The position numbers and the translations under genes were made by a program. From NCBI RefSeq assembly GCF_003030345.1, contig NZ_CP028158.1, positions 1,116,001 through 1,180,000 on the forward strand: 64,000 nucleotides of DNA. The letters run 5' to 3'. The number at the start of each line of letters is the position of its first letter. The stretch's first letter is position 1. This DNA comes from Plantactinospora sp. BC1. Lineage in GTDB: Bacteria > Actinomycetota > Actinomycetes > Mycobacteriales > Micromonosporaceae. This document shows positions 1 to 64,000 of this stretch, piece after piece. The notes below the pieces were generated by a model. That model was given only the letters and a program-made list of their open reading frames with translations, did not search any database and was not told the origin of the DNA.

Positions 1-313
1 CCCCCGGGTGTACCGGCCGGCTCCCGGGGCGGTCAGGCCGCAGTGGAGGGTTCACCCGAGGGGCCCCCGACGCCGCTCCGCGATCGCGGACGTACCGGAA
101 CAGACGTCTCCAACCAGCGGTGATTCGTATATCCGGATTTAGCAATATTGATGGTCCTCATTCGACCGGCGGCCCTGACATTTGTCATAGGTACCCGTGC
201 ATGACGCACCTTGGGGGATGACTTAACACACTAGTAACACCTCGGACCCGACCAGGAGACTCGGATGCATCGATGGAGCACGGTCGCCCAGGGAACACCC
301 GAGGAGCCGCGAG
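1..313. other. non-coding leader region upstream of the lanthipeptide operon
   Basis: No convincing gene is seen here. The stretch is less GC-rich from about 120 to 250 than the rest of the window, as expected for a promoter region. It contains the palindrome described separately at 176-187, a short inverted repeat GTGC-N5-GCAC at 197-209, and two TAACAC copies around 224-240. The open frame on the minus strand running into this region from the lanKC gene is a codon shadow. No -35/-10 pair matches well enough to be named. Confidence 0.6.
176..209. promoter_or_regulatory. candidate operator upstream of lanKC (palindrome TGACA-TT-TGTCA)
   Basis: Positions 176-187 form a perfect inverted repeat of TGACA and TGTCA with a two-base spacer. 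A second dyad, GTGC-N5-GCAC, follows at 197-209. Both lie 105 to 138 bases before the lanKC start in an AT-richer patch. This is where a regulator of the lanthipeptide operon could bind. In Streptomyces the equivalent ram operon is controlled by the orphan response regulator RamR, but I do not recognise a RamR site here, so the bound protein is unknown. Confidence 0.35.
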
Positions 314-3169
314 ATGGACGAGAGATACGACGCCTACTGTGCGGTCGATCCACTGTTCTACGACTCGCTCAGCACCACCTCCGCGACCGTCGCCGCCGGG
401 TTCACCGCCGCCGACCGGCCGGTGCCGGCCGGCTGGCAGCGCGAGCCGAGCGACGACTGGCTGATCTACGGCCCCGAGGACGGCACGCTCCCCCAGCAGG
501 GCTGGAAGATCCACGTGTCGGCCTGTCTCGACAACGCCGACCGGATCCTGGACAGCGTCTTCGACTACTGCGTACCCCGGGGAATCTCGTTCAAGTTCCT
601 CCGTGGCCCGCGGATGCTGCTGATGCGCAACTCGAAGTACGCCCGGCGCGGCTCCAGCGGCAAGTTCGTCACCATCTACCCCCGGGACGAGGCCGAACTC
701 GAACTCGCCTGCAAGGAGCTCGCCGAACGGCTGGACGGCGAGGCCGGGCCGTACATTCTCAGTGACCTGCGCTACGGCGCCGGCCCGGTCTACGTCCGGT
801 ACGGCGGCTTCGCCGCCCGGTACTGCGTCGGCGACGACGGCCAGGTGGTACCCGCGATCGAGGACGGCACCGGAACCCTGGTACCGGACCGGCGCGACCC
901 GGTCTTCCACGTACCGGACTGGGTGACCCTGCCCGAGTTCCTCGGCCCGCACCTCGCGGCCCGCAACGCGACCACCACCACGGACCTGCCGTACCGGATC
1001 GAACGGGTGATCCACTTCTCCAACGGCGGCGGCCTGTACGTCGGCCGGGACACCCGCACCGACGCCCAGGTGGTACTCAAGGAGGCCCGCCCGCACGCCG
1101 GGCTGGACGCCACCGGCACCGACGCGATCACCCGACTGCACCGCGAGGCCGAGATGCTCCGCCGGCTCGCCGACGTGCCGGGGATCGCCCGGGTGCACGA
1201 CGAGTTCGTCCTCGGCGACCACCACTTCCTCGCCCTGGAGTTCGTCGAGGGCCGGGCGCTGAACAAGCTGATCGTCGAGCGGTACCCGCTGGTCGACGCG
1301 GACGCCACCCCGGCCGAGCTGGCCGACTACACCGACTGGGCACTGCGGATCCACCAGCAGGTGGAGCGGACCGTCGAGGCGATCGCGGCACACGGCATCG
1401 TCTACGGCGACCTGCACCTGTTCAACATCATGGTCGGCCCGGACGACCGGGTCACCCTGGTCGACTTCGAGGTCGCCGCGCCGGTGGCCGAGGCGACCCG
1501 CCCCGCGCTGCGCAACCAGGCCTTCGCCGCCCCGCGCGACCGGACCGGGCTGGCCGTGGACCGCTACGCCCTGGCCTGCCTCCGGCTCGCCCTCTTCCTG
1601 CCGCTGACCCAGATGGTCCGGCTCGCCCCGGCCAAGGCCGCGCACCTCGCCGACGTCGTCGCCGCGCACTTCCCGGTGCCGCGCGACTTCCTGGACGCGG
1701 CCGTCGCCGAGATCACCGGCGACGCCATCCGCACCGACGCGACGCGGACGGCCGACACGACGCCGACGGCCGACACAATGCCGACGGCCGACGCGACGCC
1801 GACGGCCCGCCCCGAGAAGCAGGTGCCGAACGTCCGCGCCGGAGAACCGCTGCCGGCCAGCCACGCCGGGGACCCGGCGCGGGGCCGGGCCACCCACCCG
1901 GTGCCCGGGGCCGAGGACTTCGCCGCCGACCGGACGGCCTGGCCGAGACTGCGCGACCGGATCGCCGGCGCCGTCCTCGCCAGCGCGACCCCGGACCGCG
2001 ACGACCGGCTCTTCCCCGGCGACATCGACCAGTTCCGCACCGGCGGCCTGAACCTCGGGTACGGCGCCGCCGGCGTCCTGCACGCGCTGCACGCCACCGG
2101 CGCCGGCCGGTACCCGGAGTACGAGGACTGGCTGGTGAAGCGGGCCCTGCGCCCGGCCTCCGGTACCCGCTGCGGCTTCTACGACGGACTGCACGGGGTC
2201 GCGTACGCCCTGGAGCACCTCGGCCGCCGGCAGGACGCGCTCGACGTACTCGACATCTGCCTCGGAGAGCCCTGGGAAGAACTCGGCGAGGACCTGGTGA
2301 GTGGGCTCTCCGGCATAGCGCTCAACCTCGCCGAGATGGCGGACCGGACCGGTGAACCGACGTTACGGCAGGCTGCCTGGCGCGCCGCCGAGTTGGTCGC
2401 CGACCGGTCGGCCGACGGCGCCGGTGCGCCGGCCGGAGGCGACACCGCCGGCAGCACCGGCGCCGGGGCGCAGATCAGCGGCGGGCAGCACCCGTACGCG
2501 GGACTGACCCGGGGGCGAAGCGGCCCGGCCCTGATGTTCCTCCGGCTCTACGAGCGCAGCGGTGACACCGGACTGCTCGACCGGGCCGGTGACGCGCTCC
2601 GGCACGACCTGCGCCGGTGCGTGGTACGCCCGGACGGGGCGCTGGAGGTCAACGAGGGCTGGCGGACCATGCCGTACCTGGCACACGGCAGCGTCGGCAT
2701 CGGACTGGTGCTCGACCAGTACCTCCGGCACCGGCCGGACCCGGAACTCGCCGAGTCCGCCGACGCGGTACGGCGGGCCGCCCGGGCACCGTTCTACGCA
2801 CAGTCCGGGCTCTTCGCCGGACGGGCCGGCATCATCGCCTACCTGGCCGCGCGGACACCCGACGGCAGCCACCCGACCGGGGAGCGGCCGAGCGGCGCCG
2901 AGGCGGACCGGGAGGACGACCGGACCGAACTGGACCGGCAGGTGGGCCGGCTGGCCTGGCACGCGCTGCCGTACCAGGGCTTCCTCGCCTTCCCCGGCGA
3001 GCAACTGCTGCGGCTGTCGATGGACCTGGCCACCGGGAGCGCGGGCGTACTGCTCGCCACCGGGATGGCCCGGCACGACGAGCCGGTGACGCTGCCCTTC
3101 CTCGCGCCGCTGACCGGCGCGACCAGACTCCCCTCGCTGCCGCGAGGGGCACATCGGACCGAACAGTAA
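314..3169 (+). CDS. lanKC: class III lanthipeptide synthetase LanKC (RamC/AmfT-like)
   Basis: This 951-residue enzyme would phosphorylate Ser/Thr of the precursor encoded just downstream, eliminate phosphate to give dehydro residues and cyclise them with Cys. The order is the one known for class III enzymes: N-terminal lyase region (about 1-220), protein-kinase domain (about 225-480) with the ATP-binding Lys in VVLKEA near residue 256, catalytic loop GDLHLFN near 367 and DFE near 384, then a LanC-like cyclase domain (about 550-950). The cyclase lacks the Cys-Cys-His zinc ligands of class I/II LanC, as is normal for class III. A Thr/Ala/Asp-rich linker with an imperfect 18-base DNA repeat separates kinase and cyclase (about 473-506). 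The start is set by GAGGAG at 301-306, seven bases before ATG. The gene ends 19 bases before the precursor start. Confidence 0.93.
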   Translation: MDERYDAYCAVDPLFYDSLSTTSATVAAGFTAADRPVPAGWQREPSDDWLIYGPEDGTLPQQGWKIHVSACLDNADRILDSVFDYCVPRGISFKFLRGPRMLLMRNSKYARRGSSGKFVTIYPRDEAELELACKELAERLDGEAGPYILSDLRYGAGPVYVRYGGFAARYCVGDDGQVVPAIEDGTGTLVPDRRDPVFHVPDWVTLPEFLGPHLAARNATTTTDLPYRIERVIHFSNGGGLYVGRDTRTDAQVVLKEARPHAGLDATGTDAITRLHREAEMLRRLADVPGIARVHDEFVLGDHHFLALEFVEGRALNKLIVERYPLVDADATPAELADYTDWALRIHQQVERTVEAIAAHGIVYGDLHLFNIMVGPDDRVTLVDFEVAAPVAEATRPALRNQAFAAPRDRTGLAVDRYALACLRLALFLPLTQMVRLAPAKAAHLADVVAAHFPVPRDFLDAAVAEITGDAIRTDATRTADTTPTADTMPTADATPTARPEKQVPNVRAGEPLPASHAGDPARGRATHPVPGAEDFAADRTAWPRLRDRIAGAVLASATPDRDDRLFPGDIDQFRTGGLNLGYGAAGVLHALHATGAGRYPEYEDWLVKRALRPASGTRCGFYDGLHGVAYALEHLGRRQDALDVLDICLGEPWEELGEDLVSGLSGIALNLAEMADRTGEPTLRQAAWRAAELVADRSADGAGAPAGGDTAGSTGAGAQISGGQHPYAGLTRGRSGPALMFLRLYERSGDTGLLDRAGDALRHDLRRCVVRPDGALEVNEGWRTMPYLAHGSVGIGLVLDQYLRHRPDPELAESADAVRRAARAPFYAQSGLFAGRAGIIAYLAARTPDGSHPTGERPSGAEADREDDRTELDRQVGRLAWHALPYQGFLAFPGEQLLRLSMDLATGSAGVLLATGMARHDEPVTLPFLAPLTGATRLPSLPRGAHRTEQ

Positions 3170-3180
3170 AGGAGGAGGTG
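3170..3180 (+). promoter_or_regulatory. strong ribosome binding site of the lanthipeptide precursor
   Basis: The run AGGAGGAGGTG lies directly after the lanKC stop codon (TAA at 3167-3169) and about eight bases before ATG 3189. It is nearly an ideal anti-16S match, the strongest in the window. This supports the short downstream frame as a real gene that is translated at a high level relative to the synthetase, as expected for a peptide substrate made in excess of its enzyme. Confidence 0.85.
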
Positions 3181-3188
3181 AAACAACC

Positions 3189-3317
3189 ATGGCGCTTCTG
3201 GACCTTCAGGGGATGGAGCTGGCCGACCGCACCGGTGGGGGCGGCGGTGGCGGCGGTAGCCGCGCGAGCCTGCTGCTGTGCGGCGACAGCTCGCTGTCCG
3301 TGACGACCTGCAACTGA
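3189..3317 (+). CDS. SapB/RamS-like class III lanthipeptide precursor, 42 aa
   Basis: This short gene encodes a 42-residue peptide starting MALLDLQGMEL. The leader has the LxLQ-type motif (LLDLQ) used by class III synthetases. The core, from SRASLLLC to SVTTCN, is almost identical to that of Streptomyces SapB (RamS), differing where I recall Ile in place of this Val. Two Ser-to-Cys spans (SLLLC and S..LSVTTC) can form the two SapB rings. Between leader helix and core there are eight consecutive Gly codons (residues 16-23), replacing the acidic spacer found in RamS. It sits between lanKC and the exporter genes with a near-perfect ribosome binding site. By analogy the mature peptide would be a morphogenetic surfactant for aerial growth; that function is inferred. 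Confidence 0.92.
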   Translation: MALLDLQGMELADRTGGGGGGGGSRASLLLCGDSSLSVTTCN

Positions 3318-3394
3318 TCAGGTCAGCATCGGGGCCCTGGGTGGGCAGACGTCCCCGCCCAGGGCAACCCCGTGTCGACGGAAGGGTGGTACGC

Positions 3395-5305
3395 GTGGCC
3401 GCCGACGGGAACCGGCCGGTCCAGGCCGACGGGAACCGGCTCCTCCGGCAGGCGATCGCGTACGGCGGCGGTTGGACCGTCGCCCTCGCGGCCGCCGCGC
3501 TGCTCGGCGCGGTGGCCGAACTGCTGTTACCGGCCGCGCTCGGGCTGGCCGTGGACGCCGCGCTCGGCGGGGCGGACCGGTGGTGGCCACTCGCCGCCTG
3601 CGGCCTGGTGGTGCTGATCGTCGCCACCGACACGCTGAGCAACCTGGCCGCCGGTGCCGGCACCGCCCGCACCACCGCCCGGCTGCGGCACCGGCTGCTC
3701 GGGCACCTGCTCGCCCTCGATCCGCGCCGCGCCACCCGCTATCCGGTGGGCGACCTGGTCGGCCGGCTGGTCGGACAGGCCGCCGACTCCGGCCAGGCCG
3801 GGAGCACGGTGGTATTCGGAGTGGCCGCCGCGCTCCCCCCGCTGGGCAGCGTCGTCGCGCTGCTGCTGCTCGACTGGCGCCTCGCAGTCACGTTCGGCGC
3901 CGGGCTGCTGCTGCTCGCCGCCGGCCTGCGCGCCTTCGTCACCGACGCCTCGGCCGCCGCCGCCGGCTATCTCGGGGTACAGGGTCGGATCGCCGGGCGG
4001 CTCGCCGAGGCGCTGCACGGCTCCCGCACCATCGCCGCCGCCGGCACCGTCCGCGCCGAGATCGACCGGGTACTGGAGCCGCTGCCGCAGCTGCGCGCCC
4101 ACGGTATCCGCACCTGGACCACGCTGGCCCGGGCCTCCGGCCGGACGGCGGCGCTGGCCCCGCTGCTGCAACTGGCGATCGTCGCGGTCGGCGGCTGGTC
4201 GGTGGCGCAGGGGCGACTCACCCCGGGTCAGCTCTTCGCCGCCGTGCAGTACGCCGCGCTCGGCGCCGGGCTGGGCAGCATCGTCGCCACGCTCAACCGG
4301 CTGGTCCGGACCCGGGCCGGGGCGCAGCGGGTCGCCGCCGTACTGGCCGAGCCGCCGAGGTCGTACGGGACGGCGCCGCTGCCCGACGGTACCGGCCGAC
4401 TGGTCCTCACCGGGGTGACCGTGTACGCCGACGACGGCCGTCCGGTGCTGGACGGAATCGACCTGCGGGTACCGCCCGGCGCGACCGTCGCCGTGGTCGG
4501 CCCCTCCGGAGCGGGCAAGTCGACCCTGGCCGCGGTCGCCGGCCGGCTGCGCGACCCCGACGCCGGCGAGGTACTCCTCGACGGGGTACCACTGCGCCGG
4601 CTCAGCCGCTCCGCGCTGCGGCAGGCGGTCGGATACGGCTTCGAGCGGCCGGTGCTGGTCGGCGAGACGATCGCGGAGGCGGTCACGCTCGGCTCCGCCG
4701 CCGGCTCCGAGGCGCGGCTCGGCGCGGTGGCCCGGGCGGCCGCGATCGACGAGTTCGTCGAGCGGCTGCCGGACGGCTACCAGAGCCGGCTCGACGCGAC
4801 CCCGATGTCCGGCGGCGAGGCGCAGCGACTCGGGCTGGCCCGGGCCCTGCACGCGCAGCGGCTGCTGATCCTCGACGACGCCACCTCCAGCCTGGACACC
4901 GCCACCGAGCACCGGATCGCGGCGGCGGTCGCCGCGCACCCGGATCGGCGTACCCGGTTGGTCGTGACCCACCGGGTGGCCACCGCCGCCGCCGCGGAGC
5001 TGGTCGCCTGGTTGGACGGCGGCCGGCTGCGCGGCGTCGGCCCGCACCGTCGGCTGTGGCGGGATCCGGCCTACCGGGGCGTCTTCGCCGCTTCCGCGCC
5101 ACCCCGGGCGGAGCCGGCGAAGCCGCCGGCCGAGCCACCGATCGGGCCCGCAGTGCCATCGGTCGAGCCGGCAGTGCCACCGGCCGAGGCGGCAGTGCCA
5201 CCGGCCGAGGCGGCGGAGCCACCGGCCGAGGCGGCGGAGCCACCGGCCGAGGCGGCGGAGCCACCGGCCGAGGCGGCGGAGCCATCGGCCGAGGCGGTGC
5301 GATGA
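3395..5305 (+). CDS. ABC transporter, fused permease/ATPase (RamA/AmfB-like)
   Basis: The product (636 aa) is a half-type ABC exporter: about five to six membrane segments (residues 20-310), then an ATPase domain with Walker A GPSGAGKST (about 369-377), signature MSGGEAQRL (about 471) and Walker B LLILDDATSSLD (about 490). The usual Q-loop Gln appears replaced by Glu (GYGFERPVL). After the ATPase comes a 60-residue Pro-Ala-Glu tail built of seven-residue units (PPAEAAE), encoded by 21-base direct repeats. The GTG at 3395, after GGAAGG, is chosen over an upstream in-frame ATG that would add 39 residues of non-family sequence and overlap the precursor. The gene overlaps the next by four bases. 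With its partner it most likely exports the lanthipeptide. Confidence 0.88.
   Translation: MAADGNRPVQADGNRLLRQAIAYGGGWTVALAAAALLGAVAELLLPAALGLAVDAALGGADRWWPLAACGLVVLIVATDTLSNLAAGAGTARTTARLRHRLLGHLLALDPRRATRYPVGDLVGRLVGQAADSGQAGSTVVFGVAAALPPLGSVVALLLLDWRLAVTFGAGLLLLAAGLRAFVTDASAAAAGYLGVQGRIAGRLAEALHGSRTIAAAGTVRAEIDRVLEPLPQLRAHGIRTWTTLARASGRTAALAPLLQLAIVAVGGWSVAQGRLTPGQLFAAVQYAALGAGLGSIVATLNRLVRTRAGAQRVAAVLAEPPRSYGTAPLPDGTGRLVLTGVTVYADDGRPVLDGIDLRVPPGATVAVVGPSGAGKSTLAAVAGRLRDPDAGEVLLDGVPLRRLSRSALRQAVGYGFERPVLVGETIAEAVTLGSAAGSEARLGAVARAAAIDEFVERLPDGYQSRLDATPMSGGEAQRLGLARALHAQRLLILDDATSSLDTATEHRIAAAVAAHPDRRTRLVVTHRVATAAAAELVAWLDGGRLRGVGPHRRLWRDPAYRGVFAASAPPRAEPAKPPAEPPIGPAVPSVEPAVPPAEAAVPPAEAAEPPAEAAEPPAEAAEPPAEAAEPSAEAVR
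5161..5304 (+). repeat. 21-bp direct repeats encoding a PPAEAA(E/V) tail
   Basis: The end of the first exporter gene is made of about seven copies of a 21-base unit of the type GCCACCGGCCGAGGCGGCRG, with single-base differences. The unit is a multiple of three, so copy-number change would lengthen or shorten the Pro-Ala-Glu tail in frame without harming the overlapping start of the next gene. The repeat stops exactly at the ATGA overlap. Confidence 0.85.
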
Positions 5306-7095
5306 GCGGGGTCGCCCGGTTCACCGCCGCCGCGCTGCGCCGCCGGGCCCGCCCGCTCGGCCGGCTCGCCGGGTGGTCGGCCGCCGAGGCGCTGCCGACG
5401 CTGCTCGCCGGCTACCTGACCGCCCGGGCCGTCGACGACGGATTCCTGGCCGGCCGGCCGCAGACCGGGCTGGCCTGGCTGGGCGTACTGGCCGTGGCGG
5501 TGGTGATCGGCGCGGTCGGCACCAACCGGGCGTACGCCTGCCTCGGCGACGTCGTCGAGCCGTTCCGCGACGAGCTGGCCGGCCGGGTGGTCACCGGGGC
5601 GCTGCACCGGTCGACCGCCGCCGGAGCCCGGCCGGAGACCTCGGCGGTGGCCCGGCTGACCCATCAGGTGGAGATCGTCCGGGACACCTTCGCCGGACTG
5701 GTGATGGTGGTCCGGGGCTTTCTCTTCACCGCCGGGGCGGCCCTGCTCGGGCTCTTCTCGCTGACTCCGGTGGTGGCGGGGGTGGTCGCGGTACCGCTGG
5801 TCGCCGGGTTGGTGCTCTTCGCCGCCGCGCTGCCGGCGATGGTCGCCCGGCAGCGCGACTACGTCACCGCCGACGAGCGGCTCGGCGAGGCGGCCGGCGC
5901 GGCCTTCGCCGGGCACCGGGACGTGGTGGCCTGCGGCGCGCAGGAGATCGTCGCAAACCGGGTGGGCCGGCAGGTGGACCGGCAGGCCCGGGCCGAACAC
6001 GCGCTGGCCCGGATGGCGGCGCTGCGCAGCCTCAGTCTCGCGGTCGGCGGCTGGCTGCCGCTGGCGGTACTGCTGCTGGCCGCCCCCTGGCTGGTCCGGC
6101 GTGGGCTCACCGCCGGTGCGGTACTCGGCGCCCTGGTGTACGTCGCCACCGGTCTCCAACCCGCGCTGCACGCGCTGGTGCAGGGCGTGGCCGGCGGCGG
6201 ACTCCGGTTCGCGGTGACGCTGGACCGGATCCTCGCCGCCACCACGCTCGGATCCGACACCGACACACCCCCGAACGGTCTCGCCACTGTCGGTGCGGCC
6301 GACACCGCGCCGCCCCGCACCGGTGCCGCCGCCGGTATTGCGTACCGGGCCGGGTCGGCCTGGGCGGAGCTGCGCGAGGTCACCTTCCGGTACGGCCCAC
6401 GGGCCCGCCCGGTCCTCGACGGCTTCGACCTCACCCTCGGCGAGGGGGCGTACCTGGCGGTGGTCGGGCCGAGCGGGGCCGGCAAGTCCACCCTGGCCGG
6501 GTTGCTCGCCGGGCTGCTCCGGCCGCAGGCCGGTACGGTGCTGCTCGGCGGGGCCCCGATCGGTGCCGCCGATCCGGCGACGCTGGCCCGGCACCGGGTG
6601 ATGATCCCGCAGGAGGCGTACGTCTTCGCCGGTACGCTGCTGGAGAACCTGCGCTACCTCTGCCCCGGCGCGGGGCAGGACCGGGTGGACGCGGCGGTGC
6701 ACCGGCTGGGCCTGCTGCCGCTGGTACGCCGGCTCGGCGGGCTGACCGCCACGGTGGACCCCACGGCGCTCTCCGCCGGGGAACGGCAACTCGTCGCGGC
6801 GGTCCGCGCCTACCTCTCCCCCGCGCCGCTGGCGATCCTGGACGAGGCGACCTGTCATCTCGACCCGGTGGCCGAGGCGACGGTCGAGGAGGTCTTCGGC
6901 ACCCGCCCGGGCGCGTTGGTGGTGGTGGCGCACCGGATCAGTTCGGCGTTGCGGGCCCGGCAGGTGCTGATCCTCGACGGCGGCCGTCCGCTGTGCGGCC
7001 GGCACGACGAACTGCTGGCCCGTTCGGCGACCTATCGGGAACTGGTCGGGCACTGGCAGGGCGATCCCGTTTCCAGCGAGGTGCCCGCTATATAG
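5302..7095 (+). CDS. ABC transporter, fused permease/ATPase (RamB/AmfA-like)
   Basis: The 597-residue product is the second half of the presumed heterodimeric exporter. It has a membrane domain (about 15-310) and an ATPase domain with Walker A GPSGAGKST (near 389), Q-loop IPQEAYVF, signature LSAGERQL and Walker B LAILDEATCHLD followed by the H-loop AHR. Unlike its partner it keeps the Q-loop Gln, while its signature has Ala in the second Gly position, so the two ATP sites may not be equivalent, as in many heterodimeric exporters. ATG 5302 overlaps the upstream stop (ATGA), pointing to translational coupling. The reading frame remains open far upstream, but that part is a shadow of the first transporter gene. 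Confidence 0.87.
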   Translation: MSGVARFTAAALRRRARPLGRLAGWSAAEALPTLLAGYLTARAVDDGFLAGRPQTGLAWLGVLAVAVVIGAVGTNRAYACLGDVVEPFRDELAGRVVTGALHRSTAAGARPETSAVARLTHQVEIVRDTFAGLVMVVRGFLFTAGAALLGLFSLTPVVAGVVAVPLVAGLVLFAAALPAMVARQRDYVTADERLGEAAGAAFAGHRDVVACGAQEIVANRVGRQVDRQARAEHALARMAALRSLSLAVGGWLPLAVLLLAAPWLVRRGLTAGAVLGALVYVATGLQPALHALVQGVAGGGLRFAVTLDRILAATTLGSDTDTPPNGLATVGAADTAPPRTGAAAGIAYRAGSAWAELREVTFRYGPRARPVLDGFDLTLGEGAYLAVVGPSGAGKSTLAGLLAGLLRPQAGTVLLGGAPIGAADPATLARHRVMIPQEAYVFAGTLLENLRYLCPGAGQDRVDAAVHRLGLLPLVRRLGGLTATVDPTALSAGERQLVAAVRAYLSPAPLAILDEATCHLDPVAEATVEEVFGTRPGALVVVAHRISSALRARQVLILDGGRPLCGRHDELLARSATYRELVGHWQGDPVSSEVPAI

Positions 7096-7105
7096 AGTTG
7101 TCTCG

Positions 7106-8602
7106 ATGGCAGCCATTCGGGCACTCGGGCCTAAGCAGGTACTCGGTCTCAGCGCGCTGTCGCACGACGCGTCGGCCTGTGTGGTCCGGGGTGCCGAGAT
7201 CCTCTTCGCCGGCCACGCCGAACGGTACTCGCGCCGGAAGAACGATCCCGACCTCGCCCCGGGGCTGCTCGCCGAGGCGCTCTCCTTCGGCCGCCCCGAC
7301 CTGATCGCCTGGTACGAGCACCCGTTGCGCAAGAAGCTGCGGCACGTACGGGCCGGGCAGTTCCGGCACGCCGTGGACGTCGAGGACCTGCCCCGCCGCT
7401 ACCTGGCCCGGCTCGACCTGCCCGAACTGCGCGGCGTGCCGATCCGGTACGTCGGGCACCACCGTTCGCACGCCGCCGCCGGGCACTTCACCAGCGGCGA
7501 GCGGCACACCGCGGTGCTCACCGCCGACGCGATCGGCGAGTTCGAGACGTTCACCCTCGGCGAGTTCCGCGACGGCGTCTACCGGGTCTTCGCCCGTTGC
7601 CGCTATCCGCACAGCCTCGGACTGCTCTACAGCGCCTTCACCCGGCGCTGCGGGTTCAAGCCGAACGAGGAGGAGTTCATCGTGATGGGGCTGGCCGCGC
7701 TCGGTCGCCCCCGGTACGTCGGGCAGCTCAAGACGGACCTGATCGAACTGACCCCGCCCACCTTCCGGCTGCGTCGCAACGTGCACCGGGGCATCGGCGA
7801 CTGGCAGCCCCGGGCCGATCCGGCGGACCTGGCGGCGAGCATCCAGGCGGTGACCGAGGAGGTGCTGCTCGGGGCGGCGCGCTGGCTGCGTAGCCGGGTC
7901 GACGCGGCGACGCTGACCGTGATGGGCGGGCTGGGGCTCAACTGTGTCGCCAACGAACTGCTCGCCCGGCACAGCGGGTTCGACCGGGTGACCCTGCTGC
8001 CGAACCCCGGGGACGCCGGGTCGAGCCTCGGCGCGGCGGCGGCGGTCCTCGGTCACCAGCTCGACTGGACCGGGCCGTACCTGGGGACCCTGATCGAGGG
8101 TGACTACCCGGTCGCGGCCCTGGCCGGGGCGCTGGCCACCCGAGGGGTGGTCGGGGTGGCACGCGGCCGGGCCGAGTTCGGTCCCCGGGCGCTGGGCAAC
8201 CGCTCCCTGCTGGCCGACCCGCGCGGGCCGGACAGCCGGGACCGGGTCAACCGGGTGAAGGGGCGGGAACCGTTCCGCCCGTTCGCCCCGGTGGTCCGGC
8301 AGGAGGTCGCGGAGCGGTACTTCGACATGCCGGTCGACGCGTCGCCGTACATGCAGTTCACCGCCAGGTGTCGCGAGCCCCGGGCCTTCCCCGGCATCGT
8401 GCACGTGGACGGGACGTCCCGGGTGCAGACGGTGACCCGGCGGCAGCATCCGGGCCTCTACGACCTGCTCGGCGAGTACGAGCGGCGGACCGGCTGCCCG
8501 ATCCTGCTCAACACCAGCCTGAACCTCAAGGGTGAACCGCTGGTCAACGACCGGGCGGACGCCCGCCGGTTCAGCAGCCGGACGGGTGTGCCCGTGCTCT
8601 GA
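7106..8602 (+). CDS. NodU/CmcH-family O-carbamoyltransferase
   Basis: Enzymes of this family make carbamoyl-adenylate from carbamoyl phosphate and ATP in a C-terminal YrdC-like domain or N-terminal Kae1-like domain, and transfer the carbamoyl group to a hydroxyl of a natural product. The 498-residue protein begins LGLSALSHDASACVV, has the metal-binding HHRSHAAAG motif (about 118-126), the C-terminal block RAEFGPRALGNRS (about 352-364) and NTSLNLKGEPLVND near the end. It is shorter than typical members (about 540-600 aa) and stops soon after that motif. It lies ten bases after the second exporter gene, so it is very probably co-transcribed with the lanthipeptide genes. Its acceptor is unknown: a Ser/Thr or other hydroxyl of the peptide is the obvious guess. 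Confidence 0.85.
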   Translation: MAAIRALGPKQVLGLSALSHDASACVVRGAEILFAGHAERYSRRKNDPDLAPGLLAEALSFGRPDLIAWYEHPLRKKLRHVRAGQFRHAVDVEDLPRRYLARLDLPELRGVPIRYVGHHRSHAAAGHFTSGERHTAVLTADAIGEFETFTLGEFRDGVYRVFARCRYPHSLGLLYSAFTRRCGFKPNEEEFIVMGLAALGRPRYVGQLKTDLIELTPPTFRLRRNVHRGIGDWQPRADPADLAASIQAVTEEVLLGAARWLRSRVDAATLTVMGGLGLNCVANELLARHSGFDRVTLLPNPGDAGSSLGAAAAVLGHQLDWTGPYLGTLIEGDYPVAALAGALATRGVVGVARGRAEFGPRALGNRSLLADPRGPDSRDRVNRVKGREPFRPFAPVVRQEVAERYFDMPVDASPYMQFTARCREPRAFPGIVHVDGTSRVQTVTRRQHPGLYDLLGEYERRTGCPILLNTSLNLKGEPLVNDRADARRFSSRTGVPVL

Positions 8603-8632
8603 GCCGCCCCGGCGGATCGGCGGTGTCGCGGA

Positions 8633-9265
8633 TCAGTCCGGTGCCGCCGGCCGCCGGTAGACACCGTGCCACCAGATCAGCGCGAGTTCGCGGGCGAACG
8701 CGTCGTCGCCGCTGCTGTCCCCGCCGGAGCTGGCGATGTGGTCGATGATGGCGCTCTCGCCGCCCACCACGACGACCCGGGTGGCGGCGTCCACGTCGAG
8801 GTCGGCCGGGGCACGCCCCGCCCGTTGGTCCTCGGCGAGGAGCCGGACGGTGTTGTCGGAGAACCGCGCCACGCCGGTACGCCAGAACCGGCGTACCGCC
8901 GGGTCGTAGGCGGCGACCTCGTTGACGGCGTTGATCACGGCGGCGTACCGGCGGTGTATCCCGAGTAGTTGTCGGAAGGCGTCGACCAGGGCCTCGACGC
9001 CGCTCTCCGGTCGCCAGGCGCTCGCGATGTCGAAGTTGGCGGTCTGCATCGTCCCGGCCAGTCGCATGAGCAGTTCCGACTTGTCCCGGAAGTGGGTGTA
9101 GAAGGTCGAGCGGGCCACCCCGGCCGCCTCGGCGATCCGCTGTACCCCGAGCTCGGTGAAGCTCGTCCCCTCCGCCAACAGCCGCTCGGTCGCGGCGAGG
9201 ACCTGGGCCTCGACCGTGGCGCGCCGGTCGGGGTCGGGCGCGCGGCGCCGGGTGATCGATGGCAT
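8633..9265 (-). CDS. TetR-family transcriptional regulator
   Basis: The 210-residue product has a classical N-terminal TetR helix-turn-helix: QRIAEAAGVARSTFYTHFRDKSELL lies at about residues 38-62. The all-helical C-terminal part would bind a ligand that I cannot predict. The ATG at 9265 starts MPSITRRRAPD and is preferred over upstream in-frame starts, which would run through the operator region. The gene is divergent from the aldo/keto reductase, and a palindrome lies between them, so control of itself and of the reductase is likely. It converges on the carbamoyltransferase with 30 bases between stops. Confidence 0.9.
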   Translation of the reverse strand: MPSITRRRAPDPDRRATVEAQVLAATERLLAEGTSFTELGVQRIAEAAGVARSTFYTHFRDKSELLMRLAGTMQTANFDIASAWRPESGVEALVDAFRQLLGIHRRYAAVINAVNEVAAYDPAVRRFWRTGVARFSDNTVRLLAEDQRAGRAPADLDVDAATRVVVVGGESAIIDHIASSGGDSSGDDAFARELALIWWHGVYRRPAAPD

Positions 9266-9387
9266 GTGGGAAATCTTAGGTCGGCCCGCCGAGGCGGCGG
9301 CGAGGCGGCGGCGGGTCGCCGAGGAGCTGGTCAGGACCGGTGTACGGCGTCGGCGGAGCGACCTGGGAGGGCGCGCTAGCATTGCCT

Positions 9388-9414
9388 CGGACACTGTGTC
9401 CGACGCAGTGTCCG
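9388..9414. promoter_or_regulatory. candidate TetR operator with three half-sites
   Basis: Positions 9388-9402 read CGGACAC-T-GTGTCCG, a perfect 7+7 palindrome around one base. A further half-site, GCAGTGTCCG, follows at 9405-9414, so the outer half-sites also form an inverted repeat. It lies between the divergent TetR gene (start 9265) and the aldo/keto reductase gene (start 9483), the normal place for a TetR operator. The binding partner is inferred from position only. Confidence 0.6.
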
Positions 9415-9482
9415 GGACGGCTTCGGTGACCGGGCAGGAGTGGCCCGGCGCCGCGATCGAGCACGACACAAAGGGGCAGACA

Positions 9483-10514
9483 GTGAAATACCGCCTACTA
9501 GGGCGTACCGGAGTATGGGTCTCGGAGATCTCGCTGGGCGCGATGACCTTCAGCGGGGAGAACCACCCGATCTACCGCCAGCTGGGCGCCCTGGGCCGGG
9601 AGGACGTCGACCGGATCGTCGGCACCGCCCTCGACGCCGGGATCAACTTCATCGATACGGCCGACGTCTACAGCGACGGCGAGTCCGAGGAGCTGCTCGG
9701 CCAGGTACTCGGGCAGCGGCGCCGGGACGTCGTACTCGCCACCAAGGTGCACGCGCCGATGGGGACCGGCCCCAACGACAACGGCCAGTCCCGGCTGCAC
9801 GTCATGCGGGCACTGGAGGACAGCCTGCGCCGGCTGCGGACCGACCACATCGACCTGTACCAGATCCACAACTTCGACCACCTGACCCCGTTCGAGGAGA
9901 CGCTGCGTGCCCTCGACGACGCCGTACGCCAGGGCAAGGTCCGCTACGTCGGCTGTGCCAACCTGGCCGCCTGGCAGGTCAGCCGGGCGCTCGGCATCTC
10001 CGCCCGGCACGACTGGGCCGGGTTCGTCTCCGTCCAGGCGCACTACTCGCTGGTCGGCCGGGACGCCGAACGGGACCTGCTGCCGATGGCCGAGGCGGAG
10101 GGCGTCGGGCTGACGGTCTGGAGCCCGCTGGCCGGCGGCTTCCTCGCCGGCAAGACCGACCGGACCGGAACGGTCGCCGAGGACGGCTCCCGGCAGGCGC
10201 ATCCGGAGTACTCCCAGTTCCCGCTGATCGACCCGGCACGCGGGCACGAGGTGCTCGACGTACTCCGGACGGTCGCCGCCCGGCACCAGGTCAGCCCGGC
10301 CCGGGTCGCGCTCGCCTGGCTGCTGGCCCGCCCGGCGGTCACCAGCGTCATCGTCGGCGCCCGCCGGCTCGACCAGCTGACCGACAACATCGCCGCGACC
10401 GAGCTGGCCCTCAGCCCGCAGGACCTCGCCGACCTCGACGAGGTGAGCAGCCTGCCGCCGGCCTATCCGAACTGGATCCAGCAGGCCTTCGCCGGCGCCC
10501 GCACGCCCCGGTAG
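9483..10514 (+). CDS. aldo/keto reductase
   Basis: This 343-residue protein is a full-length NAD(P)H-dependent aldo/keto reductase of the TIM-barrel type (YajO/Tas-like). Catalytic residues can be seen: Asp and Tyr in INFIDTADVYSDGESE, Lys in VVLATKVH and His in LYQIHNFD. C-terminal cofactor-binding motifs TSVIVGARRLDQLTDN are present. The GTG start at 9483 follows AAAGGGG and begins VKYRLLGRTG, the family's usual N-terminus. Control by the divergent TetR protein is likely. The substrate cannot be told from sequence; such enzymes reduce aldehydes and ketones in detoxification or secondary metabolism. Confidence 0.92.
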   Translation: MKYRLLGRTGVWVSEISLGAMTFSGENHPIYRQLGALGREDVDRIVGTALDAGINFIDTADVYSDGESEELLGQVLGQRRRDVVLATKVHAPMGTGPNDNGQSRLHVMRALEDSLRRLRTDHIDLYQIHNFDHLTPFEETLRALDDAVRQGKVRYVGCANLAAWQVSRALGISARHDWAGFVSVQAHYSLVGRDAERDLLPMAEAEGVGLTVWSPLAGGFLAGKTDRTGTVAEDGSRQAHPEYSQFPLIDPARGHEVLDVLRTVAARHQVSPARVALAWLLARPAVTSVIVGARRLDQLTDNIAATELALSPQDLADLDEVSSLPPAYPNWIQQAFAGARTPR

Positions 10515-10551
10515 GGCCGACCGGCGTCCCCCGGTAGGGCCGACCGGCGCC
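10506..10551. repeat. two 23-bp direct repeats at the end of the reductase gene
   Basis: The unit CCCCGGTAGGGCCGACCGGC plus two to three bases occurs twice in tandem. The first copy contains the reductase stop codon (TAG). The second is an exact copy for 21 bases and lies in the short spacer before the terminator hairpin, so it looks like a recent local duplication. Confidence 0.8.
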
Positions 10552-10562
10552 CGGGGCACGAC

Positions 10563-10593
10563 GGCGGGCGGGACGGCGACCGTCCCGCCCGCC
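10563..10593. terminator. perfect 14-bp hairpin, bidirectional terminator
   Basis: The arms GGCGGGCGGGACGG and CCGTCCCGCCCGCC pair over 14 bases with a three-base loop (CGA). The hairpin lies between the convergent reductase gene (ends 10514) and response-regulator gene (ends 10644). There is no U-tract, which is usual for intrinsic-type terminators in high-GC actinomycetes. Confidence 0.8.
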
Positions 10594-10643
10594 ACCGGCC
10601 TGCAATCTCCGGTCCCTCCCGGTGCCGCACCGGACCGGACGGT

Positions 10644-11243
10644 TCAGATCCAGCCCCTCTCCCGGGCGATCCGGATCGCCTCGATCCGGGTACGCGCACC
10701 GGTCTTGCCGGCGATCCGCGACAGATGGTTACGCACGGTACCGGCGGAGAGGGACAGCTTGCTGGCGATCTCCACCACCGGCCACCCCTCGGCGGCGATC
10801 TCCAGCACCTCCACCTCCCGTTCGGTGAGCGGGTTGTCCCGGGCCAGCGCCGCGACCACCAGATCGGCGTCCACCACGGACCCCCCGCAGGCGAGCCGAC
10901 GTACCGCCTCGATCACCCGCTCCGGGCCGACGTCGCTGCCGAGGAACCCGAGGCGCTGGCACTGGGCACGTAACGCGTCCCCGAGCACCCTCGGTCGACG
11001 CGGGTCCACCAGTACCAGTACCGGAGGCGGTTCGGACGGTGCGGCCCCGTTGGAGAGGGCCCCCGCCCCGAAGAGCTTGACGTCCGCGATGGCCACGTCG
11101 GGACGCTGCATCCGCAGCGCCGTGCCGATGTCCTCGGCTCGGTCGACCTCCGCGACGACCTCGATGTCGTCCTGAGTGGTCAGCACGAAGGCCAGGGCGC
11201 CACGGATGAGAGCGCCGTTCAGCGCGAGCAGCGTTCGTATCAC
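10644..11243 (-). CDS. atypical NarL/LuxR-type response regulator (degenerate receiver)
   Basis: The 199-residue protein has a receiver-like N-terminus (1-120) and a good LuxR helix-turn-helix at the C-terminus (LTEREVEVLEIAAEGWPVVEIAS, about 138-160, then GTVRNHLSRIAGKTGARTR). The receiver lacks the acidic pair near the N-terminus (LLALNGALIRG instead of a DD motif), and the conserved Lys is missing (GFLGSD), although one Asp remains in AIADVK. Phosphorylation by a kinase is therefore doubtful; such atypical receivers often respond to ligands or act constitutively. No histidine kinase gene is near. GTG 11243 follows AGGGGGGAAC. RamR of the Streptomyces ram locus is also an orphan regulator of this family, so control of the lanthipeptide operon is a possible but unproven role. 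Confidence 0.85.
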   Translation of the reverse strand: MIRTLLALNGALIRGALAFVLTTQDDIEVVAEVDRAEDIGTALRMQRPDVAIADVKLFGAGALSNGAAPSEPPPVLVLVDPRRPRVLGDALRAQCQRLGFLGSDVGPERVIEAVRRLACGGSVVDADLVVAALARDNPLTEREVEVLEIAAEGWPVVEIASKLSLSAGTVRNHLSRIAGKTGARTRIEAIRIARERGWI

Positions 11244-11326
11244 GTTCCCCCCTGCTACTTGTCATCGCTAGATCACCCCGCGTGAACATTCAAACACGAG
11301 CACGCCGAGTGCGCCCGTTGGAGCGA

Positions 11327-11363
11327 CCGGGGCCGCCGACGCGTTCCTCGCCGTCGGCCCCGG
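11327..11363 (-). terminator. hairpin after the second response-regulator gene
   Basis: The stretch CCGGGGCCGCCGACG at 11327-11341 and CGTCGGCCCCGG at 11352-11363 form a stem of CCGACG/CGTCGG and CCGGGGC/GCCCCGG parts separated by a small bulge, with a loop of about ten bases. It lies between the two response-regulator genes, 28 bases after the stop of the upstream one (11391), which suggests the two are not one tight operon. Confidence 0.5.
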
Positions 11364-11390
11364 CCCAGGATGTGCCGGTGACGGGGCCGG

Positions 11391-11996
11391 TCAGATCCAA
11401 CCCGCCCGCTGGGCCTGCCGGACCGCCTCCAGCCGGTTCCGCGTCCCGGTCTTGCGCAGGATCATCGAGAGGTGGTTACGCACCGTGCCGTGCGCCAGGT
11501 AGAGCCGACGGGCGATCTCCTTCAGCGGCAGGCCCTCGGCGACCACCCGCAACACCTCCAGCTCACGGCTGGTGAGCGGGCTTTCCGGCGGGTTCAGCGC
11601 GGCTACGGCGGCGACCGGGTCGAAGACCCGCTCGCCGAACGCCACCGCCCGGACCAACCGGGCCAGCTCCGCCGGGGGCAGGTTCTTGTCGACGAAGCCC
11701 CGGGCACCGGCCCGGATCGCCCGTTGCAGCGCCTCCGGGGTCAACTGGGTACTCAACGCCAGTACCGCACTGCCCGGCGCCTCCACACCGAGCTGCGCCA
11801 CCACGTCGAGCATGTCGGCACCCGGCAGCTCCATGTCGACCACGACGACGTCCGGCCGGCGCCGACGGGCGACCGCCACCAACTCGCCCGGCTCGTGGAG
11901 GTCCGCCACCACGTCCAGGTCCTCCTCACTCGACAACACCGCCCGCAACGCCCCCCGCAACAAACCCATCTCCTCAACGATCACAATCCGGATCAC
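11391..11996 (-). CDS. NarL/LuxR-type orphan response regulator
   Basis: The 201-residue product has a receiver that looks functional: acidic pair as Glu-Glu (IVIVEEMGLLRG), phosphorylatable Asp in VVVVDMELPG, and the conserved Lys in GFVDKNLPP. The C-terminal LuxR domain (LTSRELEVLRVVAEGLPLKEIARRL, then GTVRNHLSMILRKTGTRNR) should bind DNA. GTG 11996 is chosen because GGAGTGA precedes it and the protein then starts at the first receiver strand; a start 24 bases earlier is possible. The DNA-binding part is clearly related to that of the neighbouring gene, indicating duplication. No cognate kinase gene is in the window. Confidence 0.88.
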   Translation of the reverse strand: MIRIVIVEEMGLLRGALRAVLSSEEDLDVVADLHEPGELVAVARRRRPDVVVVDMELPGADMLDVVAQLGVEAPGSAVLALSTQLTPEALQRAIRAGARGFVDKNLPPAELARLVRAVAFGERVFDPVAAVAALNPPESPLTSRELEVLRVVAEGLPLKEIARRLYLAHGTVRNHLSMILRKTGTRNRLEAVRQAQRAGWI

Positions 11997-12234
11997 GAGG
12001 TCACTCCGATCTCGGTACACGACTCAGCGACAACCTCGACGTCCGAGCGGGTCACCACCCGACCGGAGCCGATCACGAGCACGATTGAGTACGGCGCCGT
12101 CGGTCGGGCCCGCCACCTCGACGGGTACGGCGGTGCCCGGTGCACCGACGGAGGCTTCCACCGGGTGCCCGCAGGAACGGGCCGGCCACGGCGGAGACGG
12201 AGGAAGCGACCGGAAGTACGGCCGCCGGGGCGGA

Positions 12235-13644
12235 TCAGCCAGGCAGCGCTGGTACGCCCGGCGACCGGCCGGTGGGACTGGCACCTCCGCCGGGCAGAAC
12301 CGACGGAGATCGTGTGGTCGGCTGCCAGCCGGGCGTGGCCGGCAGTGCGGCGGCCTGTCCGCCACTGGACTGCGTGGGCCCGGCCTGCTGGGTGCCGGCA
12401 CCGCTGTCGACGGGTGGATGGGGCGTGGACGGCAACCCGGGATTGGTGTCCCGGGCGACGGCACGCGGAACCGACGGACGGCTCGCGCCCGCCGCGCTGC
12501 CGGCACCCGGATCGAGCGGCTGCCGCAGCGGCGCGGAGAACGTGGGCGGTTCGAGGGGAACCGGGACCGGGGCGGCCGGCTGGGCCTGTGCCGGCGCGGA
12601 GACCGGTGGCCACGGCACGGCGGGCGCCGGAGCCGGCTGCGCCGGTTGGTCTGCCAGGAGCCGGGGCGACGGTGCGTCGAGGCGGCCGCCGTGCGGTACG
12701 TCACGGACGACGGGCACGCTGCCCACGATCTCCGGTACCGTGCCGAGCAGCTTGGGCCACCGTTCGGCCGCTGCCGGGACGCCCGCCACCACCTCGGGCA
12801 ACGCCTCCAGCACCAGCGGCACCCCGGCCACCACGTCCGGAACCGCTCCGGCCAGCACGGGCACCCCGGCCGCCAGCTTCGGCACCACGGCGGTGAGCGC
12901 AGGTATCCCGGCCGTCAGGTCCGGGACCACCTCGGTCACCACGGGCAGTGCGGGCGGCGTCTCGGGGAGCACCGTCCGAAGCGGAGTGCCGAGGACGGTG
13001 GCCGGTTGGACGGTCTCGGCCGTGGCCCGGTCCGGCCGGATCGGGGCGCTCCCGTCCCGCGATCGGGACGTGGAGGCCGATCCTCCGGCGCCCGGCGCCG
13101 GTTCGCCGCGCTCCGGGTCGGGCGCGGAACCGTCGCGTGTGGACCGGCCGGCGGAGTGCTGCCGCTGCGGCCGCGACGCGGGTCCATCCCGCTCGGCCCC
13201 GGTCGCCGGCCGGGCCCGCTCCCGACGGGACCCCTCGGGCCGGGTCCGCTCCGAACGGGTGGACTCCGAACGGGACCGCTCAGGACGGGCGGACTCCGAA
13301 CGGGACGGTTCCGAACGGGTGGATTCCGGACGGGTCCGGGTCGGGCCGGAAGTGGGGCGATCGGTCTCGGGTGTCGCTTTTCGAGGCAACTGAACGTGAT
13401 CGTCGAGCAGTCCCGGCAATCCCGGCGCGACCGTCTCGACGAGCGAGCCGAGCGGTCGCGGTGCGGTCGCCGACGCGTCGCGGTCGCTGGCGAGCGCCGG
13501 CCCGTCGAGCATGCCGAGAAGGACGTACCCGGCCAGCGCACCGCCGCCGAGCAGGGCGACTCGGGTCAGCAGTCGGACGGTACGCCTACCGGAGCCCGGC
13601 CTGCCCGGACCCGGCACGCGCCGGACTGCTGAGACCAGGGCCAT
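12235..13644 (-). CDS. membrane-anchored/secreted Pro-rich protein with heptad VP repeats, unknown function
   Basis: I do not recognise this 469-residue protein. After a basic N-terminus there is one hydrophobic segment (about 25-46) that may act as a signal peptide or anchor (ending DGPALAS). Residues about 110-180 are Arg/Ser/Glu-rich, encoded by imperfect 15-base repeats at 13230-13340. Residues about 232-315 consist of eleven or more seven-residue units of the form [VA]-V-P-x-L-x-A / G-[VI]-P-x-L-x-x, paired as 14-residue repeats such as VVPKLAAGVPVLAG. The rest is Pro/Ala-rich. Such composition suits a cell-wall-spanning or surface protein. The start follows GAGGAGCG. It could be transcribed with the response regulators downstream, across a 238-base gap. 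Confidence 0.7.
   Translation of the reverse strand: MALVSAVRRVPGPGRPGSGRRTVRLLTRVALLGGGALAGYVLLGMLDGPALASDRDASATAPRPLGSLVETVAPGLPGLLDDHVQLPRKATPETDRPTSGPTRTRPESTRSEPSRSESARPERSRSESTRSERTRPEGSRRERARPATGAERDGPASRPQRQHSAGRSTRDGSAPDPERGEPAPGAGGSASTSRSRDGSAPIRPDRATAETVQPATVLGTPLRTVLPETPPALPVVTEVVPDLTAGIPALTAVVPKLAAGVPVLAGAVPDVVAGVPLVLEALPEVVAGVPAAAERWPKLLGTVPEIVGSVPVVRDVPHGGRLDAPSPRLLADQPAQPAPAPAVPWPPVSAPAQAQPAAPVPVPLEPPTFSAPLRQPLDPGAGSAAGASRPSVPRAVARDTNPGLPSTPHPPVDSGAGTQQAGPTQSSGGQAAALPATPGWQPTTRSPSVLPGGGASPTGRSPGVPALPG
13230..13345. repeat. 15-bp imperfect repeats coding for Arg/Ser/Glu segments
   Basis: Units of the type CTCCGAACGGGTGGA recur at least six times in the coding strand complement, giving repeated S-E-R/P-E-R type pentapeptides in the secreted protein. 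The unit length is a multiple of three, so unequal copy number keeps the frame. Confidence 0.7.
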
Positions 13645-13899
13645 GTCGCGAAAGCGCTCCTCGAGTCGGCGGACAGGAACGAAAGCGTAACGCAGTGTCT
13701 ATCACGATGCACCCGACGGGCCACGCCGGCTCGCGGGCGCGGCGAGGAGTATTGGTTCACTCACGCCGTACCCGGCGGTACGGCTGGGACGGAGCACAAG
13801 GGGCGGTCGAGACGGTGCACGGTGTACCGCCGAGTCAGCCAGCTTCGGTCGCGATCCGTCCGGCCGATCGGCGGGCCCGGGCTGTCCTATGGTGAGTGG

Positions 13900-15099
13900 A
13901 TGACGGCACCGCGCCCGCCCGCACTGCCCATCGTGCAGTTCCGGAGCCGGGCCGGGAGCGTCGACCTCGGTTGGGGACATCCGCACCCGGCGGCGCTGCC
14001 GGTGGACGCCTGGGCCGAGGCGACCCGTTCGGCGCTGCGCCGCCACGGCGCGGCCGCGCTCACCTACGGCCACTCGGCCGGCCCTGGGCCGCTGATCGAG
14101 TGGCTCTGCGAACGGCTGGCCGAGGTGGACTCGGTGGCACCGGAACCCGAGCAGGTCTTCGTCACCGCTGGCGCGTCCCACGCGCTCGACCTGGTCGCCT
14201 CGGTGCTCTGTCGGCCCGGCGACGTCGTACTGGTCGACTCCCCCACCTACCACCTGGCGCTGCGGGTCGTCGCCGACCACCGGGTCGACATCGTGCCCGC
14301 CCCCGCCGACGAGGAGGGGATCGATCCCGCCGCCACCGCCGACCTGATCCGGGCGCTCACCCGACAGGGCCGGCGGGTGGCGATGATCTACCTGGTACCG
14401 ACGTTCAACAACCCGACCGGTCGGTGCCTGCCGGCGGAGCGCCGTACCGCCCTGGTGGCGGTGGCCGCCCGCACCGGCGTACCGGTGGTGGAGGACGACA
14501 CCTATCGGGAACTCGCCTATCCGCCGCCGGCACCGGCCTCGCTGTTCAGCGGTGCCGAACCGGGGACGGTGGTCCGGATCGGGTCGTTCGCCAAGAGCGT
14601 CGCGCCCGGACTGCGGCTCGGCTGGCTCACCGGGGCCGCATCCCTGGTCGCGGCGGTGACCGCACGGGGCTACGTGGACAGTGGCGGCGGGGTCAACCAC
14701 GCCAGCGCGCTGGCCCTGGCCGAGTTCGCGGCGTCCGGCGCGTACCGGCGGCACGTGGCGGCGATCCGGATCCGGTACCGCCGGCACCGCGACGTGCTGG
14801 TGGCGGCCGTACGCGCCGAGCTGCCGCAGGCCGAGTTCACCGTACCCGGGGGTGGCTGGTTCCTCTGGCTGCGGCTGCCGCACCCGCGCGGCGGTACCGA
14901 ACTGCTGCCGTACGCGGAGGCTGCCGGGGTCTCGTACCTGCCCGGCCGGCAGTTCTTCGTGACCGACACCGGGCACCGCCACCTGCGGCTGTCGTATTCG
15001 ATGTGTGATCCGGAGACGTTGGCCGAGGGGGTACGCCGGCTCGCCGTGGCCTACCGGGAGGCCGGACTGTCGACCCGGCCCACCCCGCTGCCGGGCTGA
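13900..15099 (+). CDS. PLP-dependent aminotransferase, class I/II (2-aminoadipate/MocR-type fold)
   Basis: The 399-residue protein is a fold-type I aminotransferase. The PLP-binding Lys lies in SFAKSVAPGLRLGW (near residue 231), with NNPTGR in the N-terminal half, the Asp/Tyr motif VEDDTYRELAYP, and the C-terminal Arg in HLRLSYSMC. Sequence style is closest to 2-aminoadipate (LysN-like) and MocR C-terminal domains, but there is no GntR helix-turn-helix domain. ATG 13900 gives the family-typical N-terminus; an upstream in-frame start would add 26 unrelated residues. It converges on the asparagine-synthetase-like gene. The substrate is not predictable. Confidence 0.87.
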   Translation: MTAPRPPALPIVQFRSRAGSVDLGWGHPHPAALPVDAWAEATRSALRRHGAAALTYGHSAGPGPLIEWLCERLAEVDSVAPEPEQVFVTAGASHALDLVASVLCRPGDVVLVDSPTYHLALRVVADHRVDIVPAPADEEGIDPAATADLIRALTRQGRRVAMIYLVPTFNNPTGRCLPAERRTALVAVAARTGVPVVEDDTYRELAYPPPAPASLFSGAEPGTVVRIGSFAKSVAPGLRLGWLTGAASLVAAVTARGYVDSGGGVNHASALALAEFAASGAYRRHVAAIRIRYRRHRDVLVAAVRAELPQAEFTVPGGGWFLWLRLPHPRGGTELLPYAEAAGVSYLPGRQFFVTDTGHRHLRLSYSMCDPETLAEGVRRLAVAYREAGLSTRPTPLPG

Positions 15100-15130
15100 A
15101 CCGGGGGCGGCACCTTCCCGGGGCGGTTCA
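15097..15130. terminator. inverted repeat spanning two convergent stop codons
   Basis: TGAACCG (15097-15103) and CGGTTCA (15124-15130) form a seven-base stem. Each arm contains the stop codon of one of the two convergent genes. The spacer is GC-rich and may extend the structure. It is a plausible bidirectional terminator, though shorter than others in this window. Confidence 0.45.
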
Positions 15131-16708
15131 GTTCTGCCGGCCGGAGCCGGTGAGCCGGCGCCACGCCGGGCCGACCTTCCATCTCGCCATCCCGGCCAGG
15201 TCGCGGGCGTGTTCGAAGACGTCCGGCCGGGTGGCGCCCCGCTCGACCGCGCGGTCGAGGTCGTGGCCGCAGCGCACCAGTACGGTGTCGAAGTCCCGGC
15301 GTACCGGTTCCAGCAGTTCGTAGCCGAACGCCCGGTACTGGCGGGCGAAGAGCGCGCGGTAGGGCCGTACCCCCTCGTGCAGCCCCGACCCGTACGCCAT
15401 CGGCTCCCTCGGCCGGTCCCGGACGTACTGCGGCAACAGGTCGGCGTAGGCGTGCCGGAGCAGCCACTGTCGCCGGCCGTCCCGCAGTTTCAGCTCGGCC
15501 GGCAGCCGCATCGCCAACTCGACCAGGGAGAGGTCGAGGAAGGGCAGCCGGGCCTCCACCGCGTGTCCGAGGCTGGTCCGGTCCACCCGCTGCAACCCGG
15601 TCCGGCAGAGGTTGCGGAGCCGGTGTCGGAAGAGCCGGCCGGCCGCTTCCGGACCGACCCGGCCGGAGCCCGGATGCCCGCCGAAGAGGTCGTCGGCGCC
15701 GTCTCCGGTGAGTACCATCCGGACGCCGAGGTCCCGGACCCGCCGGAAGAGCGGGACCGAGACGACCGCGTCGATCAGGTCGGCGTACTCGGTGAGTTCG
15801 GAGATCCGGATGGCCGCCCGGATGTCGTCGAGCCGGACGTCCCGGGGCTGTATCTCGATCACCTCGTGGTGCACGCCGAGGTCGGCGGCGAGCCGGCGGG
15901 CGGTCCGCACGTCCGGGCTCTCCGGTATGCCGACGGTGAACGCCACGCAGTCGTGGTGGAACTCCCGGACGTGCAGCAGGGTGAGGGTGCTGGCCAGCCC
16001 ACCGGAGAGCAGTACTCCGACGGTGAGGTCGGTGTCGACCCGGACCCGGACGCTGTCCCGGACGGCCTCGCGGAGCAGTGCCGCCGCCTCCCCGGTGTCC
16101 CGGACCGGTGGCTGCCCGGCGCCGGACCGGGCCAGGTCCAGGTAGGGCACCAGCTCGGGCCCGCTGCCGGCGTCGGCCCAGCCGTGGTGTCCGGGTGGCA
16201 GCTCCGAGATCGGCGCGCCGACCGGCACCAGCGCCTTGACCTCGGAGGCGACGTGCAACCGGCGCAGGTGCCGGGACCAGTAGAGCGGTCGCACCCCGAG
16301 CGGGTCGCGGGCCAGGTAGAGCCGTCCGGTGGCGGTGTCGGCGAGCGCGAGGGCGAACTCGCCGCGCAGCCGGGTGACCGCCTCCGGTCCCCAGGCCAGG
16401 AACGCCTCCAGGACGACTTCGGTGTCGCTCTCGGTGCGCGGCGCCCGGCCGAGCCGGCGCAGTTCGGCGGCGAGTTCCCGGTGGTTGTAGACCTCGCCGT
16501 TGTAGCAGAGCAGCCACCGGCCGTCGGCGGAACTCCAGGGTTGCACCGCCCGCTCCCGGTCGACGATCCGCAGCCGCTGGACGCCGGCCAGCAGGTCGGG
16601 GCCGAGCCTGGTCTCGGCCAGGTCACCGCGTGGGGTGAGTTCGGCCATCATCCGGTGGAAGGTGCGGCGGTCGGCGCCGGGACCGAGCAGAAGGACGATG
16701 CCGGACAT
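15128..16708 (-). CDS. asparagine-synthetase-family amidotransferase lacking the glutaminase Cys
   Basis: The 526-residue protein has the two-domain layout of AsnB: an N-terminal Ntn glutaminase-like domain (YNGEVYNHRELAAEL near 75) and a C-terminal ATP-pyrophosphatase synthetase domain (GDGADDLFGG near 335). Two key sites are changed. With the ATG at 16708 (GGGAGG nine bases upstream) the protein begins MSGIVLL, so catalytic Cys2 is Ser; and the PP-loop reads LSGGLAST, with Ala for the conserved Asp. A TTG start three codons earlier does not restore a Cys. Like beta-lactam synthetase and lasso-peptide cyclases, which also do without glutaminase activity, it might activate a carboxylate for attack by another amine; the PP-loop change makes even that uncertain. 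It is five bases after the upstream M15-like gene. Confidence 0.82.
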   Translation of the reverse strand: MSGIVLLLGPGADRRTFHRMMAELTPRGDLAETRLGPDLLAGVQRLRIVDRERAVQPWSSADGRWLLCYNGEVYNHRELAAELRRLGRAPRTESDTEVVLEAFLAWGPEAVTRLRGEFALALADTATGRLYLARDPLGVRPLYWSRHLRRLHVASEVKALVPVGAPISELPPGHHGWADAGSGPELVPYLDLARSGAGQPPVRDTGEAAALLREAVRDSVRVRVDTDLTVGVLLSGGLASTLTLLHVREFHHDCVAFTVGIPESPDVRTARRLAADLGVHHEVIEIQPRDVRLDDIRAAIRISELTEYADLIDAVVSVPLFRRVRDLGVRMVLTGDGADDLFGGHPGSGRVGPEAAGRLFRHRLRNLCRTGLQRVDRTSLGHAVEARLPFLDLSLVELAMRLPAELKLRDGRRQWLLRHAYADLLPQYVRDRPREPMAYGSGLHEGVRPYRALFARQYRAFGYELLEPVRRDFDTVLVRCGHDLDRAVERGATRPDVFEHARDLAGMARWKVGPAWRRLTGSGRQN

Positions 16709-16713
16709 GCCGC

Positions 16714-17709
16714 TCAACCTCCCAGTGCGGTCAGGAAGTCCCGGCGCAGCCGGTTGGCCGCGCGCGGGCTGACACAGACGTGCCAGGTCTGACCCTCGTC
16801 GATCACGTTGACGTCACCCCAGCCCTGCCGCTCGCGCAGCAGGGCGGCGACCATCCCGGGCGCGTCGAGGCGGCGCAGCCAGGACATTTCAAGATCCATC
16901 GCGTACCCGAGGCAGTGCCCGCTGGGCAGCATGGCCGCGTACCCGAGGGCCCGGAGCCGGTGTTGGTGCTCCAGGCTGCGGGCGAGGCTGGTCACCCGGA
17001 GCGGCGGGGTGGGGCCGGGACGGCGCCGGCGGAGGTCGACGGCGAGTTGGTTGAGCAGGGCCACCACCTCGGGCCGGGTTCGGGTGGTCCGTGGTCCGGT
17101 GCCGGCCGCCGGTACGGCGGCGCGGCCGGCCGGCGGTGTCCCGGGTGGCCGGACCTGGCGCCGGAGCGCTCGGGCCGCCCGGCCGAGCAGGTGCCCGGCC
17201 GGTCGCCGGTAGCGGAACCGGAGCAGGTCGGTGCGGCGCAGCGTGTCGAGGTCGACCAGTTCCGCGCAGCGGTGCAGGTCGGCGTCGGTCGAGAAGCCGG
17301 GCAGGTGTCCCCACCACATGGCGTCGATCCGGGAGAGCAGGTAGATCCGGATCAGCCCGGCGAGGTCGCGGGCGGCGCTGCGGTTGTTCGGCCGGTAGTC
17401 CCGGATCTCCCGGACGAGCCGGTGCGCGGCGTCGGCGGCGCCGCCGGGCAGTGTCCCGAGTACGGCGGCGAAGTCGGGGCCGGTGATCCGGTCCGTGAGG
17501 GTCCGCTCCAGTCTGGGCAGTTCGTCGCGGCCGGTGTGGCCGGCCACCTCGGCGAGCAGCTCCGCGACCGCCGCCCGGTAGCCGACCAGTTCGGAGAGGG
17601 ACGCTCCGCTGGCCGGGCGCAGGGTACGGCCGGCGGTCCCGCGCGACTGCTGCTGCCCGCTGGGCCGGATCGGTGATCCGATCTCCCCGGCGACCTCTTG
17701 GCTGGGCAT
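16714..17709 (-). CDS. M15/DUF5715-like putative metallopeptidase, partner of the Asn-synthetase homologue
   Basis: The 331-residue product has no signal peptide. Its C-terminal third carries SGHCLGYAMDLE (near 262-273) and GQTWHVCV (near 306-313), which match the H-x(6)-D and distant His zinc ligands of M15-type D-Ala-D-Ala peptidases and DUF5715 proteins. The N-terminal two-thirds are helical and unfamiliar. The start at 17709 follows GGGAGAGG; a longer frame to 17793 is unlikely. The gene directly precedes the asparagine-synthetase-like gene with only five bases between, so the two products probably act in the same process, which I cannot name. Confidence 0.6.
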   Translation of the reverse strand: MPSQEVAGEIGSPIRPSGQQQSRGTAGRTLRPASGASLSELVGYRAAVAELLAEVAGHTGRDELPRLERTLTDRITGPDFAAVLGTLPGGAADAAHRLVREIRDYRPNNRSAARDLAGLIRIYLLSRIDAMWWGHLPGFSTDADLHRCAELVDLDTLRRTDLLRFRYRRPAGHLLGRAARALRRQVRPPGTPPAGRAAVPAAGTGPRTTRTRPEVVALLNQLAVDLRRRRPGPTPPLRVTSLARSLEHQHRLRALGYAAMLPSGHCLGYAMDLEMSWLRRLDAPGMVAALLRERQGWGDVNVIDEGQTWHVCVSPRAANRLRRDFLTALGG

Positions 17710-17828
17710 GTCCGGCCTCTCCCAGGTTTCGGCGTGACCCCGAAAAATACTGCCGGTTTTGACCGTAACACCCGTTAAACCGGAAAAATGCATCTTGCTC
17801 CGGCTGGTCGACGCCAGCGCTCCGATAC

Positions 17829-17878
17829 TTGGAACGTTTTACCGCTGCATTGACGGGCGTAGATCAATCTCCTACCCT
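17829..17878 (+). promoter_or_regulatory. promoter of the sugar ABC operon with a LacI-like operator
   Basis: TTGACG at 17850-17855 and TACCCT at 17873-17878 are spaced by 17 bases, a fair vegetative promoter 81 bases before the lipoprotein start. Just upstream, TTGGAACGTTTTACC (17829-17843) has the central AACGTT dyad typical of LacI-family operators, which commonly control such sugar importers. No LacI-family gene is in the window. Confidence 0.45.
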
Positions 17879-17959
17879 TCCTCACAAGCTTTTCGTACTC
17901 GCACCCTCGCCCCGTCCGATGCCGTCTACGGCGCGCTGGTCCCGGGAGGTTTCACGCCC

Positions 17960-19225
17960 ATGATGAAACGTTTCAGAAGCGTGGTGGCGACTGGCGCCGC
18001 GCTCGTCTGCCTCGGCGCACTGCTCGCCGGCTGTGGCGGCGGCGACTCCGAGTCCGGCTCGGCCACCCTCCGGTACTCCTGGTGGGGCAATGCCGAACGC
18101 GCCGAGCTGATGAAGCAGGCGATCGCGCTCTTCGAGTCGAAGAACCCGGGCGTCAAGGTCACACCGAGCTTCCAGGAGTACGAGGCGTACTGGCAGAAGA
18201 TGGCCACCGAGACGGCCGGCGGCAACGCACCGGACGTACTCCAGATGGACTTCTCCTACCTGCGCGAGTACGCCGACCGGGGTGTGCTCTACGACCTGGG
18301 GAAGCAGACCGGCGACAACCTCGTACTGACCGACCTGCTCCCCGGCTTCCAGGGCGCGGGCGAGGTCGACGGCGCCCTGTACGGCGTACCGGTGGGCGGA
18401 AACACCTGGAGCCTGTACTACAACCCGGCGATCTTCGCCAAGGCCGGCGTACCGGAACCGGCCGCCGGCTGGACCTGGCAGGACTACCGGAGCGGCATGG
18501 CGAAGATCACCGAGGCGACCGACAGCTACGGCGGCGGCAACTACACCGGCATCATCTACAACCTCGAAGCGCGGCTGCGCCAGCAGGGCGGACAGCTCTT
18601 CACCCCGGACGGCAAGCTCGGCTTCACCAGGGAGCAGCTCAGCGCGTTCTGGACCGAGGGCCAGGAACTGATCAGGGCCAAGGTGGTGCTGCCGGTCGAC
18701 AAGGCGGTGCAGATCAAGCCCCGCTCCGGCTTCGTCGACGACCTGATCGCCTCCGAACTCGGCTGGGACAACTTCCTCGTCCGGTACGCGGCCGAGGTCA
18801 AGACCCCGTTGAAGCTGGCCCCGGTGCCGACCGACAACCCGGGACAGCTCGGCCAGTACCTGAAACCGGCAATGCTGCTCAGCGCCTCCAGCCGGACGAA
18901 ACACCCGGAGGCGGCGGCCAAGCTGATCTCGTTCCTGATCAACGACCCCGAGGTCGGCCGGATCTTCGGCGGCAACCGAGGCCTGCCGGCGACCAACGCC
19001 CAGCGCGCCGCCGCCCAGCTCCAAGGCCCACTGGCCGAGGTCGCCGCCTTCGAGAAGAGCATCGCCGACCAGTTGTCCAAGGCTCCCCCGGCACCGCCGA
19101 AGGGTGCCGGCGGGGTCGAGGCGGCCTTCATCCGGATCAGCGAGGAACTCCACTACGGCCGGATCACGGTCCCCCGGGCAGTGGACGAGTTCTTCACCGA
19201 GGCGGAGCAGAAGCTCGGTTCCTGA
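17960..19225 (+). CDS. sugar ABC transporter substrate-binding lipoprotein
   Basis: The 421-residue product is a family-1 extracellular solute-binding protein for carbohydrates. A lipoprotein signal is clear: MMKRFRS, a hydrophobic stretch, and the lipobox LLAGC with Cys near residue 23. Typical features follow, such as YSWWGN, VTPSFQEYEAYWQKMATETAGGNAPDVLQMD and YGVPVGGNTWSLYYN. Start 17960 follows GGGAGG; the second ATG three bases on is equally possible. The two permease genes follow in the same operon. The sugar cannot be deduced, though this subfamily often takes plant oligosaccharides or disaccharides. Confidence 0.92.
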   Translation: MMKRFRSVVATGAALVCLGALLAGCGGGDSESGSATLRYSWWGNAERAELMKQAIALFESKNPGVKVTPSFQEYEAYWQKMATETAGGNAPDVLQMDFSYLREYADRGVLYDLGKQTGDNLVLTDLLPGFQGAGEVDGALYGVPVGGNTWSLYYNPAIFAKAGVPEPAAGWTWQDYRSGMAKITEATDSYGGGNYTGIIYNLEARLRQQGGQLFTPDGKLGFTREQLSAFWTEGQELIRAKVVLPVDKAVQIKPRSGFVDDLIASELGWDNFLVRYAAEVKTPLKLAPVPTDNPGQLGQYLKPAMLLSASSRTKHPEAAAKLISFLINDPEVGRIFGGNRGLPATNAQRAAAQLQGPLAEVAAFEKSIADQLSKAPPAPPKGAGGVEAAFIRISEELHYGRITVPRAVDEFFTEAEQKLGS

Positions 19226-19265
19226 AGCGGTGGCAGCGCCGGCCCGGAGGGAGCGCCAGCAGCGC

Positions 19266-20243
19266 ATGACGACCAGCCAGACAGCCGTACGCCGGGACGA
19301 GCCGGCCGGTCCGGCGCCGCGCCCCCGCCGGGCCGGCGCCGGACCGGGACGACGGGGGCGACGGCCGGGTGACGGACCGGCCGGCTATCTGTTCCTGTCC
19401 CCGTGGATCATCGGCATGCTGCTGTTGACCGTCGGGCCGATGGCCGCCTCGCTCTACCTCTCGTTCACCGACTACAACCTCTTCACCGCCCCGGAGTGGG
19501 TCGGACTGGAGAACTACCGGCGGATGTTCGACGACTCGCGCTGGCTCCAGTCCGTCCGGGTCACCGGCGCGTACGTGCTGGTCGCCGTACCCGTCAAGCT
19601 GGCCGCCGCGCTCGCGGTGGCGCTGCTGCTGCACCAGCGCCGCCGGGGCGAGGGCTTCTACCGGGCGGCGTTCTACGGGCCGTCGCTGATCGGGGCCAGC
19701 GTCAGCGTGGCGATCGTCTGGCGGGCACTGTTCAGCGACGACGCGGTGGTCGACCGGCTGCTCCGCGCCGTCGGCATCGACATCGGCGGCTGGGTCGGCA
19801 ATCCCGACCTCTCGCTGCTGATGCTGGTGCTGCTCGCCGTCTGGCAATTCGGCGCGCCGATGGTGATCTTCCTGGCCGGGCTGAAGCAGGTGCCGACCGA
19901 ACTCTACGAGGCCGCCCAGGTCGACGGGGCCGGCCGCTGGCGCCGCTTCCGGTCGGTGACGCTGCCGATGATCTCGCCGGTGCTCTTCTTCAACCTGCTG
20001 CTGGAGACCATCAACTCCTTCCAGATCTTCACCTCGGCGTACGTCATCGGCGGCCGGAACGGCAGCCCGGCCGGCTCGACCCTCTTCTACACCGTCTACC
20101 TCTACGACCGCGGCTTCGCCGACTTCCAGATGGGCTACGCCTCGGCGCTGGCCTGGATGCTGCTGCTCGGCGTGGGCCTGGTGACCGCGTTCCTGTTCCG
20201 GACCGCCCGGGGCTGGGTGCACTACGCCGGAGACCAGCGATGA
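19266..20243 (+). CDS. sugar ABC transporter permease (MalF/LacF type)
   Basis: The 325-residue inner-membrane protein has six predicted membrane segments and the cytoplasmic EAA loop EAAQVDGAGRWRRFRSVTLP, which docks the ATPase. The ATG at 19266 is followed by a basic N-terminal extension rich in Arg, Gly and Pro before the first segment (YLFLSPWIIGMLLL). It overlaps the next gene by four bases. No ATPase gene is linked, as in Streptomyces sugar importers that share the ATPase MsiK. Confidence 0.93.
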   Translation: MTTSQTAVRRDEPAGPAPRPRRAGAGPGRRGRRPGDGPAGYLFLSPWIIGMLLLTVGPMAASLYLSFTDYNLFTAPEWVGLENYRRMFDDSRWLQSVRVTGAYVLVAVPVKLAAALAVALLLHQRRRGEGFYRAAFYGPSLIGASVSVAIVWRALFSDDAVVDRLLRAVGIDIGGWVGNPDLSLLMLVLLAVWQFGAPMVIFLAGLKQVPTELYEAAQVDGAGRWRRFRSVTLPMISPVLFFNLLLETINSFQIFTSAYVIGGRNGSPAGSTLFYTVYLYDRGFADFQMGYASALAWMLLLGVGLVTAFLFRTARGWVHYAGDQR

Positions 20244-21142
20244 CCACCACCGAGGTACCCCGGACCGGAACGCCGCCCCCGACGGTGGCCGGACGCCCCG
20301 CCGCACCGCGCCGCCGCTGGGGCAGCCTGGCCTGGCACCTCGGGGCGCTGGCGATCCTGGCCGTGCTCCTCTACCCGGTCGGCTGGCTGGTGGCCGCCTC
20401 GTTCAAGCCGTCCCAGTCCATCCTCGGCAGCCTGGAACTGCTGCCGACCGAACCGACGGCGGCGAACTACCGGCGGGCCGCCGACGGGCTCGCCGGGATC
20501 GGCGTACTGCGGTTCTTCGGCAACTCCGCCCTGCTGGCCGGGCTCTCGGTGGTCGGCACGGTCGTCTCGTCGGCGCTCGCCGGCTACGCCTTCGCCCGGC
20601 TGCGCTTCCGGGGCCGGGCCACGATGTTCGCGCTGATGATCTCGACGCTGCTGCTACCGTTCCACGTCCTGATCATCCCGCAGTACGCGGTCTTCCAGCG
20701 GCTCGGCCTGGTCGACACCTACCTGCCGCTGCTGGTCGGCAAGTTCCTGGCCGGCGAGGCGTTCTTCGTCTTCCTGATGGTGCAGTTCATGCGGACCATC
20801 CCCGCCGAGCTGGACGAGTCGGCCCGGATCGACGGCGCCGGCCACTGGGCCACGTTCTGGCACATCGTGCTGCCGCTGTCCCGCCCCGCCCTGGTCACCA
20901 CGGCCATCTTCACCTTCATCTGGAGCTGGAACGACTTCTTCGGCCCGCTGATCTATCTCAGCACCCCGGAGAAGTACCCGCTGCCGCTGGCGTTGCAGCT
21001 CTACATCGACCAGACCACCATCTCCGACTACGGGGCGCTGATGGCGATGTCGATGCTGGCCCTGGTGCCGGTCATCCTCTTCTTCCTCTTCTTCCAGCGG
21101 TTCCTGGTGCAGGGCGTCGCCACCTCCGGGCTGAAGGGGTGA
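20240..21142 (+). CDS. sugar ABC transporter permease (MalG/LacG type)
   Basis: The 300-residue partner permease has six membrane segments and the EAA-like loop DESARIDGAGHWATFWHIVLP. The C-terminal GLKG ending is typical of MalG-type permeases. The start codon overlaps the stop of the first permease gene (ATGA), so the two subunits are translationally coupled. It would form the membrane channel with the preceding permease. Confidence 0.93.
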   Translation: MTTTEVPRTGTPPPTVAGRPAAPRRRWGSLAWHLGALAILAVLLYPVGWLVAASFKPSQSILGSLELLPTEPTAANYRRAADGLAGIGVLRFFGNSALLAGLSVVGTVVSSALAGYAFARLRFRGRATMFALMISTLLLPFHVLIIPQYAVFQRLGLVDTYLPLLVGKFLAGEAFFVFLMVQFMRTIPAELDESARIDGAGHWATFWHIVLPLSRPALVTTAIFTFIWSWNDFFGPLIYLSTPEKYPLPLALQLYIDQTTISDYGALMAMSMLALVPVILFFLFFQRFLVQGVATSGLKG

Positions 21143-21206
21143 CCGACCGCACCGGCTGAGTAGGGGTACTCGGGTCCGGGCCCGGTCGATGGTGGAGAGT
21201 CGGGGG

Positions 21207-21611
21207 ATGACCGAACGGCAGCCGGCCCAGGCCCGGCACACCCCGCTCTGGATCGTCGGACTCGCCGGCCTCACCGCGCTGGCGTACTGGGCGTTCCTCG
21301 GCTGGGACCAGCAGAAGGAGACGGATCCGGTGACTGGGACGCAGACCGGGCCGTACTCCGCCTGGCCGGTGGTCGGGCTCGGGGTGGTCCTCGCCGTACT
21401 GGTCTTCGAGGCGGGGCGCCGGGGCCGGCCCTGGCTGGCCGGCGTGGTCGTGCCGGCCGTACTCACCGTGGCGTTCTCGGTCGACGCCGCGACCGATCCG
21501 GACGCCGACGGGCTCTGGGTGATCGGTGCGGTGCTCGTGGCGCTCGGCTCGGCACTCGGCACCGGACTGGTCGCCGCGCTCGGCGCCTACGCGGGCCGAC
21601 GCCGCCGCTGA
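21207..21611 (+). CDS. small integral membrane protein, unknown function
   Basis: The 134-residue product has about four hydrophobic segments (LWIVGLAGLTALAYWAFLG, WPVVGLGVVLAVLVF, LAGVVVPAVLTVAFS and WVIGAVLVALGSALGTGLVA) and short loops. The start at 21207 is preceded by GGAGAG; an ATG 18 bases earlier is also in frame. I do not recognise a family. It stands alone, 64 bases after the sugar permease gene. Confidence 0.7.
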   Translation: MTERQPAQARHTPLWIVGLAGLTALAYWAFLGWDQQKETDPVTGTQTGPYSAWPVVGLGVVLAVLVFEAGRRGRPWLAGVVVPAVLTVAFSVDAATDPDADGLWVIGAVLVALGSALGTGLVAALGAYAGRRRR

Positions 21612-21781
21612 ACTCGTACCGCCGGGGCCGGATCGTCAGGCGCGGGCGGAGAGGGGGCGTTCGGTGGGATCGTCGATGGGTGGGCCGCTGTCGTCCGGCG
21701 CGATCCGCGCCGGGGCGGGCGGCACCGCGCCGCCCGCACGGCGGTGGGCCCGGCTGACCGGGCCCTGGTCCGCCCGGATCC

Positions 21782-22051
21782 CTAGCGCCGGCCGGCGGGT
21801 TCGCCGTCGAGCAGCGGGTCCGGCTCCTGCCGCCGGATCATGTACTGCGCGGTGAGGGTGTCCACCCCGGTGCCCCGGGCACTGTTCGGCCGGTACGTGA
21901 CCGTCGCGGCCAGCGCCGAGGCCGCCTCGACCACTCCGGCCCGCCAGGTGCCGGACCGGTAGACCCAGACCGGGTCGGTCGGCCGGTAACTGGCGGTGGA
22001 GTCGATCTCCGCCGGGTTCCGTCGGTGCGGATCCACGTTGGGTACTGGCAT
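21782..22051 (-). CDS. small hypothetical protein (89 aa)
   Basis: The product begins MPVPNVDPHRRN and contains TDPVWVYRSGTWRAGVVEAAS, a motif I have seen in small actinobacterial proteins of unknown role that look like short SH3-like or Tudor-like beta domains; this fold guess is weak. AGGAGGG lies eleven bases before the ATG, inside the end of the upstream diguanylate cyclase gene, so the two are translationally coupled. Confidence 0.65.
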   Translation of the reverse strand: MPVPNVDPHRRNPAEIDSTASYRPTDPVWVYRSGTWRAGVVEAASALAATVTYRPNSARGTGVDTLTAQYMIRRQEPDPLLDGEPAGRR

Positions 22052-22055
22052 CTTG

Positions 22056-22826
22056 TCACTGCCCTCCTGACTCGGCACCGGGTGTCGTCTCGATCAGTTC
22101 ACGGGGCACGGCCGGCGTGCCGGTGGTCTCGCCGGTACTGCTCGACCGGGCGAGCTGCGCCTGGCTCTGCACGTACCCCCCGAGCGGGCCGACGCAACCG
22201 GCCGCGTCGACATCGCCCGGGGCGAGCCGGGCCCGCCGGGTCTTCACCCGGTACATCGCGGCGTCGGCGAGGTCGAGCACCTCGGCCAACTGCGCGCAGC
22301 CGTGCACCGGGGCCAGTCCGATCGACGCGGTGACCCGCAGGTCGCGCTCGGCCACCTGGATCGGCGCGGAGAGCAGTTCCGCGAGCCGTCGCGCGGACTG
22401 GTGCAGCCAACGGCCGTCGGCACGGGTCCCGGCGAGCAGCCCGGCGAACTCGTCGCCGCCGAGCCGGGCCACCAGGTTGTTGCCCGCGTACGCGGCGAAC
22501 CGCCAGGCGACCGCGACCAGCACCTGGTCCCCGGCGGCGTGCCCGAACCGGTCGTTGATTTGCTTGAAGTCGTCGAGGTCCAGGACCACCGCGACCAGCG
22601 GCGGCCGGCCGGGATCGGCGACCAGTGCGGCGCCGATCTGATAGAAGGCCCGCCGGTTGAGCAGCCCGGTCAGCGGGTCGTGGGTGGCCGCGTGCCGTTC
22701 CGACTGCAACTCCTCGCGGAGCCGGACCACCTCCGCCTGGGCCAGCCGCACCTGGCCGCGCATCCGCCAGGCCGCGCCGAGGCCCGCTACCGCGGCGGCG
22801 CCGGCCGCGAGGGTGAAGGGATCCAC
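22056..22826 (-). CDS. GGDEF-domain diguanylate cyclase
   Basis: This 256-residue protein would make cyclic di-GMP, a regulator of development and morphology in actinomycetes. One N-terminal hydrophobic segment (FTLAAGAAAVAGLGAAW, about 4-20) anchors it, a short coiled region follows (LAQAEVVRLREELQSER), and then the GGDEF domain from HDPLTGLLNRRAF. The active-site motif is intact (LGGDEFAGLL), as is the metal-binding Asp in LDLDDFKQIND. No upstream sensor domain is seen and no RxxD inhibitory site is obvious. GTG 22826 follows AAGGGA; longer frames would lose the usual anchor position. The 30 or so C-terminal residues are poorly conserved. Confidence 0.9.
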   Translation of the reverse strand: MDPFTLAAGAAAVAGLGAAWRMRGQVRLAQAEVVRLREELQSERHAATHDPLTGLLNRRAFYQIGAALVADPGRPPLVAVVLDLDDFKQINDRFGHAAGDQVLVAVAWRFAAYAGNNLVARLGGDEFAGLLAGTRADGRWLHQSARRLAELLSAPIQVAERDLRVTASIGLAPVHGCAQLAEVLDLADAAMYRVKTRRARLAPGDVDAAGCVGPLGGYVQSQAQLARSSSTGETTGTPAVPRELIETTPGAESGGQ

Positions 22827-23299
22827 GGTGTCGTGTCCCTTCAGGAGACCCGGCGCGGGGCGCGGTCGTGGGCCGGACCCGGACCGTGTCCGAAGGCCGG
22901 TTGCCGGGAGTAACTGGTGACTGTCCGTGATCCAAGTTCGCGTACGCCAGCACGGGCCGAAACTGCGCCGTTGCGATCCGTTGGCGACCATCTGCCCAGG
23001 CAGGCGCGCGTGTCGGCGATCTTGCCTGGTCCCCGACGCTTCGGTTGCGCTGGCAACGGCCCCCCGCCTCCATCACGAAAAGTGAACAAACGGACACACC
23101 CTTACCGCGCTATCATGCTCGCTGTCAGGTGCAGGCGCAAGAGCGAATGCACGTGCAGATGGTCATGCAGAGATGACCAGACGGATGCTCCACGCACCGT
23201 CACGGCTGAGGACGCGTCCACGGGGAGGAATCAGTACGCAGTCGGGCCTACGCGACGCCCACCGCCCCCAGCCCTCCGGAACCCCCAGAAAGACTGGCG
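22827..23299. other. non-coding region between diguanylate cyclase and DUF397 genes
   Basis: No gene is supported here; open frames show no good start or family features. Around 23085-23175 the DNA is less GC-rich and contains a -10-like TATCAT (23112-23117) and several GTGCAG/ATGCAG repeats (23128-23170). This suggests regulatory sequence for the DUF397 gene, but no -35 match was found. Confidence 0.45.
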
Positions 23300-23539
23300 A
23301 TGATTCAGACGTACAACGGCATGTCCACCGGCCAGCTGCCCACCCTCGCCTGGCAGAAGAGCCGCCGCAGCAACCCCAGCGGAAACTGCGTCGAGATGGC
23401 CGAGTTGCCCGGCGGCGCCGGTATCGCCGTCCGCAACTCCCGGGACCCCGACGGCCCGGCGCTGATCTACACCATCGACGAGATCACCGCCTTCATCCTC
23501 GGCGCCCGCGACGGGGACTTCGACAACCTCATCGGTTAG
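23300..23539 (+). CDS. DUF397 small protein
   Basis: The 79-residue product has the DUF397 hallmarks: WQKSRRSNPSGNCVEMAEL, then VAVRNSRDPDGPAL (here IAVRNSRDPDGPAL) and an acidic helical end. DUF397 proteins are encoded almost always next to an XRE/DUF5753 regulator in actinomycetes, as here, and some act as small partners or antagonists of it in development control. The regulator gene follows after about 200 bases. The exact role is unknown. Confidence 0.93.
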   Translation: MIQTYNGMSTGQLPTLAWQKSRRSNPSGNCVEMAELPGGAGIAVRNSRDPDGPALIYTIDEITAFILGARDGDFDNLIG

Positions 23540-23740
23540 CCGACCGTACCTACGGCGTCCGGTACGCCGACACCACCGTTCGCCACCGTCCCGACACGCT
23601 CGGCGCGAGCCCCGACTGTACGAGGGTCGAGAAAATTAGCGCGTTGGGTCTACCCTCCTCACCGTCCAGCCATGGCATGCTTACCGACGGATTTGGCCCA
23701 GCCCTCGGTGGGCTGCGTCGAGCATGTGTGGAGGCGACAC

Positions 23741-24709
23741 GTGACGATGGCTCCATCCGGCCATGACTCGGTCCCGGACGGCGAGGTCGCCGACGGTGGA
23801 CCGATCGTCGATGGTGGGCCGGTCTTCGCGGGTGGAGCCGCCGACCCCGGGATGGCGGGCGGCCCCACCGTGCTGCGAATCCTGCTCGGCAGCCAGTTGC
23901 GGAAGCTGCGGGAGGCCAGGGGCGTCAGCCGCGAGGACGCGGGCTGGGAGATCAGGTCGTCCGGGTCCAAGATCAGCCGGATGGAGCTGGGCCGGGTGGG
24001 ATTCAAGGAACGCGACGTCGCCGATCTGCTGACCCTCTACCAGGTGACCGACGAGAGCGAACGCTCCGCCCTGCTCGCCCTGGCCCGGCAGGCCAACAAC
24101 CCCGGCTGGTGGCACCGGTACGGCGACGTGCTGCCCAACTGGTTCCAGTCCTACCTCGGCCTGGAAGCCGCCGCCGCGCTGATCCGGGCCTACGAGGTGC
24201 AGTACATTCCCGGGCTGTTGCAGACCCGGGACTACGCCCGGGCCGTCGTGCTGCTCGCCCACGACGGTGCCCCGCCGGACGAGATCGAACGGCGGGTCGA
24301 ACTTCGGATGGACCGGCAGAAGGTGCTGACCCGACCGGGCGCGCCGCAGCTCTGGGCCGTGGTGGACGAGGCGGCGCTGCGCCGCCCGATCGGCGGGGTC
24401 GGCGTGATGCGCGGCCAGCTCGAGCACCTGATCGAGGTCGGCAAGCTGCCGAACGTGACCGTCCAGGTGATCCCGTTCCGGGCCGGCGGGCACGCCGCGG
24501 CGGGTGGCGCGTTCAGCCTGCTCCGCTTCCCCGACCAGGAGCTGCCGGACGTCGTCTACATGGAACAGCTCACCAGCGCGCTCTACCTCGACAAGCGCGA
24601 CGACGTGGACTACTACGCCGCCGCGATGGAACGGCTCTGCGTCGAAGCCGTCCCGCCGACCGAGACCCCGGCGTTCCTCCGCGCGGCCCTGGCCGACCTC
24701 GAGTCCTGA
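23741..24709 (+). CDS. XRE-family helix-turn-helix regulator with DUF5753 domain
   Basis: The 322-residue regulator has an N-terminal helix-turn-helix (LGSQLRKLREARGVSREDAGWEIRSSGSKISRMELGR, about 47-85) and a C-terminal DUF5753 domain (from WFQSYLGLEAAAALIRAYEVQYIPGLLQT). Proteins of this type are found in many copies in actinomycete genomes, paired with DUF397 genes, and affect antibiotic production and sporulation. The GTG at 23741 is chosen because GGAGG lies seven bases upstream. The 40-residue Gly/Asp-rich N-terminal extension is unusual. Confidence 0.9.
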   Translation: MTMAPSGHDSVPDGEVADGGPIVDGGPVFAGGAADPGMAGGPTVLRILLGSQLRKLREARGVSREDAGWEIRSSGSKISRMELGRVGFKERDVADLLTLYQVTDESERSALLALARQANNPGWWHRYGDVLPNWFQSYLGLEAAAALIRAYEVQYIPGLLQTRDYARAVVLLAHDGAPPDEIERRVELRMDRQKVLTRPGAPQLWAVVDEAALRRPIGGVGVMRGQLEHLIEVGKLPNVTVQVIPFRAGGHAAAGGAFSLLRFPDQELPDVVYMEQLTSALYLDKRDDVDYYAAAMERLCVEAVPPTETPAFLRAALADLES

Positions 24710-24790
24710 GCCCCGGTCGCCGCTCCCGCGGCCAGACCCGGTTCGGCGCTCCGTCCGGTCCACCGGGGCCGGATGGGCCACACTACCGAT

Positions 24791-25552
24791 ATGACTTCCC
24801 GCCGCCTCGCTGGCGCCGTCGCCCTGGTCACCGGCGCCTCCTCCGGAATCGGCGCCGCCGCCGCCCGGCGGCTGGCGGGTGCCGGCGCGCGGGTCTTCCT
24901 CAGCGGCCGCGACCCGGAACGGCTCGCGGCGGTCGCCGCCGCCTCAGGGGGTACGGCGATCCCGTGCGACCTGACCGACCCGGAGCGGACGAAGGCGCTC
25001 GCCGGACGGGTACTCGACTGTGCCGGACGGGTCGACATCCTGGTCAACAACGCCGGGCAGGGCTTCGCCGGGCCGCTGACCGGGATGACCGACGCCCAGA
25101 TCCAGGCGCTGGTGGCGGCGAACCTGACCGCCCCGATGCTGCTCGCCCGGGCGGTGCTGCCCGGGATGCTCGACCGGGGCAGCGGGCGGCTCGGCTTCGT
25201 CGGCTCCATCGCCGGCCGGCTCGGCGTACGCGAGGAGGCGGTCTACGCCGGCACAAAGGCCGGGCTGAGCGTCTTCGCCGACAGCCTGCGCAAGGAGACG
25301 ACCGGTCGGGGCATCGTGGTCACCGAACTCGTCCCCGCCGTGGTGGACACCCCGTTCTTCGCCCGCCGGGGCCGACCGTACCCGCGCCGCCGCCCCCGGC
25401 CGGTGCCGGCGGAACGGGCCGCCGACGCCCTGCTCACCGGCATGCTCACCGGCCGGCACGAGGTCTGCCTGCCACGCTGGATGGTGCTGCCGATCGCGGT
25501 CCGGGCCACCCTGCCGGCCACCTACCGCCGGCTCGCCGACCGGTTCGGCTGA
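24791..25552 (+). CDS. short-chain dehydrogenase/reductase
   Basis: The 253-residue protein is a classical SDR: nucleotide-binding TGASSGIG (about 14-21), NNAG motif (DILVNNAGQGF), catalytic Ser in FVGSIAG and the YxxxK pair in YAGTK (near 155). The C-terminal tail contains a hydrophobic stretch (WMVLPIAVRATLP), as in membrane-associated lipid-acting SDRs. It converges on the hopanoid operon end, so a role in lipid metabolism is possible but not shown. Confidence 0.9.
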   Translation: MTSRRLAGAVALVTGASSGIGAAAARRLAGAGARVFLSGRDPERLAAVAAASGGTAIPCDLTDPERTKALAGRVLDCAGRVDILVNNAGQGFAGPLTGMTDAQIQALVAANLTAPMLLARAVLPGMLDRGSGRLGFVGSIAGRLGVREEAVYAGTKAGLSVFADSLRKETTGRGIVVTELVPAVVDTPFFARRGRPYPRRRPRPVPAERAADALLTGMLTGRHEVCLPRWMVLPIAVRATLPATYRRLADRFG

Positions 25553-25570
25553 CCGCCCCGCGCCGGGCGG
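25553..25570. terminator. short hairpin between convergent SDR and hpnH genes
   Basis: CCGCCC at 25553-25558 and GGGCGG at 25565-25570 pair over six bases with a six-base loop. The hairpin starts directly after the SDR stop and lies 15 bases past the hpnH stop, so it could end transcription from both sides. The stem is short. Confidence 0.45.
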
Positions 25571-25584
25571 CCAGCCTGCACCGG

Positions 25585-26589
25585 TCAGTTGGCGCGGATC
25601 GCCCGGATCGACTGGCGCAGCGACGACATCGTGGCGAGCACGGCCGTCGGCTCGTACCCGCAGTGCGCCATGCAGTTGGCGCAGCGGGCGTCCCGCCCCC
25701 GGCCGTACGCCGACCAGTCGGTGGTCTCGATCAGCTCCCGGTACGTCTGCGCGTAGCCGTCGCCGAGCAGATAGCAGGGGCGCTGCCAGCCGAAGAGCGA
25801 GTACGACGGGATGGCCCAGGCGGTGCAGGAGAAGTCGACCTTGCCCTCCAGGAAGTCCAGGAAGAGCGGCGAGTGGTTCAGCCGCCACTTCTTCCGGCGC
25901 CCCTCGCCGAACGCCTTCTTGAACATCGCCCGGGTCTCCGCGACACCGAGGAAGTGCTCCTGGTCCGGCGCCTTGTCGTAGGCGTACGCCGGGGAGAGCA
26001 TCATCTGGTCGACGCCCAGGTCGTCGTTGAGGTAGTCGAGTACCTCGATCACCGTCTGCGGGGTGTCGGTCGAGAAGAACGTCGTGTTGCTGGTGACCCG
26101 GAAGCCGCGCCGCTTCGCCTCCCGCACCGCCTCGACCGCCTCGTCGAAGACGCCCTCCTTGCAGACCGAGGCGTCGTGCCGCTCCCGCAGCCCGTCGATG
26201 TGCACGGCGAAGGAGAAGTAGCGGGACGGGGTGAACTTGTGCAGCTTCTTGCGCAGCAGCGCCGCGTTGGTGCAGAGGAAGACGTACTTGCGGCGCTTGA
26301 CGAGTTCGTTCACCAGCCGGTCGATCTCCGGGTGCATCAACGGCTCGCCGCCGGCGATGGAGACCATCGGCGCCCCGCACTCCTCGATCGCGGCGAGCGC
26401 CTGCTCCACCGGCATCCGGCGCTTCAGCACGTCCGCCGGGTGCTGGATCTTGCCGCAGCCGGCGCAGGCCAGGTTGCAGGCGAAGAGCGGCTCCAACTCG
26501 ACGAGCAGCGGAAAGTGCGTCCTCCGACGCAGCTTCTGCTCCATCAGATAGCGGCCGACCCGCAGGCTCTGGCGCAGTGGCATGCCCAT
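25585..26589 (-). CDS. hpnH: HpnH, radical SAM adenosylhopane synthase
   Basis: HpnH uses an S-adenosylmethionine-derived 5'-deoxyadenosyl radical to add adenosine to diploptene, the first step of C35 side-chain formation in hopanoids. The 334-residue protein starts MGMPLRQSLRVGRYLMEQKL, the family N-terminus, and has the iron-sulfur motif CNLACAGC (near residues 38-45) and the SAM-binding GGEP (SIAGGEPLMHPE). Additional C-terminal cysteines (CANCMAHCG) match the family. It is the last gene of the leftward hopanoid operon, 76 bases after the hpnG-ispH fusion. Confidence 0.95.
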   Translation of the reverse strand: MGMPLRQSLRVGRYLMEQKLRRRTHFPLLVELEPLFACNLACAGCGKIQHPADVLKRRMPVEQALAAIEECGAPMVSIAGGEPLMHPEIDRLVNELVKRRKYVFLCTNAALLRKKLHKFTPSRYFSFAVHIDGLRERHDASVCKEGVFDEAVEAVREAKRRGFRVTSNTTFFSTDTPQTVIEVLDYLNDDLGVDQMMLSPAYAYDKAPDQEHFLGVAETRAMFKKAFGEGRRKKWRLNHSPLFLDFLEGKVDFSCTAWAIPSYSLFGWQRPCYLLGDGYAQTYRELIETTDWSAYGRGRDARCANCMAHCGYEPTAVLATMSSLRQSIRAIRAN

Positions 26590-26665
26590 CGTCAGCACCC
26601 CGTTCCGGTCGGCCGGTCGATCGGCGCGCGGCTGTCCCGCGCGACGCTGCGCGAACTGGTCCCCG

Positions 26666-28159
26666 TCATGGCGTTCGGATCTCCTTGGGAAGGGTGAAGT
26701 GCACATCCTCGGTACGGGTGCTGTGCTCCCGTACCGCGTCGGCGCCGAGCCCGGCCAGCGCCGCCACGGTCTGGTCGACCAGCCACGGCGGAGCCGACGC
26801 ACCGGCGGTCACGCCGATCGTCCGGGCCCCGGCGAGCCAGCGGAGGTCGACCTGCTCCACGTCGTCGACCAGGTACGCCGGGGTGCCCCCGCGCTCGGTC
26901 ACCTCGACCAGGCGCCGGGAGTTCGAAGAGTTGGCCGAGCCGAGCACCAGCACCACGTCGGCGACGGCGGCCACCTCGCGCAACGCCGCCTGCCGGTTGG
27001 TGGTGGCGTAGCAGATGTCGTCCGAGGAGGGTCCGGTCAGCGCGGGGAACCGCCGCCGGAGTACGTCGAGGACCCCGGCCACCTCGTCCACGGCCAGGGT
27101 GGTCTGCACCAGGTACGACACCCGGTCCGGGTCGGCGACCTCGATCCGTTCCGCGTCGCCGACCGACTCCACCAGGGCGATCCGGCCGGGCACCTCGCCG
27201 AGGGTCCCCTCGGTCTCCTCGTGCCCGGCGTGCCCGATCAGCAGCACCGTGTTGCCCCGCCCGGCGAACCGGCGGGCCTCGCTGTGCACCTTGGTCACCA
27301 GCGGACAGGTCGCGTCGATCACCGGCAGTCCCCGGTCGGCGGCGGCGGCCCGGACCGCGGGCGCCACCCCGTGCGCGGAGAAGACCGTCGTCGCGCCGTC
27401 CGGGATCTCGGTCAGCTCGTCGACGAAGACCGCGCCCCGGCGTTGCAGGTCGGCGATGACGTGCAGGTTGTGCACGATCTGCTTGCGGACGTAGACCGGC
27501 GGGCCGTGCCGGTCCAGCGCCTGCTCCACCACGCTGATCGCCCGCTCCACCCCGGCGCAGAACGACCGGGGGGCGGCCAGTACCACCTGCCGGGCGGTGG
27601 TCGCCGCCGCCCACTCCGACAGGGCCGGGCCGAGCCGCGGCAGCACCCGCAGCGCCGCGATCACCCGGCCGAGCGTCGCCGGCCGGTACAGCGGATGCGG
27701 TGGCACGTCGGCGACCACCCGTACGCAGGCGACCGGGCGGCCGGCGGCACCGGCCAGCAGCGCCGCCGACTCGGTGTCCACCGCGATCGCGCCGGTGGCG
27801 GCCAGCCGGGTCCGGTCCGCGCCGTCGACGATCCGCCGGCTGGTCACCACCGGTCCGAGGTGGACGGTCAGGCCACGTCGGCGCAGCGCCGCCGCGATCA
27901 TCGGGGCGGCCGGGCAGGGCACCGGGGCACCGCCGACGACGCCGGCCCGGCGTACCTCGGTGGCCACCACCACGTCGCCGGTGCGCAACGTCGGCACCAG
28001 GCCACCGGCGATGCCGGCCACCGCCAGCGCGGCGGCGTCGCTGCGGCCGGCGGCGACCGTCGCCCGGGCCGGTCCCCGACCGGTACGCCGCAGCGGTGCG
28101 CCCGGCGGCAGGCCGCGCCGCAGCGCGATCGCCTCCGCCCGCATCGGTGCGAACAGCAC
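26666..28159 (-). CDS. fusion of HpnG-like nucleoside phosphorylase and IspH (HMBPP reductase)
   Basis: This 497-residue protein joins two enzymes. Residues about 1-180 resemble adenosylhopane nucleoside phosphorylase HpnG ([39 protein letters not shown]), which removes adenine from adenosylhopane. Residues about 185-497 form a complete IspH, the iron-sulfur enzyme making IPP and DMAPP in the MEP pathway: cluster cysteines in [19 protein letters not shown] and [10 protein letters not shown], catalytic His in SAHGVAP and [11 protein letters not shown], and the SSNS motif ([10 protein letters not shown]). No stop or frameshift lies between the parts. GTG 28159 gives the family N-terminus; a TTG overlapping the shc stop (28177) is an alternative. 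It lies between shc and hpnH, so both activities fit the operon. Confidence 0.9.
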
Positions 28160-28173
28160 CCAGTTTCCGTTCC

Positions 28174-30177
28174 TCAACTGGGCTCTCCCGGATCGGTGCG
28201 CAGCCGCGCGAAGTCGTCCGGGTCGCGCAGCAACCGGCCGAGCGCGCTGACCGGAAAGACCAGCCGGTAGAGGTGGTAGTTGATGTAGAAGTCGCCGGGA
28301 AACCCGGTGCCGGTGTACTGCGGCTCGTCCCAGCCCCCGTCCGGCCGCTGGGTACGCACCAGCCAGTCCACCCCGCGCCGGACCGACGCCGAGTCGTCCG
28401 AGCGGGCGGCGTGCAGGGCCAGCAGCGCCCACCCGGTCTGCGAGGCGGTCGAGTCGCCCTGACCCCGCCAGGCCGGATCGCGGTACGAGCGCATGTCCTC
28501 GCCCCAGCCGCCGTCGGCGTTCTGCCGCCGGTGCAGCCAGCAGACCGCCCGGACGATCCTCGGGTCCTCCCGGGGTACCCCGGCGGCGATCAGCGCCGGC
28601 ACCACCGCACCCGTCCCGTAGACGTGGTTGGCGCCCCACCGGCCGAACCAGGAACCGTCCGCCTCCTGGTGGCGCAGCAGCCACGCCACGCCCCGGCGAA
28701 CCGGTATCGAACCGGCCAGCCCCTCCGCGCAGAGCGCCTCCACCACGTGCGCGGTGACGTCCGCGCTCGGCGGGTCGATCACCTCACCGAAGTCGCAGAA
28801 CGGCAGGTCGCGGGCGATCGCCCGGGTGTTGTCCGCGTCGAACGCCGCCCAGCCGCCGTCGGCGGACTGCATCCCGCAGAGCCAGCGGACCCCGCGCTCC
28901 ATCGCCGGCCGCAGCGCCGGATGCGCCCCGCAGCGCCGCAGCGCGAGCAGCACCTCGGCGGTGTCGTCGGTGTCCGGGTAGCCGTCGTTGTCGAACTCGA
29001 ACGCCCAGCCGCCGGGCTCCACCCGGGGCCGGCGTATCGCCCAGTCGCCGGGGACCCGGATCTCCTCGGCGAGCAGCCAGTCGGCGGCGGTGGTCAGCGC
29101 CGGATGGTCGGCCGGCACCCCGGCGTCGGCGAGCGCGACCATCGCCAGCGCGGTGTCCCAGACCGGGGACTGGCACGCCTCCAGCCGGCGTACCGGTCCG
29201 TCCGGGGTCTCCTCCCGGACGGTGAACCGCTCCAGCCCGGCCAGCCCGCTGCGCAGCACCGGGTGGGAGAGCGGATAGCCGACCAGGTGCAGCGCGATCA
29301 GCGAGTAGACCCACGGCGGCTGGATGCCGCCCCACGAGCCGTCGGCCTCCTGCCGGGCCACGATCCACTCGGCCGCCCGGCGCAGCGCGTTGCGGCGTAC
29401 CGGGCCGACCGGGTGCCGCTCGTAGCCGCGCAGCGCCGTGTCGAGCCGGTGCATCCAGCGTCCCTTGCCGCGCCGCTCCTCCGGCGGCGCCGGCCGTCCG
29501 GTACGCAGTTCGCCGAGCGAGAACCCGAGCGGGCGTACCGGGCGCAGCGCGCGGACGATCGACAGCGGCACGATGGTCTGCCGGGCCCAGCAGGCGAAGT
29601 CGTAGACGTTGAGCGGAAACCACGACGGCAGCAGCACCACCTCGGACGGGATCGCCGGCAACCGGTGCCACGGCCACTCGCCGAAGAGCGCCAGCCAGAG
29701 TCGGGTGAAGACCCGGCTCCGCTCGATGCCGCCCTGCGCGAGTACGAAGTCCCGGGCCCGGCACATGTGCTCGGCGTCCGGCGGGTCACCGGCCAGCCGC
29801 AGCGCCGCGTACGCCTCGATGGTGGTGGAGAGGTCGCCCGGCCCGCCGTAGAAGGTCGCCCAGGCGCCCTCCGCATGCTGCTTCGAGCGGATCCACCGGG
29901 CGGTCGGCTCGGTCTCCACCTCGGTACGGATGCCGAGGAACTCCCGCAGCAGCAGGTCCTCGGCCTCCATCGTCACGTTGGTCTCCAGCTCACCCTGCCA
30001 CCAGCCGCCCGGCTGCTGCCGCGCGAGCAGCAGGTCCCGGGCCCGGTCCAGGGCCGCCTCGGCGGTGCTCCGCTGCCCCTCGCCTCCGATGCCGAGCGGA
30101 CCGGGTCCCTCGATCAGGATGCCGTCGCGGCGGGCGCCGGTCGGGTTGCCGTCGCTGGTGGAGAGCGTCGCGCCCAT
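28174..30177 (-). CDS. shc: squalene-hopene cyclase
   Basis: The 667-residue enzyme cyclises squalene to hopene and hopanol at the membrane surface. The catalytic DxDD motif is present as DTDD in [13 protein letters not shown] (near residue 402). QW motifs recur, for example [38 protein letters not shown] and [21 protein letters not shown] near the end. Length and ending ([17 protein letters not shown]) are those of the family. ATG 30177 overlaps the stop of the upstream polyprenyl synthase gene, showing coupling. Confidence 0.96.
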
Positions 30178-31208
30178 CAGTGGTCCCGTCCCGTCATGAA
30201 GTGCGCGATCGCCACCAGGTCGGCGTGCACGTCGGAGCGTTCTCCGGTCGAACCCGGCTCGCCCAACTGGTCCAGTTCGGCCAGCGCCTCGGTGAGCAGC
30301 CGGTCGGCCTGCTTCTCGGTCCAGTCCCGGGCGCCGGTCTCCTCGATCAGCTCGGCGGCCAGGCCCAGGTCGGTGGCGGAGAGTTCGCCGGTCCGGGCGT
30401 ACAGCTCGGCGAGCTGGTCACCGGCCGGGCCGCCGGAGGTGAGGGCCCGGACCACCGGTACGGACTTCTTCCGGGCCCGCAGGTCGGAAAGGACCGGCTT
30501 GCCGGTGACCGCCGGCTCACCCCAGATCCCGAGCAGGTCGTCCACGAGCTGGAAGGCCAGGCCGAGCCGTTCCCCGTACCGGGCCAGCCCGTCCACCAGC
30601 GCCGTCGGGGCGCCGCAGAGCACCGCGCCGAGCGTCGCGGAGCAGGAGAGCAGCGCCGCCGTCTTGTCCCGGGCCATCGCCAGGCACTCGTCGAGGGTGA
30701 CGTCGGGACGGGACTCGAAGGCCACGTCGGCCGCCTGCCCGGCGATCAGTCGCCGGATCGCGGTGTGCATGGTGCTCAGTCCGGCGCGTACGTCCAGGGT
30801 GGGGTCGTCCGCCAGCACCTCGTCGGCGAGGCCGAGCATGGCGTCCCCGGCCAGGATCGCCGGACCGATGCCGAACGCCGCCCACGCCGTCGGCCGGTGC
30901 CGGCGCTCCAGGTCACCGTCGATCACGTCGTCGTGCAGCAGGGAGAAGTTGTGCACCAGCTCCACCGCGACCGCCGCCGGCAGGCCCCGGCGTACCGGCT
31001 GGCCGGCGGCCTGGGCGGAGAGCAGCGCCAGCGCCGGGCGCAGCCCCTTCCCGCCCCGGCCGGCGGGCTCCCCCGCGGCGTCCCAGTAGCCGAGCTGGTA
31101 GCCGGCGACCAGCCGGGTACGCTCGTCGATCCGTTCCAGCGTCGCCCGGATCTCGGGCTGGACGAGTTCGTCCACCTGGGCGAGGACGCTGGGCAGCATC
31201 ACGGTCAT
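30177..31208 (-). CDS. polyprenyl (farnesyl) diphosphate synthase
   Basis: The 343-residue protein is a trans-prenyltransferase supplying the C15 precursor for squalene. The first Asp-rich motif is LLHDDVIDGD (near residue 96) and the second is QLVDDLLGIW (near 240), where the last Asp of DDxxD is Gly. KGLRPALALL and the RR after the first motif bind diphosphate. ATG 31208 follows GAGGAG and overlaps the hpnE stop (ATGA). The chain length is inferred as C15 from its place in the operon, not from sequence. Confidence 0.92.
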   Translation of the reverse strand: MTVMLPSVLAQVDELVQPEIRATLERIDERTRLVAGYQLGYWDAAGEPAGRGGKGLRPALALLSAQAAGQPVRRGLPAAVAVELVHNFSLLHDDVIDGDLERRHRPTAWAAFGIGPAILAGDAMLGLADEVLADDPTLDVRAGLSTMHTAIRRLIAGQAADVAFESRPDVTLDECLAMARDKTAALLSCSATLGAVLCGAPTALVDGLARYGERLGLAFQLVDDLLGIWGEPAVTGKPVLSDLRARKKSVPVVRALTSGGPAGDQLAELYARTGELSATDLGLAAELIEETGARDWTEKQADRLLTEALAELDQLGEPGSTGERSDVHADLVAIAHFMTGRDH

Positions 31209-32581
31209 CTCGTCTCCTCGTCGCGCCCGGTCATGCCGGTGCCTGCCGTCTGGGTCGGTGCGGACCCGAGGTGGGCGAGGACCACGTCGGCGGCGCGGTG
31301 GCCGCTGCGTACCGCGCCCTCCATCGTGTCCGGCCACCCGGTGTCGGTCCACGCGCCGGCCAGGGCCAGCCCGGGCGCCCGGGTCTGGGCGGGTGGCCGG
31401 GCACTGCGGGAGCCCGGCCCCTGCCGGAACGTCGCCCGGGGTTCCCGGGTCACGAACGCGTCCCGGACCCGGGCCTGCCGGGCCGCCGGGAAGAGTTCGG
31501 CCAGCGCGTCCAGGTAGGTCCGGACCAGGTCGCTGGCCCGGACGCCCAGCACCTGCTCGGCGGCGGAAATCGAGACCACCAGGTACTGGCCGGAGCCGCC
31601 GGGCGCGGTCCGGTCGAAGACCCACTGCACCGGCGTGTCCAGCCCGGCCGCGAACTCGAGTTCGGTGACCCGCTGCTGGTAGTGCACGTGCACGTTGACG
31701 ATCGGCGCGGCACCCAGCCGGGCCCAGCGCGCCCGGTCCGGGGCGGCCTCGGCCGGCACCAGCCGGGCGGCCTGCGGGTGCGGCACCGCCAACACCACCG
31801 CGTCGGCGGTCAGCTCGACGCCGTCACCGGAGATCTGGAACCGGCCCCGGTCGGCCCGGATCCGCTGCACCCGTACCCCGGTGCGGACCGTCGCGCCGCG
31901 CTGCCGGAGGAGTACGGACGCCGGGGCACCGTGCAGTTCGGACAGTGGCGCGGTCGGCCGGCCGATGTCGGCGGCGTCGGCCCGGTCGAGCAGCCCGGTC
32001 CGGAAGACCCGGGCGGCCAGCGCCAGCGAGGCCCGTTCCGGCGGGGCGTTCAGGGCCGCCGTGCAGATCAGCTCCCAGAGCCGGGCCACGGTCGGCGCGT
32101 CCTGCCCGTGCGCGGTCAGCCAGGCGCCGAAGCTGACCCGGTCGGCGGCCGGGTCGTCCGGTTCGACCCGGCGCAGCGCGGCGGCGGCCCGTACCGCCGC
32201 CAGCCGCTGTCCCACCCGCAGCGGGCGGTAGCCCAGCAGGGCCGGCAGCAGGTGCGCCGGGGCCGGCAGTCGGCGGTTGCGGGCGAGTACGTGCGGCGGC
32301 CCGCCGGCCCGCAGGATCGGCACCGCGAACCCGTCCTGCACGGCCGCCCGGTCGGCGCTGCCGAGCCGGACGAGCAGGTCGCGGTACTGCTGGTAGCAGC
32401 GGAGGAAGACGTGCTGCCCGGTGTCCACGGTCAGCTCGCCCCGCCGGAACGAGTAGGTGGCCCCGCCGAGCGCCGGACGGGCCTCCACCAGGGTCACCCG
32501 GTGCCCGGCGTCGAGCAGCCGCACCGCCGAGGCGATGCCGGCCAGCCCTCCGCCGACCACGCAGACCCCTCCGTCGGTCAC
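31205..32581 (-). CDS. hpnE: HpnE, hydroxysqualene dehydroxylase (FAD-dependent)
   Basis: HpnE removes the hydroxyl of hydroxysqualene to give squalene. The 458-residue flavoprotein begins with the FAD-binding motif VCVVGGGLAGIASAVRLLDAG followed by LVEARPALGGATYSF, and ends with a second FAD motif around LALAGAWTDTGWPDTMEGAVRSG. GTG 32581 overlaps the stop of hpnD (GTGA). In its place between hpnD and the polyprenyl synthase gene it completes the HpnCDE route to squalene. Confidence 0.93.
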   Translation of the reverse strand: MTDGGVCVVGGGLAGIASAVRLLDAGHRVTLVEARPALGGATYSFRRGELTVDTGQHVFLRCYQQYRDLLVRLGSADRAAVQDGFAVPILRAGGPPHVLARNRRLPAPAHLLPALLGYRPLRVGQRLAAVRAAAALRRVEPDDPAADRVSFGAWLTAHGQDAPTVARLWELICTAALNAPPERASLALAARVFRTGLLDRADAADIGRPTAPLSELHGAPASVLLRQRGATVRTGVRVQRIRADRGRFQISGDGVELTADAVVLAVPHPQAARLVPAEAAPDRARWARLGAAPIVNVHVHYQQRVTELEFAAGLDTPVQWVFDRTAPGGSGQYLVVSISAAEQVLGVRASDLVRTYLDALAELFPAARQARVRDAFVTREPRATFRQGPGSRSARPPAQTRAPGLALAGAWTDTGWPDTMEGAVRSGHRAADVVLAHLGSAPTQTAGTGMTGRDEETR

Positions 32582-33456
32582 GGTGCGCTCCGGGTCATCG
32601 CCCGCGCCGCGACGTACGCCTTCTCCCAGCCGGGCAGCGAGACCCGCTGCCGGGTCACCGCCAGCGGGTCGGCCACCATCCGGGCCAGCAGCCGGTGGTA
32701 GATCCCGGCCATCGCCGCCACGCAGGCCGCGCTGCGCCGGTCCAGCAGCGGCAGCAGCCGCAGCCCGCTCTGGTAATAGCGTTCGGCCCGGTGCGCCTGC
32801 CAGCGGAGCAGCGCGGCGAGCCGGTCCGGCGGGTCGGTCAGCGCGCCGTCCGGGCCGAGTTCCAGGGTGCAGCCGAACCGCTCCAGGTCGCGGCGGGGCA
32901 GGTAGACCCGGCCGGCGGCCCGGTCCTCCACGATGTCCCGCAGGATGTTGGTCAGTTGCAGCGCGATGCCCAGGGTGTCGGCGAGTTCGGCGGCCGCCGA
33001 CCGGTCCACCGAGGGGCGGAGCGCGAAGACGCCGAGCGAGAGCCGGCCGATCGACCCGGCGACGCAGCGGCAGTAGCCGACCAGCTCCTCGAAGGTCTCG
33101 TAGCGGGCGCCCCGGACGTCCGCCACGCAGCCGTCGACCAGCTCGTCGAAGGCGGCCAGCGGGATCGGCAGCCGGGCCGCCGCATCGGCCAGGGCGACCA
33201 GCACCGGATCCCCGCCGGCCTCCGGCAGCCGGTGCAGCGCCGCCCGGATCTGGTCGAGCCGGGCCAGCTTGGTCGCGGCGGGCAGCTCCCCGTCGCCGAT
33301 GTCGTCGATGCGCCGGGCGACGGCGTACACGGCGCAGAGCGCGGCGCGCCGGTCGGGACGGAGCAGCCGGATCCCGTACGAGAAGTTGCGCGCCTGGCTG
33401 CGGGTCACCCGGGCACACTCCCGGTAGGCGCGTTCCAGTCCGGCGTCGGCGGTCAT
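32578..33456 (-). CDS. hpnD: HpnD, presqualene diphosphate synthase
   Basis: HpnD condenses two farnesyl diphosphates to presqualene diphosphate. The 292-residue protein has the two Asp-rich motifs of squalene/phytoene synthases: RRIDDIGDGE (near 50) and NILRDIVEDRAAGRVYLP (near 172). The N-terminal RSQARNFSYGIRLL is also typical. The ATG overlaps the hpnC stop (ATGA), and its stop overlaps the hpnE start. Confidence 0.94.
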   Translation of the reverse strand: MTADAGLERAYRECARVTRSQARNFSYGIRLLRPDRRAALCAVYAVARRIDDIGDGELPAATKLARLDQIRAALHRLPEAGGDPVLVALADAAARLPIPLAAFDELVDGCVADVRGARYETFEELVGYCRCVAGSIGRLSLGVFALRPSVDRSAAAELADTLGIALQLTNILRDIVEDRAAGRVYLPRRDLERFGCTLELGPDGALTDPPDRLAALLRWQAHRAERYYQSGLRLLPLLDRRSAACVAAMAGIYHRLLARMVADPLAVTRQRVSLPGWEKAYVAARAMTRSAP

Positions 33457-34382
33457 CCGCGCACCCCGCTCGGGCGCAGGGCGGCCCGGGGCGGCCGGTA
33501 CGACCTGAGCCAGGCGGCGGCGATCCCGGCCCGGGTGGGCTTGGGCGGCCCGGGCAGCGGGTCGTGGTCGGCCCGGGCCAGTGCGGCGAGCGCGGCCCGC
33601 CCACCGGCGACGTATCCGCCGACGGCCAGCCGGGCCCAGCCGTGCAGGTCGGCGACGAGCGGCGCACCGGCGTCGAGCAGGTCGGCGGCGCGCTGTGCCT
33701 GGCGCCGGACGACGGTACGGAGCCGGTCACCGGCGCGGGGCGCGTCGAGGTCCTCCTCGGACACCCCGGCCGCCGCCAACTCCTCGGTCGGCAGGTAGAT
33801 CCGGCCCCGGCGCCGGTCCTCGGCGACGTCCTGGAGATGCTCGACCACCTGTAGGGCGGTGCAGATCCGGTCGGAGAGCCGGATCCGGTCCGGCGAGGCG
33901 GCCCCGAAGACGTGCAGCACCAGCTCGCCGACCGGGTCGGCGGAGAGGTGGCAGTAGTCGACCAGGGCGCCGAAGGTCGGATAGCGGCGCACCGCCTGGT
34001 CGCGCCGGTTCGCCTCGATCAGCCGCAGCAGCGGGTCGATCGGCAGCCGGCAGTCGACCACGGTGGGTGCCAGCCGGACCAGTACCGGGTGCCGGGGCAG
34101 CCGGCCGTGGTAGAGGGCGCGTACCTCGCGGTCGAACCGGTCCAGCCCGGCGAGCCGGGTCGCCGGTGTCTCGTCCCGGCCGCGCTCGTCGGGCTCGTCG
34201 CCGAGGTCGTCGACGTACCGGGCGTACCAGTAGAGGGCGAGCAGGTGCCGGCGGATCCGTGCCGGCAGGACGCGCAGCGCGACGGGGAAGTTCTCCCCGG
34301 CCAGTACGGTGTCCGGCTGCCGGCGCCCACCCGGCCGATCCGCGGGCGGATGGTCGGGAGCGTCGTCGGTCAGATGAAGCAC
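33453..34382 (-). CDS. hpnC: HpnC, hydroxysqualene synthase
   Basis: HpnC converts presqualene diphosphate to hydroxysqualene. The 309-residue protein begins with a disordered stretch, then ENFPVALRVLPARIRRHLLALYWYARYVDDLGDE (first Asp-rich motif near 58) and VVEHLQDVAEDRRRGRIYLP (second motif near 195). GTG 34382 follows AGAGG and is the first gene of the leftward hopanoid operon. The gene overlaps hpnD by four bases. Confidence 0.93.
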   Translation of the reverse strand: MLHLTDDAPDHPPADRPGGRRQPDTVLAGENFPVALRVLPARIRRHLLALYWYARYVDDLGDEPDERGRDETPATRLAGLDRFDREVRALYHGRLPRHPVLVRLAPTVVDCRLPIDPLLRLIEANRRDQAVRRYPTFGALVDYCHLSADPVGELVLHVFGAASPDRIRLSDRICTALQVVEHLQDVAEDRRRGRIYLPTEELAAAGVSEEDLDAPRAGDRLRTVVRRQAQRAADLLDAGAPLVADLHGWARLAVGGYVAGGRAALAALARADHDPLPGPPKPTRAGIAAAWLRSYRPPRAALRPSGVRG

Positions 34383-34611
34383 ACTGCCGCCTCTCGCGAG
34401 GTCCAGCCGGCTCAGCGGGGCCGCGCCAGACCGCCGCGCCGGATTGGTCGTAATCCACCACTCGCGCTAAGTAATCTTCACCGAGAGTACCCAAATTCCC
34501 ACCCTGGGCGGTGCGGCCTGCCGAATTCCTCTCGGCGTGTTCGACCATCCGTCGCGGCGTAGCCCGGATCGACCGGACCGGCCCGGTGGATCGACGGTGG
34601 CGGCCGGCGTG
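34383..34611 (-). promoter_or_regulatory. region likely to hold the hopanoid operon promoter
   Basis: The 229 bases between hpnC and the next gene upstream contain an AT-richer patch at about 34445-34500, the only one nearby. Read on the minus strand it includes TACTTA and two GATTAC copies 20 bases apart. No clear -35/-10 pair is visible, so the exact start of transcription is not assigned. There is no gene in this stretch. Confidence 0.35.
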
Positions 34612-35454
34612 TCAGCTTGACCGGGTACGCCGAGCCATCCAGATGCCGACCGTCATCGCCGCCACCGCGACCAGCCCGGCCAGCAGCCGAGGCCCCTCCA
34701 GCGACAGTCGCTCCTCGAAGGCGAAGACCCCGATCAGCACGCCGGTGAACGGGTCGAGCAGCGCGATCGCGGTCAGCGGGGCGGCGATCGGGCCGCCCTG
34801 GAAGGCGTTCTGGTTCAGCACCAGCGCGGTGCCGCCGACCAGGATCAGGGCGTAGAGGTGCCAGTCCGTGAAGACCTCGACCGGGTGGTCCGGCAGCTTC
34901 TCGATCACGCTCTTCACCAGGGCGGCGGCCAACCCGTACAGCAGTCCGGTGGCGATGCCGAGCATCAGGCCCCGGGTCGCGTCCTGGGTCCGCCAGGCCA
35001 CCAGCAGGCAGAGGGCGACCAGTGCGCCGATCGCGACCCCGACCAGGATCCAGGACCACGCCTTCGGCTCCTGCACCCCGCCGCGCGGGTTGGCGGCGAG
35101 CAGGAACCCGGTCAGCCCGACGACCCCGAGCACCACCACCAGCATGTCCCGGCGGTGCGGTCGGCGCCGCTCTATCGCCGCCTCCAGCGGAATCGCCATG
35201 AAGAGTCCGCTGACCAGCAGTGGTTCGACCAGGGCGAGTGCGCCGAAGCGCAGCGCCAGCGCCTGGAGGACGGTACCGAACGCGTCCGGGACCCAGCCCA
35301 GCAGCCAGAGCCGCCGGTGCAGCAGCCGGATCAGCAGCCTCGGGTCGATGGTCCGGGTCGGCCGCTCCTGTTTGGCGGCGTGCTGTTCCAGCACCGAACT
35401 CACCGCGAAGCAGGCGGCCGAGGCGAGTCCGAGCAGGATGGCGATGCCGTTCAC
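34612..35454 (-). CDS. DMT/NIPA-like membrane transporter
   Basis: The 280-residue protein has about nine to ten hydrophobic segments, beginning GIAILLGLASAACFAVSSVLEQHAA and ending LLAGLVAVAAMTVGIWMA. The pattern and the segment FGALALVEPLLVSGLFMAIPLEA match the DMT (drug/metabolite) superfamily, in particular the NIPA/DUF803 branch seen in actinobacteria. The cargo is unknown. GTG 35454 follows GAGG. It lies upstream of the hopanoid operon on the same strand and downstream of a glycosyltransferase gene. Confidence 0.8.
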   Translation of the reverse strand: MNGIAILLGLASAACFAVSSVLEQHAAKQERPTRTIDPRLLIRLLHRRLWLLGWVPDAFGTVLQALALRFGALALVEPLLVSGLFMAIPLEAAIERRRPHRRDMLVVVLGVVGLTGFLLAANPRGGVQEPKAWSWILVGVAIGALVALCLLVAWRTQDATRGLMLGIATGLLYGLAAALVKSVIEKLPDHPVEVFTDWHLYALILVGGTALVLNQNAFQGGPIAAPLTAIALLDPFTGVLIGVFAFEERLSLEGPRLLAGLVAVAAMTVGIWMARRTRSS

Positions 35455-35520
35455 CGGGTCGTACCTCGGGCTCCGGCCCGCCCCGCCACCGGTGGGGCGG
35501 CACGATCTGTGGCCCGCACG

Positions 35521-37008
35521 TCAGCCTTGCCGGTCCGGGTGGTTCGCCGGGCGCGTACCGTCGGGCCGGGGCTGGTCCGCGCCGATCCGCAACCTCGCCA
35601 CGCCGGCCCGCAGCCCGACCCAGCGGGTCAGCGTCCGGCGGGACGGCACCGCCGCCACCGCGGCCGGGACCTCGGCCGGCACCTCCGGACCGGCCGGCGC
35701 CGCGCCGTCGACCAGGGCGGGAGCGTCGAGCGACGGCGAACCGTCGACCAGGGCGGGAGTGCCGAGCGGCTCGTCGGCCCGTGCGGGTGCGATGGTCGGG
35801 GCGTCGAACGAGGACGCCCGTCCCGCCCCCTCGGTCGCCGGCTCGGGCAGCGCACCGCCCCGGGCGATGTCGGCGACCACCATCGCGGGATCGGTCTCGA
35901 AGAGGGCCAGCCCGGCGGCCCGCTGCCGCTCGCCGGCCGTACCGTCGGCGAGCCGGACCAGGGTCGGGCCCAGTTCGGCGACCCGGCGTACCCAGGTCGC
36001 CACCCCGGCCCGGGCCATGGTGGCCGCGTTCGCCCGGCCGTGTCCGGGGATCGGCCGGTAGGTCGCGACCGGCAGGCCGCAGGCCATCGCCTCCAGCGCG
36101 GTGAGTCCACCGGCGTTCTCCACCAGCACGTCGGCGGCGCGCAGCAGCTCCGGCATGTCGTCGACCCAGCCGAAGACGTATCCGGTGCGGCGCCGCTCCA
36201 GCCGGCGCAGCAGCGTCTCGTTCCGGCCGCAGACCACCACCGGGACCGCCACCCCGGTACGCGCGATCTCGGCCGCCGTCCGGGCCACCGCGCCGACGCC
36301 CCAGGAGCCGGCGACCAGCAGCGCGAGCCGGGCGTCGACGGGCAGCCCGAGTCGCTCCCGGGCGCGGCGCTTCTCGGCCGGCGAGCCCGGGCGGAAACCG
36401 GCCGAGACCAGTCGGCCGGCCACCCGGACCTCGCCGGCACCGAGCGCCCGGGCCTCGGCCCGGGTGGTGCGGTGCGCGGCGCAGTGCACGTCGATGCCGG
36501 GCGAGACCCAGATCGGGTTCACCGCGAAGTCGGTCAGATAGGTGACCACCGGTACGGCGAGCCGCCCGTCCCGGCGCAGCGGCCCGACGATCTGGCTGAC
36601 CACCGGGTACGTCGACACCACCGCCCGGGTGTCCGGGGGCAGCATCCGGAGTACCCGGGGCCACACCGGCCGGAGCAGCGCCCGGGTGATCGGCGCGGCC
36701 CGGCTGAAGTTCCCGCCGATCGCGAAGAGCAGCCCGTAGATCCACGGCAGCCGGCTCAGCATGCCGTGGTAGGTGCCGCGCAGCAGCCGGCCCAGTCCCC
36801 ACGGGAAGATGTCGGCCAGGTCCACGCAGTCGGCGAGCAGACCGCGTTCGCGCAGCCGGCCGGCGAGTTCCCGGCTCGCGCCGTCGTGTCCGGCCCCCGC
36901 GCTGGCGTAGATGATCATTACGCGCGGACGCCGCTCACCGACGCCGCTGGCGGGCGGCTCGGACGCCTCCTTGCGGTTCGCCTCGGACCGCCCGGATCTG
37001 AACGTCAT
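35521..37008 (-). CDS. MGDG-synthase/MurG-like glycosyltransferase (GT28)
   Basis: The 495-residue protein has the N-terminal MGDG-synthase domain (VMIIYASAGAGHDGASRELAGRL near 30; VVSTYPVVSQI) and a C-terminal nucleotide-sugar-binding domain (LVAGSWGVGAVARTA; VFGWVDDMPELLRAADVLVENAGGLTALEAMACGLP). Such enzymes glycosylate lipids on the membrane. The last 130 residues are a low-complexity Ala/Pro/Asp extension with repeated APALVDG-type units. The start is uncertain: ATG 37008 has no strong ribosome site, and ATG 36918 would begin just before the first strand. Its position beside the hopanoid operon makes a lipid acceptor plausible. Confidence 0.83.
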   Translation of the reverse strand: MTFRSGRSEANRKEASEPPASGVGERRPRVMIIYASAGAGHDGASRELAGRLRERGLLADCVDLADIFPWGLGRLLRGTYHGMLSRLPWIYGLLFAIGGNFSRAAPITRALLRPVWPRVLRMLPPDTRAVVSTYPVVSQIVGPLRRDGRLAVPVVTYLTDFAVNPIWVSPGIDVHCAAHRTTRAEARALGAGEVRVAGRLVSAGFRPGSPAEKRRARERLGLPVDARLALLVAGSWGVGAVARTAAEIARTGVAVPVVVCGRNETLLRRLERRRTGYVFGWVDDMPELLRAADVLVENAGGLTALEAMACGLPVATYRPIPGHGRANAATMARAGVATWVRRVAELGPTLVRLADGTAGERQRAAGLALFETDPAMVVADIARGGALPEPATEGAGRASSFDAPTIAPARADEPLGTPALVDGSPSLDAPALVDGAAPAGPEVPAEVPAAVAAVPSRRTLTRWVGLRAGVARLRIGADQPRPDGTRPANHPDRQG

Positions 37009-37218
37009 CCGGCCATCTACCCGCAGGAGGTGCGAAGAATCCTCGGAAGGCCGGACCGGCTTCCGTCGGGCGGCAGCGGAACCTTTCCGGCACCGCATCT
37101 GCCCGAACCCCCCGACCCGGACCTGCGGCCGGACGTAGACTCCGGATACCCCGCGACGCTCCGGTCGAAGCGCGAATCGGCGCCACCGGTCGCAGCCCCG
37201 GCCCACCGGGAGGTCGCC

Positions 37219-38478
37219 ATGCGGGTCCTGATCGTCACCGCCGGCTCCCTCGGCGACGTCGCGCCCTACACCGGGCTCGGTGCCCGGTTACGGGCCGCCG
37301 GTCACCGGGTGGCGCTCGCCGCCCCCGAGCCGTACGCCGACCTGGTCACCGGAGCCGGCCTGGACTTCCGGCCGATCGCCGGGGACCTGTCGGCGCTGCG
37401 GGCCGCCCACGCCGGAGGACACCGCTCCCGGAGCCTGCCGGTCGCCCCCGAGCTGGTCGAGTTCGTCCGGCTCGGCGGCCGGTTCGTCGCCGAGGTCGGC
37501 ACCGGCATCGCGACCGCGGCCGGGGCGGACACCGAGGTACTGCTGCTGTCCAGCACGACCGCACCGCTGGGCTACTCGGTGGCGCAGTACCACAACATCC
37601 CGTGCCTCGGGGTCTTCCTCCAGCCGACCGCTCCCACCCGGGCGTTCCCGCCGGTCGTACTCGGGGTGCGCTCGCTGGGCGGCTGGGGCAACCGGCTCGC
37701 CGGCCGGCTCGGTCGGCTCCTCGTCGACCGGGTGTACGCCGACGCCTCCCGGCGGCTGCGCGCCGAACTCGGCCTGCCACCGGTCGGACTCGGCGCCCTG
37801 GCCCGGCTGGCCGACGGGGACGGCTGGGCGGTGCTGCACGGGTACAGCCCCGCCGTGCTGCCCCGGCCACCGGACTGGCCGGCCGGGCTGGACGTGGTCG
37901 GCTACTGGTGGCCGGCGGCCCGCCCCGGCTGGCAGCCGCCGACCGAACTGGTCGACTTCCTCGCCACCGGCCCACCCCCGGTCTACGTCGGCTTCGGCAG
38001 CCTGGCCGACACCGGGAACGGACTGCACGCCCTGGTCGCCGGTGCGCTGCGCCGGGCCGGCGTACGCGGCGTGTTGCAGGGGATGCGGGACGCCGGCACG
38101 GCCCGGGTCGAGGACCGGGACGGGGACCTGATCACCGTCGGGGACGTACCGCACGACTGGCTCTTTCCGCAGATGGCCGCGCTGGTCCACCACGCCGGCT
38201 GCGGCACCACGGGTGCGGGTCTGCGGGCCGGGGTGCCGGCGGTGCCGGTACCGGTCTTCGCCGACCAGCCGTTCTGGGCCGCCCGGCTGACCGCCCTCGG
38301 GGTCGGTCCGACGGTGCTGCCGTTCCGCCGGCTCGACGAGGCCGGGCTGGCCACCGCGATCCGGGCCGCGGTGGCCGAGCCGGGGCTGCGGCGCCGGGCG
38401 GAGGCCCTCGCCGACCTGATGGCGGCCGAGGACGGTGCCGGCGCGGTGGTGGCCGTGGTCGACCGGCTGGCCCGTTGA
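37219..38478 (+). CDS. UGT-type (GT1) glycosyltransferase
   Basis: The 419-residue protein begins MRVLIVTAGSLGDVAPYTGLGARLRAAGH, typical of sterol- and macrolide-type glycosyltransferases, and has the C-terminal donor-binding region VGFGSLAD, VGDVPHDWLFPQMAALVHHAGCGTTGAGLRAGVP and PVFADQPFWAARL. GGGAGG lies six bases before ATG 37219. It is divergent from the GT28 gene with about 210 bases between starts. The acceptor may be a terpenoid or lipid; it is not determined by sequence. Confidence 0.9.
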   Translation: MRVLIVTAGSLGDVAPYTGLGARLRAAGHRVALAAPEPYADLVTGAGLDFRPIAGDLSALRAAHAGGHRSRSLPVAPELVEFVRLGGRFVAEVGTGIATAAGADTEVLLLSSTTAPLGYSVAQYHNIPCLGVFLQPTAPTRAFPPVVLGVRSLGGWGNRLAGRLGRLLVDRVYADASRRLRAELGLPPVGLGALARLADGDGWAVLHGYSPAVLPRPPDWPAGLDVVGYWWPAARPGWQPPTELVDFLATGPPPVYVGFGSLADTGNGLHALVAGALRRAGVRGVLQGMRDAGTARVEDRDGDLITVGDVPHDWLFPQMAALVHHAGCGTTGAGLRAGVPAVPVPVFADQPFWAARLTALGVGPTVLPFRRLDEAGLATAIRAAVAEPGLRRRAEALADLMAAEDGAGAVVAVVDRLAR

Positions 38479-38511
38479 CCGGCCGACCACGACCCGCTCG
38501 ATCCCGGCCCG

Positions 38512-38645
38512 CCCGCACCCCGGACGGCCGGTCCCGCACCACCGCGCGGTCCCGCACCCCGGACGGCCGGTCCCGCAGTGCCGCGCTGTCCCGCACCCCG
38601 GACGGCCGGTCCCGCACCGCCGCGCGGTCCCGCAGCGCCGCGCTC
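38512..38645. repeat. 39-bp tandem repeat, three units plus a partial unit
   Basis: Three nearly identical 39-base units lie at 38512-38550, 38551-38589 and 38590-38628, followed by a partial copy to 38645. Each begins CCCGCACCCCGGACGGCCGG. The array fills the gap between the convergent glycosyltransferase (ends 38478) and solute-binding protein (ends 38644) genes. The unit contains CCGG-rich inverted segments and may fold, so a transcription-end role is possible. Confidence 0.9.
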
Positions 38646-39960
38646 AGAGCTTCTCGTAGCAGGGCCCGTCCAGGGCGTACGCCTGCGCGGTCGGGCCGGC
38701 GGTCAACGGCCGGACCTGGCTGACCCCGGTCGGTGCGGCCCGGTCCGGCCGGTACACCGCGGTGACCCGGACCGCGCCGTCGTTCGGGCCGGCGGCGTAG
38801 TTGCCGGCACCGGCCGGCAGCATGCCCTCGTAGTCGACCGACGTCAGCGACTTCACCGCCGCCAGCAGCCCGGCCCGGGTCAGGTCGCCGTCGGCCACCG
38901 CCTTGGTCAGCGCCGCCTTCATCGGGTACGACCAGACCCAGCCGGAGGTGTACCCGTCGTTCGGGGTGATCTGGCCCAGTGCCTGCCGCAACGCCTGGTG
39001 CCCGGGGGTGTCGGTGCCCCACGAGTCCCACGGAGCGGTCTGCTCGTAGCGGGCCAGCAGGGCGGGGGCGGCGGCACTGGCCAACAGCGCCGGGTTCCAG
39101 GTCGGGCTGGTGCCGATGAACCGGCCGGTGAAGCCCCGGGCCGCCGCCTGGCCGACGATCGCCGCCGCGTCGGCCGGCCCCATGGTCAGGATCACCAGGT
39201 CGGGCCGGCCGGAGAGGATCGCCTGGATGGCACCGGCCTGCTTGTCGGCGCCGGAGTCGGTCTTCACCGCGCTGAAGGTCATCCCGAGGCTCTGCGCGCC
39301 GAGCTTCGCGCCGGCCGCCGCGTCGTCGCCGTAGTCGCCGGCCAGGTGTACGGCCAGCACCGACTTGACCCCGTGCGCCTCGCGGGCGTAGTCGAGCGCG
39401 TTCATCGACTCCAGGCAGTAGTTCGCGCCGGACTCGACGATCACGTCCTCGAAGGCGTACGCCGAGGTCCAGGCGGCCGGCGCCGCGACCACGCTGCTGG
39501 CCTTCATGTCGGCCAGGATGGCGGCGGTGGTCGGCGAGCCGAGGGTCTGGGCCAGGGCCAGCACGTTCGGCTTCATCTCCTGGTACGCCTGGTTGTGCGT
39601 CTGCGGGTTGTATTTGTTGTCCCGGATCCAGCGGGTCACGTCGACCTCGTAGTCGCCGATCCCGCCGGCCGTGTTCACCCGCTTCCAGAACGCCTTCTGC
39701 GCGTCGGTGATCGGCACCGCCAGCGCCCGGAACGGCCCCTCGGTCAGGTCGGAGATGATGCCGAGGTAGATGCAGCCCTTGTTCCGGTCCACCGCCTCCG
39801 GGCACGGCTCGGCGGTGACCCCGACGTCGGTCTTCACCCCGGAGGCGTCGGTCTCGGTGTCCCCGCCGCGACAGGCGGCGAGTGCGGCGCAGAGCAGCAG
39901 GGCGACGGTCGCGGCGGCGATCCGACGCGGTCCGGAGCCGGACGGTCTGTTCCTTCCCAT
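38644..39960 (-). CDS. branched-chain-amino-acid-type ABC substrate-binding lipoprotein
   Basis: The 438-residue protein is a periplasmic-binding-protein type I (LivK-like). A lipoprotein signal ends in LAAC (Cys near residue 30). Family features include IYLGIISDLTEGPFRALAVPITDAQKAFWKRVN and SVLAVHLAGDYGDDAAAGAKL. It has Cys pairs (PCPEAVDRNKGC) that may form a disulfide. It is the last gene of the six-gene leftward operon and presumably gives the transporter its specificity, which the acyl-CoA ligase suggests could be a carboxylic acid rather than an amino acid. Confidence 0.9.
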   Translation of the reverse strand: MGRNRPSGSGPRRIAAATVALLLCAALAACRGGDTETDASGVKTDVGVTAEPCPEAVDRNKGCIYLGIISDLTEGPFRALAVPITDAQKAFWKRVNTAGGIGDYEVDVTRWIRDNKYNPQTHNQAYQEMKPNVLALAQTLGSPTTAAILADMKASSVVAAPAAWTSAYAFEDVIVESGANYCLESMNALDYAREAHGVKSVLAVHLAGDYGDDAAAGAKLGAQSLGMTFSAVKTDSGADKQAGAIQAILSGRPDLVILTMGPADAAAIVGQAAARGFTGRFIGTSPTWNPALLASAAAPALLARYEQTAPWDSWGTDTPGHQALRQALGQITPNDGYTSGWVWSYPMKAALTKAVADGDLTRAGLLAAVKSLTSVDYEGMLPAGAGNYAAGPNDGAVRVTAVYRPDRAAPTGVSQVRPLTAGPTAQAYALDGPCYEKL

Positions 39961-39993
39961 GGCTACCTCACAGGTCGGTAGGAGCGGAGCAGC

Positions 39994-41121
39994 TCAGTAG
40001 GAGAACGGCCAGGTTTTCCAGTAGTTGCGGACCCGTACCCAGATCCCGAACAGGCCCCGGGGCTCGAAGATGAGGAAGACGACGAGAAGTACGCCGTAGA
40101 GGATCGTCTCCACCTGGAAGACGTTCGGCACCTCGTTCGGCTGGGCGCTGAGGAACGGCACCCACGCCTGCAACTCCCGGGTGAACCGGGGCAGCAGGGT
40201 GATGAAGAACGCCCCGGCGATCGCGCCGGAGATGGTGCCCGCGCCGCCGATCAGCACCATCGCGATGTACTGCACCGACAGCAGCAGGCTGAACGAGCCC
40301 GGGTCGAAGAACCCGGTGATGGTGTAGAGCAGCGCCCCGGCGCAGCCGGCGTACGCCGACGAGACGGCGAAGGCGATCGTCTTGTACCGGGCCAGGTTCA
40401 CCCCGATCACCCCGGCGGCGATGTCCCGGTCCCGGATCGCGGTGAACGCCCGCCCCACCTTCGAGCGGGCCAGGTTGGCGGCGGCCAGCGCGAAGCCGAG
40501 CAGGAGCAGCAGCATCAGCCAGTAGAGCTTCTGGTCCCGGGTGCCGAGCGGGCCGGTGGCGGCGATCGGCTGGCCGAAGAACTCCAGGGTGGCCGCCGGC
40601 CGGCCGACCCCGGCGCCGCCGGTCAGCGCCGACCACTCGCTGAAGACGTGCTGTCCGATGAAGACCAGGCCGAGGGTGACGATCGCCAGGTAGAGCCCGC
40701 GCAGCCGGGTGGCGAGCGGGGCGACGAGGATCCCGGCCAGCCCGGCGAGCAGGCCGGCGGCGGGGAGCCAGACCGCGATGTTGGTGACCCCGAAGCCGAT
40801 CACCCGGCCGTCCGGGTCGCCGCTGATCGCCGCCGCCGTGTAGGCGCCGACGGCGAGGAAGAACGCGTGCCCCAGCGAGACCTGGCCGGCGTACCCGGTG
40901 ACGAGTCCCAGCCCGATCGCCCCGATCGCGGCGACGCAGCAGAGCGCCAGCAGTTGCAGCCACTCGTCGGTGAGCAGGAACGGCAGGCAGAGGGCGACGG
41001 CCAGCAGTCCGGCCACCGCCACCCGCTTGCCCCGGGTGTCGAAGAGGGCCAGCTCGCTGGCGTACGAGGTGTGCAGCTCCGGCCGGCCGCGCGGCCGGGT
41101 ACGCCGCCCCGCGATCGTCAT
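39994..41121 (-). CDS. livM: branched-chain-type ABC permease LivM
   Basis: The 375-residue membrane protein has about nine to ten hydrophobic segments and the LivM signatures GYAGQVSLGHAFFLAVGAYT, RLRGLYLAIVTLGL and SKVGRAFTAIRDRDIAAGVIGVN (the cytoplasmic ATPase contact). ATG 41121 overlaps the livH stop. It would form the channel with LivH. Confidence 0.93.
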   Translation of the reverse strand: MTIAGRRTRPRGRPELHTSYASELALFDTRGKRVAVAGLLAVALCLPFLLTDEWLQLLALCCVAAIGAIGLGLVTGYAGQVSLGHAFFLAVGAYTAAAISGDPDGRVIGFGVTNIAVWLPAAGLLAGLAGILVAPLATRLRGLYLAIVTLGLVFIGQHVFSEWSALTGGAGVGRPAATLEFFGQPIAATGPLGTRDQKLYWLMLLLLLGFALAAANLARSKVGRAFTAIRDRDIAAGVIGVNLARYKTIAFAVSSAYAGCAGALLYTITGFFDPGSFSLLLSVQYIAMVLIGGAGTISGAIAGAFFITLLPRFTRELQAWVPFLSAQPNEVPNVFQVETILYGVLLVVFLIFEPRGLFGIWVRVRNYWKTWPFSY

Positions 41122-42008
41122 ACCCGCTCGACCTCCCTGGTGCCGAAGAGCCCGTACGGGCGGACGAGCAGGACCAGCAGCATCAGCACGTACGGGCTGA
41201 TCACCGAGACGTTGCCGCCGAGCCAGGGCGCGTGCTGCTGGTAGCTGGCGGTGAGTTCCTGGATCGTCCCGACGGCCAGCCCGCCGACCACCGCGCCGGG
41301 CAGCGAGTCCAGCCCACCGAGGATGATCACCGGCAGGGCGGTCAGCGCGATCAGCCAGAGCGCGGCGTCGACGCTGGCTCCGGCGGCGGCGAAGGTGCCG
41401 GCCACCGCCGCCAGGCCACCGGCCAGCCCCCAGGAGAGGGCGAAGACGGCGCCGACCGAGACGCCCTGGGCCAGCGCCGCCTCCTGGTCGTAGGCGGCGG
41501 CCCGCATCGCCAGCCCCATCCGGGTGTAGCGGAAGAAGGCGAAGAGCCCGGCGATCAGCACGGCGGTGGCGAGCAGCGCGGCGAGGTGCCGCTGTTGCAG
41601 GTCGATCGCGGTGCCGGGGACCGCCACGGTGCGCAGTCCCCACGGGTCGCCGACGTGCCGGACGTCGAGTCCGATGAAGCCGTTGACCACCACCCGGACG
41701 GCGACGTCCACCCCGAGGGTGATGATGGCGACCACGAACGCGGGCCGGCCGACCATCGGGCGTACCGCCACCCGTTCCACCCCGAGCGCCAGCCCGGCGG
41801 TGAGCACGGCGGCGACCGGTACGGCCACCCAGAAGCCGACCGGCCCGGCCAGGTAGGTGACCAGGACCGCGCCGGCGAGCATGAAGGCGGGCTGGGCGAA
41901 GCTGATCACCCGGGTCGCCTTGTAGATGATGACGAAGCCGAGGGCGAGCAGGGCGTAGACGCTGCCGGTGCCCAGGCCGCGCAGCAGGCTCTCGGCGAGT
42001 TCGGTCAT
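41118..42008 (-). CDS. livH: branched-chain-type ABC permease LivH
   Basis: The 296-residue membrane protein has about eight hydrophobic segments and LivH features: LGTGSVYALLALGFVIIYKATRVISFAQPAFMLAG at the N-terminus, TRMGLAMRAAAYDQEAALAQGVSV (ATPase contact) and VILGGLDSLPGAVVGGLAVG. Start and stop overlap both neighbouring genes by four bases. Confidence 0.93.
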   Translation of the reverse strand: MTELAESLLRGLGTGSVYALLALGFVIIYKATRVISFAQPAFMLAGAVLVTYLAGPVGFWVAVPVAAVLTAGLALGVERVAVRPMVGRPAFVVAIITLGVDVAVRVVVNGFIGLDVRHVGDPWGLRTVAVPGTAIDLQQRHLAALLATAVLIAGLFAFFRYTRMGLAMRAAAYDQEAALAQGVSVGAVFALSWGLAGGLAAVAGTFAAAGASVDAALWLIALTALPVIILGGLDSLPGAVVGGLAVGTIQELTASYQQHAPWLGGNVSVISPYVLMLLVLLVRPYGLFGTREVERV

Positions 42009-43981
42009 CCCGCCTCCCCCGGGTCGGTCTTCGCCGGCCCGCGCCGGTACAGCTCGTCGATCAGGTCGGCGAACCGTTCGGCGACGGCGGCCCGGCGTAC
42101 CTTCTGGGTGGCGGTCAGCTCACCGTCGTCGTGGTCGAGTTCCCTGGGCAGCAGCGCGAACCGCCGGATCTGCTCGACCGGGGGCCGCCCGGCGTTGACC
42201 GTCGCGACCAGTCCCTCGACCAGGGCCCGGACCTCGGGTTTGCCGGCCAGGTCGCGATAGGTGGTGTACGCCAGCCCGCCGCGCTGCGCCCACTCCCCCA
42301 CGGTCTCCAGCTCGATCCCGATCAGCGCGGTCAGGTACGGCCGGCGGTCGCCGACCAGGATCGCCTCCTTGACGTACGGCGACGCCTTCAGCGCGTTCTC
42401 GATCTCGGAGGGGCCGACGTTCTTGCCACCCGCCGTGATCATGATGTCCTTGGCCCGGTCGGTGATCCGCACGTGCGTGCCGTCGACCCACTCGCCGACG
42501 TCGCCGGTCCGCAGCCACCCGTCGGCGTCGAGCACCGCCGCCGTCGCCGCCGGATCCCGGTAGTAGCCGGCGAAGACGCCTCCGTGCCGGGTCAGGATCT
42601 CGCCGGTCTCCTCGTCGATCCGCAGCTCGACGCCGGGGTGCGGCTCGCCGACGGTGCCGAGCCGGACCCGGCCCGGCCGGTTGCCGGTGGCGACGGCGGT
42701 GTTCTCGGTCATCCCGTACACCTCGTGCATCGGGACGCCGATGCCCATGAAGAACCGCAGCACGTCCGGGGCGATCGGGGCGGCACCGGAGGCGGCGTAC
42801 CGGACCCGGCGCATCCCGATCCGCACCCGCAGCGCCCGGTAGCAGAAGAGCCAGCCGATCGCGTACCCCAGTCGGGTGGCGGCGGTGTGCCGGCCACCGG
42901 TCCGGACCAGCGTGCCGGCGATCCGGTCGGCGACCCCGAGCCACAGCCGGGCGTTCCACCGTTTGACCGGCGAGGCGTTGGCCAGCCGGACGGTCACCCC
43001 GGCGAGGATCTTCTCCCAGATCCGGGGTACTCCGAACAGGATCGTCGGCTGCACCTCCCGCAGGTTCGCCCGCACGGTGTCGATCGACTCGGCGAACGCC
43101 ACCTGCACCCCGGCACCGGCGTTGAACCAGGTGGTGAAGATCCGCTCCGCGACGTGGCAGAGCGGCAGGTACGACAGCAGCAGGTCGTGCGGTCCCGGCG
43201 GCGGATCGGTGAACCCGCCGTCGTCGACGAGTACCCGGATCGCGAAGTCCACGTTGGCCACGGTCAGCATCGCGCCCTTGGCCGGCCCGGTCGTACCGGA
43301 GGTGTAGATCAGCGTGGCGACGTCCCCGGCGGTCGCCGCCGCCATCCGGGCGGCCACCGCCCCGGGCTCGGCGGCCCGGTGCTCGGCGCCGATCGCCAGC
43401 AGTTCGTCCCAGCCGAGCAGCGCAGGATGCCGGTAGCGGTGCCGGATGCCGCGCGGTTCGAGATAGACGATCCGCTCCAGCTCCGGGCAGTCGGCGGCGA
43501 CCTCCAGCGCCTTGTCGACCTGCTCCTGGTCCTCGGCGATCAGCACCCGGGCGCCGGAGTGCGAGAGCAGGTAACCGACCTCCGGCGCCGGATTGGTCGG
43601 ATAGAGCCCGACCGTCATCGCCCGCAGCGCCACGGTCGCCACGTCGGTGAAGAGCCACTCCCGACGGTTCTCCGCGTGGATCGCCACCCGGTCGCCCGGC
43701 TGCACGCCGAGCGCCAGCAGCCCGTGCGCCACGGTCTGCACCGTGTCCCAGTAGTCGGCCCAGGTCACCTCCGCCCAGATGCCCCGGTCCTTCTCCCGCA
43801 TCGCCACCGCGTCCGGGGTGGCGAGGGCGCGGTCGCGGACGCGTACCGCGATGGTGCTGGCCGGGACGGCGTCGCCGGACGGGCCGGCGGCGGTGGTGGT
43901 CGCGACGCCGGCCGGGTCGTCGCCGGTCGGATCGCCGGTCGGGTCGCCGGTCGGTGCGGTTGCGGCGCGGGGATCGGTCAT
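42005..43981 (-). CDS. AMP-forming long-chain acyl-CoA synthetase (FadD15-like)
   Basis: The 658-residue enzyme activates a carboxylic acid to its CoA thioester. ANL-family motifs are visible: ATP-binding LIYTSGTTGPAKGAM (near 218), YGMTENTAVATGN, the TGD of GWLRTGDVGEW, and KDIMITAGGKNVGPSEIEN. Length is as expected. The first 40 residues are a low-complexity Thr/Gly/Asp tail encoded by short GTCGCCGGTCGG-type repeats (43918-43960). The gene is embedded between livG and livH with four-base overlaps on both sides, so uptake and activation of the same acid is likely. Confidence 0.92.
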   Translation of the reverse strand: MTDPRAATAPTGDPTGDPTGDDPAGVATTTAAGPSGDAVPASTIAVRVRDRALATPDAVAMREKDRGIWAEVTWADYWDTVQTVAHGLLALGVQPGDRVAIHAENRREWLFTDVATVALRAMTVGLYPTNPAPEVGYLLSHSGARVLIAEDQEQVDKALEVAADCPELERIVYLEPRGIRHRYRHPALLGWDELLAIGAEHRAAEPGAVAARMAAATAGDVATLIYTSGTTGPAKGAMLTVANVDFAIRVLVDDGGFTDPPPGPHDLLLSYLPLCHVAERIFTTWFNAGAGVQVAFAESIDTVRANLREVQPTILFGVPRIWEKILAGVTVRLANASPVKRWNARLWLGVADRIAGTLVRTGGRHTAATRLGYAIGWLFCYRALRVRIGMRRVRYAASGAAPIAPDVLRFFMGIGVPMHEVYGMTENTAVATGNRPGRVRLGTVGEPHPGVELRIDEETGEILTRHGGVFAGYYRDPAATAAVLDADGWLRTGDVGEWVDGTHVRITDRAKDIMITAGGKNVGPSEIENALKASPYVKEAILVGDRRPYLTALIGIELETVGEWAQRGGLAYTTYRDLAGKPEVRALVEGLVATVNAGRPPVEQIRRFALLPRELDHDDGELTATQKVRRAAVAERFADLIDELYRRGPAKTDPGEAG

Positions 43982-44831
43982 CGCGGCTCCTCCCGTCCCG
44001 GATCGCCGGCACGCTGCGCCGGTTTCGACGCGTCGCCGCCGAGGTAGGCCCGCACGACGTCCGGATGGTGCGGGATCTCCGCCGGGCTGCCGGTCGCCAC
44101 CACCTGACCGAAGTCGACCACCAGCACCCGGTCGGCCAGGTCCATCACCAGACCCATGTCGTGCTCGACCAGCACGATCGGGATGTCCAGCTCGTCGCGG
44201 ATGTCGAGGACGTACCGGGCCATGTCCTCGGTCTCCTCCAGGTTCATCCCGGCGACCGGCTCGTCGAGCAGCAGCAGTTTCGGCTCCATCGCCAGGGCCC
44301 GACCCAGCTCGACCCGCTTCTGCACCCCGTACGGGAGCAGACCCACCGGCATCCGCCGCCACCGTTCCAGTTCGAGGAAGTCCACGATCTCCTCGACGGC
44401 GGCCCGGTTGGCGATCTCGGCCCGGCGGGCCGAGCCGAGCCAGGCGATCGCGGCGAGCGGGCCGTAGCCGATGTGGTGGTGCCGGCCGAGCAGCAGGTTC
44501 TCCAGCACGGTGAGGTTGCCGAAGAGTTCGACGTTCTGGAAGGTCCGGGCCATGCCGAGCGCCGCGATGTGGTGCGGCCGGCGGCCGACCAGGTCCACCC
44601 CGTCGAAGACGACCCGACCGGTCTGCGGCCGGTACACCCCGGAGAGGACGTTGAAGATGGAGGTCTTGCCCGAGCCGTTCGGCCCGATGATGGCGAAGAG
44701 TTCGTGCCGGCCGACCGTGAAGCTCACCCCGTCGATGGCGCGTACGCCCGCGAAGTGCAGCCGGACGTCCTCGAACCGCAGGATCGGGTCGGCCTCGACC
44801 GGATCGGCGGCCCGTTGCCGCACCACCGCCG

Positions 44832-44835
<4 letters not shown>
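43978..44835 (-). CDS. livG: branched-chain-type ABC ATPase LivG
   Basis: The 285-residue ATPase has Walker A GPNGSGKTS, a Q-loop in MARTFQNVELF, a signature region LLPYGVQKRVELGRAL and Walker B LLLLDEPVAGMN. The signature is changed: YGVQ in place of the usual SGGQ, which may weaken ATP hydrolysis in one site. GTG 44835 overlaps the livF stop. It pairs with LivF. Confidence 0.92.
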
Positions 44836-45623
<788 letters not shown>

Positions 45624-45984
45624 CCGGGAACCCCCGGTTCTCGGTTGTGGCGCGGGTCACAAAGTTACCGGACATTAACCAGGGGGCAACGTTCCGTCAA
45701 GAGCATCGTGGTCGAGGGCGCCCATTCCACCGGATCGGTTGAGATGAGGCGTACCAGGCACGTCCCTTGTGGAGTCGTCGTGACGGCGAGAGGGTGGACC
45801 TTCGGTACCCGCTACCGCTCTCGGTCGCACGGCCCGTGGTCCTCAACATGTGCCTGCTCGAACGGGGTGCAGAGTCCCGCACTGACGTCGGCGAGCCGGG
45901 ACGACGGCGGTGTACCGTCCCAAGAGGCGGCTCCGGGTTACGGCCAGGGCCGCCACCACCCCGGCCGTGCCCTGGGAGGACATC
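45624..45984. other. divergent intergenic region, livF to XRE-TPR regulator
   Basis: The 361 bases hold no supported gene. On the minus strand a promoter candidate for the liv operon lies at 45662-45689. On the plus side the sequence before 45985 contains only the GGGAGG ribosome site of the regulator gene. Open frames through the region lack family features. Confidence 0.5.
45662..45689 (-). promoter_or_regulatory. candidate promoter of the liv/acyl-CoA ligase operon
   Basis: Read on the minus strand, TTGCCC (45689-45684) and TAACTT (45667-45662) are spaced by 16 bases and lie 39 bases before the livF ATG. The match is moderate, but it is in the only AT-richer patch of the leader. Confidence 0.4.
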
Positions 45985-47178
45985 GTGCGCGATGGGATCG
46001 GTCTGCGCGTCGCCTCGTGGCGTGACACCGCTGGGATGACCCAGCAGGAGTTGGCCGACCGGGTTGGTGTGAGCCACGCCTACATCTCGATGATCGAAAA
46101 CGGCCGACGTGCTGTCACGAAACGAGCGTTGATCATTGCCCTGGCCTCGGCGCTGGGCGTACGTGTCGAAGACCTCACCGCCCAGCCACGCCGACCGCGT
46201 GACCGCGCCGAACTCGCGGCGTACTCCGCAGCCCCCGGCATCCGCAGGGCACTCGATGACGACCCTGACGGCCCACCGCCCGATCCCGCCGATGTCGCCC
46301 GACGGCTGGAGGCGGCGAGCCGGGCCCGGATGGCCTGCGACTACACCACGATGGCGAGACTACTTCCGGACCTGGTCGAACAGACCAGGCTGCTCGCGAC
46401 CGCACCGGCCACCGAGCGGGCCGGCCTGGCGATGTTCGTCCGGGTGGCATTCTTCGCCGCGACAGGGCTCAAGTCGATGGGGCACATCGACCTGTCGATG
46501 CGGCTGGCCGAGCGGGCCCAACTCGCGGCAGGCCAGCTCGGCGAGCCGGACGAGACAGCGGCAGCCGCGTTCGCCCTCGCACAGGTTGCGCTGACCGGTG
46601 GGTCGCAGCGCCGATCACTCTCCACCGCGACTGCCGCCGCCCAGGCGGTCGGCGATACCCAGACCGGCGACCTGGCGACGTGGTACGGAATGCTGCACCT
46701 ACACGCGTCGATCTCGGCCGCCTCGCTCGGCCGGGCCGACGACGCAGCGGCGCACTACGCGGAGGCGCAGGCCACCCTGCCACGCGCGAACGGTCCGGAC
46801 CGCTGGCGGATGGAGTTCAGCGCGGCGAACGTGGCGACGTGGCGGGTCGCGATCGCCCTGGAGAACGGGGAGCCGGAACGCGCGCCGGAGTACGCGCGCC
46901 GGGTCGACCGCGCGGCGCTGCGGAACATCCAGCGTCGGACCAGGCTGCACATCGACGCTGGCCGGGGCCTTTTCCTGGCAGGCCAACATGATCGAGCGGT
47001 ACGCCAGTTCCTGGCCGCCGACGACATCAGCAGCCAGGAGCTGCGGTCCCGGCCAGCGGTACAGGAGATTGTCGGGCAGATGGTCCGCGACGCGCGTCGC
47101 CACGGCTCGACGGAGCTCCGGGAGCTGGCGGTTCGGCTGGGTATCGATCCACTCGACCCCGACACCGCAGCGACTTAA
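45985..47178 (+). CDS. XRE-family regulator with TPR-like repeats
   Basis: The 397-residue protein has an N-terminal helix-turn-helix (LRVASWRDTAGMTQQELADRVGVSHAYISMIENGRRAVTKR, about 6-46) followed by helical, TPR-like repeats to the end (for example AAALGRADDAAAHYAEAQATLP-type segments near 245 and 300). This layout is known for actinomycete regulators that respond to peptides or protein partners. The GTG at 45985 follows GGGAGG with six bases spacing and is preferred over a start 75 bases upstream. Three small coupled genes follow downstream after about 200 bases. Confidence 0.88.
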   Translation: MRDGIGLRVASWRDTAGMTQQELADRVGVSHAYISMIENGRRAVTKRALIIALASALGVRVEDLTAQPRRPRDRAELAAYSAAPGIRRALDDDPDGPPPDPADVARRLEAASRARMACDYTTMARLLPDLVEQTRLLATAPATERAGLAMFVRVAFFAATGLKSMGHIDLSMRLAERAQLAAGQLGEPDETAAAAFALAQVALTGGSQRRSLSTATAAAQAVGDTQTGDLATWYGMLHLHASISAASLGRADDAAAHYAEAQATLPRANGPDRWRMEFSAANVATWRVAIALENGEPERAPEYARRVDRAALRNIQRRTRLHIDAGRGLFLAGQHDRAVRQFLAADDISSQELRSRPAVQEIVGQMVRDARRHGSTELRELAVRLGIDPLDPDTAAT

Positions 47179-47384
47179 CAGTCCGTTACACCTCGCGCAC
47201 CTGTCTGCGGTCAGGCTCGCCTAGGGACGCACGGTCCGGGTGGTCGTCGCCACCGGTCGCAGCCGGGCGTCCCGGCCGGTCGGCCGTTCCTCCCCCAGGG
47301 GTGGCCGACCGGCGCCGGTTCAGGTGGAGAGTGGCGCTCCGTGATCGGAGATCCGGGGCGCCACGTACCGGAAGGGGCGGGTAC

Positions 47385-47564
47385 GTGAAGAGCACTGTGG
47401 CCCAGCGGCGGGACGACCGCCAGATCGAACGCCAGCACCGGGGCGGCGGCCGGTGCACCGAGTGCGCCCCCCGAGGCGGCTGCCTGGCGCTGCTCGGCGC
47501 GGTACGCCGCCGGGTCGACCTCGACGGCACGGGTGTACGCACCGGCCTCGGACGCCTGTTGTGA
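47385..47564 (+). CDS. small His/Cys-motif protein 1 (59 aa), unknown function
   Basis: The product contains QHRGGGRCTECAPRGGC, that is His-x5-Cys-x2-Cys-x5-Cys, which could bind a metal ion. GTG 47385 follows GGAAGGGG with good spacing, and its stop overlaps the start of the next gene. The same motif recurs in the next two products, which supports the reality of this short gene. I do not know a function. Confidence 0.65.
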   Translation: MKSTVAQRRDDRQIERQHRGGGRCTECAPRGGCLALLGAVRRRVDLDGTGVRTGLGRLL

Positions 47565-47812
47565 TCCGGATGGTACGGCGCTGGCTGACGGTGGAGTGGC
47601 CGGTCCCGGTCGAGTGCGCGTTCGCCCGCCTCGTGCTCGGTACGCACGCGCTGCGGGAGTGCGGCCGGTGCGGGCCGGACGGCTGCCCGCTCTGGTCCTG
47701 GGCGACCGAGGTCCACCGCCGGGAGCACGCGGTCCGGGTGCTGCTCGGCGGCACTCTGCCGGCCAGCGTGACGGCCGGGGACGTCCGCGCGGCCCTGGAC
47801 CGGGTTCGGTGA
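47561..47812 (+). CDS. small His/Cys-motif protein 2 (83 aa), unknown function
   Basis: The product contains THALRECGRCGPDGCPLWSWA, giving His-x4-Cys-x2-Cys-x4-Cys followed by a Trp-rich stretch. The GTG start overlaps the upstream stop and its stop overlaps the next start (both GTGA), so all three genes are translationally coupled. The C-terminal half is a simple amphipathic helix. No family is recognised. Confidence 0.7.
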   Translation: MIRMVRRWLTVEWPVPVECAFARLVLGTHALRECGRCGPDGCPLWSWATEVHRREHAVRVLLGGTLPASVTAGDVRAALDRVR

Positions 47813-48210
47813 GCATGCTGCCGGAGAGCACGCCGGGACCGGCGATCAGTTGGGCGCACCGGATCATCACCGACCACGCCGAGGGGCGCGGCTGCGCCGA
47901 GTGCCGGGCCCGCTGGTGCCCGACCGCCGAATGGGCGCTCTGGGTCGTCGTCACCGACCACCTCCCACCGCCCGGTGACGACGGGAAGCGGCTGGTGACC
48001 ACGGTCGCCCGGCAGGTACTCACCAACCACTGGCCGTACGGCGTCGACGGCTGCCGACCCTGCGCCCTGCCGGACTGCACCCGCATCCAGGTCGCGACGT
48101 GCTGGTTGCAGGCCGTTCGGGACGACTACCTGCCGCCAGCGGTGCAGGCTCTCCGACCCACAGTGGTCCCGACCGACGAGGAGCTGCGCCGGATCACCGG
48201 GCTGGAGTGA
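47809..48210 (+). CDS. small His/Cys-motif protein 3 (133 aa, two motif copies), unknown function
   Basis: This product carries the motif twice: DHAEGRGCAECRARWC (His-x5-Cys-x2-Cys-x4-Cys) and NHWPYGVDGCRPCALPDC (His-x7-Cys-x2-Cys-x4-Cys). It therefore looks like an internal duplication of the unit seen singly in the two proteins before it. The first copy is followed by a Trp-containing helix like that in protein 2. GTG 47809 overlaps the upstream stop; ATG 47815 is an alternative. A zinc- or iron-sulfur-binding role is only a guess. Confidence 0.72.
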   Translation: MSMLPESTPGPAISWAHRIITDHAEGRGCAECRARWCPTAEWALWVVVTDHLPPPGDDGKRLVTTVARQVLTNHWPYGVDGCRPCALPDCTRIQVATCWLQAVRDDYLPPAVQALRPTVVPTDEELRRITGLE

Positions 48211-48241
48211 TGCTCGGGCGGATGGCGGACGGGTCGCCCGG

Positions 48242-48808
48242 TCAGTGCCGGTGACGCCAGAGCTGCGCCCGGATCTCGCCGCCGGGATAGCGCGAGCTGT
48301 GCACGTTGACGTACGCGGCACCGGCCCGTACCGCCGCGACCAGCTCGGCGAACTGTCCCGCCTCGATCCCCTGTGCGGTCGGGCCGATCACGTCGGCCGG
48401 TCGGATCGTCCCGCTGACCGTGGCCGGTGCCGGTGGGCAGGGCTGGGTGCCCGCCGGCCCGTTGCCGAGGTTGGTGCAGAGGAAGGCGCTGATTCCGCCG
48501 CTCTGGGCCCGGCCGCCGACGTGGATGTGCGCCTGGGTGACGGTCCCCTCCAGCGACTCGTACCCGAGCCGGTAGGTCAACTCCTGGCCCTCCTCGTCGA
48601 CCGCAAAGCGGAACCCGCCCCTGCCGCTGGTCGAGATCACCAACGGGTCCTCCTGGTAGCCGGTCAGCCGTTCCCGTACGACGCCCCAGCGTTCCGGGTC
48701 GTCGTCGTTGCGGTCGGCGTTGCCGTACGCGATCCGGGCCGTGCCCGCCCCGGCGGCCAGGAGGGCGACCACGGAGGCCACCGCGCCATACCATCGTCGG
48801 ATCATCAT
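48242..48808 (-). CDS. secreted CHRD-domain protein
   Basis: The 188-residue product has an N-terminal signal peptide (RWYGAVASVVALLAAGAGTARIAYG) and a CHRD domain: ERLTGYQEDPLVIS near the start, LTYRLGYESLEGTVTQAHIHVG in the centre and AYVNVHSSRYPGGEIRAQLW at the end. CHRD domains occur in extracellular bacterial proteins of unclear function. A Cys pair (LCTNLGNGPAGTQPC) may form a disulfide. It converges on the small-protein trio. Confidence 0.9.
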   Translation of the reverse strand: MMIRRWYGAVASVVALLAAGAGTARIAYGNADRNDDDPERWGVVRERLTGYQEDPLVISTSGRGGFRFAVDEEGQELTYRLGYESLEGTVTQAHIHVGGRAQSGGISAFLCTNLGNGPAGTQPCPPAPATVSGTIRPADVIGPTAQGIEAGQFAELVAAVRAGAAYVNVHSSRYPGGEIRAQLWRHRH

Positions 48809-49009
48809 CGTCGCGCCTCCCCGATCCGCTCCGGCCAGTGCTCGTCACCCGGTTCAACCGGACGGGCGCCAGCCGGGACACGACACCGAAGTGACGGATC
48901 GTGGACAGAGAGTACTTGCCGACAGGGTGGGCAACTGCCGGCGTCGTCCGTGGAGCAGGCCGACCGGAAGGCCCGGCGCCGGGCACCGGGGAACCGACGC
49001 GGTGACCGG

Positions 49010-49807
49010 TTACCGCCAGGTGGCCGTGTCGGGGTCGATCCCGTGTGCCCGAGCGGACTCGTCGATGATCTGCCGGAACCAGGAGGCCAGCCCGGCCCGA
49101 ATCCCCTCGTAGTAGGTGGCGAAGCCCGGGTCGGACTCGAACATCCGGCCGAGACACACCTGCATCTGGCGGGTGAGCGGGAAGAAGTTGGAGAAGATCT
49201 CGCGGTGGCGCTCGACGAGCGCGTTCGCCTCCGGGCTGCCCGGGATGACACACCGGTCGAGGGCGTCGCCCAGATCGCGCTGCAAGGCGGACATCGCCGC
49301 GGAGAGTGCCTGCCACTGCTCCCGGGTGCGGGAAGCAGAGCGCTCGGCGAACTGCGCCCACTGCGGGGAGTCTCCCCACACGGCGCGGGCACCCCGGGAC
49401 CGGCGCGCGTCCCATTCCGCGCCGAACGTCTCCGACTGCGCCTCGTCGCTCAAGAGGATGCCGCGCTCGTGCGCCTGGATCATCCGTTCCAGACGGTCGT
49501 CGAGCTGTTGCAGGTCATGGATCCGCTCCGCGAGCTGGGCACGCTGCTCGCGCAGGGTGGCGCCGATCTCCGCGGTCGCGTCGTCGAGCACCTCACGCAC
49601 CGCGTCCAGCCCGAGCCCGGCCTCCCGGTAGGCGACGATCCGGTGCAGACGTTGCAGGTCTGCTTCGGTGTACTGGCGATAGCCCGCGGTGGTGCGTACG
49701 GACGGCGACACCAAGCCGATCTCGTCCCAGTGATGCAGCGTGCGGACGGTCACCCCCACCAGCTCGGCGGCCGCACCCACCGTGACACCGACCTCACGAC
49801 TAACCAT
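49010..49807 (-). CDS. MerR-family regulator with TipAS domain (TipAL-like)
   Basis: The 265-residue protein has an N-terminal MerR helix-turn-helix (VGAAAELVGVTVRTLHHWDEIGLVSPSVRTTAGYRQYTEADLQRL), a coiled linker (about 75-110) and a C-terminal TipAS domain (WAQFAERSASRTREQWQALSAAMSAL and the FYP/CxGRMF-like MQVCLGRMFESDPGF). TipAL proteins bind thiopeptide-type antibiotics and activate transcription. The start overlaps the stop of the VOC gene on the same strand, so they form a two-gene operon. No N-terminal Cys expected for covalent drug binding can be confirmed. Confidence 0.9.
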   Translation of the reverse strand: MVSREVGVTVGAAAELVGVTVRTLHHWDEIGLVSPSVRTTAGYRQYTEADLQRLHRIVAYREAGLGLDAVREVLDDATAEIGATLREQRAQLAERIHDLQQLDDRLERMIQAHERGILLSDEAQSETFGAEWDARRSRGARAVWGDSPQWAQFAERSASRTREQWQALSAAMSALQRDLGDALDRCVIPGSPEANALVERHREIFSNFFPLTRQMQVCLGRMFESDPGFATYYEGIRAGLASWFRQIIDESARAHGIDPDTATWR

Positions 49808-50345
49808 GTTCGCCACGGTGACCTTCGTCCGCCGATCCTGGGGCGACGATCCCGACCGACGCGAGATCACGCGCCTCCTGGCTGTCAGGGTCGAATTCCT
49901 TGGGGGCGGTGAACACGACCCGGGCCCGTTCAGGGGTGACGACTTCGACGTCCCGGGTCGTCCACGGCGTATCACGCGGTCCGGTCACACTGCCGGGCGC
50001 GAGTTCCGTACACGCCGCCACTATCGGATCGATTTCGTCCAGTACGCAGGCGAAGCTCACGCTCATTGCCGGCGCCTCGGTCCGTTCGGCGCCCGGCGTC
50101 GCCGGGACGAGCAGGACATCCTGGAATGCCCACCGGCGCAGGTGGACCACCTGGCCGGGAATGCTGAACAGCTCGATGAATCCGAAACCGCGTACCCAGA
50201 AGTCCGTCGACGCCGCCAGGTCGGAGGTCGGAATCGTCACGAACACCGGCATCGCGTAGATGCCGCGAAACACCTCGGGCGCAACCGCCTTCGGCCCCCG
50301 CTCGGACAGCGGGCTCATCTCGAATGCGTCGAAGAAATCGCTCAT
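49800..50345 (-). CDS. VOC (glyoxalase/bleomycin-resistance-like) protein
   Basis: The 181-residue protein has the paired beta-alpha-beta-beta-beta layout of the vicinal-oxygen-chelate family: AMPVFVTIPTSDLAASTDFWVRGFGFIELFSIPGQVVHL in the first half and SFACVLDEIDPIVAACTELAPGSV with VEVVTPERARVVFTAP in the second. Such proteins sequester drugs or open epoxides. Its coupling to the TipAL-like regulator gene suggests a drug-response operon, which is inference. Confidence 0.83.
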   Translation of the reverse strand: MSDFFDAFEMSPLSERGPKAVAPEVFRGIYAMPVFVTIPTSDLAASTDFWVRGFGFIELFSIPGQVVHLRRWAFQDVLLVPATPGAERTEAPAMSVSFACVLDEIDPIVAACTELAPGSVTGPRDTPWTTRDVEVVTPERARVVFTAPKEFDPDSQEARDLASVGIVAPGSADEGHRGEHG

Positions 50346-50445
50346 GCGTTACACCGTCCACCCTCACGCGACGTGAGGGTCAAGCTGAGTTCGCAGGTCG
50401 GGTCCTGTCGCTGCGACGCGACCGACGTTTCGTGGCCGGGTGGAG

Positions 50446-51849
50446 CTAGTCACGCAGTCGGGCGAGGTGCCGCATCTTGTTCATCGCGTCCAGCGCGGCG
50501 ACCTTGTACGCCTCGGCCAGCGTCGGATAGTTGAAGACCGCGTCGACCAGGTAGTCGACGGTGCCCTGACAGCCCATCACGGCCTGCCCGATGTGCACGA
50601 GTTCGGTGGCCCCGGTGCCGAAGATGTGCACCCCGAGCAGCCGACCGGTCTCCGGGGCGACGAGCAGCTTCAACATCCCGTACGAGTCGCCGCTGATCGC
50701 ACCCCGGGCCAGTTCCCGATAGCGGGAGATGCCCACCTCGAACGGCACCTTGTCCCGGGTGAGTTCGTCCTCGGTGCGGCCGATGAAGCTGATCTCCGGA
50801 ATGGTGTAGATGCCGATCGGCTGCACCTCCGGCAGCGCCCGGACCGGCTCGTCACAGGCGTGGTGCGCGGCAAGGCGGCCCTGCTCCATCGAGGTGGAGG
50901 CGAGGGCGGGAAAGCCGATCACGTCCCCGACCGCGTAGATGTGCGGCACCGCCGTCCGGAACTCCGCGTCGACCTCGATCCGGCCCCGCGCGTCGGCGGC
51001 GAGTCCGGCGTTCTCCAGGTCGAGCTCGCTGCCGAGGCCCTGCCGGCCGGCGGAGTACATCACGGTGTCGGCGGCGATCCGCTTGCCGCTCTCCAGCACC
51101 GCGATGGCGCCCCGGGCGTGCCGCTCCACCGCCGCCACCGCCTCGCTGAACCGCAGCGTCACCGCCCGGTCCCGGAGGTGGTATTTCAGCGCCTCGACGA
51201 TCTCCAGGTCGCAGAACTCGAGCATGTGGTCGCGCCGCTCCACCACCGTGACCTTGCTGCCCAGCGCGGCGAACATCGAGGCGTACTCGATGCCGATCAC
51301 CCCGGCACCGACCACGACCATCGAGTTCGGCACCCGTTCCAGGTTGATGATGCCGTCCGAGTCGATGATCGTACGTTCGTCGAAGTCCACACTGGCCGGT
51401 CGGGCCGGTCGGGTACCCACGGCGATGATGATCTTCTCGGCGGTCACCTTCGACTCGCGCCCGACCGGATCGGTCACGGTGACCGTGTGCGGGTCGGCGA
51501 ACCGGGCCGTCCCGGTGATCAGCCGTACCCGGTTGCGCGTCAACTGGCTGCGCACCACGTCGATCTCCCGGCCGATGACATGCTGGGTCCGCGCCGTCAG
51601 GTCGGCGACGGTGATGTCGTCCTTGAGCCGGTAGCTCTGGCCGTAGACCTCCCGCTGGCTCAGTCCGGTCAGATAGAGCACCGCCTCGCGCAGCGTCTTC
51701 GACGGGACCGTCCCGGTGTTGATGCACACCCCGCCGACCATGTGCTGCCGTTCCACCACCGCCACCCGGCGGCCGAGCTTGGCCGCCGCGATCGCGGCCT
51801 TCTGGCCGCCCGGTCCCGAACCCACCACCAGCACGTCGAAGTCATGCAT
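50446..51849 (-). CDS. sthA: soluble pyridine nucleotide transhydrogenase
   Basis: SthA moves hydride between NADPH and NAD+ to balance the cofactor pools. The 467-residue flavoprotein begins [26 protein letters not shown] (FAD motif), has [15 protein letters not shown] with one Cys where disulfide reductases have two, an NAD(P)-binding [24 protein letters not shown] and the second FAD motif [14 protein letters not shown]. The C-terminal helix [19 protein letters not shown] lacks the His-Glu dyad of dithiol reductases, as expected for SthA. ATG 51849 matches family N-termini; a GTG two codons upstream is possible. It stands alone. Confidence 0.93.
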
Positions 51850-51921
51850 TCCCACAGTCTGGCAGGCCGGTGATCGGAACGCTCGGGGCCGATCGGCCGG
51901 TCACCCTGCGCGGCTGCCCCT

Positions 51922-52573
51922 TCACCGCCAACCGTCCATCAACCGGCGCAGGTTCTGCCGCCACGCCTCGGCGAAACCCGGCTCGCCGCGCCGCTGGGCC
52001 CAGACCACGATGAAGACGGCGGTCAGCGCCGCGCAGGCGTGCAGGATCGCCCGGTCGGCGTCGTCGAGGGTACGCCCGTAGCCGGCCAGGAATGCGTCGG
52101 CGAGGTCCGGCCGGCCCCGCCACGGGCCGAAGTAGAGCCGGTTCAGGTCGTTGACCCAGACCTCCGGCCCGGCCCACTCGAAGTCGATCACGTGCACCCG
52201 CCGTTCGGCGCCGTGCCGGTCGGCGCCGGTGACCAGCCAGTTCCGCGGACCGTAGTCGAGATGGCACGGTACCCGGGCCGGTGCCGCAATGCCGGATAGG
52301 TCGCGCAGTCCGGCCCGGACGAAGTCGAGTTCCCGGGGTTCGAGCAGCCGGCTCGCCCGCACCGAGAGCCGGTCCAACTCGTCGAGCTTGCCGGCGGCCA
52401 GGTCGGTCCAGGGCGGCAGCGCCTCGGTTCCGTGCAGCCGGCGCAGCAGTACCCCCGCCGCGCGCTGCACCTCCGGATCGGTGACGTGTGCCAGGCCCGC
52501 CTCGCCGGGTACCGCCGAGAGCAGCAGTGCCGAGCCGAGCACCTGGCGCGTACCGGATCAGCTCGGTACGCAT
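51922..52573 (-). pseudogene. aminoglycoside-phosphotransferase-like gene, N-lobe deleted and frameshifted
   Basis: A very good ribosome site (GGAGGAG) and ATG lie at 52573, just after the phosphoesterase stop, and start a peptide MRTELIRYAPG. Continuing in that frame gives no recognisable protein. In the adjacent frame from about 52542 the APH-family C-lobe follows: LLLSAVPGEAG, HLDYGPRNWLV (Brenner motif HxDxxxxN) and VIDFEWAGPEVW (DFE metal site). About 80-90 residues of the N-terminal ATP-binding lobe are absent. The simplest reading is a deletion across the N-lobe that also shifted the frame. A new shortened protein from GTG 52542 (206 aa) cannot be excluded, but without the Lys/P-loop it should not be active as a kinase. 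Confidence 0.6.
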
Positions 52574-52591
52574 GGTCAGGTCTCCTCCGGG

Positions 52592-53095
52592 TCAGGTCCG
52601 GCGCGGCAGGCGGTGCAGTGCGACCTCGTCGAGCCGGCCGTCCGATATCTCGGCGGTCAGGTAGGTGGCGTACGGCTGGCGGCGCCGGTCGGTCGGCGAG
52701 CCGGGATTGAGCAGCCGCAACCCGCCCGGCGCCTCGGTGTCCCACGGGATGTGCGAGTGGCCGAAGACCAACAGGTCGCAGTCGGGGAACCGGTCGGCGC
52801 AGCGCCGCTCCCGCCCGGCGGCCGGGCCGGTCTCGTGCACCACCGCGACCCGCAGGCCGGCCAGTTCGACGCGGGCGATCTCCGGCAACCTGGCCCGCAG
52901 TTCCGGGCCGTCGTTGTTGCCGTACACCCCGACCAGCCGGGCGGCGCGGGACTCCAACACGTCGAGCAGCGGTTCGTGCACCCAGTCTCCGGCGTGGATG
53001 ACCACATCCGCCTCGTCGACCGCCGTCCAGAGTTGTGACGGAAGGTCCCGGGCGCGCTTCGGCACGTGGGTGTCCGCCATCAGCACCAGGCGCAC
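52592..53095 (-). CDS. YfcE/MJ0936-type metallophosphoesterase
   Basis: The 167-residue enzyme has the calcineurin-like motif set: LMADTHVP (metal His), VIHAGDWV, YGNNDG (GNxD type), VVHETG and FGHSHIPWD near the C-terminus. Small phosphodiesterases of this group hydrolyse simple phosphodiesters; the natural substrate is unknown. GTG 53095 is the only sensible start. It precedes the truncated phosphotransferase gene on the same strand by 18 bases. Confidence 0.92.
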   Translation of the reverse strand: MRLVLMADTHVPKRARDLPSQLWTAVDEADVVIHAGDWVHEPLLDVLESRAARLVGVYGNNDGPELRARLPEIARVELAGLRVAVVHETGPAAGRERRCADRFPDCDLLVFGHSHIPWDTEAPGGLRLLNPGSPTDRRRQPYATYLTAEISDGRLDEVALHRLPRRT

Positions 53096-53330
53096 GCCCC
53101 CACCCTATCCCGCGACGGCTCCCGGGGAGGGGCCGGACGACCGCATCGGCCCGGCCCACCTGGGGTGGACCGGGCCGATAGTGGTGCTCGGGTGCCGGCG
53201 CGGCCGTACGCCTACGCGCCTGGCGCGGTGTCTGGGACCGTCGTCGCGCCACCGGGTTTGCCGTCCGCCGCACCCGTGGGAGAGAAATCGACGAGAGATG
53301 ACGAGAGATGCGGTCGGGTCATCACCTGCC

Positions 53331-53633
53331 TCAGTCTGTCGCTGGGCCCGTCCGGTTGCCCGGAGGACCGCGCTGCCTGCGCCATCGGTTGGCGGTGGGG
53401 CCAGCCTCGACGGCGACGAACCGCACGCCGTCGGGTGGTTCGAGGGGCCACAGTGGAGGTCGTGGCCCCGGCTGTGGTCGGGCCGGCGGCGGGGGTGGCG
53501 GCTGGTTCCAGCACGCGTCGATGAGCGCCTCGAACTCTGCCCGCATGAGTTCGTCGTCCCGCTGAACCAGCTCGACGAATGCCTCGTTGACCGACCGGGT
53601 CGTCGAGTGCTCGTGCCGTACGCCGCTGTGCAT
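53331..53633 (-). CDS. small acidic/Pro-rich hypothetical protein
   Basis: The roughly 100-residue product begins MHSGVRHEH, has a short helix with VNEAFVELVQRDDELMRAEFEALIDACW and then a run of six Pro and a basic tail. I recall similar short proteins in actinomycetes but not a function. GGGGGG lies directly upstream of the ATG, and a GTG three codons earlier is possible. It lies 69 bases after hsp20 on the same strand and may be co-transcribed. Confidence 0.6.
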   Translation of the reverse strand: MHSGVRHEHSTTRSVNEAFVELVQRDDELMRAEFEALIDACWNQPPPPPPARPQPGPRPPLWPLEPPDGVRFVAVEAGPTANRWRRQRGPPGNRTGPATD

Positions 53634-53701
53634 TTCCGTCACCCCCCACCACCGACGACACCGGAAGTCCGGCGAACCGCCGGAGCGTCCGGCTCTGTCT
53701 G

Positions 53702-54145
53702 TCAGGCGCTGATGACCTTCTGTCGTGATCCGCCGGAGGTGATCGCCACCCGGCGGGGCTTCGCCTGCTCCTTCACCGGGATCCGCACGGCCAGCACACC
53801 GTTCTCGTGGCTCGCCTCGATCCGGTCGGTGTCCAGGCCGTCGCCGAGGAAGAGCTGCCGGGAGAAGACCCCGAGCGGTCGTTCGGAGACCTGGACCCGG
53901 GCGCCTTCGCCGAGGGCCGGCGGCCGGCGTTCGGCGCGGACGGTCAGCAGGTTGCGCTCTACGTTGATCTCGATCGCGTCCGGGGCGACCCCGGGTAGGT
54001 CGAACGCGACGACGAACTCGTCGTCGTTGCGGTAGGAGTCCATCGGAATGGCCGTCGGCCGGGACCAGGTGCCCGAACTCAGGGTGCCGAGGGCCTGCTG
54101 CGCGAACCGGTCGAGTTCGCGGAAGGTGTCGGTGCGCATCAACAT
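53702..54145 (-). CDS. hsp18: HSP20 small heat-shock protein (HSP18 type)
   Basis: The 147-residue chaperone binds unfolding proteins and keeps them soluble. The alpha-crystallin domain runs from about 35 to 130 (MDSYRNDDEFVVAFDLPGVAPDAIEINVERNLLTVRAERR; GVFSRQLFLGDGLDTDRIEASHENGVLAVRIPV), with a short basic tail. ATG 54145 lies eight bases after GGAGG and is preferred to an earlier GTG. A divergent regulator gene and an operator-like inverted repeat lie upstream. Confidence 0.95.
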   Translation of the reverse strand: MLMRTDTFRELDRFAQQALGTLSSGTWSRPTAIPMDSYRNDDEFVVAFDLPGVAPDAIEINVERNLLTVRAERRPPALGEGARVQVSERPLGVFSRQLFLGDGLDTDRIEASHENGVLAVRIPVKEQAKPRRVAITSGGSRQKVISA

Positions 54146-54196
54146 CGGATCCACCTCCTAGTGCTGGCAACAGTGCTGTCAATGCGCGACACCTCG

Positions 54197-54250
54197 GTTG
54201 TATCATGTCGTCGGAACGATGACAAGAGAAATCGTCATCTCAGCGATGAC
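54197..54250. promoter_or_regulatory. hsp20 promoter overlapped by GATGAC/GTCATC inverted repeat
   Basis: On the minus strand TTGTCA (54225-54220) and TACAAC (54202-54197) spaced by 17 bases form a promoter for hsp20. It overlaps an inverted repeat GATGAC-N10-GTCATC at 54218-54239. A third GATGAC follows at 54245-54250 and a related GTCGTC at 54207-54212. Overlap of the -35 box with the repeat fits repression at low temperature. Confidence 0.6.
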
Positions 54251-54272
54251 ACGAGGTCGAGAGCGGGAACGG

Positions 54273-55022
54273 ATGGATCAGCAGGGGCGGGCCGAGCGGG
54301 CACGGTCAACCGGAGCCGGCGCACCGGCGACGCCGACCGGCGCGGCGTTCGACCGGGTGCTGGCGGTCACCACCCGGCTCGGCGACCCGACCACCCCCGG
54401 CCCGCGCCGGGGCGTCGAGCGGCCGGCGGCTCGCGCCGGGACGGTGGCGACGGCGGGCGAGCAGGACGGCGCCGAGGTGGCGCTCGACCAGGTCCTCACG
54501 GCCCTCGTCCTGCTCCGGCAACTCCGCGCGGACCTCGAGTCCTGGGAGCCCCGACTCATCGCCGCCGCCCGGCAACGCGGTGCCAGTTGGGCCGAGCTGG
54601 CACCGGCCCTCGGGGTGGCGAGCCGGCAGGCCGCCGAGCGCCGCTACCTGCGACTGCGCCCGGCCGAGGACGACGCCGCGCCGCAGACCCGGGACGATCG
54701 GGTACGCGCCGAGCGCGACCGCCGGGCCGGCGACCGCGCGGCCGCCCGCTGGGCCCGGGACAACGGTGCCGACCTGCGCCAGCTCGCCGGGCAGATCACC
54801 GCGCTGACCGATCTCGGCTCCGCGGCCCGGCCCAGCCTGGACCGGCTGCACGACGCCCTCGGCGGCACCGACCCGAACGCGCTGGTCCGGCCGCTCGCCG
54901 ACACCCGGCGACACCTCCGCTCCGACCATCCGGCGCTCGCGGCCCAGGTCGACGCGATGAACGAACACCTCGACGAGGTACGCCAGCGCACCGCCCGGCG
55001 GCGCGGCCAGCCGCGCGGCTGA
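54273..55022 (+). CDS. HSP18-type transcriptional regulator
   Basis: The 249-residue protein contains a helix-turn-helix-like segment (ASWAELAPALGVASRQAAERRYLRLRP, near 110-137) and long charged helices. Proteins of this layout are annotated as HSP18 transcriptional regulators in actinomycetes and lie divergent from HSP20 genes, as here. The ATG 54273 follows GGGAACGG; two in-frame ATGs upstream overlap the operator and lack ribosome sites. It probably binds the GATGAC repeats; this is inference. Confidence 0.78.
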   Translation: MDQQGRAERARSTGAGAPATPTGAAFDRVLAVTTRLGDPTTPGPRRGVERPAARAGTVATAGEQDGAEVALDQVLTALVLLRQLRADLESWEPRLIAAARQRGASWAELAPALGVASRQAAERRYLRLRPAEDDAAPQTRDDRVRAERDRRAGDRAAARWARDNGADLRQLAGQITALTDLGSAARPSLDRLHDALGGTDPNALVRPLADTRRHLRSDHPALAAQVDAMNEHLDEVRQRTARRRGQPRG

Positions 55023-55029
55023 GCACGGC

Positions 55030-55686
55030 TCAGCGGGCCAGCCCGGCCGCTGTCAGGAGTCGCCGCCAGGTGTCGGTGTACTGCCCCCTGAACCGGCCCT
55101 TGCGCACCCGGTGGTCGAGGGCGGCCGGACCGCACATGTCCCGGACGAACTCCGGGTACCCGGCGCCGAGCACGCACTCGTCGAAGAAGGTGACGACGTT
55201 CGGCGCGAACTCCTCGACCTCGATCTCCCCCGGCATGCCCTTGACGTGGTAGAGGTACTCGTCGGTGTCGATGAAATAGACGCTGCCGGTCTCGACGTCC
55301 AGCCGGATCGGCGGGCCGAGGTTCCGCTCGGCGACCAGGTCGACGGGGATTTCCCGGATCTCGTAGCCGATGGTCAGCGGATAGCCCAGCAGGTCGTCGG
55401 TGGCACACAACTCCCGGCCCGCCCAGGCGGCGGCGCTGTCGATCTCGGGCGGCCGGACGAACCGGAAGTAGCTCCCCTCCAGCCGGCGGAAGAGGCTGAA
55501 CACCTCCACCAGACCGTCCGGCACCTCCGGGATGGGCTCCAGCGCGGTGGTCGACTCCTCGATGACCACACCGAAGCCGCGTTCGGCCTCGACCCGCCGC
55601 AACAGTTCGACCTTTGCCGCGATCCGCGCCAGGGCGTCGCCCCGGCCACTCTGCGGCCGGACCGCGCCGGTCGACCCCGTCTCCAT
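55030..55686 (-). CDS. SMI1/KNR4 (SUKH)-like protein
   Basis: The 218-residue protein has features of the SUKH superfamily: an N-terminal helix with PEVPDGLVEVFSLFRRLEG, a central YPLTIGYEIREIPV and C-terminal TFFDECVLGAGYPEFV. SUKH proteins are often immunity proteins to polymorphic toxins but also have other roles. No toxin gene is next to it. GTG/ATG choice is settled by GGGGAGG five bases before ATG 55686. The family call is moderate. Confidence 0.6.
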   Translation of the reverse strand: METGSTGAVRPQSGRGDALARIAAKVELLRRVEAERGFGVVIEESTTALEPIPEVPDGLVEVFSLFRRLEGSYFRFVRPPEIDSAAAWAGRELCATDDLLGYPLTIGYEIREIPVDLVAERNLGPPIRLDVETGSVYFIDTDEYLYHVKGMPGEIEVEEFAPNVVTFFDECVLGAGYPEFVRDMCGPAALDHRVRKGRFRGQYTDTWRRLLTAAGLAR

Positions 55687-55806
55687 CCCGCCTCCCCGAT
55701 CACCGCGCCTCCGCGCGATGGTACGGCCGTCGGCCGCCGCTGCCGGCCGTCGGCTGCCGGGTCCGGCCGGGCTCGGCACACTCCTATTTGTTGAGACCCC
55801 AAACTA

Positions 55807-55835
55807 TTGACAAGCACCATCCAGCGATGTGAATC
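55807..55835 (+). promoter_or_regulatory. candidate promoter of the LPMO gene
   Basis: TTGACA at 55807-55812 and TGAATC at 55830-55835, spaced by 17 bases, lie about 98 bases before the ATG. The -35 box is a perfect consensus in the only AT-rich patch of the region. No recognised cellulose- or chitin-response operator was found. Confidence 0.5.
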
Positions 55836-55932
55836 TCTGTCCAGGGACCGCCACCGGAGCCGGGCGGACAGTACGGGAGCGCCGGGCGGCCTCCCGGGTA
55901 CTCGCCCGTGCAATCGACGTCTGGGGGATCCC

Positions 55933-57081
55933 ATGTCTTCGCTCGCCCAACCCCTCAATCCGGCCCGACGCCGCGTCCCGATGGTCCTGCGGATCCTCGC
56001 GGTCGCGGCGAGCGCGGTCGTCCTCCTCGCCGCCGCCCTCGCGATCTCCCAGCAGACCGCGGACGCGCACGGCTCGACGATCAACCCGGCCTCCCGCAAC
56101 TACGGCTGCTGGAAGCGCTGGGGCAACGACTTCCAGAACCCGGCGATGGCCACCCAGGACCCGATGTGCTGGCAGGCCTGGCAGGCCGACCCGAGCGCCA
56201 TGTGGAACTGGAACGGGCTCTACCGGGAGGGCGTGAACGGCAACCACCAGGCCGCCGTGCCGAGCGGCCAACTGTGCAGCGCCGGTGAGACCGGCGGCAT
56301 CCGGTACGCCGCACTGGACAACCCGGGCAACTGGCAGGCCACCAACGTCGGCAGCAGCTTCAACGTCACCGTGCACGACCAGGCGCTGCACGGCGCCGAC
56401 TACTTCCGGATCTACGTCACCCGACAGGGGTTCAACCCGCTCACCCAGCGGTTGGGCTGGGGCGACCTCGAACTGGTCCGGGAAACCGGCCGGTACGCCC
56501 CCGGCGAGGGCACCCGGGAGACCGGTGACTCCGTGCTGAACGGCGTCTCCATCACGATGCCGGTGAGCGCGCCGGGACGGTCCGGCCGGCACATCGTCTT
56601 CGTGATCTGGAAGGCCAGCCACGCCGACCAGAACTACTACTGGTGCAGCGACGTCAACTTCGGCGGCAGCAACCCGCAGCCGACGGCGACGCCGACCCGT
56701 ACCCCCGCGCCGACGCCGACCCGCACCACCCCGCCGCCGACCACCACGCCGACCCGTACCCCGCCGGCCGGCGGCACGGGTAGCTGCACGGCGGCGTACG
56801 CCGTCACCGGCACCTGGTCCGGTGGTTTCCAGGCCGACGTACGGGTCACCGCCGGCAGCGCCGCGATCCGGGGCTGGACGGTGACCTGGACCTTCGCCAA
56901 CGGGCAACAGGTCAGCAACTCGTGGGGCGCCACGGTCACCAGCAGCGGATCGGCCGTCACCGCCCGGAACACCGACTACAACGGCAGTCTCGCCGCCGGT
57001 GCCAGCACCACCTTCGGGTTCCTCGGGTCGCAGACCGGCAGCAACCCGGTACCGACCCTGAGCTGCACCGCCACCACCTGA
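55933..57081 (+). CDS. AA10 lytic polysaccharide monooxygenase with CBM2
   Basis: The 382-residue secreted copper enzyme cleaves crystalline cellulose or chitin oxidatively. The signal peptide ends in TADA, leaving His46 as the mature N-terminus (HGSTINPASRN), which with the His in KASHADQNYYWC forms the copper-binding histidine brace. After the AA10 domain (46-245) there is a Pro/Thr linker (PTATPTRTPAPTPTRTTPPP) and a CBM2 domain (about 285-382, from CTAAYAVTGTWSGGFQADV to VPTLSCTATT). The CBM2 argues for cellulose or chitin. GGGGG precedes ATG 55933. Confidence 0.96.
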   Translation: MSSLAQPLNPARRRVPMVLRILAVAASAVVLLAAALAISQQTADAHGSTINPASRNYGCWKRWGNDFQNPAMATQDPMCWQAWQADPSAMWNWNGLYREGVNGNHQAAVPSGQLCSAGETGGIRYAALDNPGNWQATNVGSSFNVTVHDQALHGADYFRIYVTRQGFNPLTQRLGWGDLELVRETGRYAPGEGTRETGDSVLNGVSITMPVSAPGRSGRHIVFVIWKASHADQNYYWCSDVNFGGSNPQPTATPTRTPAPTPTRTTPPPTTTPTRTPPAGGTGSCTAAYAVTGTWSGGFQADVRVTAGSAAIRGWTVTWTFANGQQVSNSWGATVTSSGSAVTARNTDYNGSLAAGASTTFGFLGSQTGSNPVPTLSCTATT

Positions 57082-57099
57082 CCGCTGCGGCGGCGACCA

Positions 57100-57143
57100 G
57101 CCGTCGGGCCGGATCCGTGTCGGCGCGGACCCGGCCCGACGGC
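57100..57143. terminator. perfect 13-bp hairpin between convergent LPMO and DUF2726 genes
   Basis: GCCGTCGGGCCGG (57100-57112) and CCGGCCCGACGGC (57131-57143) pair perfectly over 13 bases with an 18-base loop that can extend the stem. It is 19 bases after the LPMO stop and just before the DUF2726 gene end, so it can stop both transcripts. Confidence 0.8.
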
Positions 57144-57149
57144 CACCCG

Positions 57150-58052
57150 CTAGTCGAACGAGACGTGCTCGAAGGCGTACGGGTTGAGCAACTCGTCCCG
57201 ACGGCGGCGCAACCCGTCGAGTTCGCCGGTCAGCCGGTCCCGGCCGGTCAACGGCAACTCGACGGTCTCGCGCAGCCGGAGCCGCTCCCCCACCGCCATC
57301 GTGGCGAGGTCCTCGGCGAGCCGGCCCGGCTCGATCCCGCAGTTGAAGCGCTGCTGCCAGACCCGGACCCGTTCGAAGAGGTACGCCCCCGGTCGCACCT
57401 GGAGCCACGCCCAACCCTCGGCCGGGCCGTCCTTCCAGTCCAGGTGCAGGCTGCGCAGGATCGGGTCGACCAGCTCCCGGTTGACGTACGCCTCCACCGC
57501 CGCCGACCGGGCGGCCGCCCCGAGGTCGTTGACGTGCCCGCTGCTGCCGTCCGGCAACCGACCGACGATGTCGCGGTAGCTGCGCGGCGCGTCCGGGGCG
57601 AGTGCGGCGTACTCGGCCGGGTCGCCGGTGGCGGCCTGGAAGGCGCGGGCGTCGATGACGTACTCGACGATCCGCCGGCCGTGCGTGCGCGGCTGCAACG
57701 TCGCCGACTCGATCCGGAGCAGTTCCAGGCCGACCGCGTCGCAGACGGCGTGCTTCATCCGGTCGTCCCGGTGCGTCTGCGGGGTCTGCACGCTGGTGTC
57801 GACCAGCTCGACCGCGAACGACGCCGCCGCACCGTCCGGATCGGAGACCACGAAGTCGAAGAGCGCCCGGCTGGCCGCGTTCCACTGGCCGCCGGTGACG
57901 CCCTCGGGACGGCGTGGCACGAGCTGGCCGAGCCGCTGGTCGGGCCGGACGATCCGACCCGCCCGCTCGATGGTTGCGCCGGTCGCCGCCGGTTCGGCGG
58001 GAAGCCGGGTGGATCGCGTCGACGGCTGTCCGCCGCTACCAGTCTCTGCCAT
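57150..58052 (-). CDS. DUF2726-domain protein, unknown function
   Basis: The 300-residue protein has a segment FAVELVDTSVQTPQTHRDDRMKHAVCDAVGLELLRIES (near 75-113) typical of DUF2726, a family related to PD-(D/E)XK-like nucleases; the remainder does not match anything I know. The start is uncertain: ATG 58052 has AAGGGA very close before it, ATG 58073 has only weak signals. It is divergent from the giant HEAT-repeat gene. Confidence 0.7.
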   Translation of the reverse strand: MAETGSGGQPSTRSTRLPAEPAATGATIERAGRIVRPDQRLGQLVPRRPEGVTGGQWNAASRALFDFVVSDPDGAAASFAVELVDTSVQTPQTHRDDRMKHAVCDAVGLELLRIESATLQPRTHGRRIVEYVIDARAFQAATGDPAEYAALAPDAPRSYRDIVGRLPDGSSGHVNDLGAAARSAAVEAYVNRELVDPILRSLHLDWKDGPAEGWAWLQVRPGAYLFERVRVWQQRFNCGIEPGRLAEDLATMAVGERLRLRETVELPLTGRDRLTGELDGLRRRRDELLNPYAFEHVSFD

Positions 58053-58202
58053 CTGTCCCTTGGTCCGTAACATCCGCTCGCCGCCTGGCGACACCGCCCG
58101 TCCGGCGGCAGGTCCCCACCATGCTAGGAACCCGCCGCCGGCCGCGCGTCGCCGGTCCGGGTCACCGTGGCCGCCGAAGCGGGTCGGCCCGAGAGCGGAA
58201 AC

Positions 58203-58307
58203 CCGGGCGCGGGACGGAAACGCGGGCGCGGGGCGGAAATGCGGGCGCGGGACGGAAACGCGGGCGCGGGACGGAAATGCGGGCGCGGGACGGAAATGCG
58301 GGCGCGG
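58203..58307. repeat. 19-bp tandem repeat, five units plus a partial unit
   Basis: Units of GCGGGCGCGGGACGGAAAY lie at 58203-58221, 58222-58240, 58241-58259, 58260-58278 and 58279-58297, with a partial sixth. Nineteen is not a multiple of three, and no gene is read across it. The array sits 33 bases before the start of the HEAT-repeat gene, so copy-number change could alter its leader. Confidence 0.9.
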
Positions 58308-58339
58308 CCGGGCCGGGCGGCTCGGCAGAATGGGTCACC

Positions 58340-61300
58340 GTGTCGACCACCCCCACCGAGCGGCTGCTCCGCGAACTGGATCCCCTGCCGTACCCGCAAC
58401 GGCTCCGTCGGCTCGCCCCGGCCGTACGGGCGCTGGCCGGCGACGGCACCCTCGCCGACGTACTGGCCCAGTTGCGCGGCGGCGACCGGTACCAGCGCCA
58501 CCTGGCGCTGACGATGGCGCTGATCGGCCGCGACGAGGCCGGCATCGCCGCCGCGCTCACCGACGCCGACCCGACGATCCGGGGCACCGCGCTGCGGGCC
58601 GCGCTCCGGGCCGATCGGTTCGACACCGACGACCTGGTCGCGCTGGTGGCCGACGCGTCGGCCCAGACCCGCCGGCTGGTCTGCCGGACGCTCGCCCGGT
58701 CGACCCACAGTGACCGGGCCGAGGCGTTGCTCGACGTGGTCCGCGGCCGCTACGGCGACGCGGAGGCGGCCCGGCTGCTGCCCGGCTGCGGGGCGGAGAC
58801 GGTACGGCGGCTGCTGCCCGAACTCGACCACGCGATCGACAACTGGTCCGGGCTGCTCCGCCGGCACCGGGAGATCATGCTCGACTACGCCGAGCAGGTG
58901 CTGGCCGGGCTCGACGCGCCGGCCCGGGAACGCTGGTGGATGCGTCGCGGCCACCACCTGCTCCGCTGTGCCGACCGCGCGCCGGGGCGGATCCTCGACC
59001 TGCTCGACCGGTACGCCCTGACCCGCCGGCTCCCCGGCGACCTCGCCAGCTACGGCGTGCTGGCCGCCGCCGACCCGGCCCGGGTGCTCCGGCTGCTCAC
59101 CGATCCCGCCCGGGCCGGATGGCTCCGGCACACCCGGCTGCCGACCGCCCTGCTCGACCGGCTCGGCCGGCGCGACCCGACCGAACTGGTACCCCTCGCC
59201 GAGCGGCTCCGGGACGACGACACCCGGTTCGCCGACCTGCTCGCCGCGCTGCCGCCCCGGCACCGGGGAACCCTCTACGACGCCGCGACGGCACCGCTGG
59301 ACCGGGCTCAGCTGCTCCTCTCCGACCAGGTGCTGACGGTACTGCCGCATGCCTGGCGGCACCGCGAGGCGCGGCGCATCCTGGCGCTGCCGAAGATCGC
59401 CGAGGACGAGGCCCGGACGCTGCGGTACACGGCGCACCTGCCCTGGCCGGAGGCGGAGCCGGCGCTGTCGGCGGCGCTGCGGCGGGCCGACGCCGACGAC
59501 CGGGCCACCGGCTACGAACTGCTGCTGGCCGCCGCCGCGCGCAGCGCCGACCCGGCGGCCGTCGCCGACGCCGTCGACCGGCTGCTCCGGCTCCGCAACG
59601 AGCAGGATCCGGTCCGCAGCCGCGCCCTGCTGGCACTCGCCGCGATGCCCCGACTGCTCAGCTCCGCCTCGCCCGCGACGCTGGACCGGATCGCGCGGGA
59701 CACCACCGAGGCCCGGGACGCGTCGGGGGCCAGTCGCGGCGCGCTGAGCCAGTTGGCGGTGGCGGTGCTGCGGCACCACCCGGACCGGTCGGCGCTGGTG
59801 CGGTGGTCGCTGCGGACCTTCGAGCGGCTCTTCGACGACCGGCGGCTGCCGTGGCTCGGCCAGCTCGACAGCGGCCTGCGCCGGGGGCAGGAACACGACT
59901 TCTTCGCGACGGTACGGCCCTGGCTGGACCGCGCCATCGAGCGCGGCAGTCACCAGCCGGTCGCCGCGGTGGCCCGGATGCTGGGCCGGCGCGCCCGGCA
60001 CATACCGGAACTGCAACGGTTGCTGCGCCGGGCGATCGACCCGGAGGTGGTCTCGAACGAGTTCCGGGAGGCGGTCCGGCTCTGGCTCGACGACCCACCG
60101 ACCCGGTCGGAACGGGTCGCCGAGGTGCTCCGGGTCGACCCGTCGACGGTACGGATCAACGAGGTGTGGCAGATCGTCGCCACCAGCCGCACCGACCTGC
60201 TCGACCTGGTGCTGCCCGGCCCGGTACCGGCCGGGAAGTTCCTCAGCGCCGGCACCCGCTGGACACCCCCGTCGGCCCGGTACGCCGGCCGCTGGCTGCC
60301 GCGTCAGCAGCGCGCCCTGGCGGAGCTGCTGGAACGGGTCGCCGCCGACGCCGGCACTCCGGTGCAGACCCGTGCGCAGGCGATCTCCGCCGCCGCCCAG
60401 CTACCCGAACACGGCCTGCCGTTCGTCACCCGCTGGGTCGACTCGCCGAACGTCAACCTCGCCGAGGCGGCGCTCGGGGCACTGCCCTGGACCGACCGGC
60501 CCGCCGAGGCGCTGCCGATCCTGCTCGGCCACGCCGACGGCGACCGGGCCCGGGTCGCCACCTACGCCGCCGGCCGGGCGGCACGGTTCGTCGCACCGTC
60601 GCTGCTGCCGGGCGTACTCGGGGAGATCGCGACCGGGCGCGGCAAGGTGACCAGTCGCAAGGAGGCGCTGCGGTTGCTGGCCCGGTTCGGCGGGCCGGAG
60701 TCGATGCGACCACTCTGGGACGCCTGGCGGCAGGAGGGCCAGCACCGCGACGTCCGGGCCGCGATCGTCTCCGCCGCCCGGCTCCGGCTGGACCAGCCGG
60801 AGTGCTGGCAGATCGTCGAGCAGGCCGCCGACGGGAGCCGGGAGGACCTGCTCGCCGTACTGGCGCAGCAGGCCGAGGCGACCGCCGCGACCGACCGCCA
60901 CAGGTACGCCGCACTGGTAGTACGCGCCTGCGGGCATCCGGACCGGACGGTGGCGAGGGCGGCCTGGGCGGTACTGCCGGACTGGGCGCCCTGGGCCGGC
61001 GACCTCGTCCCGGTGGTCGTCGCGGCCGTCTCCGACCTGCACAGCGAGCAGATCTGGCCGACCGTGGTCGCCACCCTCGGCCGGTTGCTCGACGTGCCGA
61101 CCACCGCCGGCCCGGCAGACCCGGGTCCCGGACCGGTCGAGCCGCCGACGGCGAACGGCACGACACAGCCGAGTGCCGGACCGGTCGATCCGTCGGCGGC
61201 GGACGGCACGACACAGCCGGGTGCCGGACCGGTCGACCCGTCGGCGGCGGAGGGAACGGCGCACCGGGGTCCGCTGGTCGCCGCGCTGGCGGCGCTGGTC

Positions 61301-61846
61301 CGGTTGGACGGCGCCGACGGCGATCCGGGCGGCCCGGCCGTCGACCGGCCGGCCCGACGCCGGATCGAGGAGCTGGTGGCGACCGCGGTCGACTGGGCCG
61401 GCACGGCCGGACCCGAGCGGGATCGGGAGCCCGTCGTGGCCGCCGCCCGGCTACTCGCGGCGGAGCCGGAGTTCGTACCGGCGGCCGGGCGGCTCTTCGC
61501 GCAGCTCGTCCGGCTGGAGGCCGCCGTACCCGACGAACTGGTCGCGGACCTCGCCGCGCTGGCCGGGCTGCTCGCCGACCGGCCGGTGCTGGCGGACCGG
61601 CTCGCCACCCGGCTCGGCGAGCGGGTGGCCGCCGGTACCGGCGTCCCGTCCGATGCCGTGCTGCTCGACGCGGCGGACCGGCTCGCCGACCGGACCGACC
61701 CGGCCGGTGCGCTCTTCGCGCTGGCCCTGGCCCGGGCCGGCGGCCGGTACGGCTGGAGCCGGCCGTGGCAGGAGCTGCTGCACCGGCTGCGTCGCCATCC
61801 GGTGCCGGACGTCCGGTCGGCCGCCCTCGACGTCGCGATGGCCTGA
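58340..61846 (+). CDS. giant HEAT-repeat protein, unknown function
   Basis: The 1168-residue cytoplasmic protein is almost entirely made of helical HEAT-like units, for example ALTDADPTIRGTALRAALRADR near the start and VRRHPVPDVRSAALDVAMA-like RRHPVPDVRSAALDVAMA at the end. Positions 61120-61260 encode a Pro/Gly/Thr linker with a repeated GTTQPGAGPVDPSAA unit. No catalytic domain is visible; such proteins are scaffolds. The GTG at 58340 is the first sensible start after the tandem repeat and begins VSTTPTERLLRELDP. Function is unknown. Confidence 0.85.
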   Translation: MSTTPTERLLRELDPLPYPQRLRRLAPAVRALAGDGTLADVLAQLRGGDRYQRHLALTMALIGRDEAGIAAALTDADPTIRGTALRAALRADRFDTDDLVALVADASAQTRRLVCRTLARSTHSDRAEALLDVVRGRYGDAEAARLLPGCGAETVRRLLPELDHAIDNWSGLLRRHREIMLDYAEQVLAGLDAPARERWWMRRGHHLLRCADRAPGRILDLLDRYALTRRLPGDLASYGVLAAADPARVLRLLTDPARAGWLRHTRLPTALLDRLGRRDPTELVPLAERLRDDDTRFADLLAALPPRHRGTLYDAATAPLDRAQLLLSDQVLTVLPHAWRHREARRILALPKIAEDEARTLRYTAHLPWPEAEPALSAALRRADADDRATGYELLLAAAARSADPAAVADAVDRLLRLRNEQDPVRSRALLALAAMPRLLSSASPATLDRIARDTTEARDASGASRGALSQLAVAVLRHHPDRSALVRWSLRTFERLFDDRRLPWLGQLDSGLRRGQEHDFFATVRPWLDRAIERGSHQPVAAVARMLGRRARHIPELQRLLRRAIDPEVVSNEFREAVRLWLDDPPTRSERVAEVLRVDPSTVRINEVWQIVATSRTDLLDLVLPGPVPAGKFLSAGTRWTPPSARYAGRWLPRQQRALAELLERVAADAGTPVQTRAQAISAAAQLPEHGLPFVTRWVDSPNVNLAEAALGALPWTDRPAEALPILLGHADGDRARVATYAAGRAARFVAPSLLPGVLGEIATGRGKVTSRKEALRLLARFGGPESMRPLWDAWRQEGQHRDVRAAIVSAARLRLDQPECWQIVEQAADGSREDLLAVLAQQAEATAATDRHRYAALVVRACGHPDRTVARAAWAVLPDWAPWAGDLVPVVVAAVSDLHSEQIWPTVVATLGRLLDVPTTAGPADPGPGPVEPPTANGTTQPSAGPVDPSAADGTTQPGAGPVDPSAAEGTAHRGPLVAALAALVRLDGADGDPGGPAVDRPARRRIEELVATAVDWAGTAGPERDREPVVAAARLLAAEPEFVPAAGRLFAQLVRLEAAVPDELVADLAALAGLLADRPVLADRLATRLGERVAAGTGVPSDAVLLDAADRLADRTDPAGALFALALARAGGRYGWSRPWQELLHRLRRHPVPDVRSAALDVAMA
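61137..61258 (+). repeat. in-frame 48-bp repeats encoding a GP(V/D)xP linker
   Basis: Three imperfect 48-base units of the type CCGGTCGAYCCGTCGGCGGC with ACGACACAGCCG parts encode TTQPSAGPVDPSAADG-type linkers inside the HEAT-repeat protein. The unit keeps the frame. Confidence 0.8.
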
Positions 61847-61870
61847 CTACGCCCCGACCGCCCGCCGCCG

Positions 61871-61933
61871 AGCACGACCGGTCCCGCCGCAGCACGACCG
61901 GTCCCGCCGGAGCACGACCGTCCGGCGGGACCG
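61871..61933. terminator. repeat-derived hairpin between convergent genes
   Basis: Three copies of AGCACGACCG start at 61871, 61891 and 61911 (20-base spacing, with GTCCCGCCGS between). The last spacer and the following bases form a perfect 12-base stem CGGTCCCGCCGG (61899-61910) and CCGGCGGGACCG (61922-61933) with an 11-base loop. It lies 25 bases after the HEAT gene stop and just before the copper-monooxygenase stop, so it is a good bidirectional terminator. Confidence 0.75.
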
Positions 61934-61941
61934 TGGGTGGG

Positions 61942-63138
61942 TCAGTCGGGTCGGGACATGATGACGATGCCGAGACACATCTCGTCGCTGGTGCCCTCGG
62001 CCCAGACGACGTAGCGGGGCGGCAGGTTGCGCAGTTGGGGCAGCCGCTGCCGGAGCGTCACGTCGTGTCGGCAGGTGACCCGGAGGACGTCGCCGGGCTT
62101 CACCGCGACCGGTTGCGGCAGCGGTCGGACGGCCTGCTGGTCGAAGTCGTAGTTCGGGATGTCGAGCAGGGTCCGCGCCCCCGGGCTGCCGGGGTTCAGC
62201 TCCACCCTGATCGCCCTGCCGAGCAGGTGCATGTGACCGGCGACCGCGTGCGCCAGGCCGGCCCGGTCGACCTGGTGGTCACAGTGCTGCGTGCTGCCGG
62301 CGGCCGGGGCTCGGCCCCGGTTGCAGTACTCGTTGAGCCGCTCCGCCTGCTCGCCCGCCTCCGCCCCGAACCGCTGCCGTACGTCCCGCAGCGCGGCCTC
62401 GCGCTGGCACAGCTCGCCGCGTTCGTCGGCGGCGCAGGGCAGCTCGACCGGAGCGGGCAGCAGCTCGGTGACCAGCGGCTCTACCTCCTCCGGGCCGCCG
62501 ACGAGGCGTAGTCGGACGCCGGAGCGGTCGGTGTCGTCGCCAGCGGCCCGGACGTCGATCAGGTTGTAGTGCACCTGCATCACGAGCTGGCTGCCCGGCG
62601 GCATCGGATAGCCGAGGCCCGGCGCGAGGAGTGTCTCGTTGGCGCCCGGCGCCCAGTGCGCCACCCAGGCCGCCGCGCCGATCCCGGCGTCGCCGAAGCA
62701 GGTCCAGCCGTCACCCGGGGTTTCCGCGTCGAGGGTGCGGGCCGACGCCACCTGCGTCGGGTCGAGCCGGAAGAGGATGGCGTGGTGCACCATGGCGCCG
62801 TTCTGCGGCAGGAACTGGCTGCCGGTCAGGAACGCGGACTCGGTGAGGCCCGGGTCGACCAGGAAGCACCGGTATTCGTCGGTGCCGCCGTTCGGCGCGG
62901 CCGGCCGGTACGGCTGCGCCAGGTTCAGGGTGACGAACCGCTCGCCGGAGCGCAGCGGTGCGGCCGGTGGAATGTCGACTGTGCCGTGTGACCCGCCGTG
63001 CGTGCCGGTGGCGCTGGGCTGGGCCGCTGGCGGCGGGCCGGCGTCCGGATCGGCCCCGCAGGAGGTACCGAGGAGGATGGCGGCCAGCGAGGCGGCCGCG
63101 ACGACAAGAGGGCGTACGCGTCGATGCATGTTCTTCAT
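61942..63138 (-). CDS. PHM-like copper type II monooxygenase lipoprotein
   Basis: This 398-residue protein has a lipoprotein signal (LAAILLGTSC, Cys near 28) and all copper ligands of the peptidylglycine hydroxylase/dopamine hydroxylase core: the first site as VHHAI and His in QVHYNL, the second as GHMHLLG (HxH) and the Met of EMCLGIVIM. Cys pairs in both halves are also typical. These animal-type enzymes hydroxylate C-H bonds with ascorbate; bacterial homologues are mostly unstudied. ATG 63138 is preferred over an upstream in-frame start. A YcnI-like copper protein gene lies divergently next to it. Confidence 0.85.
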   Translation of the reverse strand: MKNMHRRVRPLVVAAASLAAILLGTSCGADPDAGPPPAAQPSATGTHGGSHGTVDIPPAAPLRSGERFVTLNLAQPYRPAAPNGGTDEYRCFLVDPGLTESAFLTGSQFLPQNGAMVHHAILFRLDPTQVASARTLDAETPGDGWTCFGDAGIGAAAWVAHWAPGANETLLAPGLGYPMPPGSQLVMQVHYNLIDVRAAGDDTDRSGVRLRLVGGPEEVEPLVTELLPAPVELPCAADERGELCQREAALRDVRQRFGAEAGEQAERLNEYCNRGRAPAAGSTQHCDHQVDRAGLAHAVAGHMHLLGRAIRVELNPGSPGARTLLDIPNYDFDQQAVRPLPQPVAVKPGDVLRVTCRHDVTLRQRLPQLRNLPPRYVVWAEGTSDEMCLGIVIMSRPD

Positions 63139-63332
63139 AACGTCGCAGCTCCACCCAGGATCCGGGCCGACCGCCAACTATCAGATGAAAGTCGGACCTT
63201 CCGGAGGATAGCCCTTAACCGGTGGCGAAGGCATCCCGGGCGGCCGGCGTAACATACCCGCCCGTTGGTTGAACCTTTTTCGCTCGGGAGCCGAACTACA
63301 CGGAGTATCGGCCGGACGAAGGGACTTCTGCT
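63139..63332. other. divergent intergenic region of the copper-protein pair
   Basis: No gene is supported here. The 194 bases contain an AT-richer patch (63170-63215, 63265-63285) in which divergent promoters probably lie, but no clear -35/-10 pair or copper-response operator was recognised. Confidence 0.4.
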
Positions 63333-64000
63333 GTGCGCCACAGGGCAAGGTGCTGGGTCGTCGCCCTGGTCGCCGCCGCCGTCGCGGGTACCACCCTCGG
63401 CGCCGGTGCCGCGACCGCCGACGTGACCGTGACGCCGGGGCAGGCCGTACAGGGTGGGGCGGCGAAGCTGACCTTCCGGGTCACCGAGGACCGGGCACCG
63501 GCGTACACGACCAAGATCGAGTTGTCGATGCCGGAGTCGGCTCCGGTCGCGGAGACGTACCCGATGTCGGACCCGCAGTGGGCGCCCCGGATGACGATGC
63601 GCAAGGTCGACCAGACGCTAGGCGGGATCCACCACGGCCAGGTCACCGAGGTGGTCGCCAGCATCGTCTGGACCCGGGCGGGCGCCCCGGCGGCGGGCGG
63701 TGGCCCGGCCGAGTTGGTGGTGTCGCTCGGCCCGATGCCGCAGACCGACCAGATGACCTTCGCGGTGACGCAGACGTACTCGGACGGCCACGTGACGAAC
63801 TGGAACCAGCCGCCCTCGGCCGAGGTGCCGCGGCCGGACTTCCCGGCGCCGGTGCTGACCCTGGCGCCGCCGGCCGCCGCGACCGACCCGACCGACGCGG
63901 CGGCGCCCGGGGCGGCGGCGCCGCCGGACGGCAGCGCGGCGGCGGAGGAGGAGGCGGACCCGGATTCCGGCTCGCTCACCACCGGTTTGATCGTCGGACT
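63333..64000 (+). CDS. YcnI/DUF1775 protein, C-terminus outside the window
   Basis: The visible 222 residues begin with a signal peptide (VALVAAAVAGTTLGAGAATA) and a DUF1775 domain: DVTVTPGQAVQGGAAKLTFRVTEDR, YTTKIELSMPESAPVAE and NWNQPPSAEVP. YcnI proteins bind copper through a mature N-terminal His (AHVTV); here the residue after the signal is Asp (ADVTV), so the usual copper ligand is absent while the Trp at NWNQ is kept. After the domain there is an Ala/Pro/Asp linker that normally leads to a C-terminal membrane helix beyond 64000. GTG 63333 follows GAAGGGA. Divergent from the copper monooxygenase gene. Confidence 0.88.
   Translation, partial: MRHRARCWVVALVAAAVAGTTLGAGAATADVTVTPGQAVQGGAAKLTFRVTEDRAPAYTTKIELSMPESAPVAETYPMSDPQWAPRMTMRKVDQTLGGIHHGQVTEVVASIVWTRAGAPAAGGGPAELVVSLGPMPQTDQMTFAVTQTYSDGHVTNWNQPPSAEVPRPDFPAPVLTLAPPAAATDPTDAAAPGAAAPPDGSAAAEEEADPDSGSLTTGLIVG

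Follow-up and report, generated by a model that had tools for sequence, protein, structure and literature searches.

Within the 64,000 nt stretch of Plantactinospora sp. BC1 DNA that we analysed (the window), a single reading frame in a hopanoid cluster encodes an HpnG-like nucleoside phosphorylase fused to IspH, and our analysis confirmed this fusion. The best explanation, to which we assign a probability of about 0.7, is that two independent hopanoid-cluster enzymes are carried in one polypeptide, the C-terminal half probably being a hopanoid-dedicated HMBPP reductase that adds capacity to the MEP pathway. According to this model, the N-terminal half (HpnG) would act on the adenosylhopane made by the neighbouring HpnH and release its adenine, while the C-terminal half would be a working HMBPP reductase from a specialised clade to which the housekeeping IspH does not belong. 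Six C5 units are needed per hopanoid, and because of this consumption we propose that the fused IspH would give the MEP pathway more capacity at its last step, an oxygen-sensitive [4Fe-4S] reaction, when the hopanoid operon is on. The cluster already has its own prenyl synthase, and IspH would add the last MEP step to it. The fusion would also tie the dose of IspH to that of HpnG via one start codon, with no channelling between the active sites.

The fused gene occupies positions 26666–28159 of the minus strand and comprises 497 codons plus the stop (26666–26668). The first plausible start codon is a GTG at 28159; an alternative in-frame TTG at 28177 overlaps the stop of the squalene-hopene cyclase (SHC) gene. 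Residues 1–186 (27602–28159, minus strand) form the HpnG-like nucleoside phosphorylase domain (PNP_UDP_1, MTAN fold), closed by a long helix (residues 161–186), and residues 190–497 (26669–27592, minus strand) form the IspH (LytB, HMBPP reductase) domain. Pfam placed PNP_UDP_1 at residues 35–153 (40.6 bits, cut-off 25.1) and LYTB at residues 192–468 (295 bits, cut-off 24.5) of this one 497-residue protein, as the sequence-only reading had claimed when it saw a phosphorylase and an IspH in one frame. Among 54 aligned fusions, LYTB was recovered in all 54 and PNP_UDP_1 in 53. An AlphaFold model computed from the alignment of these 54 fusions had a mean pLDDT of 92.1 and a pTM of 0.88, and in it the inter-domain link is very short, with the first IspH strand starting at residue 191, directly after the helix.

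A frame error, which the sequence-only reading had itself named as grounds for abandoning the fusion, and likewise an assembly join were ruled out by the open junctions in 33 genomes of the window's family and at 80 named loci. Full-length fusions were present in 33 of the 200 genomes surveyed in the family, a row being counted if its alignment began no later than query residue 21 and reached at least residue 479; one genome (G147) was left out of the count, its locus (L047) having IspH next to a prenyl synthase but lacking an HpnG match. All 32 family junctions that were printed, of the 33, lacked a stop between the halves. Outside the family, a survey of 396 genomes of the phylum yielded four more fusion genomes (G257, G380, G465 and G495), belonging to two other families. 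We also retrieved the best 80 of 435 named relatives, which were picked by similarity to the fused N-terminus and the junction and so show existence and spread rather than frequency; none of the 80 had a stop between the HpnG and IspH matches. The genera among these best 80 were Plantactinospora, Micromonospora, Dactylosporangium, Frankia, Parafrankia, Amycolatopsis, Pseudonocardia, Prauserella, Nonomuraea, Microtetraspora, Microbispora, Actinomadura, Nocardia, Rhodococcus, Skermania, Kribbella, Nocardioides and Actinopolymorpha, and the fusion thus recurs in one frame across many species. Four of the 80 (L214, L245, L253 and L267) have a stop within the aligned IspH stretch after 311–316 residues, at its end, and in one (L239) the IspH half is broken after 246 residues.

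The genes around the fusion lie on the minus strand in the order hpnC-D-E-PPS-SHC-[HpnG::IspH]-HpnH. Upstream of the fusion are the squalene synthase HpnC (33453–34382; TIGR03464, 289.7 bits), the presqualene diphosphate synthase HpnD (32578–33456; TIGR03465, 282.8 bits), the hydroxysqualene dehydroxylase HpnE (31205–32581; TIGR03467, 417.3 bits), the polyprenyl diphosphate synthase (30177–31208) and, directly adjacent with a gap of 14 nt, SHC (HpnF, 28174–30177; TIGR01507, 767.5 bits). Directly downstream is the radical SAM adenosylhopane synthase HpnH (25585–26589; TIGR03470, 528.3 bits). All five TIGR matches are above cut-off. The best model for the polyprenyl synthase was NF041169 (410 bits, below the cut-off of 450), the match being to an encapsulin-cargo prenyl transferase model. 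The minus-strand stretch 34612–37206, immediately upstream of hpnC, encodes a DMT-type transporter and a glycosyltransferase that resembles diglucosyl diacylglycerol synthase and scores below the cut-off of that model.

This context was conserved in other genomes. The fusion is flanked by SHC and HpnH in 31 of the 32 family loci examined, and among the best 80 of 435 named relatives HpnH was found at 79 loci and SHC at 75, three of the five loci without SHC starting at a contig end. In the family survey 40 genomes were HpnH-positive and 32 of them carry the fusion, so that only one of the 33 family fusions, in Micromonospora pattaloongensis (G008), occurs in a genome without HpnH. In the phylum survey 33 genomes were HpnH-positive, five with the fusion (own genome included) and 28 without. 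The orphan fusion of M. pattaloongensis (positions 8766–10256 of locus L166, also sampled as L026 and L198) has no hopanoid matches nearby, and one conserved residue is replaced in each half (Asp151 of HpnG, Asn413 of IspH). Its IspH dN/dS was 0.46, as compared with 0.21 in a comparably distant intact pair, which points to weaker constraint. Because of the co-occurrence with HpnH and this weakened orphan, the fusion can be said to track the hopanoid cluster and to decay in its absence.

The N-terminal half scored 67.3 bits against TIGR03468, the NCBI HpnG model, which is below the cut-off of 187.1. The stand-alone HpnGs of three clusters from one other family (L167, L168 and L173, which we label Streptomyces-type by inference) occupy the same place between SHC and HpnH, have no IspH attached and reach only 76–77 bits. 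Together with those of L156, L154 and L161, six stand-alone HpnGs fell below the cut-off, at 43.7–77.1 bits; missing the cut-off therefore says little here, since stand-alone HpnGs of hopanoid clusters fail it as well. Within its own genome the N-terminal half is the best TIGR03468 match (69.6 bits vs 37.4 for the next), and HpnH is adjacent. Residues 1–186 align to MTA/SAH nucleosidases of the MTAN fold (VIA-align Z 23.0, rmsd 2.2 over 185 residues). Across the window's protein and the best 80 named fusions (81 rows), E130 is kept in 81, D151 in 80 and E9 in 79, the exceptions being the orphan at D151 (His in L198) and two rows cut by contig ends at E9. We take these residues, from their position and from known motifs, to correspond to E12, E174 and D197 of MTAN (for E9, E130 and D151, respectively) and presumably to have the same catalytic roles. 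The HpnG half gave dN/dS values of 0.11–0.46 in 13 close intact pairs. By fold, operon position and best match in the genome, the domain bears out the earlier description as HpnG-like; we use that term without claiming HpnG membership, and cleavage of adenosylhopane is predicted, in line with the role of HpnG as stated in the accessible text of PMC9228677 and PMC12583986.

The IspH half scored above cut-off with PF02401 (295 bits, cut-off 24.5), TIGR00216 (295 bits, cut-off 187.85) and NF002190 (396.7 bits, cut-off 389), and below cut-off with narrower IspH equivalog models (e.g. NF002189, 435.9 of 444 bits); the bifunctional IspH/S1 model gave 202 of the 624 bits of its cut-off. Residues 190–496 of the structure model superimposed on E. 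coli IspH (3f7t) with a VIA-align Z of 40.1, an rmsd of 1.6 over 307 residues and 52% identity. In the same 81 rows, C201, C285, C383, H230, H263, H313, E315, T353 and S411 are kept in all, and N413 and S455 in 80 each, the exceptions being the orphan L198, with Asp at 413, and L239, in which the break precedes position 455. Counted from the alignments, the E. coli equivalents of these eleven residues are, in the same order, C12, C96, C197, H41, H74, H124, E126, T167, S225, N227 and S269, which we take from earlier IspH work to be the cluster cysteines and the HMBPP-binding His/Glu/Thr/Ser/Asn set. A loose motif check had flagged L198, L234, L237, L239, L241 and L270, and a column-by-column check cleared all except L198 and L239. 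The IspH half was thus found complete, as first read, with its LYTB match and its cluster and substrate residues conserved. Its dN/dS was 0.06–0.23 in 13 closer intact pairs, and from these ratios it is under purifying selection. Taken together, both halves look functional by sequence, and we infer the two enzyme activities.

The sequence-only reading had raised the question of a second ispH, and an ordinary one is present in the same genome (C1:8052200), 53% identical to the fused IspH. All 33 family fusion genomes have at least two matches to the fused protein, and the second was confirmed as IspH in all 20 that were fetched (L001 and 19 of L174–L193). Another IspH was also found in all four out-of-family fusion genomes (in two pieces in G380) and in 49 of the 50 named fusion genomes examined (50 of the best 80). 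The exception is a draft of Microbispora triticiradicis (G624, L241); its congeners G619 and G632 have two, and we read the missing copy as an assembly gap. A fusion that is the sole IspH of its genome, which would prove activity, was not found among the fusion genomes examined. The second IspH and the operon context fit the earlier suggestion of a hopanoid-dedicated copy, whose activity is predicted, and an extra IspH within a gene of the hopanoid cluster suggests a supply step reserved for hopanoids. Because the genome has one ispG and one dxs above the family cut-offs, duplication of IspH alone would be useful only if IspH limits flux. Annotation may confuse the fused protein with the housekeeping IspH.

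To place the fused IspH among its relatives we used a tree of 93 rows, obtained from a first tree of 134 rows by dropping 41 near-duplicates and long or decaying rows (the second copy of L034, L026, L170 and L049). A single clade (support 100/96) unites all 45 fused IspHs with 16 others, namely 14 unfused IspHs, the IspH of G580 and L060, and leaves out the family's housekeeping IspHs. Within it, the three out-of-family fusions are the first to branch, and the unfused IspHs are nested. The fused label requires three changes on this tree, for which bootstrap had not settled, and this is consistent with a single fusion and two HpnG losses; in the AU test the fused rows as one clade were not rejected (p 0.114). 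One old fusion with later HpnG losses appears to be the simplest reading, an exclusive fused clade being also compatible with the AU result. Seven positions, Ser199-Phe200 next to the first cluster cysteine among them, distinguish the fused rows from 32 outside rows, and the unfused clade members mostly share them. The effect of the S199 and F200 substitutions counts as a caveat on a dedicated HMBPP reductase.

Thirteen of the 14 unfused clade IspHs lie beside polyprenyl synthase genes. Those of L033–L044 and L047, from the same family, share the clade with the fusion but differ in having no HpnG, SHC or HpnH match in the fetched neighbourhoods of 10–14 kb. In G580, a stand-alone IspH (L164:7733–8671) sits directly between SHC and HpnH, in the place of the fusion, and the HpnG-like gene is on another contig (L274). 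A specialised IspH clade common to the fusions and to unfused copies beside prenyl-synthase genes is thereby identified. As side observations, the clade IspH of L042 (6663–10157, minus strand) adjoins a polyprenyl synthase gene and one for a family 2B encapsulin shell, and L034 (10830–11708, minus strand; genome G046) carries a very divergent extra IspH (36% identical, on a very long branch) near another IspH.

Eight HpnH-positive genomes of the family lack a full fusion, and the cluster loci of seven (all but G086) were fetched. In G025, G057 and G091, HpnG is followed by an in-frame IspH remnant without the stretches bearing the three cluster cysteines, the loci concerned being L155:5184–5966, L159:5896–6720 and L163:6700–7518. 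In G036 (L156:8610–9284, minus strand), HpnG retains only an IspH-like C-terminal tail, and the cluster is otherwise close to that of the window, with an HpnH 89% identical. Four clusters have therefore lost the IspH core in frame and retained HpnG and the rest of the cluster. The stand-alone HpnGs of G012, G050 and G070 end in a short tail resembling the C-terminus of the fusion, which as traces of IspH is suggestive only. Since HpnG stays while the IspH core goes, the IspH half is accessory, and since the lineages that lost the core keep the cluster, and the HpnH-positive genomes of the phylum sample mostly lack the fusion, the extra IspH is not needed everywhere. The question of whether IspH limits hopanoid supply becomes directly testable, the clusters with an excised core being natural mutants.

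These losses and the conserved residues also bear on other explanations of the fusion. The second IspH might be a spare or differently tuned whole-cell copy (in oxygen tolerance, electron donor or timing), its place in the operon reflecting timing and not hopanoid flux. IspH and HpnH both carry Fe–S clusters, related IspH copies lie beside prenyl-synthase genes elsewhere, and the S199/F200 substitutions would suit such tuning; we nevertheless regard this as unlikely given the tight linkage to the hopanoid cluster and the decay where the cluster is gone. Tolerated loss of IspH in several clusters would agree with a catalytically dead passenger or structural tail, a reading that conserved active-site residues and low dN/dS in the intact fusions make highly improbable.

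It is very unlikely, and slightly less so than a dead tail, that the IspH half has lost its importance for HMBPP and serves as a new reductase or electron-transfer partner in hopanoid side-chain formation, e.g. with the product of HpnG as its substrate. The residues that bind HMBPP and the cluster are retained, the model superimposes on E. coli IspH with 1.6 Å over 307 residues, and the same clade includes IspHs in neighbourhoods without SHC, HpnG or HpnH matches, all of which speak against a side-chain role; its appeal lies in the clade-specific residues adjoining a cluster cysteine, in the other IspH of nearly all named hosts examined (49/50) and in the fusion to the enzyme that acts just before ribosylhopane is converted to bacteriohopanetetrol, a step for which no enzyme is established according to the accessible text of PMC12583986. 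Were it true, the IspH half would be a candidate for that step and the final hopanoid should differ in clusters with a deleted IspH core. The channelling of flux suggested in the sequence-only reading, in which intermediates would pass between physically coupled HpnG and IspH, could appeal to the one polypeptide and its very short link (helix 161–186, IspH strand at 191), but is not supported because the two reactions are many steps apart: in the established pathway IspH makes IPP/DMAPP and HpnG works on adenosylhopane many enzymes later. With IspH also deleted in frame from several clusters that retain HpnG, we consider channelling the least probable of these readings. Two independent enzymes, with an IspH dedicated to hopanoids, remains the preferred explanation.

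The architecture, with which the sequence-only reading was unfamiliar, has been in print since 2015: in its accessible text, Rao et al. (2015; PMC4746011) list a 'UDP-IspH' (UDP/PNP phosphorylase-IspH) for Frankia sp. QA3, EUN1f and EAN1pec, describe it as limited to a single species or its strains, consider such cases possibly random and note a role in phosphorus metabolism for each partner. Nowhere does that text contain the stem 'hopan'. The Frankia protein combines the same two families, and Parafrankia sp. EUN1f is among our fused loci (L209), but what was listed there is here a widespread hopanoid-operon protein with an HpnG-like N-terminal half. What had been an oddity of three Frankia strains thereby turns out to be widespread among actinomycetes and to have a clear context, and as a Rosetta-stone IspH fusion in the sense of Rao et al. 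it counts as recurrent rather than random. The IspH-RPS1 and IspH-UbiA proteins given in the accessible text of PMC4746011 likewise hold IspH in one frame with another protein, their partners being ribosomal protein S1 or a UbiA-like prenyltransferase in contrast to the hopanoid-route phosphorylase here. In the open-access literature we found neither a description of an HpnG–IspH fusion nor a link of the Frankia fusion to hopanoids. The architecture is thus known, and its hopanoid-operon identity, spread and repeated trimming appear undescribed in the searchable open-access literature.

In the putatively Streptomyces-type cluster of L167 (9684–14191), hpnH is followed by ispG and dxs and then by an aminotransferase-like gene. 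This is a different answer to what seems to be the need served by the fused ispH and suggests that hopanoid clusters recruit MEP-pathway genes. A search of the open-access literature for Salinispora diterpene clusters with ispH gave no lead. In the accessible text of PMC5462960, an acidobacterial shc-hpnH cluster is given ispH in the discussion and ispA in the results, for what is seemingly the same cluster, and one of the two may be a slip.
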